A DNA stretch of 64,000 bases from Bryum argenteum (lineage: Eukaryota; Streptophyta; Bryopsida; Bryales; Bryaceae): contig CM073324.1 in assembly GCA_037043015.1 (NCBI GenBank), positions 16,024,597 to 16,088,596 on the forward strand. Direction: 5' to 3'. The notes below the pieces were generated by a model. That model saw nothing but the letters and a program-made list of their open reading frames with translations, had not been told where the DNA came from and ran no database searches. Shown one piece after another: positions 1 to 64,000 of this stretch; positions within the stretch are counted from its first letter, which is position 1; the number at the start of each line of letters is the position of its first letter. Both the position numbers and the translations under genes were made by a program.

Positions 1-3000
1 CCGTTCATTCCCAATCCGGCGAGTCCAATCCTTCTCGTCCTTGCTGCAAGCAATACCAGTTATTTTGTTCTGAAACTTGTCATTTACCAAGCATGCACCT
101 TTAACCAGGATGTGGTAGTCACACCAGAAGTATGATGAGAACCGGTACCTTAGGTAGCCTCCGGTGCGCACAGAGATGACCCAGCGGTTGTAGTCATGAC
201 ACGAAGCCCAGTACTCAAAGAAGTACGTCAAAAGCTCAGCAACTGTTTCCTTGTTGCGAGCCCCGAAGTTCTTGAGCGTGTTCACCTTATCGAAATAAGC
301 GCACTTGATAGTGCCCACAGTCACCTCGTAGGTTGGTTGCATACTCTGGATAGACCCACAATGTAAACTATTCGGTTCGAGCTACTTCACTTCGAAAAAA
401 TGTTCTCACTGATTCAGTAAGGAGGCAGACGTCCTAGTAACTGAATGTTCACGTCTGGCTTCAGGATACAATTCATCAAATGAAGAGCCCTATTTCTGAA
501 TCAATAAGCAAAGAATCCAAACCTAGATGAATGAAACCTAGTCTTAAACAAGGAAATTAGAACACACCTGAAGACACGGGAGTATGGCTGGTCTCCGTTG
601 CTGAAGGAAATGGATGCACATCAGGACATATCTGTGATTGGGACAGACAAACAGCATTAGAAAATCAAGCATTCACACATTTTTGTTTTGGAGTTAGGTC
701 CTCGCCTTCACAACCTAAAGACAAGTATGGGAATACCACCAATCCGGGATCTCCAACTATTCTTAAGAGGCTACAGGAACATTTGAACCACCTTCCTACT
801 CAAGAAAGAAAATGTGATAAAAGGACAACTGGTGATCTCCTCAACGGAGCAGCCAGGTGAGGAGAATATGGCTTACGCGTAGCTGGAGAGAGTGCCACGG
901 TATGTTTCATTGACTTGGCGTTGCTTTGCCCAGTGCTTCACCAGAAACGCTAGCTGCCTGAGACGAGGATCAACTTGGGAATAGTCATGGAGCAGCTTTG
1001 AGTTCACTACAGCCAACATGTTGTTGACACATATGTCGCAGTTGATTCCTGTGTCCGGATCCGTGAACTTCACGATTGGCACTCGAGCATGTGTTAACGC
1101 CTGCGACCCTGAATTCGATTAGTATAGTAACACATGAAGAGCACCCAACTATTAAAACAAGTATGATAAAAAACACTACACAGACAAATCACATGTCATT
1201 TGCCCAGCTCATGAGCAAAGAGCACCTGCACATTCTGCATGTCGTCAGAGCGTAGAATGGCAGCCATCTTCGTAACAAGCTCTGCCTTAGTGTGCTCATC
1301 GTCAACTGATAGACAAACATCAATATCACTGTTGCGCACGCCAAAATCGTTTGCACATGAGCCAAACAGAAACAGCTTCGCACCGCCCCAATCACGAGTG
1401 ACAAGCCTATCGAGATGAGTAAGAAACTTTCGTTGCCTTAGAACTTCTTCTTGAGAAGGAATCAAGCTCTGCGTGAACAAGCAGACTCGAATCATGAGAT
1501 TGCAGCCAACGATCACCGTGTTTGCAAACATAAAAGCTGCAGGCACAAAACAAGGTATATTGACAAAACGTGACATGCCTTGTAAATAGCAAGCAGCTGA
1601 GGATTGAACGTCTCAATATCGAATCGCTGCGAATCTCCTTTGATCAAATGGGTCGGGACATTGATACGCTGCTGCTGGCGACGCACTTCCCGAGAGTCTC
1701 GCAAGTTTCCAGGCTTCTCATCAAGCTCTGTTTCCTGAGACGAACCAAGAATAATAATGTCAGAAAACCGCCACAACTGCTTGTTTCGTTGAAGGACTCA
1801 ACGATGAGCAACATACCTCCCGAGCAAGAAAGGCCACACTCTGTGTGAGAGGGGGGGTTGTCGAAAGCTGCTGTGCGTCCTTTGCATGATTGGAAATGCT
1901 CAACTCCCGCATAAGTTCCTCCTCTTCGTCTCTGCCCATGCCATCCTCATATGTCAACCGCCCATTTTCCATCGAATACCTTCCAGCCCTTTCCCTGCCA
2001 CCACTTCGGACCCCCTCGTCCAACTGATACTGCAACTGCTGCTTGGACTCGTCCGTAGCAGATCCTGGCATGGAGGGGCGCACCGTGTTCGATGGAAGCC
2101 CTGGACGATCCACCTGTACAGTGATAGTGCTCCTATAGTTACATCTCTGGTAACATTTCAGCAACTCTAAACCCCTCACACGTCTTAGCCACATCCGTCA
2201 CAAGGCGGTTATACAATGACGAACTCCAAAACAAAACTCCAACAGGACCAGAATCAGCAACGACCACTGCACTACGTGTTGACGGCAACCTTCAAAAAGG
2301 ACGACAGTTAATGAAACTGTAGAAACCACAAAGCTTTGGTTGGAGCAAGGGCTAGACCTGCGAAGCAAGGGGGAGAATGCCCTCGGAGTTTCCATCCTGC
2401 TGGGCGAGCGAGCTCGCTCTTTGAGAGCCTCGTTCTGCGATAGGCTTAAAATGAGGAGGAGAGGCTTGTTTCATGCGCCATTCCTGTATTTGACCTCGAC
2501 GCCGTTTCAGATCCTCTTTCGACTTACCACCACTGCCATTTGAAGATGACTCGGTAGATGTTGCTGTAGCAGCCTGAGGACTCGCATTGACGTCCGCATC
2601 CGGCTCTCTTTCACCGTCCCTCTCCCTTGGTTTCTCATTCACAGCTACCCACTGCCCTGATCGGCCTGCTGAGCGACCCGCCGCTTCTGCTCGGCCACCG
2701 CGCCGACCACCTCCTCTTTTCCCAGTACTGCTTTCAGTTCCCATGAAGTCAGCTGAAGTTGTAGTTCCATCCTCGCGAGCCTTCGCATGGCCATCCTCCC
2801 TACTCCTAACGAACCGGCTGGAGTTTTGATGATTCCCTGCATCCGCCGATGCTTGGCCAAAGATTTCTTGCTTGAGTTCTGTTGAGGGCGAATGCTCCCA
2901 ATCGAGCGGTCCTTTCGGAACGCCGGTGAAATGATTCAAAGCCTTGACAGTTGAAGAGACAAAGGCAGGATCAATTGGTAAGCCATCTCCGAAGAATCCA

Positions 3001-3752
3001 GGCGGTGGCTTGGTAGGTGTAGATTTGAAGGGTGAATTTGCTTTCGAACCATCAAAGACTGCATTCAAAGATAAACTGCGCATCTGCTCTTCAGGATTCG
3101 GCTTATCTGCGGAGCCATTCGATAAGGTCCAGGAACGGCCAAGAAGGTGTTCAGGCTCGGACCCTTCGCTTCGTTTCGGAGGCCCAATGGGACCATGCAC
3201 TTGCGCCTTGGGCAACAGCAAATTGAGCTCTGCGGGGGGATTAACTGGCTTCAGAGATTGGGAACCTCCACCCATGAGAAGCTGCATAAGCTCCGCCCCG
3301 TCGCCGAGGAATTGCTGTGGCTGTGGAGGAGCCTTGAGAGGTAGCATAGGAGGAGCCCATGGCCGTGCTGCGCCATCGTTAGCCCGATGGTGCGGTGACG
3401 GAAGCCAGCCTTCCGATCGCCATCCGGTCGGCTGTTGTTGCGGTTCGCTCGGGTAGGGTGGAAAGCGAACCGGTGGCCTGGCACCCCAGAACTGCTGCTG
3501 CTGCTGCTGCTGCTGAGGAGGATTCCACACCCCACCTCCACCGTAATGAGCTGGTGGCGCCATGAACAACGGCTGGCTTGGTCCCAATGCCGCCACTGCT
3601 GGATCTCGATGATGCTGCCATCCCGATGCCTGCTCTAAGTCCTCTGACGGCGATGCTACCCCTTCCCCGTTGGCCACCCTTCTACTGCTGCTACTGCGCC
3701 CATCGCCTCCCCTTTGCAGCAGCTGCAACAGGAACTCCCCGTTCGGTTCCAT
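1..3752 (-). CDS. URT1: URT1-like terminal RNA uridylyltransferase (C-terminus off the left edge)
   Basis: Non-canonical poly(A)-polymerase family enzyme; plant URT1 adds uridines to deadenylated mRNA 3' ends in the cytoplasm. Seven exons can be joined in one frame: 3752-2358, 2113-1817, 1734-1579, 1468-1226, 1100-877, 631-568 and 345-1, giving 908 codons so far. Residues 1 to about 465 are a Pro/Gln/Gly-rich disordered region with an eight-Gln run, as in URT1. The nucleotidyltransferase core follows: [11 protein letters not shown], then the catalytic pair in NSDIDVC and the third acidic residue in INCDICVNN. Next come the central domain ([21 protein letters not shown]) and a PAP-associated domain ([12 protein letters not shown], ending RIGNER at the edge). 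The start is the first ATG of the 465-codon exon 1. The intron after exon 3 has a GC donor (AAG|GCATGT). HESO1 is the main alternative, but the long N-terminal region favours URT1. The gene is divergent from ATM. Confidence 0.85.
3492..3515 (-). repeat. CAG microsatellite coding a polyglutamine run
   Basis: Eight CTG units on the + strand encode eight consecutive glutamines in the disordered N-terminal region of the URT1-like protein. Such runs are length-variable; here it lies outside the catalytic domains. Confidence 0.9.
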
Positions 3753-4459
3753 ACCATATCGAGTCCCCCTGTCTTAACAAACTCTCATCTCTCAAATTCT
3801 AATCCACATTCTCCCCGCCCTGTGTAAAGCCAAATCAAATGAATCATAATCAGAGCTCCCAACCTAGAATTAGAAGTATAGTGCTACTCAACGGAGCTGT
3901 CGACAGCATATCCACATGGTGATAATTCCAAACCCTACGTGATGGAAACCAAATGTAGAAACGGACTACCACCAAAAAACGAAAGCACGATACCGGGATA
4001 CCTCGAAGGGAACATACCCTGTCCGAATTCGGTTCCCGTTTCGCCTAAACGGAAAAAAGTTAACAAACGGAAGTAAACGGACGAGCATCGGAAGCTCGCT
4101 CGCACGGTGCCTGCCGCTCTGTGACACACCCATGCATGTTTCGGAACTGGGAACTTTTTAGGGTTAGGGTATCTACATCGCATCATGCTCTTTGGCACGG
4201 TCATGGGTCACACTGATTGCACTTACTGTGCTGTACCCAAACCAATTCCTGTTTGTCAGGGTATTTTTGTATCTTGGATGAGAAAGTGAGGTTCGTTTCA
4301 CATCCGCTACAGACAAAGACAGACTACTGTACAGAGTGCCGCCTTCAGGACTTTCCACTTTTTCATTCTGTTAGCAAGTACTTGATGGCAAGAGTGTCGG
4401 CAGAAGTGATGGTGCTTGAATTTGAAGGGGGATGGTGCTGGTAATCAAATTCTTGCACG
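3753..4459. promoter_or_regulatory. Divergent promoter between URT1-like gene and ATM, with telo-box-like motif
   Basis: About 700 bp separate the start codons of the URT1-like gene (-) and ATM (+), so the region must hold both promoters and leaders. At 4158-4169 the sequence TTAGGGTTAGGG (reverse complement contains AACCCTAA) matches the plant telo-box, a short promoter motif common in growth- and cell-cycle-linked genes. An in-frame TAA at 4442-4444 precedes the ATM start. No convincing TATA box was found. Confidence 0.5.
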
Positions 4460-7400
4460 ATGATCAGCGTTGAGGATGTTGAGGCTCTCAATATGAGCCT
4501 GGTCTCCGACCGTGCTAAAACGCGAGAGGTACAATCATCGCATTTGCAGAAATTGAGTACTCTTGTTTTGTTTGTGTTTTGTTTGTGTTTTGTTTTGTTT
4601 TGTTTTGTTTGCTGATTCTTATTGTGATCAAGCAGGATGGCGTGAAGGCTTTGGGTAGCTACTTGGAGGGCGCGGCTGGCTTGCGAATTTGCCCGTTGCT
4701 GGACCAGCAGACCGCGCTCTTGCGTGCAAACGAGCGTATTCCTTGTAAGTTGCAATCAATATTCTTAACCACCGAAGCGTTTGTGACCGATCAAAAGTTG
4801 AAATTAGACAAATCCATTGACAATTGAAGGACAATGCGTGCTTTTACTAGCGAATATGCTCCTTAGAAATGCCAAAGGAGCAGTTTAGAGCCTTGCTTCT
4901 GTGTGAGAAGATCATTCACTGTCTTACTGATCCGACTGATCATGTTGTGTGGAAATTCAAGACAATTCTCCATGTGGCTGAGAGCTCAGAAACTGCTAAA
5001 CCCTTTCCTTGAGGATTTGTTGCCTTAAACCCTAAAGGATTAAGAATTTGTACTCAATGGAAACTGATTTAAGACGGATTTTCAGTTGATTTCAACATAA
5101 TTGTAATGCGTGTTTCATCAATTAAAAATCCTCCTTAAAAGTGGCAAATGAACACTTTTGGAGCCTTGCTCCTTTACTAGTAGATCATCTAAGTTTTTGC
5201 TGATTTGACTGATCATGCTGTATATACAAGTGACTGCTAAATCCTTCCTTTGAGGATCTGTTACCTTAAACCTAAAATAACCAAGAATTTGTAGCCGATG
5301 AAGTTTGAATCAAGATGGATCTGCATTTGATATCAACAGAAGGTCAATACGTGCTTTTTCAAGAACCTCATCGAGTGGAAGTGCTCCTCAAAACTGCCAA
5401 AAGAACATCTCGAGCCTCGCTTCTCTATTATTCAATCATTCTCTGTCTTGCTGATTTGTCTGATCATGCTGTGTGTAAGTTCTAAACTAAAATGGCACTA
5501 GTGATCAACATAAGCCTCCATGTGACCTCGAACTCAGAAACTGTTAAACCCTTTCCTTGAGTCTTTGTTGCCTGAAACCGTAAAAGACCAAAAACTTGTA
5601 GCTGATAGAATTTGAATTGAGATAGATCTGCAAATGATATTAAGAGAAGAAAAATGCGTTCTTCTTTCACATGAGTGAAAGTCCTGCCAGATGAACACAT
5701 TGAGTAGTTTATCACTTTCTTGCCGATCCGACTGGTATTGCTGTGTGGAATTTCAAAAACTAAATGATGAACATTGCGTTTGTCTATGAAAAACAGAAAA
5801 TGAACTCTCCATGTTACTTAGAACTCGAAATCTGCTATACCCTTTACTTCAGTATTGTTGCCTTAAGCCCTAAAGGACTAAGAATTTGTAGCCGATGAAA
5901 TCTGATATCAAGTATGCGTTCTCCTTCAAAAACCTCATCAAGTGAATGTCCGTCTAAATGAACACATTTGAGGCTTGCTTCCCGATGAGTAGATCATACA
6001 GTGTCTTGCTGATCTGACTAATCCTGCTGTGTGAAAATTCAGTATATTGCACCAGTAATGAACATGCATTCATCGGTAAAATATGATAAGTTGAACACTC
6101 CACATTGCTTCAAGAATATGGGATTCCCGTGAACCCTTGCTTTGGATGGTGTGTGTAGCGGCAACATGGCCCGGGGTGTTGCACGCTCTGTGCGATTGCA
6201 TAGTGAAGGAGGTCGAGGCCAGCAAGAAGCGAGGGCCCAAGCCTATTCTAGCCAAGACCTTGCGGAACTTAGTTCACAAAGCAGAAGATTCAAGTCGCTT
6301 AGGTGACTCTCAGCTCCATTTCTTGAGGGATTAATCGACTTTCAGTGACTCACATGAGCAATACTATTTTTCAGGAAAGACTCATTTTCTGCTGCGCAAG
6401 ATCAAAAGACTGTTTCAGCACATTCTCGACATGCTTCGAGAAGTGCCGGCGTTTTCATCCGACTACAGCCACATGCTTCGTGAGCTTCTTCCTGATGTGG
6501 AGTATCGCCTGCGCATGGGCAAGAAGATTTATAACGGTACTCTACATTCATGATGAGGATAATTGCTTTTATTGATGCTATTGTTTTGACTTGTTTCAGT
6601 CCCTGTGCAGATCTTGTGACCCATTATTTAGCAAAAGCGAAAGAAATTGCACACAGCCGCTCATTCGAAGCGGCTGTGGCGAAAGAAGATGCTTTTAGGA
6701 ATACATTAACATTACTTATTTTACTGCAATATCCGCCTGGAGATATTGCTGCGTATGTCAAGTCGGACATTGTCGAAAGCTTCAATGAAATCTTCACGTT
6801 GAATAGGTAATGATCTGGTGCTCACTAGTTTCTTGAGAGTGAATTACTACCACCTTCTCGGTTTTTTAGTTTCGATATTGAATCAAAGGTGGTGAGCTCT
6901 GTGTGGCTTGTAGAGATGAAGACCGGATAACCAAAAAGCTGGTCGCAGCTTTAAATGCATTTCTGCTAGCAGACGGATTGAATCTAGGAGATGAAGTGGT
7001 AAATCTTCATTCTAGTTTTCGACCATTTATGGTGCGGACTTGGTTGACTACACGGGATCGGGACTTGAAGGTACTAATGTTTTATGGCATGGAACTTTGA
7101 ACATGATTTGCCTTTACGAGATCAAAGTACTCTATGATCGCGTCGTATTCTGAAGTTCGTGGGCTCTTTCATTGCAGGATGAACTGGTTTTGTATGCTCG
7201 AATGCAGTTGAAGCTTCAATACATCGTAGCTTCTGATGATGGGAGCATTGTGGAGGAGCTTCTAGGATTAGTAGAGAAGGAGCTGGATCAAACAGGGGTC
7301 GCTCTTACTGGATTCCACAGGTTGGCTATTGTAAGGTCTATGGACATTGCAAGTTGGATATCGCCGATGTCGTCAAAATTGAGATCTAACTGTGTCATAA

Positions 7401-10400
7401 CATTACAGACATGATATGATGCGTGAAGACAAACTTGGTTCTGTAAGCCGTAGTGAGCGAGGCTTTCTTGAGTTCGCAGCGGCAACATTCTTTGAGGTAT
7501 AGGAAACTCTATGACCTCATATTCAAAACAACCCTACGGTAGTAATTTTTGTGCATGTGACATGCAAGCTAAGCTCCTCAAAACTTGTCGATGAAACTCA
7601 GCAGCTTCTTAAGAATGCAGTATACGAGTAAAAGTGAATTTTTAACTCATATTAAGTCTAGTTTAGGTAAGTTGATATGATTTTTTTGACATAAATCAGA
7701 GCATAGAGCTGTAAACGAGCCTTTTCTGCTGTGTAATGTAAAGTGGGCACACCAACGTGCTGTGCAGGTTGGCAAGAGAGATGCGATGGGTTGGGTGTAT
7801 GGTAATGCCACAAAGCGCAGGAAAAGAGAGTCTGTGTACACTCTTGTCGGGGAGAAAATCTCTGCTGCCAGAGTATTATGGTGGGGAGATTTTACTTCTT
7901 CAGATGTCTGATGATCACGCTGTGTTTGAAGGTTCAAGATATACATGAGTTTCTGATGTACCTACTTAACAAAGAGCGGTATGCAGGGATGGAGCATTTT
8001 GTGTTTTAGTACGCAATTTTGGATATCGAATACCCTCCAAATTTCTCGAAGCCTGGCTTGATGGCTTAGCTTTCAACTTAGAACGGTATTTTTCATCTCA
8101 GTTGCTATCAAATTCTGGCGTTTGATGGCTACTCTTAAGGATAAATCGTTTGGAGCTGGAAGCCTGTGTAAAGCCTACAGTCAATCAAAGCAATACTAAT
8201 GCCCACATATATTTTTGATGTTGAAGATGAAATCTCTATTGCGTGCTTGTTGTGTATGACTAGTGACTGAGCGATGTCTGTCTTTTTGGGTAGAATAATG
8301 ACTGAAGGCGTGAACACCCGGAGCTTTGGAGCTCCTGTTTGGACTCTTCGGTATGATTCTGAAACTGGGCTTCAGTAAATATGATGGAGGATTTTGAATT
8401 TTGGTCTTGTGTTTTGTGCTGTTCAGGGACGTGTCCCGAGCGTGACCTTTTAGGAGACATAAAGTGATTTTAGCCTTTGGGTCAGTAGACTAAAATAGGC
8501 TTGGTATAACCCAGGCCAAACTTACTATGCTGAAACAATCATAATCTGCAGTGTTGATTTCAGCATCAAGTAGATGCTAGAATTCGTTTTTTGTATGATG
8601 CTTGTCTTCGGTTGTTTACAGATGCCTTCAAGAGCTGAGTAATATTTGGCATGGCGCAGCCATTACATTGTGCAAGGTATATAAGTGCAATCACTTCTAT
8701 GATGTTTTTCACATTAGACGTTTGGAGTTGATATCTCACTAAACTTCTCATTTTGCGCTTATGCAGAAACCTATCGTTTGGCAATCCATTTGGGATTCTA
8801 TGCTGCACTGGCTTCCTCTGATTACAAATGTTCCAGTCATGGTGATACTCTAATCCCATTTGTACCATTGTTTTCTTGCCCTGTAATGAGTGTCTATTTT
8901 GTCTTCCTTTGGTATCGTATCATTCTTAATCGATGTTGTAGAATGTGCACATTTCTGGAGGTTGGGTTTATTTTGCAAAGTGTTCAACATGTTCGAAATT
9001 TTCAACGAATTGTAATGACTTTCATATGACTACTCACTACAGGTGGACGAGGCATTTCGTTTACTTGGGCTGATTGCTACCATGGTAAGCAAACCTTGTC
9101 CACTGTTCTTTTGTGACTCTAGTGTGTTCCTTTTTATCATCGCCAATATCATGAATGGTCTTTCTTTGTGAAAGAATATCATGATTGCTCTGTGCTAGTC
9201 CTTTATATTAGACCACGTCATGGCATTGGTCCAGTACCTTATTTTCAGTCATGAATCACTACATTAGACGTTTTCAGTTGATAGTCAGATAATGACTGAA
9301 AGCCATGTTATTCATCTTCTTACCCCAGTATACATCCAGAATTAGTTGGAGTCAAAAAACTTTCAATTGGCGCTTTGTGACCAATCTTCATGGTACTTTG
9401 TAGAGATTGGTGCCTGTTTACAACATTCCTCCTAGCTTTTGGGACCTTCAAATGTTCTTGGAGGTACCTTCCGGGTAAGTACAAGTGTATGAACTTGATG
9501 CATTGCTAGTTCAGTAGTCACTCTATGAGGGAGGTTTTCCAGTTTAGTGCTCAGATTCTCAGCTTATTTTCTTGGAAATCAATCATTCTCATGGTATCAT
9601 GATTAAGTTCATCCTTAGGGTATGCACTAGGTTACTAATTTCACAATACTATATATTATCAGGAATATTCTTTATTTTATCGCAGCGTTCTTTGCATGCC
9701 CAGGAAGTCAGGTACGTTCATCTTTCTTTTATCGAAAGTTTGGCTCGGGTCATGTGACTGGCAAAACTCCAATTTGAAACTTACTAAGTTGGATGTTACT
9801 ATGATACATCGTTGCAGTACTAGTTTTGAAGACTGATGACACAGAAAGCATATAATGGAGTTACACAAGTTGACGCTGGTAAACACATTCAAATATCATA
9901 CCTGTGAACTTAGCTAAATTTGTCAGTTCCATGCTATTGAATGATGCAGGCTGTAACAAAAGCTGATCTGGATCTTCGCCAAAAGCTTCTCACATGGTCA
10001 ATGACATCTCTGGATCTTCAGGTTAGAGCCTTATAACTTTCTTATGTTCATAGTCATATTAGTCAATTCTGCTTGGGTATAGAGAGAACTTCTGGTTAAA
10101 TACGAATTTTGTCGACATTTTTTTGACAGCTGTCGTTCTGTGGATAATCTCATTTTAGGATGTTGAGAAGGCGAAGGGAACACCGGTGGAAGCCACGCCT
10201 TTGGTTCTTAGTGCAGCCGTATTAGCGCTTAGTCTGGGCTTCGTTCCACTGCATCCGAGCACTCAATCTCCACTTCAGAACTGCTCTGCTTTGGACTTGA
10301 CAAAAGATTTACCGCATTGGGCAGAGGTAGACGGAATTCTTGACCTTGTTATATTCTCCCATTCTTCGCTCTTGATGCATCTTCCAGATTGTTACACTAA

Positions 10401-13400
10401 ACTCTGTAGTATAATGGATGTCTTCTCTAGTTTTGCAAGGAGCTGCTAATTTGAGCTCTTTGAACTTTTCTGAATTTGTTCAAGTATTCTTTCCACTCCA
10501 GTAGGGCAGAATGCTTGTCTTTACGGAGTTTGCAAGTGTGATCACATTCTGATTTTTCTGTTGGTTTGTGCGAATTATCTAGTGCAAGGAACAGGAGGTG
10601 CTGTTGGAGACAATGGACCGCTCTTTATATTCGTCACCAAGAACCGGGGTCTCCTCAATAGAATCGGTATTGTGGACTTTTCTTTAGATGTGAAGCTACT
10701 TTATACTTCAAGGGGTGCTGTGAGCATGCTTATTGTAAGGTGGACAATTGCTTACATAATCATCATGTGGTAAAAAAGTGTAACGTCAAGCCTTGAATTG
10801 GACAGGATCCGTCTGAAGCTAATAAACGAAGCATCAGCCCCTTGCCACGTTCAAGTAGTGATCTTCTTCTCCAGCATTTGTTGGAGCTGCTTTTGGAGAA
10901 AGTGGGTTTCGTACAGCAGAAGAAGGACGAGATGATGTTATCTTTACCATACTACTTCTACTTGAGTGGGTTGCTTGTTCACTGCATTTATGGAGTCGAA
11001 CAATCAACGCAAAGAAGGTGGGACTGGTTCCATGCTCATTTAATACCGCTATCTGGAAAACGATGTTCCTGCTAGTGATGTCCCTGCGAGCAGTGTTTGT
11101 TGTATCAATCTTATCGCGATTTGGTGCTCTCCCTCGTTTGCACATGATCATCTATATCCTCTTTTTGAAAACTCAATCCAAGGTAAGTAATTCTGAGCTG
11201 AATGATGCAGGGGCCAACGGTCGCCAGATTGGTGCTCAAAGGGCAGACTATGGGTAGGATTGTCATACATTCTTGAGATGTGTCTTTCTGTTCTCGAGGG
11301 TTCTAGAAATCGAATACAATTAAGTGATCCCTCGAGAAGCTCGGCATTATCTGCTTCTTTGAATTCCTTTCTTCATGAATTCACGCCAGCAACACTCGCT
11401 GCCTTAGCGAGTTTCTTGTCTTCACCGGGCCAGGCAGTCTTGGTATCCATTCATGGACGCGCTTGCGAACCAGATTCGGCATCATCTGATTCCCCATTAA
11501 TGGCCCTGTTCTTGGAAGCCCTCCAAAGTGCTCTGAATAGTGCTGCATCTGTGAGCTTTTTGGCTCAGGATGAGACTTCGGGCAGCCCTGCAACAGTGCC
11601 TGAAGATCGGGAAGGGGATGTCAAGCTAATGGATCTTGATTTGGATGAGTTCTCTGAGACGGGCTTTCAGGGCTCTCAAAGCCTTGAGGGGTTAGGCTCA
11701 ACAAAGAAACGAAACAACAGTCTTTATGACCAATGGAAGGATACGTGCTTGAAAATGGTTGCTGATGTTGGGCGTGTTCTCCCAGAGACATCCTGCAAAG
11801 TTCTCTTAAGTCTACTGGACGATGAGAAAGATACTAAGGTTTGGGCTATCAACCTCGTCAGAGGATATGGATTATTCTTTTTCTGATTTTTCCTTTAAGC
11901 CTATTAAGCCCTCTGACTTAAGCTGGAAACTCTCAAGCATTACAGGAATTACTTTCTCATGAAGCAGGGTTTCCAATGTATAGGACTGCACTTGAATGTT
12001 GACCGGTGCACTTTGTGGGACAGATGCGCTGGAAAATCGTGCTGATGTTATGCGAGCTTATGAAGGAGAAAACGATTGCGCATTTACCTGAAGTGGTGGG
12101 CTTCTCACGTTTTGATTACAGCGTTGTTGTTTGACCACATGGAAAAAAATCATGCGCTTTTTTCATACAGTATGAACTAAGGAACGGTGCCTTTCTTAAT
12201 GGTTCTTTTTTATCTCAGGTGCGCTGCATAGAGAGGCTTCGTGATGACTGCCAGGATAGTGAGTCGGCTCGATTCGATATTTTGGCAGGCATCGATGCTA
12301 TACTTACCAATTTACTGGTTGAAGATAAAGGAGACTGTAGAAGTGCTCCTAAATTGACCCCAACTAAAGGAGTGCAGTTTCTTTCAGAAGAGGTTGACTG
12401 CTTACTTGCTTAGGACGACTTTGAAATTTTTACATCATAAGCTCTAAATGTTTACAGTCCACCTTTACTATCATCATAGTAATACATCATTACCTTATGT
12501 ACTATCATCGTAGTAATACATAACCCATGCTATATCCGACCTGGCATATGCCATTAGCGATAGCTTTCTTGTAGTATGTACTGTTGACATCATGATACCG
12601 TGAAAACGACAGTGTTAGTTCTCTAAAATTGAATAATCAAGTTATGAGGATCAGAAACTAATCTTGGGGATGCTGTGTTGGGTACTTCGTTTTTCAATTT
12701 TGACTTTACAGGTCTTGCCTCAGCTGGCGTCTTTCGTAACAGATATCGAGAAAATGAATCTGCTTCTTTGGCCTACTCGTGAAAAGTTCGTGAACACGGT
12801 CTTTAACTACATTCTGGTCTCCCCGAGTACGGCTCAGGTACCACTTTGCCTTGGGTTGCACTTGAAATGGGTGTAGCTGAACTGGATTACTTCAAACATG
12901 AGCTCAAGTATTTTTGTTCTTTCCAAGTTGATTTGGTAGGTAACTAAGAAAACGTCTAAGATATTGGGATATCCTTACTTTGACGTACCGAGAAGCATTC
13001 CATGACTACCTGTGCATAGTACCTCGAGAATTTCACCCTTATTTTGTCACTGCAGGAGTTGACGGAGAAACTGTTGAGCTATTTGCATGACTCAGAGTAC
13101 AGAGTCAGATGTTTACTTTCTATGCGATCCAAAGTCTTCTTTCAGACCTGGGATGGTCATGAAGGACTACTCCGTGATGTATGGTAAGCTTGCAATGTGG
13201 TATGAGTATTGGGAGAATATAAACTTTGAGATTTGTCTGTGACATTCGTCAACATAGTAGATCTTTCAGGATCGGGACTGGTGACTAATGGTTGTATCCG
13301 GTGGCTTGATCTACTCAGTGCCAATTTTGGAGTCAAGATGGTAATGGTGACTACAAGTAAGGTAGTTCGGGCATCAGATGTAAAGTCGGCAGGCCCACAG

Positions 13401-16400
13401 CCTGCCCCTTTTACAGAAACAGCTTTACTTACACTCGGGGAGATTGCTGCATCTAGCGACACTGTGGAGGGCGAGGTAAGCATTTCTGTTGCAATTTCTT
13501 GTGGCTAAGTATACTTCAGGTAGAGGATACCACTTAAGTCTCTTGAGATTTCTAATCAGTATGTGACCTAGATGATATTTGAAATTCCATGTTGAAAGCT
13601 GATCATAGTATAATCTCTTCTATGTATCGGGAGCTTTCTATAGTCACCTTCCTTGAACCTTCCTACTTATCTTGTTTCACTAGGGTGTATGGAATTAGTC
13701 ACTTTCGACCATCTTTGAACTGAGGACTGTCAATTGGCAAGTTGAAAGACTTAACTGCCTTGATCTCCTTGGAGTGAATTTGGATGTGTGACCTACTCTG
13801 CAAGTTTTTGCGTGGACTTTAAACTGGTTATGGCTCTTCGTACAGGCTCTCTTCATGATGTGTGCTCATGCCGCCTTGAATCCGTCACAGAGGTTGGACT
13901 CACTACTAACACCTTTTGGGAGCAGAACTTGAAGTCTGAATGTCATCAACAGTTGGAGTTTTAGTTCGGAGCAGCTTCTGGCCCTTGCAGTTTATACCAT
14001 GCACTGTAGAGTTTTGCAATGATGCAGGCAGTGGAACATTGATACATTATTAGATCACGATGTGCCTGATGTTCTTGCTTGATCGACTTTGTTGCAGGCT
14101 TCTCGTCAGCAGTCTCCTTGATAGAGTAGCGAGTTTACTTCAGTACCCGCACCGATGGAAGGTCAGCATAACTGACATAATACGCTACAGAGTAGTATAC
14201 ACTCTGTATCTAAACCAACATTCAGAAGATAGTCTGCTAGTCGTGAGATCATACTAGTTGACCATGTACTTTGAGAGCCTCCATTGTTACATATCTATGT
14301 AGAGCCGCGCTGTCTGGGTTATACGTTACTGGAATTCTTCAGTAATTCGAGGGCTGTTATGGGAGCCTTGCAGTTAACCAAGTTACAACTTTTCCCTGTG
14401 TGCAGTATTTAAAGTACGTGATGGGAGCCTTATTAACCAGATGGGTGCGAGCCCGTCTAGCGATACTGTCACTTGTGGAGGTAAATTAATCAAGTTCGTC
14501 GTCACTAAAAATCTCTTCCATGTTTCTTGATACTTGCAGGAGGTATAGCCTGTGGACGTAGTCTCTTAATTCTGATTCTGACAGTAACTTTATTTCTGTG
14601 TAAGCTGTTTCGTTTGCCTCTTACATTTGCAGTTGTATTCTTTTTAGATCAAGGATGTACTCAACGGAAGTGTAGACACAACAGTATTTCTGCAACATTG
14701 CTGTCCGTGGCTTCTTCCATCTCTATTCCTCTATGACGACAATGATGAGCTGGAATGGATTGCTAGGGTGAGTCTCGTATTCATACATTCTGTCGGCTCT
14801 TCTCTTCATACAATGTATATCAGCAATGGTGTTGCATACCATAGTCTGCTAACCATATGTGCAAATCCGGCAGAGTATGTCTCTTGAACTCTCAGCACTA
14901 GTGAGGCGTCATTTCGCCTCCATCTTTGCAACTCTTTTGCCACTTCATTCGCATGGAACTCCAGAGGAACAGCACAAGGCTGGAGCGGTGTTACAAAGAG
15001 ACATGCTGGCAGCAGCCCAGTTGACAGAAGATGAGCGTGATACTCTCATTCGTAATCATATGGTAGATTCATCGGTAACCTCAGGTTTCTCATCTTGCTG
15101 TTCTTTCGAGTTCTTTATATTGACTTTGATGAACAACTTGTGCAGATTGCGATAGTCAACTTTCTTTTCAGACTATGCGGTGATGTGGAGACGCCGCAGT
15201 TCCCACACTTCACTAGAGATGCTATTTCCTCAGCTGTACGAACTGTTGTGGACGGATTCTTGGACATGTAAGGACTCCTTGTGTTGTATTGTGCCAAGAT
15301 TGTGCTCAAGTTTGTATCGAGCGATTGTTCTTGTAACTAGCTGTAACTGCAAGCATTATTTTGTATGAGCAGAGATCCGAACTCACAAGACGAAGGAGTG
15401 GTTGACAAGATGCAGGTCTTCCGGCCTAATCGTGTCTTTATGGTGTGTGTCTTGAACCATCAACATTCAATTGTGTTTTTCTCACTTTTCGGGTTCCAGA
15501 ATGTCTGTAGAATAGCTCACTGATGACCTTTGTTGGAGCTTTATGAACTTCATATCTCCATAACCTTTAATTCGGATGTTTGTGCAGATGCTTCTCCAGC
15601 TTCACTACGAGAGCGATTCAGCTTATAATCCACGCCATCGACGGCATCTACTGGCCAGCTTGTTGGCTATCATGACTGTTATAGACAAACGCGTCGTCGT
15701 CTCCAGCACTTGTCGGTGAGATATTCCTGTCTGCCGAAGACAGAATTACAATGTTCACTTGAAAACCGGACAGTTTATTATGATATATCCTACTAGACTT
15801 TTGAGGATTCTTGAGAATGTAGGGATATGGTTTTACTTTTTGTTGGTACGTCTTATTTCCTACACAGATTTTCAGCTTAAGTTTCTCATCCTACGCTGAT
15901 TTCGAATTGGCCAGTAGGTGGGTATAGGTTAAATAGGGGCAAGAAAACACAAAATGCTAGAACTGCAGTGTGCGATCAGATTCATTGTCGACGTTTTGAA
16001 CTGACTACATGGTCGTGTTCCTGTTCTGACCGCAGTTATATCGTACACATTATCCTGCAGTCCATAGAGATCAAGGAACTTCAAAGGCAGTGCTGTACAC
16101 TATTGGGATATCTTTTGGATAAAGTGGAATCTTCCCCCTTGAGTTCTCCTAATACATTCAGTGACCAACTTCAGGTACATCCATTCTCGAATATGTAGCT
16201 CGGGATGTCTAGCAGGATTTAGTTCACATGAGCTAGGCACATCTGCATCGCACTCCTCTTTCTAGAGGTTGTTAGCCCTGATACTTTTTCTTTTGCTAGA
16301 GGGATTCAGATTCTATGTGTTGATACTATTGCTTCTCATCCTAATTTCACTTGTCCTACAGTCAATCGTATCCAAGGTGGTGTCATGCATCACAGCATAT

Positions 16401-19400
16401 GACCAAAGCTCTGTTGATTTTGATGATCTTCAATCGAATGTTCCGCATCAACCACACGTCTTTTTGGTGGAGTTGCTGGAGCGGTTGACAGTCAAAGCTA
16501 GCCCCACTTTACATGACTCTATTAAAGTAAGCATCTCGAACACCAGCAGCGATTGTTAGTGTGACAGTCTACTCATTCTCAATATGCCTTTGCGTAATGA
16601 GAGGCTGCATGTTGAGTTACATTCGGTCATGGGGATGTTTTTGTTCAGCTACAAGCCGTCCTACTTGGTAGGATGAGATAATGCGAGTCTGTCATATGTG
16701 ACGTTTCTTCTTATTCGCGTTTGATTGCCACTCGATCATGTGATTGACGAATGCATTTTGAACATTCTTCTCAGGAATTGAATCCTTTTCCAGAGTTGCG
16801 GATTTTCGAGCCCATGCGAGCGCTGCACAACAGCTTGTGTAGTGGTCGAAGTCTTGCAGATGAGTTCGTCCAGGTACTCCGATCACAAAGTTATGCTTTC
16901 GAATGACCGTGCCTTCTAAACACCTCTTAGTGTATCGTGACATCCTTAATACCAACGCTTTGATACTGACATCTCGGCAATAAACAGGATCTATCAGCAC
17001 CGTCACTAAGTGTTATGTAGATTGTCTGTATTAGTCAGAACTGAACACCAGCTCAGAAGCTTTACTTGTGTATGATCTCAGTAGTGTCTTCTTCGAGCCT
17101 CGAGTTTGTTGTGTTCCTAGATAGATGCAGGAAGAGTGTTTCTGAAGCCCCTGTTGTTGCTTGCAGTTCGTGAAGCGAGCACCAAGCCTTCCATCGCAAC
17201 TTCAACTTAGCAGGTTCGTGTAAATCTCAGCGGTTGAGAGCCAACTTTCGCCCGTTGATTACTTGTCTGTCGATTTCTCACATATGCCTTGCCTCAACAG
17301 GGCTAGCTTTTCAGTTTTGTCACACTCTTTACCTGCCAAAGAATGTTTTATTCTGAATTCGAGTTTTCTAAGAACGTTCTTGCTGAAAACTTGTCACAGC
17401 TTTGACTTTATTGCACTCTCTAATTGCTGAATTCCAGGTCATGGATCATTTTCTTTCATGGTTACACACAGAATCCAACTTTGAGATTTGAATTTCGATA
17501 ACTTATCAAGTTGTGGAATTATTTGCAGCTTACGGAGTCTTGCAAATGAGCTCAAGCATCGAAAGGGCGAGCTGTATGCGAAGCCATTTATCAGTAAAGA
17601 CGGGAGCAGGTGGCGCTGTAGTTCAGAAGTAGTGTCGGCAGCGTGGAGATTAGTGCGACTTTGTGATGAGGAAAATCTCGCTGACATGCGTGATCTAGCT
17701 GGAATTTTTTTGGCTGCTGTACGTATCCTGATCCTTCATCTGATGCCTCAGCTTAGACATGTGCATGCCTACTGTTTGAGTCGTGCTCTGGCTTTGTTCT
17801 TACATGTCAAATGGCTGATTGATTATTATCTAAGGGCAATCATGTGTTGACAGGTTGGTATGGGTAACCCACACGCTGTAGTGTTTCACTTACCGGAGGA
17901 CTCTGGAGAGAATACCTCGCAGACTTCTGATATCACGGAGGTTACTAAGGAGGCCCCAGATCATCTTGTGAAGCAGATCATGCTTCAAATGCGAGGTTAC
18001 CTAGTTGACAATAGTGTGCAGATCATAGAGCTAACCTCTAGGACACTGAAGGTACTGTCTCTTCGCTTTAAAACTCTTCCGTTTTCCATGATTTAAAAAA
18101 ATGGTCGCTATAATTTAGCTTGCAATTGACTTTCATTCAGATTCGTGATAGTATCAAATTCCATGAGACATCTAAATCAGGGACCTGACTTCCTCAGTAA
18201 TATTTGTCTTTGCATCAGGACCCCTGATCTATTGATGAACATAGGCTCATCTAATATCGATGTTTTTAGTTGACGACATAGATTTGCAGCGTGTGTATCT
18301 GTTGAATTCAAAGCGCTGTCTGCTTGCGCAGGGGTTGTTGTCAACTGAGCAAGGCCATCGCGTGTTAAGGGCGTTGACATTTAAAGAAAGCGCTTACTTG
18401 GAGGTACTCGCATATCTTAACATAGTAAGGAGCAGTAATTGGTTCTTGATATACGTTCAGATGTTGACCTTGGTATCTTGGTGTACAGGTTCATTCTAAG
18501 GGAATCAATCCTAAACTTGTGGCGGAAATGCTAACTTCATCTCAACAAGAATCAGCGAGTAAGTAACATTCTGTGTTACCACTTTACGCGCAACAATGTT
18601 CTGTGTTTCATACACTGGGGTGTCATGAATAACAAGTGAAGTTCATACTTTGGATGGGGTTACTGCAGGTACAGCAATTTCAGCTGAAAACCCTCAGCTT
18701 TGGACTACAGTCGGCAAAACATACAATCACTGGATTTGTGAGCTTGTGCACTCCTTGATAGAGTATACGGAAGACCAGATTTTGAGGTAACAGAAGAATC
18801 TGCATCGCGAATCTGAGCTTCTCTTATCTCCTAACGTCAATTTCGACCTATGCTTTCTTTGCCTCGGTGTATTTTATATGCTTTATGCACGCCTTTCTTT
18901 CTGCTAGATGTTGATTATATTCTAGGGGTGGGTAAATCAGAATCTGTCAGGGGCTAGTATTGAAGAAAGCTGCTCTCGCGGAGCTCGTTTTCTCGTATCT
19001 ACTCGGAGCCATTGCTGCACGCAATGAACCAGATAGTGAACTCTGCCATACTATTTCAAAGCAGGTCAGTCGAACTTCGTTTTTCTGTGATGTCCTCTTT
19101 ACCACCTGTCTTTTGTTTTATTATTAGGCTTGTGTTCATGTATATTCCTCAGATTAAAGCAGTAAGTAGAATCTTCCCTATGTGCTTTGAAGTGGTACTT
19201 AGCAATATTATATCGGTAAACAATAAAGACCACTTCAGGTGTTCTTCAGTGTGAATACCTCACGGAATAATCTTATTGGTTAGATGATTATTATTTTTTG
19301 TAGGTTGAGGAGCACATCTTGGGTGAGCAAAATCAGGATATGCGCTCAATCCAGTTATTTCTGGGAGCTCTAAACACCCTTCGGTGTAGCTATGTTGCTA

Positions 19401-22400
19401 CCACAATGAAAGGCGCACCTTCGAGGGGTAAAGACAATCCAAAGGTTTGCAAATCTGGACAATGAGTGTCCTCCAAAAGCTGATTAATGGGCATTTTGTC
19501 GGACCTCGAGCATCTTGAAAATGGACTGTACGAATATGATCTTTTATGGAGTACTGAGTGTATGTTCATGAATTTCCTATAAGTTTTATATCTTCGATTC
19601 GGGGTGTAGGGAGACAAGGGAGCTGGAACTACTGGAGGCGGAAAAGCTGTTTATACGCGAAGGAGAAAATCTGGCCCAGGAACTTCCGAGCAAGAAAGTG
19701 TTCAGAACAATGAATCAGCATCGAGTTGGCAGAAGGTAATTCATTTCGAGAAGCTTGTCTTATATTGTTTGTACTTTTAATGTATTCTGGGATTAAGTCA
19801 TCCAAGTCTTGAATTCTGTTTAATCGTCTTCCATCGACTTTTATAAGGATCTCAATGGATCATCTTGGATGTGTTGAATCGGCGTTCTATCATGTGTGGT
19901 TCTTTGACATATGTGTGATTGCAGGTGTACTGGCTGCAAATTGACTACCTCATAACAGCAGGAGCAGCCCAAGTAAGCTACATTTCTGGCTTTCTTGTGA
20001 TTTAGTTTGTATATGGTCCAGAGGATGCTTCTAGGGGTCTTGTCCAGGTTTTCCAACTCAGAAGGTTTATTCTTTCCCGCAGCGTTGTGCCGCATACTTT
20101 ACAACAATTTTATATGTGGAGCATTGGTGCGAAGACAAGTTTGGAAGTCTCACACTTGGTGAGCCTGACTTTTCTATGAGTAACAAGGTACATCATCTTC
20201 TTATTTCTTGTGCACCTGGTTTTTGTAGTATATGTTTGCATAAGAGTGATCCCCAATGTACTGAAGTTTTCAGTAATCAGGAATCTATAGTTATCATTAT
20301 GTAGAAAATCCTTCCTATAATCTTAGTGATAAGAGGTCTGGCTCCAGTAGTCACCTTGAGAGAACTGGAATTCACGGTGTACGCCTGCCGGAGTTTTCAA
20401 CCCCACAATGTTGAGAATACAATGTCGAACGCTTACCTCTTCTACTCGTTGTGTTTTGATCTTGCGCAGCTACCTGCTCACATAGAATTGCTCTTGCTGG
20501 TGTATACAAAGATCAATGAGCCTGACGGCGTGTACGGTGTTGCACGCTCGCATAAGGTAGCTTCTTTACTTTCTAAGAGATCCATATAGCTGCTCCAGTT
20601 GAATGTCTGCTACGAGTACTTAGCCCCTAAAGAATTGCTCTTAAAGAAAGACAGTTGATGGTTCTTTCGTTCTAGCCTATATTGCAGTGATGGTTGTTTG
20701 CTACTCCTGAATATTTTTGATGTGCGGATGAATTCAGGTGAGATCTCAATTGCTGACGTATGAGCATGAGGGGAATTGGAACAAAGCTGTGGAAACGTAT
20801 GATCTGCTCTTACGTAGCCGGAAATCACCATTGCTGAACCCAAGATCAGGTGACGCAGCTGGTTCCTCTGCAGACGAGCCAAATTGGCAGTCTCATAAAG
20901 GCTTGATGAGATCATTGCGGCAGATGGGATGCACATACGTTGTAGATCTCTGCAATCAAAGCCTTGCACAGCAGAGAGACCTTGAATGTGACCCTGAGTT
21001 TAGAGAACTGCAGTATGAAGCAGCCTGGAGGTCGTGCAATTGGGACAGCAACCTCTTTGGGCTTGACGTTGTCGATGACTCTTTGAATGGCCAATCGGGA
21101 GGTCAAAAAGGACTCGCTTTTCATGCACACCTGCACAGGTTTGCTCTCGTCATCTGTTTCTAAATGCTTATGATCCACTTCGGATCCCATCTGCTTATAC
21201 AGATGTATATTTTAGTTTGCTATGTTGAGTTTTTGGTGCAGGCTCTAGCCATTCTGAGCATATTTGGAAATTAGGACTCTAATTCAGATGTATACCATCT
21301 ACAGTGCTTACGTCTTCTTGTGTAACTTGTGGGCAGTTGTTTAAGAGCGCTGGTGGAAGGTGATGCGGAAATCTTTTATCCTACACTGCAGCAAGCTAGG
21401 CAGGTATAAGAAGCTCACGAGAACCTTTTTTCTTGAAGGAAATGACTACTTCACGAAGTAGCGCATGGTCCTTTTGAGTTCCGGTAATGCATTCTTTCCG
21501 TACGGTAGCCGAGCACTTACTATGTGATTTATAAATGCAGAGTATTATCACGAGTATGTCTCTTAGTAGCATGGAGAGCACGCAGACTGTGAATCCTGCT
21601 ATCATGAAACTTCAGGTAAAATTTAGAGCTGTGTTGCGAATCAAGGTCTCTAGTCACTTGTTTCTTGCCTTTTGCGAGCCATGCTATTGAACATTTACTT
21701 TTGTTGGAGCATTGTCATTGTGATGAATCTTTTACCTGAATGCAGATGCTCGAGGGCCTCTCACAATCGTGGGAGATGAGATGGAGGATGTCTCAGCGAA
21801 CTACGGTGGCTGGGCCCTTTGTTCCGTCTGATAATCAGGTAACTCTCACATGATATGTGTATTCCTCAAGGCCTTGCAATCCAAATTGGTAACTATTGAT
21901 GGGACCTACATAAGAAGCTTGTGTTTAATTTTCCACATCCGATCTCATCATCTGGTACTGGTCCATCGTATTAACACCCGTTACCACATTCCAGGTTTAT
22001 GCATTTGAGGACTTATGGCAGGAAAATATACGGCAGATGCACTCTCATTACGATTTGCTGGAGCCGTATATTACCTTTCGAAAAGTAATGTTTCATGTGC
22101 TCAACCGGCAAGACTGCCTGCCTCGTCATCTTCTGGAGTTTTCAACTCTCGCTCGGAAGGTATACGTTTTTGTATCATGAGGAGATTCGTTTATACTTGA
22201 AACCCACGAAGTTCAATAGGGGCACGATGTTTCTTTAGTGTATAACTTTCACAAGTCGTGACTTGTCTCGTTTTGAAGCTAAGTGACGCACTTTGTCTAC
22301 TTGGCAGGCTGAGAGACGGAATCAAGCTGCTGATTCACTTCACGAGTTGAAGCTGATTTTGAGTGGCAGCAATGACCAATCCAGTACAAATGTTTCTGTG

Positions 22401-25400
22401 ACTGCTGTTGGAAAGCTTCTGGCAGCTGCCAGGGTAAGATCTCGCTTCTTTATTGATTTGAAGTATCCCTAAACACTTCAACTATTTGATCCAGTTCTCG
22501 CCATCGAACTGTTCCGAGCCGAACCATCTTCTGGTCAAGACGGTTATTATCTATATATGTAATTTATCCTTAGATATGGGTGGTGACAGGTTGAAGAGGC
22601 AAAAATTCTCTGGGCCCAGGGCCAACAAGAGATGGCAGTGAACTTGATGAAGTACATCTTGCAACATTCGGATGTTGAAGCTGGAGAATCAGCAGCCCTT
22701 CTCTGTCTTACCGGGAAATGGCTTGCAGAAACACGATCTGACGGGTGCGCTCTGATTTAAGTTGACGAGCTTGAGGTGATCTTGTTGTGTGTTATTCTGA
22801 CCACATGCTTTTGTTTGTGAGATGCAGCTTCCGGGTCATCTTAGAACTCTACTTGGGAAAGTCGGTCGAAGTGGTGGAAAATGCCGTCAAGGCTGTTGAC
22901 GAAAGTTCGGGCAGTTATGTGAGGTGGGCACAACGGTTGTGCCGTACTCATTATAGGCTAGCTCACTATACTGACAGCCTTTATAGAAGCTATGAAGATC
23001 GCCTCGTCTCAAGCGAGTGGCAAGCAGCATTAAGGTTGCGGCAGCACAAGGTGAACTCCTTTTGTCAAGCATGTCCTAAGTTTGTTGCTTTTGGTGATTG
23101 TCATACTCCTTATTACATATTGGTCTTGTAAGAATATTGCAAATATTTTACCTCGATGATTTTGGCAGTCTCGGGAGCTTGAGACGTTAAAGAAACGTAT
23201 CAGCAGCCAAAAGGTGAGGAAAAGAGGCTCTGAACTTTGATTGACCCTGGTGTATGTGACCTGAGTTGACGCTGCCCTGAATAGGATTTCTACTTCTGAA
23301 TCTGATAGCTGATTGGTGAGATTTTTTATTGTTCAAAGATAAAGGTCATGGTTTTTATTTGACGTCGATAAATCATTTCACTCTGAATCGGCCTAATTGA
23401 TAAATAGTTTCACTACTCCTATAAATGTAGAATCACTCAATCTAGCCATCTGGGCAGTTACGGTTGTGGTGCTTCATACAAGCATATGAGTGCCACAAGC
23501 ATAATCCATAAGTGCCACACAATGTTGAATTCATCTGCATTTTATATTTTGTATCGATAAAAGCTTTCATCTGTCAGAAGGCTTCAAATCCATCAACAGT
23601 GTATAGTGTTGCTTCGTCTAACAAAACTCGGTGACAGGGTGATGCAAGGGACTACTCCATGAAGATTTTTGAGCTGCATAAGCAGCTTACGCTGGACGAT
23701 GAGGAAGACCAGCGCATGCAGGTTATAATGGCTCAGCATCCATATTTAGACCTGTACTACTTCATTATGGAATGATGGCACAGTAATTACCTCGATATGT
23801 CTAAATTTTGATGGTGTTGTGGATTTGTAGGGTGATAAAGAACAATTTTTGGGTTTAGCACTGGACAGCTATCGAAGCTGCCTACTCACAGGCAACAAGT
23901 ACGATCTGCGTGTGGTACGTGTTCTTGTGCTTTAATGTCACTCTTCCTGATAAATCTGAAGTTGTCAGATCAACCGATTTTTGTACATTCCAAAGTTGGT
24001 CACTCTTTCGTGTGAAGATTTACTGACAATCCAATTGAAATTACGTCCTGTTCGCCTCTTTGGAACATCCAGGTTTTCAGATTGTTGTCCCTCTGGTTTA
24101 ACCTGTCTACAAATCCACGAGTGGTTGACGCAATGCTGGAGACAGTTAAGAAGGTACATTTCACGTCCTTGTTAATTAAATTGTTCCCAACGGCATCGAA
24201 ACTCTCATTTATCTTGAGCTTTGGTATTGCTAAATCGTAGGTCGAGCATGCTTCCGGATGTTTCTAAGTTACATTTGAGTTGCAGGTCCAGTCATACAAG
24301 TTCGTACCCTTGGTCTATCAAATAGCATCTCGAATGGGGAGCTCAAAGGAGCAAGCCACAGGAACTCATAGTTTCCAGGTATGGATGTGAGTTCGAGGAT
24401 TCTAAGTTGGCTTCATCACCTTAACCTGGGTGGTTACATGATACAGATAGTAAAGAACCAGATGCTACAATCTCCTAAAACCCCTGCTTGTGTTTGTTAA
24501 ATTGGACTTTCAACTCATAGATTCACCCTGGTTGCATATTTGGCAGTATGCATTATCTGCTCTTGTAGAAAGAATGGCAATCGATCATCCGTATCACACC
24601 ATGTACCAGGTATTTTATGAAGACCCATATGTGTACAGTGACTGTCTTCCAGCATTTTCTAGTTCCGATTCTTGATTTCTATTCAATATTATCAAAGATG
24701 TATGTTTGATCTTCTGAGCAACATCCTAGGGACAATGTGATAGTAATCAGGTATCAACAATGTGAAATGGCTTGACAGATATTTGCTTTAGCGAATGGTG
24801 ACCGTGTGAAGGAGAATCAGCGCGGCAAGATAGCGTTTGTTGTCGATATGGACAAGAAACACACTGCTGTGCAATTATTGAAAAAATTGGCAGTACACCA
24901 CAAAGACCTCCTGCTTCAGGTTTTTCTCACTCAGTATCAGCGTATATAGCCTGGGACTGATCCACCAAGATTGTTAACCTTGGTGAGTTCTTCTCGTGCA
25001 GATGAAGCGAATGGTAGAGATTTACATCAAGCTTGCTGAGCTTGAGACAAAAAAGGAGGTGAAACACTATCCTGTATTCGACGCTTTATTGATGCATTTA
25101 CGTGCACTCTCTATCTCGTTTCGTTTGTATGTCGTTGTGGACTTGATGACGACTTTTCTATGAGGTGCACATCATGAGGAACAATTTGAGGTAATTTGAA
25201 GTGGAACTGAACTCAGTTCACTTCAAATGGTGTATGGTTACAGGATACGAACAAAAGGATTCCCTTGCCAAGGGACATTCGCAGCGTTCGGCAGCTTGAA
25301 CTGGTGGGTACATGATATCACGAGCATGTTTATTCCCTTACAGTTATTTCAATTCATACGTACAACTCGAAGACTTTACTTCTACTAAAGTTTGTTTGTT

Positions 25401-27769
25401 CATATTCGAATCTTCAGGTGCCAGTTCTAACAGCACATATTCCAGTGGATCCCGCCTGTCAGTACCACAAAGGGTCCTTCCCGTACTACAATGGATTATC
25501 GGACACGCTGCAGTATGTCCCCTTCAAGTTCCATCTTGATTGTATATTGTACATGTCAATTAAATTGCTCTTTTTGAGAACTATGATTGTTAGGAACAAA
25601 TCTTAATTATGAAATGAGATCAAGTTATTGAGGAATAACTGGTCCATATGAATGTTTCTAACAAAGGAGTTGTCACTTTTTGCGCAGGATTATGAATGGA
25701 ATTAACGCCCCGAAAGTTTTAGAGTGTAAGGGTTCTGATGGGCGTCGGTACAAGCAACTGGCCAAGTCTGGGAACGACGATTTACGCCAAGACGCGGTAA
25801 GATTTCAGAGCGCTTCTGTAGTTACATGGCAATTGCTGGAGCAAGCTCAGGGATTGATGATCGCAGTGATACTTTGTTATAGGTTATGGAGCAGCTGTTT
25901 GGACTTGTAAATACTCTACTGCAAGATCACCCTGACACTTGCAAACGCCAATTGTGCATTCGTACATACAAGGTATTATCCCATTTTGCACTTCCCTTGT
26001 GCGTGTATCAATCACATTTTTTCAATGATATCCAACGTCTACTGATGCTTTTCTGCTGCAGGTCGTTCCTTTCACACCAAGTGCTGGTGTGCTCGAATGG
26101 GTCGATGGAACCATTCCTTTGGGAGAATATCTGCTTGGCAGGTCCGTTTCTTGGTCAGGTTTATGTGGGTCGCATTGTACAAAGCTTTCAGGTTCTTGAT
26201 AGAAATATGCTTACTTGTCTGTGCAGTTCTCGGTCCGGAGGTGCCCACGCTCGATATGGAGGCAATGACTGGACATTCTTGAAGTGCCGTGAACATATGT
26301 CGGTTGTAAGTACATTCATGAAGTTGCCGTGAACATATGTCAGTCGTTCTTGCTGCGAGTTGAACAAAGATACGAGGTATGGTAGTACTTTTGGTATCAA
26401 GAGCGCTGTTAAGCAGGTACTTTATTTTGAACTTACATGACTTTGGTGGAAATGTGCAGGAGAAAGACAAGCGGTATGCATTCGAGACAGTGTGTAACAA
26501 CTTCCGGTGAGTTTTCTTTAATGAATTTGATCGCCTCCTGCCCCCAAGGATTATGAACTTGTTTGCTGTAATGAGAGGTTCTTGCAGTCTTGTCTCTCGC
26601 TCTATCAAGCGAGCGGCTCCTGTTTGTACAGAACTTACATCCAAGTTCATTTGCAGGCCTGTGATGCACAACTTCTTCCTGGAGAGATTTTCTCAAGCTG
26701 CAGATTGGTTCGAGAAGCGGCTTGCCTATACTCGCAGTGTGGCTGCAAGTTCAATGGTTTGTGTCCTCCCAGCAGAAAATTTGTGATCTGCAAAAGCTGG
26801 GAACGTCCCTCTGCCACTATTGAATTGATCCACTCACTCAACACATGTTGGTCACCAGGTCGGGTATGTTGTGGGGCTCGGAGATCGACATTCTATGAAT
26901 GTCTTGCTGGACCAGGTCACTGCTGAAGTGGTTCATATAGATCTCGGTGTCGCTTTTGAGCAAGGCCTCATGCTAAAGACTCCTGAGCGGGTGCGTGCTT
27001 AAATCTTTTGAAAAAACCTTCAGCCTCCTCAAGAGAGAGGTTCCAGCCCTATCTAAACCTGTGTTTGTGGTGGCGCTTTCTCAGGTACCGTTCCGTCTTA
27101 CGCGTGATATTATTGACGGCATGGGGGTGTCGGGCGTGGAAGGTATCTTTCGAAGATGCTGCGAAGCGACTCTCTCTGTTATGCGCACCAACAAAGATGC
27201 ACTCTTAACCATTATCGAGGTAAGCTTCAAAGCATTTCTGTATTCGTCTCTGTGTATACTATCATGGACTTTGCAGACCTTTACATGTGGAATCGCTGTG
27301 CAGGTGTTCATATACGATCCTCTGTACAAGTGGGCATTGTCACCTCTGAAAGCCTTGCAACGGCAGCAGGTGCTGTCATCGTATCGAATGCCTCATGTTC
27401 CATTTTAATAAAGTAATTGCTTCCATCAATTAACATGGTTGAATGTGATGCAGGAGGCATCTGCTGATGAGAGTGGCTCCGAGGAGCAAAACCAGCCTGA
27501 GCTGCAAGACGAGGGTAACAAAGATGCGGCGCGAGCCTTGTTACGGGTCAAACAAAAACTGGACGGCTATGAAGGAGGTGAAATGAGAAGCCTTCAAGGA
27601 CAGGTATATACAACTTCATGGAGGAATTCAAGAAATTTCGGTAATGCAGGCCTCCGTTTTTACAATCTGCTGTGTTGTCTTGTGCTTTCAGGTACAGCAA
27701 CTGATTCAAGATGCACAGGATCCAGAGCGATTGAGTACCATGTTTCCAGGGTGGGGTGCTTGGCTTTAA
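4460..27769 (+). CDS. ATM: ATM serine/threonine protein kinase (complete, several dozen exons)
   Basis: PI3K-like nuclear kinase that senses DNA double-strand breaks. Both ends are present. Exon 1 (4460-4528) and exon 2 (4636-4744) join to give a TAN-type motif ([20 protein letters not shown]); exon 3 is 6159-6302 ([14 protein letters not shown]) and exon 4 is 6375-6536. A long HEAT-repeat-like helical region follows to about 20.5 kb. The FAT region lies at about 20.7-25.5 kb (LQYEAAWR). The kinase domain starts in the exon at 25688, with [10 protein letters not shown], the conserved [28 protein letters not shown], the catalytic loop GLGDRHSMN and the metal-binding [11 protein letters not shown]. 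The FATC domain is the last exon, ending in MFPGWGAWL and TAA at 27767-27769. The start is the first ATG after an in-frame stop at 4442. Middle exons were only spot-checked, so total length is not stated. No disabling change was seen in the kinase exons. Confidence 0.95.
4564..4611 (+). repeat. TTTTG-type microsatellite in ATM intron 1
   Basis: Tandem TTTTG/TTTGTG units fill about 48 bp of the short first intron, just upstream of the exon 2 acceptor at 4635. Confidence 0.85.
4860..6110 (+). repeat. Diverged tandem repeat array (unit about 250-300 bp) inside ATM intron 2
   Basis: Intron 2 (4745-6158) is far longer than the other ATM introns I examined. It consists largely of four to five degenerate copies of one unit. 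Anchor phrases recur in the same order: GAGCCTTGCTTC (near 4889, 5160, 5413, 5970), CTGATCATGCTGTGTG-like (near 4935, 5208, 5460, 5740, 6020), and CCTTTCCTTGAGGATTTGTT followed by a CCTTAAACCCTAAAGGA-like block (near 5000, 5245, 5555, 5840). Copies differ by substitutions and indels. No coding potential is visible. Confidence 0.8.
12467..12521 (+). repeat. Short direct repeat in an ATM intron
   Basis: Two 21-bp copies of ACTATCATC(A/G)TAGTAATACAT lie at 12467-12487 and 12501-12521, separated by 13 bp. This is a local duplication in an intron without visible function. Confidence 0.85.
25688..27405 (+). other. ATM: Kinase-domain exons of ATM
   Basis: Exons from 25688 encode the PI3K-like kinase core: [18 protein letters not shown], then DDLRQDAV, a segment around [26 protein letters not shown] ending at 26305, [16 protein letters not shown] from 26461, [46 protein letters not shown] and [11 protein letters not shown]. 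The order and residues match ATM, including Asp and Asn of the DRHxxN loop and the DLG triad. The following exons carry an acidic linker and FATC. Confidence 0.9.
26274..26352 (+). repeat. 39-bp tandem duplication across an ATM 5' splice site
   Basis: Copy 1 (26274-26312) contains the exon end encoding [10 protein letters not shown] and the donor GTAAGT at 26306. Copy 2 (from 26313) lies wholly in the intron and lacks a good donor (GTCAGTCG at the equivalent place). The next exon begins GAGAAAGACAAG at 26461 and restores the expected frame, giving a 155-bp intron. Read-through into copy 2 would give a stop within 11 codons. Confidence 0.8.
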
Positions 27770-28195
27770 CTTCAGTACCAATAGGCGAGCTTCTTCAACA
27801 TTAGTGATGGCTACTGAAGATAGTATGTAAGTAAATTCAATGCAGTCATCACCCCGGTCTTTACCGTCTCCTTACAACTGTACAATACGCATTTTGCACG
27901 ACTCTAGAATATTGCACGTTTCTGTAGAGCAAGCTTGTGCTTGGCCAAATCGGCCTTCTTCCATTTTTGTTCCAGAAGTAAATACGTCTACCTGTTTACC
28001 TTCTGCATTTGTATCTTGTTCCTTTTCCTACTGTATTCTGGTCTTGCACCACTTTTTCCCCAATGCAAATGTACTTGATAAAGCTTGGATGGACTATCAA
28101 AAGCTTCCATGTTCTTCAATTGTCTATCTTCCACTGGTTTCTGGAACCAGTTGCACCTTTCTTTCATGAGGATAATTTTCAATATATTATAAAAA
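27770..28195. other. ATM 3' flank, no further gene seen
   Basis: This 426-bp stretch after the ATM stop should hold the 3' UTR. It has T-rich tracts and no recognisable protein-coding or RNA gene. Confidence 0.5.
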
Positions 28196-28197
28196 TA

Positions 28198-28308
28198 CTT
28201 CATTTTCCTTTTTGTCTCAAAACAAGTGTCGCCCAGGGTGTCTCGAGTCACTAGTAATAGATTTGAGATACACTGGAGACAGAGTATCTTAGTTTGGGAC
28301 AGAGGGAG
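28198..28308. mobile_element. Stowaway-like MITE (Tc1/mariner type), 111 bp
   Basis: The right end, read on the - strand, starts CTCCCTCTGTCCCAAACTAA. The left end contains TGTCTCAAAACAAGTGTC. Both resemble the Stowaway terminal repeat of plants. TA dinucleotides flank both sides (28196-28197 and 28309-28310), the target duplication expected for Tc1/mariner elements. It has no coding capacity. The left terminal repeat has a small insertion, so it is an old copy. Confidence 0.7.
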
Positions 28309-28310
28309 TA

Positions 28311-30254
28311 TGAATCTCAATTCCCCAACGCTAACTCATCATTCTCTGTATTGGAATGATTAAGCACTACAAAGCAACGCTTTCTGCAATAGATTTTACA
28401 CTTTTCTAGTATCCTCACGTGATAAAGGATATTACACGCAATGACTCAGGTTCAAGTGTCTGTCATTCTCTAATGCAACTCTTTTTAATATAAGGATAAT
28501 CTTCATTGCGATTATTCTCATTTTAAGACCCACAAGTAACGACATCACTCTCTCCTCCACACTTACAATAGCACATGTATTCTTCTACATTCCCTCTCCT
28601 TCTGCCCTAACTTGCTTACATCCAACGACTGAATAAGAATGAGACTCTTTTCAAAATTCAGGTCGTTGTAGTCAAACTTTCAAAACAGGCGGGAATCATC
28701 AGCATTAGGATGGCTTCAAAGTTGTCGAATGTTCTAGAGCAGGCCGGTCGTCTTACTTGAGCCCCTCCGATTTGCGCTCCGTCGCTGTTACCGAGTACTC
28801 CTCATGTGCTTGAACGTGCTCATGTAGGCTTCTATGTTGCTCAATTAGCGCTTGCGCTTCATGGAGCTTTTAAGATTTATCTTATCGCTTACGCTCAGGG
28901 GCTAAGGTCATGGAGCTGACCTTGTTTCGTAAGGAGAATCTCCTCATCATGCCGACTATATCTCTACAGCGCTTGATTCACCGATGTTGGCGCGCATTTC
29001 GCTGCCGTAATCTTCTTTGCCCGGTGCGCTTTGCCATCGATGAGGATGCTCCCCCGTTCTAGACTCCCTACCGCGCTGCATTGCTAACGAACCCGACAGC
29101 GCCGAGTAGAGCTCCAGGTACGGTGCTCTTTCTCTGACTCGCTACTTCGCTTCGCTTGATCGCTTTGGAATCTGTGAGTCTTTGAGGTTGCTGAGATTAT
29201 TGACGTGATATTTCGATGTTCCAGTGTTGACCACAATCCGGACGCATTAGAGTTGTCTGGCTTGCTTAACAATCTGAAGCAGTGTTGCGCCGTCCTCTCT
29301 TTTCTTTGTAGTTCGCAGTAGCTGTAATTGAGTGAGTGAAATAATGTCTTATGGTGCATGTAAACTCAACAATTAGATTGCGCGTCCTGAAAGTCAGATT
29401 GAGGTTGAGCTCAAAATGGTGCAACACTGAATGAGGAAGAGAAGCGATGAAATTCGTGTGGCAAGCAACAATTAAAATGCTACCTCTGACTCGCCGTCAT
29501 TCTATGAAGGGTTGTCCCATCTAGCGATTCCTGTCCTATCAGGAATTTGTGGTGACACGAGGCTTAATGTTTCGAACATCGGTGTTCCAATTATTATATC
29601 CAGCCCCGCAAAGTTTTACATGCGGGATGCTAAGTGATAAGCTGGTGGGATGCGTGTGACAGGGATGGAAGGAGCAAGAACCTTCCAAAGTGAAGGATCG
29701 AACGGGACAAACTCAATAGTTGACCTGCTGGCAGCTGCGGAGGATGTGGGACCGGAGGACGAGACACAAGACGGGCAGGCTGTCCTATGTGCTTGAGATC
29801 AGTAGTCTCCTGGCGGACGAGATCATCGATCAAGGTGACTTGTGCCAAGAACAAGCTCTACTCCCACTTTGTCCCCGATTGGAACCGGGATAACGCCTTG
29901 CTGCACAAAGTCAGTGCACAACTTCTCGTCTAACATCGGTAACCCCCACCCCCTCCCTCGTCGCATGCACCATTCCTGTAGTATTTCTATCTACTGTGAT
30001 CTTCTGCTGCCTCATGACTATGTATGCAGAGGAGCGTCAGAGGCCAGTGCTTACTTAGATGTCTTAGCATCCCTCAGTAGTACGTGAGTGACTAAATTTG
30101 CCTCTATTACTACTTCATAGCATCTAGCCTTTGAAAATGCATACAATGGTTCAATGGGCCCCTGGAAATGGTCGGAGTGGCTGCAGCAGGCGAGGAAGTA
30201 GGAGGCGGTTTAAACCGTCCAGTGACGTTTACCCGTTTGACGCTTACCCGTCAC
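28311..30254. other. Intergenic spacer, no supported gene
   Basis: About 1.9 kb without a recognisable gene. It is somewhat more GC-rich between 28.7 and 29.9 kb and holds only short open frames, for example a 43-codon frame at 29665-29796 with no recognisable domain. Decayed gene fragments are possible but cannot be shown. Confidence 0.4.
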
Positions 30255-30258
30255 TTAA

Positions 30259-30694
30259 CACTAGGACCGATTGCTACCGTATCTGTAACATATAAGTTAC
30301 GCTTATCCATAGGGTGGTGGAGGTTCATTGGTTGCACGAAATGACTTAGACTTTGGTGTAGCACTTGCTAACAACTTGCCTAAAATAGCTACAACAACAA
30401 TATACCAATAGAACTTACTTTAGATGCACTCATACGGAGTGAAATGAGTACGCCATGAGATTCTGGAAATGGTTCAAAATGGATAGTTCTGATTGGTCAA
30501 AGTCGTGGGTCATATCCCACATCAACAAGGTCTAATCAATCAAAATAGTTGCTAGGCAATGTATACAGACCATTGATGTAGAAACATCAAGGGTTCAGGC
30601 TCAAAGCACAAGAAAAAGATAGGTGTGTTTCAGCCCTATAAGCGTAACACATATGTTACGCGTAACATATATGTTACGCTTATCGGTCCTAGTG
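30259..30694. mobile_element. TTAA-flanked inverted-repeat element, 436 bp, non-autonomous
   Basis: The ends carry inverted CACTAGGACCGAT and are directly flanked by TTAA (30255-30258 and 30695-30698). Inside the right end is a palindromic stretch built on GTAACATATATGTTAC; a weaker version (GTAACATATAAGTTACGCTTAT) lies inside the left end. No transposase is present. The TTAA target points to a piggyBac-type transposase; the CACTA start might suggest CACTA elements, but a 3-bp direct duplication does not fit. Confidence 0.65.
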
Positions 30695-30698
30695 TTAA

Positions 30699-31981
30699 AC
30701 CGCATTCGTTTTGCCTGTGCTCAAATCTCATGTGTGCATCCCAGGTTATCTGTGCTCAAATCTCATCATGTGTGCATCAAAGGTCATGGGTGCTCAAATC
30801 TCATGCATCCCAGGTCATGTGTGCTCAATTTCCTTCGAATACCCCTCAACAAGCTATTGAATTTATCATGCATCGAAACACTTCAAAACAAATCAAATTC
30901 TCTAATTTTGTAAACACATCAAATTCTGTACACACTCTAAGCTGAAACTAATCTCAAAATATTAACACCTAATAGGATTAGTCTGAACCTAAACACTTGA
31001 AATTGTTAGTCGATTCTACTCGTACTGTAAACAAGATGTTTAATATCTCACCATTTGATAGTCAAGTTTGCAAGTGTATTTTATATCTCGGAAGTGGAAT
31101 GCCAAAATAGGTAGAGAAAGGGACTAGTAGTATGTTGGTAACAAGACAGACTTTCTTAGCGGTCTAGAAAAAAATTTAAGTACAATAAACCTCTAAATGC
31201 CTTCATCCTCAAAGGTCCATTCTCTTCACTCCAAAACAAATTTGCTTTTGAAATGTCATTTATGTAATCAAAAGTAATCATCGTGATTACAACCATATAT
31301 TCCTATAACAACTCATATTAGATAATTTTAATGAAATTTGGAGTCATGAGATCTCCTAGATTTGATTTCTTGAAAATCAAGTAATATTTTTTACTCTAGA
31401 GTTAAAATGCTAATAATAGACCTACTACAATAATAAAATACTCCAACTTAAAAGTTGCTTATCCTCATCTTCATATCACCCTAGTACCAAACAAAATTTT
31501 GGAAAGAAGAAAGAAATAAACTTGTCCTTGATTATTGTTTTGCCATTGGTAGTAGATTTAAGCTTGAGTTTTATAGAGGAAAGAAAGTCCAAAACCAGAC
31601 CTTTGCACTAGAATACATGCCATGTCTTCATGACATCTTGGATTGTTCTAAGATTTCTATGACAGATATTAATATTGGCTTAGAAGTCAATTTTATAAAT
31701 AAGACTCAAATTCAATGATGGATGATAGAGGTACAACTTCTAGAAACCATAAGCTTTTTGATGATTTAGAAATAAGTGGAGATCTAAAACCAATATCATA
31801 TCAGTTAAAAAGATTTTACCTTAAATGTGTTGAAGATTGGTGTGAAATCACATTTGCATAAAAAAAATTAGAAAGAAAGAAAAGTGATTCAAAGCTTGGC
31901 TTTGGATCAGTAAGACATGTTCCATGTTTTACAAGATTGATACTCTATAGAAAGGAACAAGAATGATTGCCATTATGTCTC
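30699..31981. other. AT-rich spacer with repeat-like sequence
   Basis: No gene is visible. Around 30.72-30.82 kb a phrase of the type TGTGCTCAAATCTCAT recurs three to four times at about 35-bp spacing. Text near 31590 (AGTCCAAAACCAGACC) resembles text near 63540 (AGTCCAAAACTAGACC), suggesting a shared dispersed AT-rich repeat. Confidence 0.4.
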
Positions 31982-31994
31982 ACTATCTTGGATT

Positions 31995-32059
31995 ATGAGC
32001 AGACACTGTATTCACGCCAATCTTTAAAATTGAAGATTGGAGTTCTTATCTATCTATCT
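31995..32059 (+). mobile_element. 65-bp LINE 3'-end insertion with 13-bp target duplication
   Basis: The insert holds only CAGACACTGTATTCACGCC, a hairpin (32017-32040, stem CCAATCTT/AAGATTGG) and a short TATC-type tail. It is bracketed by exact 13-bp direct repeats ACTATCTTGGATT at 31982-31994 and 32060-32072. The sequence matches the 3' terminus of the large LINE at 49828-62744. It is a severely 5'-truncated product of target-primed reverse transcription. Confidence 0.88.
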
Positions 32060-32072
32060 ACTATCTTGGATT

Positions 32073-32865
32073 GAGTTGAGAGATTAATCATAAGAAACTA
32101 GACTTCAAGAGAAATCTAATCCACAATTTTTTTTGGTTATGGACTTACGACAAAGAATATATGAATCTTCATAGTTTTGGTTTGTCATTCAAAATGTTTA
32201 AATTTAACATGAGATGTTGGCTTGTGTTGAATATGATTTCGCTATTGTAAATTTGCTTGTTGGAAGCTAAAAGGTTTATTTTCTTATTTTAAAAGAATTG
32301 GTACCCTTGAGCATTTCCTTAAAAAGTAAAGATCAAAGTGGCTATTGGTGAAACAAGCTTATAAATTTTGTTAGTAATATCTCCTTCATCTACTGTTGGA
32401 TTTCAAAATTACTTGTTAGGCTAGATTCCCAATTTACTTTACTTTTGTGATAAGAATTATTTTTTAATTTCTAATCCAGGATGTAAGAAGGATATGGTAT
32501 TGATTTTGTGCACGTTATCTACCTCTAGACCATATTTTTCTTTGTAATTTGTTTGGCAATTTTGCAAGATTATTATGTAAATCAAGATTATTTTTTTTTA
32601 TAATTTTTTCTATTATGTTTCAATGATGAAGGCAAAAAACTTTCAATCTTGTGATTTCTTGTTTGCACTGGCTATAATTTACTAGTAGTTTTGTACTTGT
32701 GCTTTGATTTATTAGGGGCAATGATTCGTGTTAGCTGAGAGGGAGATACCTTAGAATCCGTGAAGACCTCCCAAAGACCATTTTTGATGATTCTGAACTA
32801 GAGGGCTCATTTACCCCTCCCTAATCCTCCTTGGTAGCTGCTACGAAAGCTTATCCATCTATTAG
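32073..32865. other. AT-rich spacer, nothing recognised
   Basis: AT-rich sequence without open frames of note, RNA genes or clear repeats. Confidence 0.4.
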
Positions 32866-32878
32866 TAGTGTTTTCACA

Positions 32879-33102
32879 CCACCAATTGATTTTTACAACA
32901 ATTATACATATAAACAAAACCCAGGTACTAGTATTACTAGTACTTTCTCTCTGGCCACAAAAGTGTCTATTCCTGAAAGGGGTTAGTAGTCTTGTATCAA
33001 TGGACCTCTGTCCAGTGGACATCGGCTCATTGTCTTGACGAACAGACACTCTATTCACGCCGGCCTTGTAAAAGGACCGGAGTTCATATCTATCTATCTA
33101 TC
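32879..33102 (+). mobile_element. 5'-truncated LINE (or derived SINE) copy, 224 bp, with 13-bp target duplication
   Basis: Exact 13-bp direct repeats TAGTGTTTTCACA lie at 32866-32878 and 33103-33115. The 3' part matches the large LINE: GTGTCTATTCCTG-AAGGGGT-AGTAGT, then GAACAGACACT-TATTCACGCC, a terminal hairpin (33060-33080) and a TATC tail. The hairpin stem is CCGG...CCGG where the LINE has CCAA...TTGG. It is a related but distinct subfamily. Confidence 0.85.
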
Positions 33103-33308
33103 TAGTGTTTTCACAATCTAGTTATTGTGCATATTTCCACCTGATTCCCCAGTCACCAAAAAGAGTCAACCTCGGTCACAATCATACGCATGTACAGTAC
33201 GCAAGTGTGGCGTGTCACTCGATTTTCCACTAGCTGGAGCTCCCTGCTACAAATATACTAAACAATCAATACCTACAACATCACAAACTGTATACTTTCT
33301 TAACTTAA

Positions 33309-33600
33309 GGTAGACAGACCTATAACCGACAACTTAAGGATTTTAGCACATGATATTAAGGTATATATATTTTTTAGAATTTTTCATGGGTGCAAACATA
33401 AGGTTCTTGTTGAATGCAAAAAGTTTCGTGATTTTATTTGCATTATTCAAATAGTTATAATTGTTTGAAGTGAAAAGTTGCTTGCGACCTAAAACCGACC
33501 TCATGCTCAAATATACAAATGAGGTACATCTGTCCTTTCAAAATCTAGGAATTGGGCTAGATCGGTTATTGGTCGCCTGTCGGTTTTGGGTCTGTCTACC
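33309..33600. mobile_element. TTAA-flanked inverted-repeat element, 292 bp, non-autonomous
   Basis: The terminal inverted repeats begin GGTAGACAGACC and continue imperfectly through AACCGACA. TTAA lies directly outside both ends (33305-33308 and 33601-33604). No coding capacity. The size and target fit a piggyBac-type MITE. Similarity to AACCGAC continues inside, so the ends may be longer subterminal repeats. Confidence 0.7.
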
Positions 33601-33604
33601 TTAA

Positions 33605-34510
33605 TGTAGGGGTTAAGAATCGGTAAAATCATTGCACTCTCGTCCTGAAAATGGTAAGTAGAGAATCCACAGACAGCTTCAATCACCGACCAGTCATTGA
33701 CGATTCTATTCTAGGAGAAGCAACAATGGATCGAAGCAAGCAAGGTGCAGCGAATGGAGGTGATGGAGGGCTAGAAGAGTAGGTAGCCATGGTGGGTACC
33801 GACTGTGCTGCTGCTGTTCACGTAATTCTCACTGCACCGGCATCAGACTACTTCCAGGTGGACGTTGCTGCAGCCGCATGTAAGTAACTCTGCAGCCGTA
33901 AAGCTCCTCCAGCTACAGAAAAGCTTACTTTCGCCTCCCTCTCTTTCCTCCATGATCCTGTTTTTTGCTTTACTAAATTAATACACTGCCTTATGGATAC
34001 GTTGCTTGCTCAACATCGTACTTTGATGCGTTGGATGCCGCAGATTTCATGCACTCGTGCTCGATCCAGCAGACTCGTACAATTCTTAAGTAAATAGCTC
34101 GTGCGGAGACTTGAAGAGTGGCGATTCTGCTCCGTGATTCGAACTTCGGTGTGGCGATCACTCGCTTCATCGAACTCTCTATCTGTGAGTAATCTATCTT
34201 CTATGATCGACTTACATATCTGTGAGTAGTCTCTCTTCTACTGGCTGATGGAGAATTAAGAGTCTGACGAAATTCATGTTAATTTTCGCACTCTTAGATT
34301 CTTCTACACCGAAAACTCTCTTTTATCCTGCAACGTTTGAATTTCTAGGGTTTGAATGGCTACTCTGACCAACTGAATTTTGAGCTAGTGCTGTTTTGAT
34401 CGATCGTTGAGATGTTTCTGAAATTGCAATAGAAGGGGATGACTGATCTGTTTCGAAGAGGGGGTATCAGAGAGATAGAATGAGCGTGAGTTGTGTGATT
34501 GTGCAGCTGC
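33605..34510 (+). promoter_or_regulatory. Upstream region and probable spliced leader of the phospholipase D gene
   Basis: This 0.9-kb region leads into the PLD start codon. A leader intron is likely: GTGAGT donors occur at about 34185 and 34222, and an acceptor-like TTGTGCAG lies at 34499-34506, four bases before the ATG. The two donors sit in a 37-bp-period direct duplication (34181-34203 and 34218-34241, ATCTGTGAGTAATCTATCTT-like). Short upstream open frames near 33.73-33.9 kb have no recognisable product. Confidence 0.45.
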
Positions 34511-37500
34511 ATGTCGTCAGATGGTGGGCTATGGGGTCTGGGTCGATGGTCCAACATTGACACATCATCGTCGTCGTCCTCATCTCAAGTAACAGAAGAT
34601 CGTTACTACGAACCTCCGTCGCAGTATCCTTCGTACGATTCTACTGCTCCCAGTGCTCCATCGTACCCGAATTACTATCCGCCATATCCACCTAGTAGTA
34701 GCAGCGATACTAGTAGTTTCTCGTACCCCCAAATCTATGGAGCTCCCGTAGAACCGAGCTACTACCCGCCTGTGTCATGGTCAAGCTCGCCGTATGTGAC
34801 CTCACCGCCGCTGCAGCAAGAGTACGCAACAAGTTCCTATGTCGCACCTTACACTCCATATCCAGCCGCTGCGCCGCAGGCTCCTCCAGGAGCCCCTTAT
34901 GGCGCACCGCAGGCCTCCTATGGTGCGCCGCAGGCTCTACCAGAAGCTCAATTTGCAGCAGCAAGCGCGCCAGCTCCAGGTCCTTACAACCAAGTGGCAG
35001 ATCCAACCGTGTATCCGCCACCCAGTGGTCGGATCCGTGATGAGCCACCACCCGGTCGGTTCCGCGCCAACAGCATGCCCTCAGGTAATCCTTCCCTTAG
35101 TTTAGGTGCACAACATTCGTAAGCAATTGTGTCTTAAACCCGGAAACACTGAAACAAGTATGAGTGAGGGACATGTTTCTCTGCTTGCAAGGCGTTGATG
35201 AGATTAGATTCTTTTTGGTGCTAAAGAATGTCAAGCAGTCAGTGTTATCGTCCTTGATTATGATATTTGTGGTAGCAGCTGGGAGGCCATATGATTCATC
35301 AGCACCGCCGCCATACGCTCGGTGTAACTCTGAATTCTCGTACCCGCAATCTCCACCCGCTTACGGTCGCAGCAGCTCCGATTACATGAGCCCCAAACCG
35401 AAACTGTATCCTTCTAGCCCGGCTGTCTACCCCGGTACGTCGCATTTTGCTCGTTCTTGCTTGATTATCTACAGCTCGTCCGGTCAGCAACTTACCTTCC
35501 GTTGTGCAGCAGATTCGACTCCAAGAGGGCGAAACAATAGTGGAGTACCGGCTCTCTTCCGCAATTCACTACCTCGTAGTGGAGGAGCCACGCTACTCCA
35601 CGGAACGCTAGACGTGACAATCTCAGAGGCGGTGCGACTACCCAACATGGACGTGTTCTCCCAGAAGCTCTCGGACTTCGCCTCCGGCCTATCCTTCTTC
35701 CAGAACAAGAAGGACAAGAACAAACTGAACGCGCCGAACGTTCGCATCACGAGCGACCCATACGTGACGGTCGTGTTAGGGAAGGCTCGGGTGGCGCGCA
35801 CCCGCGTGGTAAGCAACACCGTCAATCCGGCGTGGAACGAACATTTTTCGGTTCCCGTGGCACACTTCGTGCAGGAGATCGTGTTCAATGTCAAAGACCA
35901 GGACATGCTCGGCACCCAACACATCGGCGATGTCAAAATTCCCGTCTCCCAGGTCCGGGCTATGTCCGAATGCTCCAAATGCTCCAAATGCTCCGAATGC
36001 TCCGAATGATGTGCCATATTTCAGATCAGATCGAGCCATCCTGAGCGCTTTTGACATTCTTGTGACGTGATGGCGCGCATGCAGGTGATGAATGGTGGCG
36101 TGGTGACGGGGTGGTTCGATGTACATGATGCGCAAGGGCGGGTGACGAAGCACAATGCGCAGTTGCATTTGACTGCAAGTTACATTCCGGTGGAGGAAAG
36201 TCCAGTGTACACGCATACAACGGGCTCGGACCATGCGGTGCCTTCGACGTATTTTCCATCGCGGGCTGGGTGCCGGCTCACGTTGTATCAGGATACGCAC
36301 ATCTATGATCACTTTCGGCCGCGCATTCGGCTGCAGGGAGGCAAGCTCTACGAGCCGCCCCGGTGTTGGGAGGAGCTCTGTGTTGCCATTCATGACGCGC
36401 AGCACCTGATTTATATTGCGGGATGGTCTGTGAATGACAAAGTGAAGCTGATCCGTGACTTCAACCGTCCCATTCCCGCTGGAGGCACCTTGACCCTCGG
36501 TGAGCTTCTCATCTTGAAGGCCAGCCTGGGCGTTCGGGTGCTCTTAATGATCTGGGATGACAAGACCTCGCATGACCTCCCCCTTCTTAAGACGGTAAGC
36601 TTGCCATATCCAAAATTTTGAATCATGCAACGGGATGCAAAGATGAGTGTTCGCAACCTCGTGATTTGATATGATGATAAGATTGTAGCCCTCGCATGAC
36701 CTCTCTCTTCTCAAGACGGTAAGCTTGCCTCGTTGCCATCACAACAAATTCAGAATCTGAACTTAACACCCACTAACTTGGGGTGCACCATTGAAAATGA
36801 GTACTTGCAACCTCGTGATATGAAATAATGGTTAAGTCCACTTTTGAGTGTCACATAATGTGCCGTATTTTTAAAAAAAGTGAACTTTTTGTGTTGTTAT
36901 TAAGGATGGTGTGATGAACACACATGATGAAGAGACGAAGAGATTTTTCAAGGGCACGAATGTGCGTTGTGTTCTGGCTCCACGATATGGTGCCTCCAAG
37001 ATGAGCAGGTTCAGGAAACAGGTGCATCTCTTCACTTGCTTTTTGAATGTTTATCTTTGTTATAAGCCCTTCAATGTTTGAAAATCTGTAGCAGATTATT
37101 CACTTACGGTTTAAAGAGTATTCCCCTACACTCTTCAAAGAAGCCACTGACCTCATTTGATGATGTTGATAGGTGGTGGGAACTTTATACTCGCATCATC
37201 AAAAAATGACAATTGTTGATACCGGACCTTATGAGCGGAGGACGGTGACAAGCTTTATAGGTGGTCTAGATCTTACCGGTGGCCGTTGGGATACTCCCTC
37301 TCACTCTCTTTTCTCTTCATTGCAACGCGAGCATAAACATGATTTTCGTAATAAGTCGTGGTCGGTGTGTTCTCTAAACCTTCTTTCCAAGGTTTTGTCA
37401 TTGTTGCTACAAATATCTCTCTTTCATACATAGACTAGTGAGCGAATATATGTTTGGTTTGACATTTCTAATGTGAAGATCATCACTCATAGGCTTCTTG

Positions 37501-40500
37501 TCTGTGTAGCTAGCTCCTAGGGAGTGAGTGTAACTCTTGAACTGTAGGTACACTATTGGAATAGTGTGGAAAAGTTGAGTGACTCATTCAATCATAATTC
37601 CCACCAAACTTAGTGTAATGAGACATTCTTGATGAAAATACCACACAAAAGTTGTTAATGAGTGTTGCAAATGTTAATTGCAAACTTAATACTAAATGTC
37701 ACACGTCACCATTGTGTTACAACACTAATCATCAAACCATAACACTAAATGGGAGAGCATGCACACTCTCTTGCAACTGGAAGAATTTATTGGAATAAGT
37801 GCAATTGGTAGCTTGAAGAATGGGTCAATAGGTCTCGAGATATTGAATATTGAAATATTCATGGCCCCGAAAAATATTGGAAATTATTTGTATGAGCATG
37901 GCAATGTCGTGGGGGCATACTAGTTATACTTTGAGAATGTAGAATACTAAAAAAAAAAAAAAAAAAATTTAAGGGTGGTTATTGATTTTTTTCTTTTCTT
38001 TTCTTTCTTTTAATTATTTTCATTTTTTTTCTTTTTTCTTTTTGGGGTGGGATAGTATGCAGCAGATAGTGGCGGTCCAAGGCAGCCATGGCACGACTGG
38101 CACTGCAAAATAGAAGGACATGCAGCCTATGATGTGCTCACCAATTTTGAGCAACGCTGGAACAAAGCAACAAAATTGCATGAGGATGAGCTCCTTGATG
38201 TAGAACGACGTAATCGTCTCTTGGGTCCCTCCAATAGAGCACCGCCAAGTGGAGATCCAACTCTTGCTATTACACCTGAATCAAATGTCGACACGTGGCA
38301 TGTACAGGTAAATCTTCGAGACCCTTTTTCTTTCGGTTTAAGAATGAAAGTCAACATGTAAACCACCACCATTGGCATCCCCCTTCATGCGGTGAATTGA
38401 ATACTTCCCGTAATCTTTGGCTAGTAAGGAAAAATTGTGTAATCTTAGATCACGGATTTCTCATCCACCGTGTAGTTGATGTGCTTTGTTGGTTTATTTC
38501 GGACAATCTCCTCCTTGTTGGAAATTGTTCTATACATACAACACGTGAAATCTGAGTATATTCATGCGAATGTATTTTTTGTATGGAGATCCCTTTAGGG
38601 TCTATGTTTTTATATTCAAGGTTTTTATTGCTTGTGTTTGATTGCCTTATTGCAGATATATAGGTCCATTGATAGTGGTTCCGTGAAGGGGTTTCCAACC
38701 ACTTATGAGGAGGTTACAAAACAGGTAAACTTACATATAGCTTTGCTACTACATACTCGTTAATTCGAGATTTCACAGTACCGTTAATTCCACATTGCAC
38801 AGTACCTTCATATCTTGAAGACTTGTCACATTGTTGAATGTCAAGTTGTAAACACATAGCATTAGAATTTATAGGTATAAGCAATCCAAATTGGTTATCT
38901 CTTTTAGACTCTTTGCTTAATTTCAATAAGTTTAACATTAATACTAGAGAGGAACATAGTGGCCTTCACATTGTGTTGTTGTTGGCAATCGGGTGGGATG
39001 CAGCATCTTGTTTGGGGGAAGAGTGTTGCTATAGACATTAGTATACACATGGCTTACATTAAAGCCATACGCTCTGCCCAACATTTCATTTATATTGAGA
39101 ACCAATATTTTTTGGGATCTTCCTACAATTGGCCAGATTACAAAACCGCAGGTAACTTATGCACAAGTCCTTTCTTTATCTCAAACTTGCAATTGCCATT
39201 TTACACTATTTATTGCATGGAATTGCATCAATAACTCAAAGTAGGATTGTTCATGTCACACTTCTATATAAATTACACATTCTTATACAGACTGAAACTA
39301 TTTGCCAGAACCCTATGTATTGTGAAGTTGGTCATTACATGTGAAGTACTCTTTTGGTTAATTCTCACATTATTTGTCCAATTGCATTAAATTGACATTG
39401 TTTGTTTTGTGAACTTTGTTTTGAGAACCTTGGATGTTGTGAGCAGGTGCCAATCATCTGATTCCAATGGAGATCACTTTGAAAATATGTAGCAAGATCA
39501 GGGAGGGCAAGCCATTTGCAGTGTACATTGTGATTCCCATGTGGCCTGAAGGTGTTCCTGATAGTGGGCCAGTTCAAGAGATCCTCTACTTTCAGGTATT
39601 GTCCTGATATCTTGTCTCATTCTATTACAAACTTGCTTATGAGTGGGTGTCACTGGAGACCATCCTTGTCAAAGTGGCAACCAATTCTTAAGTAACTAAT
39701 TTGATTTCTTATGCTTTGTTTTGTATCATAGGTTGGTGCTTGATCTTGCTCTAAGTGTTCTTATTCGAGAGTGTACAGGTATCTAGTATTAATATGTTAT
39801 CGCTTCTGTGAATCAGACGCAAACAATGAAGATGATGTACAGTTTAGTTGCTGACACACTAAGAGATTGTGGGCAATCGCATCGACATCCAACGGAGTTT
39901 TTGAATTTCTATTGCTTGGGAAATAGAGAGACCAAGCCACATGGAGAGCCTGAGCCTCGCCGCCCGCCTGAATATAACTCAAATCAAGTGAGTTTCAATC
40001 ATTTTTACAATGTCAAAAGCGAAGGAGTGTCCAATATTCTTCGGTGGTTCGTTGAGGCACGAGAGTAAGAGAAACAAGCACTAGGTTTAGGAGAATCAAA
40101 TGAGGCAACTCTCACTCAGCATGCTTAGACAACAACTAGAATATAGATCTGCAACATAATATTTCAACTTACACAAACTCAAGTAATCAAGCCTCAATCA
40201 TCGATTTTGAGTTAAACGAATCAATATATCTTATTTAGCACCTCAATCATGATAATAAAAAGTTGATACTATCCTACCACAATTTGGTTTTTAACCAAGG
40301 TGCTAATATCTGGTATATTTACCTGGTGATGCTGCAGGGGAAGTCCCAAAGAAATAGACGGATGATGATATACGTACATTCTAAAGGGATGATAGTGGAC
40401 GATGAATATGTCATCAGTGGTTCAGCCAACATCAACCAACGCTCCATGGATGGCTCTAGAGATACTGAAATCGCCATGGGAGGTTTTCAACCCCATCACA

Positions 40501-41214
40501 CTTGGGTGGCCCAACAGCACCGTCCCCGAGGCCAGGTACTTCATCTCCTCCATTCCAATCACCGAACAGTATGGATACATATCTACCTCTGAGTGAAGCA
40601 CCGAAGCACATTTGTATGAAAACACTAACTCCACCAAAGCTCTAAAAATTTGCAACTGCAGTCGAGCAGCAAGAAATTTCGAAGTAGAAAGGAATACTCT
40701 CTTGTTTGCAAACTTTTTGAACTATAAATACTTAAAAATAACAAGTGATCGAGAGGTAAGGTGGTCCGCTCCTTTTAGATCTGGCGATTTTCCAGAGCTA
40801 CCGGTTGTTGCACTGGATGTCTTACCAATGACTAATGAAAGATGTTGAGTTGAGTTGCGGTATCATGCACATGAAAATTCATCAGCATGGGAGAAAGTTC
40901 ATACCTCGAACTTGCAGGTATATGGATACCGGATGTCGTTGTGGGCAGAGCACTTGGGACCTTTGGAACCAATCTTCGAGGAACCCGAGAGCTTGGAGTG
41001 CGTCCGAAGAGTGAACCACCTGGCAGAAAAGAACTGGCAACAATACGTTGCGCCGGAGGTGACCGATATGACAGGCCACCTTATTCGTTATCCTTTACGA
41101 ATTGAAACCAATGGCAGCATCACCAATTTACCAGGCTTTGAGACCTTTCCTGACGTGGGAGGGAAGATTATGGGGTCCAACCAAGAGAACCTCCCTGATG
41201 ATCTGACGGCGTAG
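34511..41214 (+). CDS. C2-domain phospholipase D (beta/gamma-like), 13 coding exons, 1091 aa
   Basis: Hydrolyses phospholipids to phosphatidic acid in signalling and membrane turnover; the C2 domain gives calcium-dependent membrane binding. Exons: 34511-35084, 35279-35434, 35510-35952, 36085-36594, 36905-37021, 37173-37364, 38056-38307, 38656-38724, 39004-39151, 39447-39595, 39817-39987, 40338-40535 and 40918-41214. All join in frame. Residues 1 to about 260 are Pro/Tyr/Ser/Ala-rich, as in PLD beta. The C2 domain follows ([15 protein letters not shown] to IGDVKIPV). Both HKD motifs are intact: [10 protein letters not shown] in exon 6 and [14 protein letters not shown] in exon 12. The C-terminus has the plant [13 protein letters not shown] segment. 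The ATG at 34511 follows an acceptor-like site. The gene converges on the TTLL9-like gene. Family assignment is firm; the beta or gamma subtype is inferred from the N-terminal extension. Confidence 0.95.
35965..36009 (+). repeat. Five 9-bp tandem repeats in a PLD intron
   Basis: Five units of TCC(G/A)AATG(C/A) lie shortly after the exon 3 donor (GTCCGG at 35953). They are intronic, with an in-frame stop at their end if read through. Confidence 0.9.
36689..36718 (+). other. Candidate 30-nt duplicated microexon in the PLD gene
   Basis: A copy of the end of exon 4 lies about 124 bp downstream in the intron. It is flanked by TTGTAG and by the same donor GTAAGC, is exactly 30 nt long and in phase 0, and would encode [10 protein letters not shown] next to the exon 4 end [10 protein letters not shown]. 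Whether it is spliced into mRNA is unknown. Confidence 0.4.
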
Positions 41215-41634
41215 TTGCGCATCGCAAACTTTCATTCTTATTGAATAAAAAGGAGGTCACCACCTCGATACATGTACTCCGACATTGTAAATCTACCTAA
41301 TTACGAAGCTTCATCTTTCGATGACTCAAGGGCTGACTATCTAGAAGCGTGTTATACAATAATAATGCCAAAGCTGGAACTAGACTTAGGGCATTTAGCA
41401 CACCAGGGTCTTGATACTTAGAGAGTTTACCTCACAGAAGTATATGTTTCACTCTATTATTTCTTAGAGAGTTGATGAACGGGAGTATTCTTCTTGTACA
41501 GTTCACAGAGGTCAACGTTCAGAAAGCAATAATGCAGAATTGATTCCTGGATGCGGTTGTCTCTGAAGAATTACCATTTTGCAATTAGAGTGAAATTTGG
41601 GTGAAAGGAATGCTGGAGACTCGATCTCCGTGGC
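41215..41634. other. Tail-to-tail spacer between PLD and the TTLL9-like gene
   Basis: The 420 bp between the two convergent stop codons should hold both 3' UTRs. A polyadenylation-signal match for PLD, AATAAA, is at 41244-41249, 30 bp after its stop. Nothing else is recognised. Confidence 0.6.
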
Positions 41635-45260
<3,626 letters not shown>

Positions 45261-45811
45261 GGCAGAGTCAATGACGAAGATCACCGAACCACAGCTACAG
45301 TGGTGATAACCGTCACGTCGTAACGGAACCGCACCTTCCTTTCTTCACATCTGTTCCCCATCGCTGCAAAACTCCTCCGTCGTATTTTATGTTAACCTAA
45401 ACCATATAAGTGGCATAAACACGTAATTTTTGAATTAATCTCGTGTACTACTCCTGTCAATATCTTGAGAACCAAAACCTACACTCGATCGAATTTCATC
45501 CTCTTTCTCATGAACCAGATATCAATAATTCAAATTTCCGTCGACGCCTACATTTCCCGCTCATTTCCGCGTTTGAATCCTTACTCAAGATTTTCCAAAT
45601 AATTAAGGATGCTATAATCAAATTGATCAAAAGTCCACGCCGGAACAACTTCTGCAAGTTCAGTTACCTGCTGAAAATCAGCACCGAAGTTTATATTGCC
45701 GAATTAAGGTACGAAATTGCATCTGCTGAACGTCCAAATTCCGAGAATTCTGAAATTCTTATTTTCCATCGCATCTCATGATCAGTGGGAAGCTCTTTCC
45801 AGCTGTGAATC
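45261..45811. promoter_or_regulatory. Divergent promoter between TTLL9-like gene and coiled-coil gene
   Basis: The start codons of the two divergent genes are 551 bp apart, so both promoters must lie here. No TATA box or known cilia-gene motif could be assigned with confidence. Confidence 0.4.
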
Positions 45812-46231
45812 ATGGGAAGCGCCGAAGAGATATCGACTCCAGTGCAATCGATCTCCATTCCAATGCGGTACGCGGTGCTGCTGCGAGATCTGAGGTTATC
45901 CGTGCCCGTGTTCGACGACAAATTCAACCCGGACGAGTTCTCGACCATCTTCGGCGCACTCAAGGGGCTGCAGGTGCGCATGATGAAGTTCGAGCACAGC
46001 TTGGACAAGATCGAGCTGGGCATGAACAAGCTGGAGCATCGCATCGACACCATGGAGCAGCACATGGACGAGCTTCACAATCTTATGGATCCCGAATCTC
46101 CTCTAGAGCAACAAGATGATGAAGAGAAGCAACAAGAGCATTACTACATCGAAGATTGCCCTCGAGATAACATCACTCAAGAATGTGAGCCTTGTGACAA
46201 ACCCCCACTCTTGACTCCGGAGCCTGCTTGA
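45812..46231 (+). CDS. Small coiled-coil protein of unknown function, 139 aa
   Basis: Uninterrupted frame with ATG start and TGA stop. Residues 1 to about 45 look folded (MRYAVLLRDLRLSVPVFDDK). Residues of about 46 to 95 form a heptad-patterned coiled coil (LKGLQVRMMKFEHSLDKIE, MNKLEHRIDTMEQHMDEL). The C-terminal 45 residues are acidic and Pro-rich with four cysteines. The family is not recognised. The higher GC than the flanks and the conserved-looking coiled coil favour a real gene. Its head-to-head position with the TTLL9-like gene may mean shared expression, but this is inference. The gene appears to have no intron within the coding region. Confidence 0.6.
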   Translation: MGSAEEISTPVQSISIPMRYAVLLRDLRLSVPVFDDKFNPDEFSTIFGALKGLQVRMMKFEHSLDKIELGMNKLEHRIDTMEQHMDELHNLMDPESPLEQQDDEEKQQEHYYIEDCPRDNITQECEPCDKPPLLTPEPA

Positions 46232-48859
46232 CCATGTAGCTCATGGTCACATTGGAATGATGATCAATTTAAAAGGTTTACTTTTCCAAAGTTTATCAGA
46301 ATTGACAGTACTTAATGTTATCAACAACGCCATTTGAAAATAGTGTAGAATCTCCTCGATTTGTATTTAATTTCTGAGTTTCGACTTTCGTACTCATACT
46401 GCACTCAAAAGAACTGCAACGGATACTCGCACAAAGTGTAACACTCTACAAAGTGAAGAAGGATCCGATTCTCTAGCTTGCTTTAGTGAAATTCGGTAAT
46501 CATCACCCACACACAAAGCTTCCAGATTATCAAATGGATAGTTTCATGGTAATTATGTTCATTGAGGAGCTGTTGAAGCAGTTGCTTGAGCTTGGTTGTG
46601 TGCATAGAGTTTCGATCATCATAATACCAATTTGACTAAGCTGTCAAAAAGATTCTCTCCGGGCTCCTAGTGCATCATGAGATTGTTTCTACTGCAGATG
46701 TCAGGTGACTTTCCAGGGCAGATTGCTATTGACCAAGTATGATACAAGGGTCAAACAAACTCCACCACTGTCACAGCTTACATGGTGACACTTATTTGGT
46801 GACCATGATGGTATAGCAACCAACGGAGGTGTCAGTCGATTTGTACGTCCATTTTCACCTAATGCAATCATCTTGACATCCCCATAAATCAGGTCACTGT
46901 CCAGATGCTCTCTCAAGTTCGGGATGTTTTTGAGCAGATAGCATTAGAGAACACATATGTAATGGCCTTTACTTTTCTCAGACCAGAGTCTTTCTGAGAG
47001 AAATTATATCCGAAGGAGAGCACCACTGGGAGATTCTAGTTTCAGAACGTAGTCAGTAAAGCACCGATCTTGTGATGGTTACAAAGTAACGTCTTCAGAG
47101 GAGTGGGAGCTCCAATTGTAGTGCTGGATTCATAACTCCCATTTATAAGTGTGTCCTTCTACAGAATCGTCCAGTCAATCTCCTCTGTTGACTGAGTACA
47201 CACCAGAGAGGCACCATGAATTGACGGGGAGCACAAACTTTTCAAAGTCATCCCTTTGAAGCCTCAGTGTTACAGTGGGGGTGCTGAAAAACCGTAGCCG
47301 GCTGGCAAATTTCCAAGTGCCCAGAAATATCACTTAGGGCTATTCTCAAAGTTTTAATTGACCCAGGGTGATCATTTTTGACTCAAGTGGTTTGGATTTC
47401 CTCTGTGTCTGCAACTTTGAGACAAATCCATTATTTCCACTGTAACCAACCTTTGTACAACATCTACAATTATTCCTGCATTATTTTGCTTCCTTTGCCT
47501 GTGCAAACAGACATGTTTGGCAGTTTTCGTTGCCCCAACTAAATACTGTAGGTGTGAATCAATTTCAATTAAGCTGCTGCCAATCTTTTGAGATGTTCGA
47601 TTTGAGGGGAACTCAAGGTGTATGATTCGATATTTCCCTACTCTCCAGCCAGTATCTGATATTCACACTCACTCAGTTTACATGTAGGGCAAAACCAAAT
47701 GTGCACTCTACGAAAATTGAACTAGAAAGAGCACTTGATGATAACCTACAACTGAAGGTGGTATTGTTGAACTACCAAGACAGTATCATCGTGAAGGACT
47801 GTGCCACCACTAGGTAAATAGCATATGTGTGAGTCATGATATTCTGTAAGGAATTTGGACACAAGTATAGTAGACTTATGTGTGTAGGTTGTGAATCATG
47901 ATGAATGTCAAAACAAAATATTTTCATGAATGTGAGTCTCTGAATCCATGAGTACCCTAGACTCTTAGGTTCATGAGTACAACAAAAAGATTCCTCACTC
48001 ATGACCTGGTAAAATTCCAGCAACATGTGTGTACACCCATAGCTACAATGTAAGACTTCAAGATCTACACTTCGGGTCCTGAACATTCTGAGAGGAAAAT
48101 AGGGCTATCATCAGACTGTAGATACCGGTAGTATAAAAGTTGTGAATGCGGTGAGGAATTAGAGCTACCGTATGTTTGAGCAAAATTGAACTAAAGCCTG
48201 CGCAGATAACTTTGAGAAAAAAATACATACATGAAGATGATTTGAAACTCATCACCTGATAGTTTTGAGTTTCTCTATTGAGAAATTATAAAAAGATGCA
48301 GAATATAAATTTGATTGTCATAACATATACATATTCCACCATACAATAGCAAGAATCAATCGTGAAATCGTCATGAATCTATGAAATTATTTCATAAAAT
48401 AGTTCTCTTAATCTATAACTACGTTTATTTGAACTTCATTAGTTTTCATTTTCATTTGCCCAACATACAGTATCTACAAAGAAATGCTCCGTGAAATGGA
48501 ATGCCACATTGCCACCACAGCGAAAATGCTACATTCTCACATTCAAATCCCTCTTGACCTACTGTACATGACTTGAGAAACTAATCTACAAGAGTCAGAT
48601 CACAAAACAACCCCCGATCCGCTTGCAATCAGCTTCATGGATGGATTCTTGTGGCAGTTTAGCGAAGCCCTTCCATAATCAAGACGCCTGAACATCACAA
48701 GCTAAACAATGCAAAGATGTTGACTCCGCTATACACACAGCTTCTACTGAGAGCCTGAAAGCTCTACAAGCAGAATCAGCGAAGGCAATTTGATATATGA
48801 AAGTAATTAAGTAATATACAAAAGGAGGGGGTATATGGCAACACATATTGCCATTGCCA
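46232..48859. other. 2.6-kb spacer with no recognised gene
   Basis: Stop-rich sequence on both strands with only short open frames. No tRNA, rRNA, clear terminal repeats or protein domain was recognised. The first few hundred bases probably include the 3' UTR of the coiled-coil gene, and the last few hundred the 3' UTR of MED21. Confidence 0.45.
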
Positions 48860-49258
48860 TTAGGGTGGTTTCATCTGCAACCAGTTGTCAGTGGCCATGT
48901 CGAAAAGCTCTTGAATCTGTTGCGACTCATAATCAGCCTGCTCAAGCTCCCTCTGAAGCTCCTGGCCAACTGCTTCGTTCTCAGCCTGCAACTCAGCAAT
49001 GCGCTTCATTTGCGCTTCCTCCCCTCCTTCAATGTCTGGCAAGGCCGAAACTAAGGCATCAAACCGCTTCACGGCCTGCACAAATGCCGTCGCCATCTCC
49101 TTTGGTTGCTCCAGAACCTCGGTCGAAATCCCCGCGGGTTTCGGGTAATCTGGAGCTAACTGCGATGGAGGCGCATCTCGCTGAATTGTACCTGCTGCAT
49201 TGAATGCTATGAACGCAATCGCACTCGCATGCTCTTGCAACTGCGCTATGATGTCCAT
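48860..49258 (-). CDS. MED21: Mediator complex subunit 21
   Basis: Subunit of the Mediator middle module, which bridges transcription factors and RNA polymerase II. The 132-aa product begins MDIIAQLQEHASAIAFIAFN, the usual MED21 start, followed by AAGTIQRDAPPSQLAPDYP, the EQPKEMATAFVQAVKRFDAL segment, LPDIEGGEEAQMKRIAELQ and a C-terminal helix (QQIQELFDMATDNWL). Length and order match plant MED21, and the coding region is a single exon. The frame stays open for 28 codons upstream to another ATG at 49342, but the conserved N-terminus supports the start at 49258. The 5' flank is interrupted about 560 bp upstream by the large LINE. Confidence 0.92.
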   Translation of the reverse strand: MDIIAQLQEHASAIAFIAFNAAGTIQRDAPPSQLAPDYPKPAGISTEVLEQPKEMATAFVQAVKRFDALVSALPDIEGGEEAQMKRIAELQAENEAVGQELQRELEQADYESQQIQELFDMATDNWLQMKPP

Positions 49259-49818
49259 TCTTGCTTTAAACTGTAAATTCCGCACAAATGCTCTGATTAT
49301 CACACGAGAGTTGAGGAAAATACTTCGATAATCATTCTGCATTTTGATACCTAGTGCAAAAGGAAGAAAGCAGCAAAAGTGAGAAAGGCTGTGAAATACT
49401 AACCGATGACTTAGGGTTCAGGGTTCTCACCTTAAAGTGCAATCGTAATTTGGAGCTTCTAGCGACCCGCGTGGTGGCAATTAAACGTGACGTTCTTAGG
49501 GAGGATCAACAGAGGGTTTTGTGCTCGGAAGAGTATTGACGGAGAGGATCTTCAGAGCTCAGAGCCAACCCTGCGTTTCCGGCATAGCGACTCCATTCCC
49601 GGTGCTAGAACAAAACTAATCGAACGGCAGCGGTCAAGGGTGAGTCTAGCAAATCGCTCAAGACAACAGTGACCAAGTCAAGTTCGACGTCCACGGAAGC
49701 TCGCTCGAAATGCAATTGCGATGCTTTCGTGCCCTCGCAAAAACACGCCCTAGCTCCAGAATGACTGTGGATACACGACGACCTCTTTAATATCACAGCT
49801 TCCGTAAGGTGATTGTGA
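49259..49818. promoter_or_regulatory. MED21 upstream region up to the LINE insertion
   Basis: About 560 bp of native 5' flank remain between the MED21 start codon and the 3' end of the LINE. A telo-box-like AACCCTAA (reverse of TTAGGGTT near 49422) lies here. The leader probably contains an intron, but its ends could not be fixed. Confidence 0.4.
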
Positions 49819-49847
49819 ATCCGTCGATAGATAGATAGATAAGAACT

Positions 49848-49870
49848 CCAATCTTCAAGTCGAAGATTGG
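49848..49870 (-). repeat. LINE 3'-terminal hairpin
   Basis: A perfect 9-bp stem CCAATCTTC/GAAGATTGG with a 5-nt loop sits directly before the TATC tail. The same position is a hairpin in the insertions at 31995 and 32879. In LINEs of the stringent type, such a 3' hairpin is the recognition site of the element's own reverse transcriptase; that role is inferred here. Confidence 0.85.
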
Positions 49871-50129
49871 CGTGAATACAGTGTCTGTTCGTAATGTCTT
49901 TACCTCAATGGCCACAGGATAAAGAGGTAAAAGAACAAAACTACTCACCCCTTACAGGAATAGACACTAAACTATACACGTAACTTAAAGTGGACTAAAC
50001 TAGAGTAACCAAGATAAAACTAAACTACAATAACCGAAATAGAACTATTTGGGGTGCGAGTGTTTGGTGGTGCAATGGGTCTGTTAAGTGGAATTTTGGT
50101 GGGATAATAGTCACCCAGCCGTGCACTCC

Positions 50130-50185
50130 TAGGGTGGTTGAGGTGTGGGACGATTGTAATCGTGCTGGTCCGAGTTCGAACCCCG
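50130..50185 (+). other. tRNA-like segment (Pol III box-like motifs) antisense in the LINE 3' UTR
   Basis: TAGGGTGGTTGAGG at 50130-50143 resembles an A box and GTTCGAACC at 50174-50182 matches a B box, at tRNA-like spacing. A short stem-loop (ACGATTGTAATCGT) lies between. No complete acceptor stem was found, so this is not a functional tRNA gene. It may be the head of a tRNA-derived SINE inserted in the LINE ancestor. Confidence 0.4.
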
Positions 50186-53100
50186 ACGGGCTCGTTTGAG
50201 CAGTACGCATGGCTTGGGGCTGTCTGTGAGTATATGGCAGGAGAGTAGTATCAACCACCCGGCCCCTACCCGGAAGCTGAGACTGAGGCAGTGCGCTGCT
50301 AACAACAGTGGTTTGCACCACTACCCCCCTTTTGTTTTTCATGGGGGTTCAATATTGGTGGGGAGGGTTTGGTGGTTTTCTAGTTTGCGTTTATGTAGGA
50401 GGATTAGTGCGGCGTGTCGTATGGCTATTGTGTTGATTGCTTTGAATGTGTTTTTGATTTGTTTTTTGGTAAGTTTGAATGTGGTTTCGAGTGAGTCCAT
50501 TGATGGTGTGTGACTTGTGCCTCTAGCGCCTGAAGTGATAACTATGAGCGGGTTGACTTTCCAACCACGGGCAGCTATTGAGTCTAGTAATGGTTGGTAT
50601 TTGTTAGTTTTATTTGTGATGGTTTCTCGCGGGAATCTGTCATTACAATATGTGAATTCGACGTATTGGATGACAATGTTGTCATTGGGGTGTTGTGGAG
50701 GTGTGCCGTTCAGTGGGAGACCTATTACGCATAGTAAGTCAGGTCTAAATCTGGCATTACAGTGGCATCGACGTGTGTTGCAATTGCAGGGGAGGAGCCA
50801 GCTTGGTACAGTGTTATCTGGGGGTGCGTTGAGGTGTGTCCCGGCATTTATAAGTGTATAGCATCTAGATTTGGAGTTTGAAAGGATAAGTTGTTTGATA
50901 GTTTTAACTGTCTGATTGTGCCTGGTAACTCTAAGTGCGTGAATGTTTGGTTGAGGACATTTAAGTAGGACGTGTAGCCACGTGTCTATGTCTGTGGAGT
51001 TGCAGATAGGACATAATTTTGATGGAAACCGTATATGTCCAAAGAACAGTTGTTTTCGTGCGTGTCCCATGTATTGTCCTGTGCGGAATTTTAGTATGCT
51101 AGTTATTTGAGAGTCTGTGATTGTTGGGTATTTCCAGAAGGCATTTGAAGATTTTGCATGTATATCTGGGTTGGAGGTCCATTTTTTGATGTTAGGAAAG
51201 TTCTCTGCTAGAGTTTTGAGGTTGTTTTCTCGATCGTATTTTGTAAGATATGTATCTAGGTTTCTGACTGGGCCTTTATCCGGTCTATGGTGCGGTCCAG
51301 GCCAGATATCTTTTTGGTAATAGAAAGGGGTAATGTGTGCAAATTCATGTTGTTTTTGGGCAAATTTATAGTTGTTCTCGTTCCCTGCTTTTGCAAGTTT
51401 GTCCGCTTTTTCATTGCCAGAGATGTTAACATGAGCTCGCACTTTATGGAATGTGGTGGGCTGAGTACGTAATTTTAACATATTGGTTATGGCGATGAGG
51501 GTGTTAAGATCGGGGTGGTTGTTTTGTAGGGTAGGGTGTGTGAGATGTGTTTGCAAAACATACAAGCAATTTATACAATCTGTGAAAATATATGCGGGTT
51601 CATCTATGTTTCTAGTTGTGAGGATTTTGAGTGTTTTGTATATGGCCATAAGTTCTACCCTAAAAATGGTTTGTAATCCCGGTAGTCTTTTTGATATTTG
51701 TATTTATGGTTTGGTTGGGTTATAAATACCATAGCCGGCAGTTTCTGGAAGCATATAGCCCTCTGCTGTTTTTTGTGGTGGTACGAAGGATCCGTCCGTG
51801 TAGTAATTGTATGCAGGTGGAAATTTAATAGGGAGATGTGTATTGTATCGTGGGAGGGGGGGTGTGTTGGAGAGATTGAATGTATAGGTTGGTGGGTATA
51901 GTAGTTTTGTCCAATTTTTGTTTTTGTTAACTCTTGTGTTCTGAGGGGTGGAGGGGATGTTTTGGAGGTGAAATTGAGTGATGGATAAATTTCTAAGGGT
52001 GGTTGTGAGGTTTTGTATGTCTGCTAGAGTGGTGATATTATGGTTTTTGTGGTGGATGCAGAGAATTTGTATCGTGTTTGGTTCAGTGCGGGGCTTTTTG
52101 TAATCGGTGGGAATGGTGGGTTCTTCGTATATTAATGTATCAGCAGCAAAATGTGCTAAAACGTGTGTATCTGGAAACTCGGTTGAGTATGGTGTTGGGT
52201 TATGGAACCATTGTTTGTCGGGCATGACAACAATGGTTGTGGCATTGTGGTCTTGTTGTGATGCTAACCTGGCCCAGTGTATGGTTTGTTGGGCAGATTC
52301 GTCGTTGTGAGGGTGGGCGTAGCCAAGTCCCTGCCATTTGTATTGAAAGGCAAGGCCACTGGAACCAAATATTTTGTCTCGAGAGAATGTGGAGTAGTAT
52401 TTTGTAATTTGGAGTGGGCATGTTACTGGGGAGGAGAAATATGTGTGTGTTATGTGGAAGGATGTAATAATGGTGTCAATTATGGCTGTGGGAAGCGTGT
52501 GATGATTTGTTATCTTGGAATTACGCTTGGAGAGTGTGTGGTGGTAACGTTTGTAGATGTAGGGCACTACGTTCTAGTTTTGTAGGGTTTGTATAGTATG
52601 CTCTGAAGTCTATGGGTGACATTAACGTAGTTCCATTTGGGAGGGTGAGATGTTTTATTTTGTAAATTTTGTGGTGTAGTAGTTTATATAATAATTTGAG
52701 GGATAGTTTGGGGTCTAAATGGGGTAGGAGGTTTGATGCTTGAGCCATCCAGTGTGTTTCTAGTTCAGTGGCTTCAAGTTGGAAGTTATTTATTGTGCTT
52801 TTTAGGTGAATTCCACCCTCTTCTTTCAGTAAAAAGAGTGTTCTGGTGATTGGAGAGTGTATACAGTCTTGGTATTTTATTCGGGGAATTTCTTTGGATC
52901 CACCAAATTTGGCTAAAATGTGTTGAGTAAGGCCTTGGTAAATAGGGCCAAGTTTGCCTTTATCGTTTAGTGCATTTATTAATTGGTCTCCAATGCATCT
53001 TAGATAAGCATTTTTAAGGGAAAATGCTTCAAGACCAAAGTCTTTGTGTGGTAATTGTGCTATAATGTTTGCTGTACATTTTGGTAGACCGCAAATTGTT

Positions 53101-55482
53101 TTCTGTATGCTTGATATTTTTCTGTCTAGTTTTTTGATCATTGGTAGTGAGAAGGGTACTGCATAGAAGCTATATGCGATGCCTGCACGTATTACTGTAT
53201 CTACCATGCTAATTTTTTGTTTGATTGTGGCTGGGCAATTTACAAGTTTTTGGCATTGTTCAGTAAGTTTTTTGGTTGTTAGGTGTGTTTGGAGTTTCCA
53301 TTTTAGTGTTGGTACCACTTGGATGCCGAGATATGGGTAGGCTTCGTTTTGGTGTAGTGTTGGTAATGGTTCATTTTTGTACTTGATGTTTTGTGTTTGT
53401 AGGAGGGTTTTGAAGGCGGTAGGTGTGAGTTTGGATTTATTTGGACATCCTGTAACTGCACATTTTTGTGTTCCAACTTCGAGTCCTGTCCAATCACTGA
53501 ATTTTTCTATTTTGTTCATTTGTATTTGTAATGCTTGAAGAGTGGCAGTGAGGGCGGCTAAATCATCCGCATATGCAGCAGAGTTAATTGTTGTGTTTGA
53601 TGTGCCAAATTTGAAACCATGGTTTCCTCTCTGTAGCCATCTGAGAAGGGGTTCAAGGAATATGATAAAGAGATATGGGCTTAGTGTGTCACCTTGGATG
53701 GTGCCACGTTGGATTGGAATTGGTTTTGTTTGTCCAAAGTGTTCGCCGGTATATGTAGTAGTGGAGTGAGAGTAAATATTACCAATAAGTGCGACAGCAT
53801 CTGTTGGATAACCAAGGTCTATCATTATTGCCAAAAGTCGAGCGTGGTCCAAGGAACCAAAGGCATTCTCGAAATCGATGTACATAATGTAGATATCTTG
53901 GTTTATGAGTCTGGCATCTTCAAGAGCCGCGGTGATAAGTTGTATTTGTCGTGAGGTGCTTCTTTCAGCGCGAAAGCCTTCTTGGCTATCGTGTAGTATT
54001 TGGTGATGTTCTCCATAGGCTGAGAGGATAAATGTGAGAGTGCTGGTAAAAAGTTTGTATATTGTGTTGGCTAAGGCAATGGGTCTGTGGTTAGGGAGAA
54101 GTGAGGGGTCGCCTTTCTTGTATAGTAAAATAGTAAGGCTTGTCTTCCAAGATGCAGGTATTTGTTTTTGTTTATAACAGTGGGAGAAAAAGAGGTATAG
54201 GAGTGAGTGAAATGAGTCTGACATATGTTTGAGAATGGAATTGGGGATCTTATCTGGGCCAGGGGCTTTGTTACGTGAGAGGTTTTTTAAGCAGATGTCA
54301 AAAATCTCGCGATTGTAGTATTTATGTAGGGGGGTCTCTGGGTTACCTCTCTTTTCAAGGGTAAAACCATCTAATTCATGCCATGGATATTGACGAACTG
54401 CACAAGTACAGTTTTGAGGGTGTTCTGGTTGATAATAGCATGTTGGAATTGTTGGGCGATTAGTAATAGATTGTTGGGAGAAGATTTCCTGGGCTATATC
54501 TTCTAGGCTAGTAAGGATTTCATTGTTAAGTGTAGTGATGCAGTCCATTGGTGGGGTTTCTAGATTTTAAAGACCCGGTTGTTTATTTTCTTGGGGCTAG
54601 TGTTGTAGAGCTGCCTGTATTTGGTTATAGCTTTTTTGATGGATTGGCGGGTATATTTCGTGGTGATAGTACGTGCTTTTTTGTTTGCGGTTTTGGCTGT
54701 TTCTGCCAATGTGTTTAGCCATTCTTGTTTAGTATCATCATTTTCTGGGGGTGGTGGTATGTTTGTAGGTGTATGTTGTTGTGTGGCTTGTATTATTGGA
54801 TGTTGTCTCCAGTTGTTGTTGTTGTTGGCTATGTAAATTGTTTTGCGAATTAGATGGTATGTAGATAGGTGTTTTTTCCATTCTTTTTGGGATTTCCGTG
54901 GTAGGAAGCCACCTTGATGGTTGGTGTGTGAGGTGAGGGTAGGAATGGGAGAGGCGGTACATGTAGTAAGTAGTGTTTCTGTGATATTGTTTATGAGTTG
55001 GTCTAGTTGTGTACAAGCATTGGTCCATTCGGTGGAGGTAATTTCGTCTTGTTGTAGAGTTGTTGAGAGGTTGTTCATGTCGAGTGCGTTTCGTTCGAAG
55101 AATGTAGTGTTGAATGCATCCAAGTTAGCTTGGGGGATGGGGTTGAGAATTCTCAGTGGTTTTGCAGTGGAAATTGGTGGTGGTCTTGCTATAAGTGATT
55201 GGTGGGGGATGTGTAGGATTACTGGAGAGTGATCTGAGTTTAAGTCTAGAGTGTGGTTGGTGGTGGATGTGAATGAGGTGTTGTTAGAAGAGTTGATATA
55301 GTAGTCATCAATCAGGCTGGTATCCGCGTAGTTATGGCCGCCTTGCCTGGAGAATGGGCTGTTTGTCGGAACGTATGTGAGATTGAGGCTATCAGTGAAT
55401 GCACGCCAATTTGTGTCTTCATCTTGTGGGGGTGTAATAGTGTCGGCATGTAGTTTACCAATTAGGGCTATATCTCTGTTAA

Positions 55483-56408
55483 CCCCTAAAAATCCAGGGG
55501 TTTCCTCGACCTCCAGAACCAAAAACTGCCATTTTTCACCTTCGTTGGGAAATGGGGAAATGGAGAAACTTTTTTTTCCGGTTTTAGACTTTGAACCGTA
55601 AGATCTTGTACCTAACTTGTATACAAAGGACTGGTCAAAATTTCAACCGTTGGATGTTTGTCATTTGTGAGATCATAACAATCAAAGTTTGACCAACACT
55701 TTTTTTTGCCGCTGCGTGAGAGGCATTGTCTAAATGGTGCCAAGGGCAACTTGATGATTGTTATTCCAAATATTTTTCCCTCATTTTTTTTCATGTAGGT
55801 AATCAAGTTGGGTATGCTCATGCAAAATTTTAGAGACCAATTCCACTTTTTGACCTTAACGTAAAATATTTTATGAAAGAAGGTCTAAAAACAACCATAT
55901 AGTAAAACAAGCACCACGTATGATATATTTAGTTTGAGAAAAATCTTGACGGTGAGAAGGTGCATTTATGATAATGTGAATTTTGAAAAAAAAAATCTTG
56001 GAAAAAATCCAAAATCTCGAATTTTGGCAATTTTTGAAAGGAAAAATTGTAAAATTACTAGAAATTGTGAAGATTGTTTTTGAAAGTTTTGGAGGCTGCC
56101 CTTGTAAAATTGGTAAACTTTTTGACTTCGGATACTTTGGAATTTGAATAGTAATTTGGTAATGAACATATTTCTAAAAAAAAAAAATTAAAAAAAAATA
56201 TTTTAAACTGCCCGTTTAGGACTTGAAACCTAAAATTTCTAGGTGAAGGTTATAAAATTAAAATTTGACTTTGAAAATTTTACCACATACACATTACTGT
56301 ATGGGGAGCACTCAATAAAAATCTTAGGCAAAAATATCAATTTAAATGCTTAAAATGAGCTGCCTGAAATCTCAGAAAACCGAATCGGTTTTCCTGGATT
56401 TTTAGGGG
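55483..56408. mobile_element. piggyBac-like non-autonomous DNA transposon, 926 bp, nested in the LINE
   Basis: Perfect 16-bp terminal inverted repeats CCCCTAAAAATCCAGG are flanked by TTAA on both sides (55479-55482 and 56409-56412), the hallmark of piggyBac insertions. Deleting the element plus one TTAA exactly restores the LINE endonuclease frame as CGDFNRDIALIG. The inside is AT-rich, with no transposase. It inserted after the LINE did, in codons of the conserved GDFN motif. Confidence 0.9.
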
Positions 56409-57526
56409 TTAAAATCCCCGCATAAGATGTGGGTGTGGTTTGGATGAGTTTGTATGTGGGAGGCTATTGTTTGTTGAATGAGAGGTATTAAACTTATATC
56501 TTGTGGGTGGGATGGCATGTACATGTGAATTAGAAGCCATGGTGTTAGTGGTTTGTTTGCAATAAGGATAACTTGGAGGTATGGCGAAATGTTTGCTGGA
56601 GTGGGGATTTTTGTAATGTTGCCCGGCGAGGCGTAATTCTTATGAATAAGTGTGAGAAGGCCCCCGCGAGTAGGGGTGTGTGCAAATCTTTGCTGGATGC
56701 ATCGAGTTAAAGCATGGGTGTTATTAAACACAAATTTGTATTGTGGGAGCATTTGTTGAATGTGTTTTGTAGATTTATTGGCAGTGAGTTTTGTCTCTTG
56801 GATTGTGACTATGGCTGGGTCGTTTTGAGTGAGTAGATGTAGACTTGGTAGGGCAGTATTTAGGGAGGCGGCATTCCATGTGAGTAATAGAGTTTTGGAT
56901 TGAGTGGTTAGTTGCGGTTGAGGTTGGATTGGGGGGGTAGGCAGTAGTGTGGGTGGGTGGGAGTATTCAGGAAGTTGTTCATTGCAGCGTAATGCTTCGA
57001 GTAGTAATATTTTTGGTAAGTATGGGAATTTGGTTTGTAATGTTTCGAGGGTAGTAGGAATGTTGGGGTCCAGTATATGTTGGTATAATTATGCGTGAAT
57101 GTTTTTTAAAGGGTTTATGATGTGTTGGTGTGTTTCTAGGAAATTTGTGTATGGGTGTGGATTATTTAGGTGCCTAGATGGAATATTTGGTAATCGGGAG
57201 AGTTTGTTAAGTAGTGATGTTGTCCAATATGGGTTAGGGTTGGATGTTATATGTTGTTCACAAATTTGTAGTTGCGGGCTTATGGTGGTAATGAAGGCAT
57301 ATAGTAGGTCTGGAGGAGGGAATTGTAAATGATTGTGTACGTATCTTGTTAGACATGGATATGAGGTTGCACTTGTGGGGTGGTTTGAGTGTGTAGTTTG
57401 TATGATGGAAGAAAATGTAGTTGCTAGATGTTTGTATTCGGGGTATAGTATTATGGTGCTTGGAATGAAGTAGGTCTGACTCTGTCGACAGTGTTTTGCT
57501 GGATGTGAGTGTAGGACGTTGGGCAT

Positions 57527-57565
57527 TGGCCCTGGGTTTGATTCAATGTCTCCGCAGTTCAGGAG
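57527..57565 (-). other. 2A-type ribosome-skipping peptide in LINE ORF2
   Basis: The codons read LLNCGDIESNPGP, matching the 2A consensus D-(V/I)-E-x-N-P-G-P, preceded by a hydrophobic stretch (YIVPNMLFLL). In other 2A peptides the ribosome skips the bond between the last Gly and Pro (codon at 57529-57527), releasing the upstream product. 2A motifs are known at this place, before the APE domain, in several animal and protist LINE families. Confidence 0.85.
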
Positions 57566-58039
57566 AAATAACATGTTTGGAACTATGTATCTTATGAGTG
57601 TTTGTAATTGTGGTTTGGAGAGGTGAAGTGTCGTGAAGATTACGAATGTGATGGATACAGTATTATATAGTTTAGAGAGGGGGTATTCATTAATGTATGT
57701 GAAGTGCCTGTGAGGAGTTGGTCGAACGGGCGCTCCAATGCTGGGTTTGGTGTAAGTGCATGTACCTGAGAGTTCTATGAGGAAATTATATATACTATGT
57801 AATATAGTGGTTTGTGAGTGTTGTGTGTTTGGGAGGTTGGGATCTTGGTAGAAATATGTAGTATTTGTCATGAAGAATGTGTCTATTCGTATTCTGATTA
57901 TCTCAATGGCATTTGTCATGAGTAAACTGTCTGTGTGTGCTGTGATTATGTCAATGGGGATTGAGTGCTTTAAATTGTATATGATTAGTGTGGTTATAGG
58001 GGTGGTTAGTAGTTTTAGAGTTGGCGTGGAGTAAGTGTG

Positions 58040-58405
58040 TGTTAGGGGTGATTTGTACTTTGATATATTGTGTTCATTGGTTGGTTTGAAAGGGTTTGTG
58101 TTATTTGAAAAGTGTTTTTTGGCTATGTAGGTAACGTATTGGATATCGAGAGTGCGATGTGCGGTGCATATGTGTTTTGTTTGGTTTGTGGATTTTATCT
58201 TATGTGTTATGTACTTTGATAAAACGTGTTTATTGGTTGGTTCGAAGGGGTTTGTGTTTTTTAAAGAGTGTTTTTTGGCTATGTTGTTTGTGTATATAAT
58301 GTATTTTGTTTTGTTTGAGGTTTTTATTTTATGTGTGATGTAATTCGATAGAGTGTGTTTATTGGGTAGTTTGAAAAGGTTTGTATATTTTAAAGAGTGT
58401 TTTGT
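58040..58405 (-). repeat. Three coding tandem repeats in LINE ORF2 N-terminal region
   Basis: About 40-50-residue units recur three times: KHSLKYTNLFKLPNKHTLSN, then KHSLKNTNPFEPTNKHVLSK, then KHFSNNTNPFKPTNEHNISK, the first two followed by YITHKIK-like residues. On the DNA the periods are about 126 and 159 bp. The frame is kept through all three, which supports real coding of this low-complexity region. Confidence 0.8.
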
Positions 58406-59501
58406 GGTTATGTGTTTTTGTATTGGATGTGTTATGCTTTTTATGGAAGTGTGGTGTAGGTTTTGTGTTAGGTAGCAGTGTGAGTTATGTAATGGACTAG
58501 AGTGGGAAGTGGTGTGATAAGACACGTGAGGTTTGTGTATAAGAAGAAACATATTATATAGGTTGTGAATAGGTCGGATGGACACTAAAAAGGTGGATAG
58601 ATAGAAAATCTGGTGTTTCTGGAGGGAGCAGACATTAATGAAGTGTCCGTTCGGAATGTTAATGCCTCGATGCTCAACAGGCACTATTTTTTCGTGGAGT
58701 ACATAAAAAAGTACTTGACATGTATGTGTTAGTGGTTGTGTGGAGTTTGGGGGAGGGTATTGGAGGGTATTAAGCGGGTATACATTATATGACCCATATG
58801 TTTTTGCTCTGTGGTGTTTATATGTTGTGGAGGTAGCATGTCGTTGGTTTATACCCTCCCACGCCGGGTATGAATGGAGAAAAGGGTACAATTGGCACCC
58901 AGCCGGGTATGGTCGGGCGGGTATCTCCGGAGTGGTGAGAAGGCCAGGGGTAAGTTTGCGCGAGCTTAGGGTTTTGTTTTTTCTTGAATGCAGGTCTGGT
59001 TGCTGGTTTGGGAGAGGCGATTTGCTTTGTTGTTTTCTATTCATGCGCCTGTCGGTGCGTGTGTAATGAGAGCGTGCGTTACAGTGCGTCTCGATGTGTA
59101 GGACGTGTTGTAGCGGTACTTTTGTTGTTGTGATGTGATTAGGTGGTACTGGAGCACATGTTTGGATCGAAGTGTGGCTTGGACAATGGTTTAGACCTAG
59201 AGCGTTGTAGATCAAATATGTATGTTGCCTACAAGAGTATTTGTGTAATATAAACAGTTGTGAGAGGAGATGAGTACGGTCGGAGCTTTTAGGTAACGTA
59301 ACTGTTCGGTACTGTGCATTTACACTTGGTGTCAGGTTAGTGTTAAGATGTTGTGGCATTAGGTATTGGTTGCGGTGTGTCTGCATATTGTGATCCAACG
59401 AGGGTAGAGAAGTAGGCAATGCGGAGAGTGTATTGCTATTGCAGGAGAGCGTCAAAACGCAAATACAAATGAAACCAATGAAAACCTTCCAGAAAGTTGT
59501 A

Positions 59502-62500
59502 CTAATCATAAGTGTGTGGGTTTTGGAATCCGGGGGGCCTGGAAGGCGCCTGCTGCATTGGTCCGGACAAGAGCGCATTTGAGATACCACTCATGTGTGT
59601 GGAGTAGTCTCTGGAGGCGGTGGTGAGCAGTTGCAATTGCTTAAGCATGTGTTGGTGTTGCCTTTGTTGGGTGGTAGCAACGGCGTCCACTGTGATTGAC
59701 GTATGTAAGTTCACCTCCGTGCTTAGCGTATGTAAGCGTAGCTGCAAACTGTCAACTCCCTCTTGTATAGACTTTTGTATCTGTGTGAGTGACGGTCCTC
59801 CGGTGTTTCATTCTTGAGTGCTACTATGGCGTCATTGAGTATTTCTCGGGTCGGGCGATTGTCGTAAGCTTTCGTGTGCTCCAGGGGTGCGACGCCATTG
59901 ATGCTTCTGTGGTGCGGAGTAAAATCCACCATCTTCCCGAGGAGAGGAACCGCCCTCCTAGAACACCATGCTGTGTATGCTCCTGTATTGGTGCAGCATA
60001 TTGTGGCGATGCCGTCGTGGCGTCCTAGTTCGTCTGCTTGTGCGCGGTTGTAATGTATCGTACTGATGTTGTTCTCTCCAAACATGTTGTGCAAGGCATG
60101 CGATACTTGATTCTGCGCATAGAGAGTGTTTAGGCCTCTTACCAAAATAGAGGTGCTGAGGGGGTCCATAGACGATGGTGTTGTCGAGGAGCTAGGCGCT
60201 GGGAGGTCCAGGACCGATGTAGGCTGATCCTCAAGCGTCGGTGGGTTGGCGAGCAGGAAGTCTTTGCTCAGGGCGCCAGTGACGGTAAGTTCAGCCGTAG
60301 TCGTGTTGGTGAATTTCTTCGACACTCCTACCACTTCTGCATGGCCCGAACTCATGTAGCAATATGTAATCAAATTTGCCTGTAGTTTTCTTGAGTTGTA
60401 ATCCGCTAGGGTTGGACCAGAAATATGAAGTCTGCGATTATTTGCAGTTGACTGGAACTCATAGCCCTTCTCGATCTTTCCAATGACGAACTCCTTGGTT
60501 TGCAGCTGCATTGTGAACACACGAAGACCACGTAGCAGAGCGAGCCCGTCTCTCTCAGGGTGTAATAGGTCAGCTCGGAGAAATCCCAGCCAGCCATGTG
60601 TGCGGCGATTTACAATGGCACTGACAGGTTCTCGAAATCTTGTGCTTAGAGGGATGTCCATAAGTGCAAATCTAGCAGTAGCTGCGTCTTGAGCTTGTTT
60701 CTTAGTCATTCTATGATAATCTGAATCAAATCTAATGATGATGTGATAACTAGTGGAAAGACTTGTTTTTGGATCTATTTCAGTACCTCTAGGAAGTTGC
60801 GTTAAGTGTAGATATTGTCCCGTTACTCCATCCGGGCGAGAGGTGGGATAGAGAGATTGAGCAACATGAGGGAATGAGTGTCTACAGGAATGGAATTCGA
60901 GTACTTCTACATCTGGCATGACTCCACTTGTGACAGCTTCTACTGACAAATTACGACATATAGGGAGTCCTAGCTGAGAATTTAAGTGTTCATGTACACT
61001 GAATGTCAACCATAAGAGGGGAATACATGAATCTTTAGAGAGAGGAGGTATGGGGTTAGAAGCGTTGCCTTGTGGAGTGTCTGTTGCCTGGAGTGCAGGC
61101 GTCGGTGGGAGCTCTTCTATTCGAAGTTGTGTCACCGTAGGAGTTAGCGCTTTCTTTGGAATCACCTCGGCGTTCGGCGTGCTGTGGTACGCACTTGATG
61201 CTGAGTCTCGAGATGACTGAGGCTGGTTGCTCATTGGTGCTGCCGAGGTGTCGCTGGGCTCGTCTCTGGATCGGCGAGTGTAGGTCCTGGCGCGCTTGAT
61301 TGTTTCCTCTGGTCTCGACGGGAGAGTTGACGGCGGCATCTCGGAGTTGCTACCACTTGGGCGGTCGGCCTTGGAGTTGCCTGTGTCCCTTGACGGCTTC
61401 TCCGTCATCTTAGAGGTAGACTTGCGCTTGCCTGAGCCGGAGCCTGTGGAATTAGAGTTGGGGTCCATGTGATCAAAATGGCTAATAAGATGTGTTGCTA
61501 ACGATGAGATTGCTATGCAAGGTGTGCATAGGTCCGGTTGTGAGAAAACGCTCAAAGGATGTGATGGGGTTAAGGTGAGTGAGTGGTGATTTATATGGTG
61601 TGTGTCTGCCTTTGCATTGTGTGTGTTTTGAGGATATCTAGTTTGTGGTGATGTGTTTATTTTTGCGGTATGGGACAGTTGTGGTTGCTTTGTGGTGTGA
61701 GAGCAACGGATTAAGTATGTTGGAAAGTTGGGGTATTGGCAGCTGGAGTTGGCCTTTCCAGTTTTGAGAGGGCAAAAGAAGTGCCGAAAAAGCAGCCGTG
61801 TGTGAGGTTGGGTGGCGACGTTCTGGGAGGAGGTAGCTAGGAATGTGGAGGTTGGTTCTGTGCGCGAGCTGGCCGTGACTTCAGCTGTGTTGTATTTGTG
61901 TGCTTGGAAGGTATGCATTGTCCATTGGAGCATGTAGTGATCTGTCCTTCGGTACGCTGAGTGCAAGTGGTTTCTCCATATTGCGTATCTTGTATAGCCG
62001 CTTTTTTGGATAAAATACACTGAAGTTTGAAGTGGTATTGTAAGTGTGTGTGTTTGAATATGTAGGGTGTGTAAGTTGTGGATGGTTCGTATCGTGTTTG
62101 AGGTGGTGTTTTGCTTCCTAGTTTGTGTATTAGGGAAGCGGTTTGGTGCTTGTGTGTGTATTAAGAGTGCGGTGGAGGTAGTCCATCTTGTGCGAGATGA
62201 TTGTGAAGGGTTGTTTGCTTGTGTATTGTCTTGGCTTATTTGTGTTGTGTAAGGTGTAATGAGTATGTGATATTGGGCGATAAGTGTGCAATGTGGTAGT
62301 GTGTTTGTATACGTGTAGAGGTTATTTCGTGGTGAGACCACGAGAGAGAGGAAAACAGTTGCAAGCGCTCCATAGGAAGCGGTACTACGCCAGTTAACTA
62401 GTCTCGACAAAAGGGGCGAGCCGCGTCGTGTCTGTGGTGAGTTTGGTGGTTGAAGGTTCCTCCATGGGAAAGCAGCAAGTAGGGACGCATTTGTGTTGAA

Positions 62501-62746
62501 GAACACACAAGGCTTGAATTGGTGCAAGTATCGAGTATCTTCAAAGGTGGTGAGTTTCTGCTGTGGCGGTGCCGCGCGGAGGAGCACCAAGTACAAGAAC
62601 GAGGCTGCTAAGGCGTCTAGGTTGCGAGAGAAGTCTCGGCGGTGGCGGCATGTTTGAGGGTTTTCGGCTAGGGCAAGGAACCTATTTCTACGGAGCTCCA
62701 TCCTCTGTCCAGTCCTCGAACATTGTACCCGAACTGTCTCACTCAT
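59502..62746 (-). pseudogene. LINE ORF1 (RNA-binding, RRM-like), frameshifted near its 3' end
   Basis: A frame of 1007 codons is open from 62746 to 59723. Its first ATG uses two bases of the target duplication, so it is not the native start. A better start is the ATG at 61468 (MDPNSNSTGSGSGKRKSTSK), giving 581 aa with ordinary composition; the 426 codons upstream are G-poor and may be 5' UTR. An RRM-like block lies near the end (TSILVRGLNTLYAQNQVS to LGKMVDFTPHH). The natural C-terminal coiled coil (SLTQIQKSIQEGVDSLQLRL onwards, Gln-rich) is in another frame that ends at 59502, which implies a frameshift near 59805. It probably binds the element RNA, as ORF1 proteins do. Confidence 0.65.
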
Positions 62747-62753
62747 CCGTCGA

Positions 62754-64000
62754 CACTGTGATATTAAAGAGCATCAAGAGTGTTCAAAGCCCATACAAAC
62801 TTACTCATGTATGTTACGATAGTTTGAGCCTCTAAATTGTTTGAATGTTTGAATTAGTGTATAACTATTTCCATATGAACTTCTAATGTACTTCTTTTCT
62901 TTAACGCTTATAGGACCAAAAATGAAAACTCAAATTTTATATTAATTTAGAATGAGCTATGTGCCTCATTTACACATGTTATGAATACTTCAAAAACCAT
63001 AAATTGTTCCTTTTAAAACTACAAAGTCTACAATAATAGTTTCACGGAACATTTTGGATAAGAAGGGTCATTGCACTATATAGAATTCTCATGTCATAAT
63101 ACACTCGGAAAAATCTTCGTCGTCTTATTTGATGCTAGTTTAACCCCTAAATGTCCTTGAGGTATTTTTAGCCAGAAACACATTTTTCATGAAAAGTGTC
63201 ATAGATAAAAATGAAAGGAAGCTATTTAGATATCAACTGTACAAACTTTTAATATACTTGTCTTAGATCATGTGGACCAAAAGTTGATTCATGAGACCTT
63301 ATAGATTGCGAGATCATAACATATTAGTACACGAACAGACTACAAGGTTCCATCATTTTCACTTTGAAGTGAAAATACTACCAACATAAAAATTGCAATA
63401 AAAAATAACATATTAGAAAGTTGTTCATCTTCTTTTTGTAGATACTTTTCTACCAAAGAAAGCATCAAAAAATATCATGGCTCTATAGTAGCCTTCTAAT
63501 GGTGAAAACTGCCTCAAAATTTACAAAGAGAAAATAGTCCAAAACTAGACCCTATAAGGCTAAAACTCAAATCCATGCCTAATGTCAATACATTAATTTT
63601 TGATTAGGTTGAGGTTTCTATCACTAAACTAAGACTATTATTGGAATTCATCCCAAAAAATGAAGTTGAAATCTAACATTGGATGAAGGAAATCTAGCTC
63701 CTCAAAAACCATTCATCTTTTCACTTTCTTCATTGTAGAAACATCATTGCAAACACAATACCAAAGTTATTTGGATCAAAAAACTTGCAGCTATAGAGTT
63801 ATTAGGATGCATCTACAGTTCATACTTTTAGAAAAATTATTTTAAATTTCACATAATTAGCTTGCAATGGTAAAACATGCCCCATGTTTGGAATTCCCAG
63901 AAACAAAAACTACCTTCACTAAAATGCATGCCATTCATTCATACTTCATTGTATGAGTCTCCAATTTTCACAGTGCAAACTAGACTTAATTTGGGACCCA
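62754..64000. other. AT-rich spacer at the right edge
   Basis: No gene is recognised. Near 63142 the text TTAACCCCTAAATGTCC resembles the outer end of the piggyBac-like element at 55483 but has no matching partner end in view. Several phrases resemble the AT-rich spacer around 31.3-31.7 kb. Confidence 0.4.

What the first reader, a model, noticed from the sequence alone, without database searches (positions are those of the whole stretch)
49828..62744. A roughly 12-kb plant LINE combining a 2A motif with an APE endonuclease and a putative second, restriction-like endonuclease
Seen: APE motifs, RT with YADD, RNase H, CCHC-like knuckle, then FRPDLL...YVEFTYCND...NKYQPLL at the C-terminus. Known: Dualen/RandI LINEs of green algae encode both APE and restriction-like endonucleases, whereas the common plant LINEs (L1, RTE) do not. 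Inference: this is a land-plant or charophyte lineage of dual-endonuclease LINE, unusually long and carrying 2A. The restriction-like call rests on motif spacing only.
Basis: partly seen in the sequence, partly recalled or inferred. Interest (0 to 1): 0.88.

Follow-up and report, generated by a model that had tools for sequence, protein, structure and literature searches.

The report
Land-plant LINE with two endonucleases
A jumping gene in what is very probably a land-plant genome carries two different DNA-cutting domains, a ribosome-skipping 2A motif and an inactive-looking relative of the enzyme that modifies mRNA caps; this kind of element was so far listed for green algae.

The parts
49826..62744 (-). 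whole element, 12.9 kb including a nested 934-bp MITE; 5' end provisional
   Evidence: 3' end: 39 of 40 scored matches (the other is the window itself) stop at query 498-513; 5' end only from the ORF1 start and a 9-nt duplication candidate
62745..62753 (-). candidate 5' target-site duplication TCGACGGAT; 3' partner at 49819-49827 (its first two letters belong to the tail)
   Evidence: not significant alone, lies beside the ORF1 start
59723..62746 (-). putative ORF1, 1007 codons
   Evidence: no Pfam match
57527..57571 (-). 2A / StopGo motif LFLLNCGDIESNPG/P near the N-terminus of ORF2
   Evidence: GD(I/V)ExNPGP in 10 of 11 stretches examined, window included, c9 missing
55220..56884 (-). APE endonuclease (LTWNAAS, QETKL, GDFN, NSDHSPV), split by the MITE
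   Evidence: Pfam PF03372 1.6e-7 on the N-terminal half, no Pfam match on the piece with the C-terminal half; motifs placed
55479..56412 (-). nested MITE with 18-bp TIR AACCCCTAAAAATCCAGG and TTAA duplication (piggyBac-like)
   Evidence: TTAA + TIR pattern has 532 forward and 534 reverse exact matches genome-wide, 0 and 0 in the reversed control
52521..54548 (-). reverse transcriptase ORF (YADD at 53559-53573)
   Evidence: RVT_1 3.9e-28; PDB R2 1.4e-35, human L1 ORF2p 1.2e-19
52554..52556 (-). junction of a deletion of about 750 bp relative to sister copies
   Evidence: window stretch 11447/11446 corresponds to c3 10789/11540
52127..52567 (-). PCIF1/CAPAM-derived domain (its first part lies in the deleted stretch); the NPPF position reads HPHN at 52304-52315
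   Evidence: Pfam PF12237 2.7e-10; fold of the sister copy c1
51389..51805 (-). RNase H, broken by a stop near 51704
   Evidence: Pfam PF00075 5.7e-6 on its second part; motifs
50957..51013 (-). CCHC zinc knuckle CPICNSTDIDTWLHVLLKC
   Evidence: the family profile aligns it with the R2 knuckle
50339..50900 (-). restriction-like endonuclease: RPDLL 50732-50746, VEFTYCND 50639-50662, NKTNKYQPLL 50585-50614
   Evidence: on sister copies and relatives; places in the window
49826..49870 (-). 3' terminal hairpin (CCAATCTTC...GAAGATTGG, read by eye) followed by a (TATC)n tail

Best explanation
This is a dead copy of a dual-endonuclease (Dualen/RandI-type) LINE that is, or was fairly recently, active in a genome that is very probably a land plant's. 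Shown from sequence and fold, on sister copies: ORF2p starts behind a 2A motif and carries APE nuclease, RT, a PCIF1/CAPAM-derived domain, RNase H, a CCHC knuckle and an R2-type RLE. Copies end in a hairpin plus a short-repeat tail, and five of six tested are flanked by 12-15-bp duplications. Inferred working: the 2A stop-go event separates a short leader from ORF2p. ORF2p binds the element's RNA at the 3' hairpin. One nuclease (most likely APE) nicks the first strand, RT primes from that nick (TPRT), RNase H clears the RNA, and the RLE/knuckle module holds target DNA and cuts the second strand 12-15 bp away. The PCIF1-derived domain has lost the methyltransferase tetrad and most likely serves as an RNA-binding module, perhaps for the capped 5' end.
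Against: No Dualen reference from Chlamydomonas could be fetched, so clade membership rests on Haematococcus proxies and domain content. The join to RLE-only LINEs is moderate (87/85) and many branches are long. In the RLE profile search the RLE stretch alone is weak (0.14 and 0.0086 in the two R2 chains shown) and an unrelated protein, Atg16-1, scored 8.6e-4. In the shuffled-flank control, 3, 1 and 2 of 200 shuffles reached the observed length for c6, c11 and c12; c3 has no TSD. dS is saturated in many pairs. Which nuclease cuts which strand, 2A activity and the role of the PCIF1-derived domain are untested. The window's C-terminus alone found nothing in the PDB by sequence.
Confidence: 0.87

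Rival explanations
1. The PCIF1-derived domain is still an active methyltransferase, using a changed tetrad (HPHN, NPEY or NVPA) to modify the element's RNA, perhaps its cap, or host RNA or DNA.
For: Fold and surrounding residues are kept, selection is strong, and 11 of 65 rows keep N and Y as NPEY.
Against: 0 of 65 rows have the canonical [ND]PP[FYW] tetrad, and it differs between subclades (HPHN 19, NVPA 12, NPEY 11, HPHT 8, fifteen others once each). A conserved activity would be expected to keep it.
Confidence: 0.15
2. The RLE is a catalytically idle remnant used only for DNA binding, and APE makes both cuts.
For: APE motifs are complete in the four copies examined; APE-only LINEs manage with one nuclease (established knowledge).
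Against: PD is invariant and E nearly so in the 18 rows of A1, though P0010, P0013 and P0014, not in A1, read FD or ID in place of PD. 31 of 31 readable proteins keep one Lys, at one of two places, which is hard to explain without catalysis. dN/dS 0.07-0.13 where finite.
Confidence: 0.15
3. It is an ordinary plant L1 or RTE element whose C-terminus resembles an RLE by chance.
For: Plant L1 elements can also carry RNase H (passage in PMC4640811); APE and RT are general LINE parts.
Against: Tree, profile and fold all say otherwise.
Confidence: 0.01
4. The copies come from an algal contaminant of the assembly and not from a plant.
For: The named close relatives are from the alga Haematococcus.
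Against: RT matches lie on C1 to C11 of the assembly, NAC-domain matches on five of the same contigs; the window copy lies about 0.5 kb from a Med21 ORF.
Confidence: 0.02

Closest known systems
Dualen / RandI LINEs (Chlamydomonas and other green algae)
   Same: APE and RLE in one element, RNase H, and a 3' tail of short repeats instead of poly(A) (passages in PMC3636483, PMC4640811, PMC3747384)
   Different: Very probably a land-plant host, whereas PMC4438587 Table 3 lists the group for green algae only. A PCIF1-derived domain is not mentioned in the passages I read; the original 2005 paper is not held
R2 LINEs
   Same: CCHC knuckle and RLE fold; in R2 chain 9nl2 a Lys aligns four residues before a Tyr, as here (alignment)
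   Different: R2 has no APE, RNase H or PCIF1-derived domain and inserts into 28S rDNA (recalled); here seven readable 3' flanks are unrelated
PCIF1 / CAPAM, mRNA cap adenosine N6-methyltransferase
   Same: Methyltransferase-core fold and the FxSPL..FG segment
   Different: No NPPF tetrad, no WW domain found, part of a LINE polyprotein
Charophyte and dinoflagellate retrotransposons that took up cytosine methyltransferases (PMC5890265, seen as search listing with start of abstract)
   Same: A retrotransposon that carries a methyltransferase-family domain
   Different: C5-cytosine DNA methyltransferases there; a relative of an RNA-cap N6-adenosine methyltransferase in a LINE here

Membership tests
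Dualen/RandI | APE upstream of RT in the same ORF | tested here: met
   Sister copies c1 and c10 pass Pfam cut-offs for APE; 30 of 35 clade proteins have it by iterated profile, the other five start inside or just before the RT or lack it; split by a MITE in the window
Dualen/RandI | RLE downstream of RT in the same ORF | tested here: met
   RLE-segment profile in 31 of 35 clade proteins, a few of them over the knuckle part only
Dualen/RandI | RT between RLE-only and APE-only groups | tested here: met
   37-row clade 99/90, joined to the RLE-only rows at 87/85; midpoint root, some weak deep forks
Dualen/RandI | RT groups with a named Dualen reference | not tested
   No Chlamydomonas or Repbase sequence available; Haematococcus rows used as proxy
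Dualen/RandI | RNase H | tested here: met
   Pfam 4.4e-13 in c1; 34 of 35 clade proteins by iterated profile
Dualen/RandI | 3' end in short repeats, not poly(A) | tested here: met
   (TATC)n in 6 of 8 copies, (AT)n in c6 and c9
R2 clade | RLE only, no APE | tested here: not met
   APE present
R2 clade | insertion at one rDNA site | tested here: not met
   Seven readable 3' flanks are unrelated by eye; c9 runs on as (AT)n
plant L1 | RT groups with L1 | tested here: not met
   Human L1 falls in a separate group of APE rows; no plant L1 reference was in the tree
PCIF1/CAPAM | methyltransferase-core fold | tested here: met
PCIF1/CAPAM | catalytic NPPF tetrad | tested here: not met
   0 of 65 rows
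PCIF1/CAPAM | WW domain | tested here: not met
   No WW match in three own-genome ORF2 proteins at E up to 1
2A / StopGo | (D/G/C/N)(V/I)ExNPGP core (PMC12846837 passage) | tested here: met
   10 of 11 stretches
2A / StopGo | ribosome-skipping activity | not testable with these tools
   needs in vitro translation

The most novel reading that the evidence does not exclude
Dual-endonuclease LINEs as a group, from green algae to a land plant, captured an mRNA-cap methyltransferase domain early, disabled its chemistry and kept its fold under strong selection as an RNA-handling (perhaps cap-binding) module, so that one polyprotein grips both ends of its RNA while two working nucleases cut the two target strands. 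In the RLE the catalytic lysine moved between two structural places more than once.
Probability: 0.5. Interest if true: 0.87.

Novelty: new variant of a known kind. Interest (0 to 1): 0.78.

Why it matters
How LINEs went from one endonuclease type (RLE) to the other (APE) is an old question, and elements with both are the natural test case, so far listed for green algae only. A land plant with many copies, a few of them with an open ORF2, would give a second and perhaps more tractable system. The PCIF1-derived domain links LINEs to cap biology: a clade-wide, selected, apparently inactive cap-methyltransferase fold makes the question of how a LINE protein finds its own capped RNA directly testable. 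The alternating lysine argues that the second nuclease is a working enzyme and tells which residue to test in each lineage.

Tried and rejected
Plant L1/RTE: rejected by the tree, with human L1 as the only named L1 row. Site-specific insertion: seven readable 3' flanks are unrelated by eye. Scans of viral contigs with the RT and the C-terminus matched 1 and 5 stretches, none confirmed as a relative. phmmer of the window's C-terminus alone against the PDB gave nothing, and Pfam and NCBIfam gave no RLE family; only the family profile and the fold showed it. A chromodomain-like stretch between RT and PCIF1 (c1 2025-2100) is by eye only; Pfam gave no chromodomain in the three own-genome proteins scanned or in P0002-P0005, P0009 and P0011. 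The window's own duplication TCGACGGAT is only 9 nt and not significant alone. In one search the knuckle pattern returned False because I allowed the wrong spacing (it reads C-x2-C-x9-H-x4-C), and the RNase H Glu pattern caught unrelated places in c1 and c10; that Glu (RAEL) was read by eye. A search of the Med21 protein against phage records gave no match. Literature: 9 of 10 searches used. 'Dualen' occurs in 95 papers, of which 30 were listed, mostly with the German word. None of the titles or abstract starts listed reports a dual-endonuclease LINE in a land plant or a PCIF1 domain in a LINE; unlisted papers were not seen. The founding 2005 paper and Odon 2013 are not held, so either fact may stand there.

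Papers: passages of PMC3636483, PMC4640811, PMC3747384, PMC4438587, PMC8226300 and PMC12846837 were read; PMC5890265 was seen as a listing with the start of its abstract; the rest as listings only.
Full report
WHAT IS THERE. The element lies on the minus strand at about 49826-62744. A strong strand bias (GC skew 0.25 to 0.53 in the 2-kb windows between 50 and 62 kb) marks it out. The window copy is dead. A 934-bp insertion with perfect 18-bp inverted ends and a TTAA duplication splits the APE domain; its empty site reads CGDFNRDIALIG in frame. About 750 bp between RT and the PCIF1-like part are missing compared with sister copies. ORF2 also has stops at 57089 and about 51704.

COPIES IN THE SAME GENOME. 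The genome held for this window has 258.8 Mb in 25 contigs. The RT search scored 66 of 655 candidates, with 67 matches at 71-100% identity and open frames up to 2941 codons. The PF12237 search scored 150 of 209 candidates, all over the curated cut-off, while the 14 control genomes gave none. The best score was 60 bits, so I saw no separate high-scoring host PCIF1 gene; that the 150 are all LINE-borne was not checked one by one. The 3' end search scored 40 of 798 candidates. I fetched parts of 19 copies and joined neighbouring pieces of 10 of them; with the window this makes 11 stretches. In 10 of these 11 the 2A core GD(I/V)ExNPGP is present. c1 and c2 have one open frame from the 2A to the RLE. 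c3 is open from behind the 2A, and c10 from just before the APE. These four have APE, RT, RNase H and RLE motifs (the RNase H Glu of c1 and c10 by eye). Six sister copies were tested for target-site duplications: c1 12, c6 13, c10 13, c11 15 and c12 13 nt, c3 none. Among 200 shuffled flanks the observed length was reached 0, 3, 0, 1 and 2 times for the five, and 175 times for c3. c10 and c12 also share the sequence just inside their 5' ends. By these limits full-length elements measure about 11.2 to 14 kb. Eight 3' ends show a hairpin (by eye) and a short-repeat tail, (TATC)n in six, (AT)n in c6 and c9; seven flanks beyond the tail can be read and are unrelated by eye.

RELATIVES AND PHYLOGENY. 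The search with the open ORF2 of copy c1 gave 62 proteins. Among the 35 of the dual clade (P0001-P0034 and P0057), APE was found in 30, PCIF1 in 33, RNase H in 34 and the RLE segment (in a few only its knuckle) in 31; the misses are mostly fragments or partial gene models. A second search gave 37 hits, 36 of them new fragments of 38-63% identity, none with a eukaryote's name; one is named as an archaeal MAG. A third, with a Haematococcus protein, gave 116 hits whose organism-named members are all Haematococcus lacustris. The RT tree of 67 rows (LG+C20+F+G4) puts the window copy in a clade of 37 rows (99/90). 36 of these carry the PCIF1-derived domain (P0024, a shorter protein, does not; the window counted by Pfam), against 0 of the 27 other database rows. 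P0038 (APE, PHD, RNase H, an RLE-like C-terminus by eye) is sister at 97/95. The RLE-only rows with R2 join next at 87/85; human L1 lies with APE rows. Several rows have long branches, and deep forks are weak.

HOST. 28 exon-level NAC-domain matches on five contigs and the Med21 ORF about 0.5 kb from the element point to a land plant. That NAC families of this size are a land-plant trait is recalled, and the species is not known.

KNOWN AND NEW. PMC3636483 and PMC4640811 describe Dualen as carrying APE and RLE. PMC4438587 lists Dualen/RandI for green algae only. PMC8226300 finds Dualen in the Chlamydomonas relatives it studied. PMC3747384 gives RandI tails of (ATT)n and (CTATTT)n. The searches named in Tried and rejected showed no report of the group in land plants or of a PCIF1 domain in a LINE; the founding paper is not held, so this is not proof of absence.

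MECHANISM: SHOWN AND INFERRED. Shown: domains, predicted folds, complete motifs in some copies, duplications, tails, selection. Inferred: stop-go at the 2A, TPRT, division of labour between the nucleases, and an RNA-binding role of the PCIF1-derived domain.

Confidence was lowered from 0.88 to 0.87 because the Atg16-1 profile hit and Pfam's miss in P0019 had been left out; no other odds changed.

Noticed in passing
window 55479-56412: MITE of 934 bp including both TTAA copies, with 18-bp TIR; TTAA + TIR occurs 532 + 534 times in the genome, in the listed part often as pairs about 0.9 kb apart: a large piggyBac-like family
   Followed up: partly
window 62756-62771 and 49783-49798: A 16-bp perfect inverted match (CTCTTTAATATCACAG / CTGTGATATTAAAGAG) lies just outside both ends of the LINE copy (E 0.003); origin unclear
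   Followed up: partly
window 48863-49342: Med21 ORF on the same strand; the LINE copy ends about 0.5 kb upstream of its start
   Followed up: no
P0197: Unnamed protein of 4923 residues with PCIF1, RT, RNase H and a C5 cytosine DNA methyltransferase (PF00145) by precomputed Pfam: a possible second methyltransferase capture in this clade, or a fused gene model
   Followed up: no
P0003, P0002, P0004, P0199: Relatives with Ulp1-type peptidase (P0003, P0199), OTU matches below the cut-off (P0002-P0004) and a SET domain (P0199)
   Followed up: no
window 58014-58418: Three tandem repeats of about 120 nt (68-82% identity) in the open stretch upstream of the 2A, which is poorly conserved between copies
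   Followed up: no
window 2352-3752 and 35164-36009: Minus-strand ORF of 466 codons without Pfam match in a GC-richer stretch; C2-domain ORF (2.2e-19)
   Followed up: no
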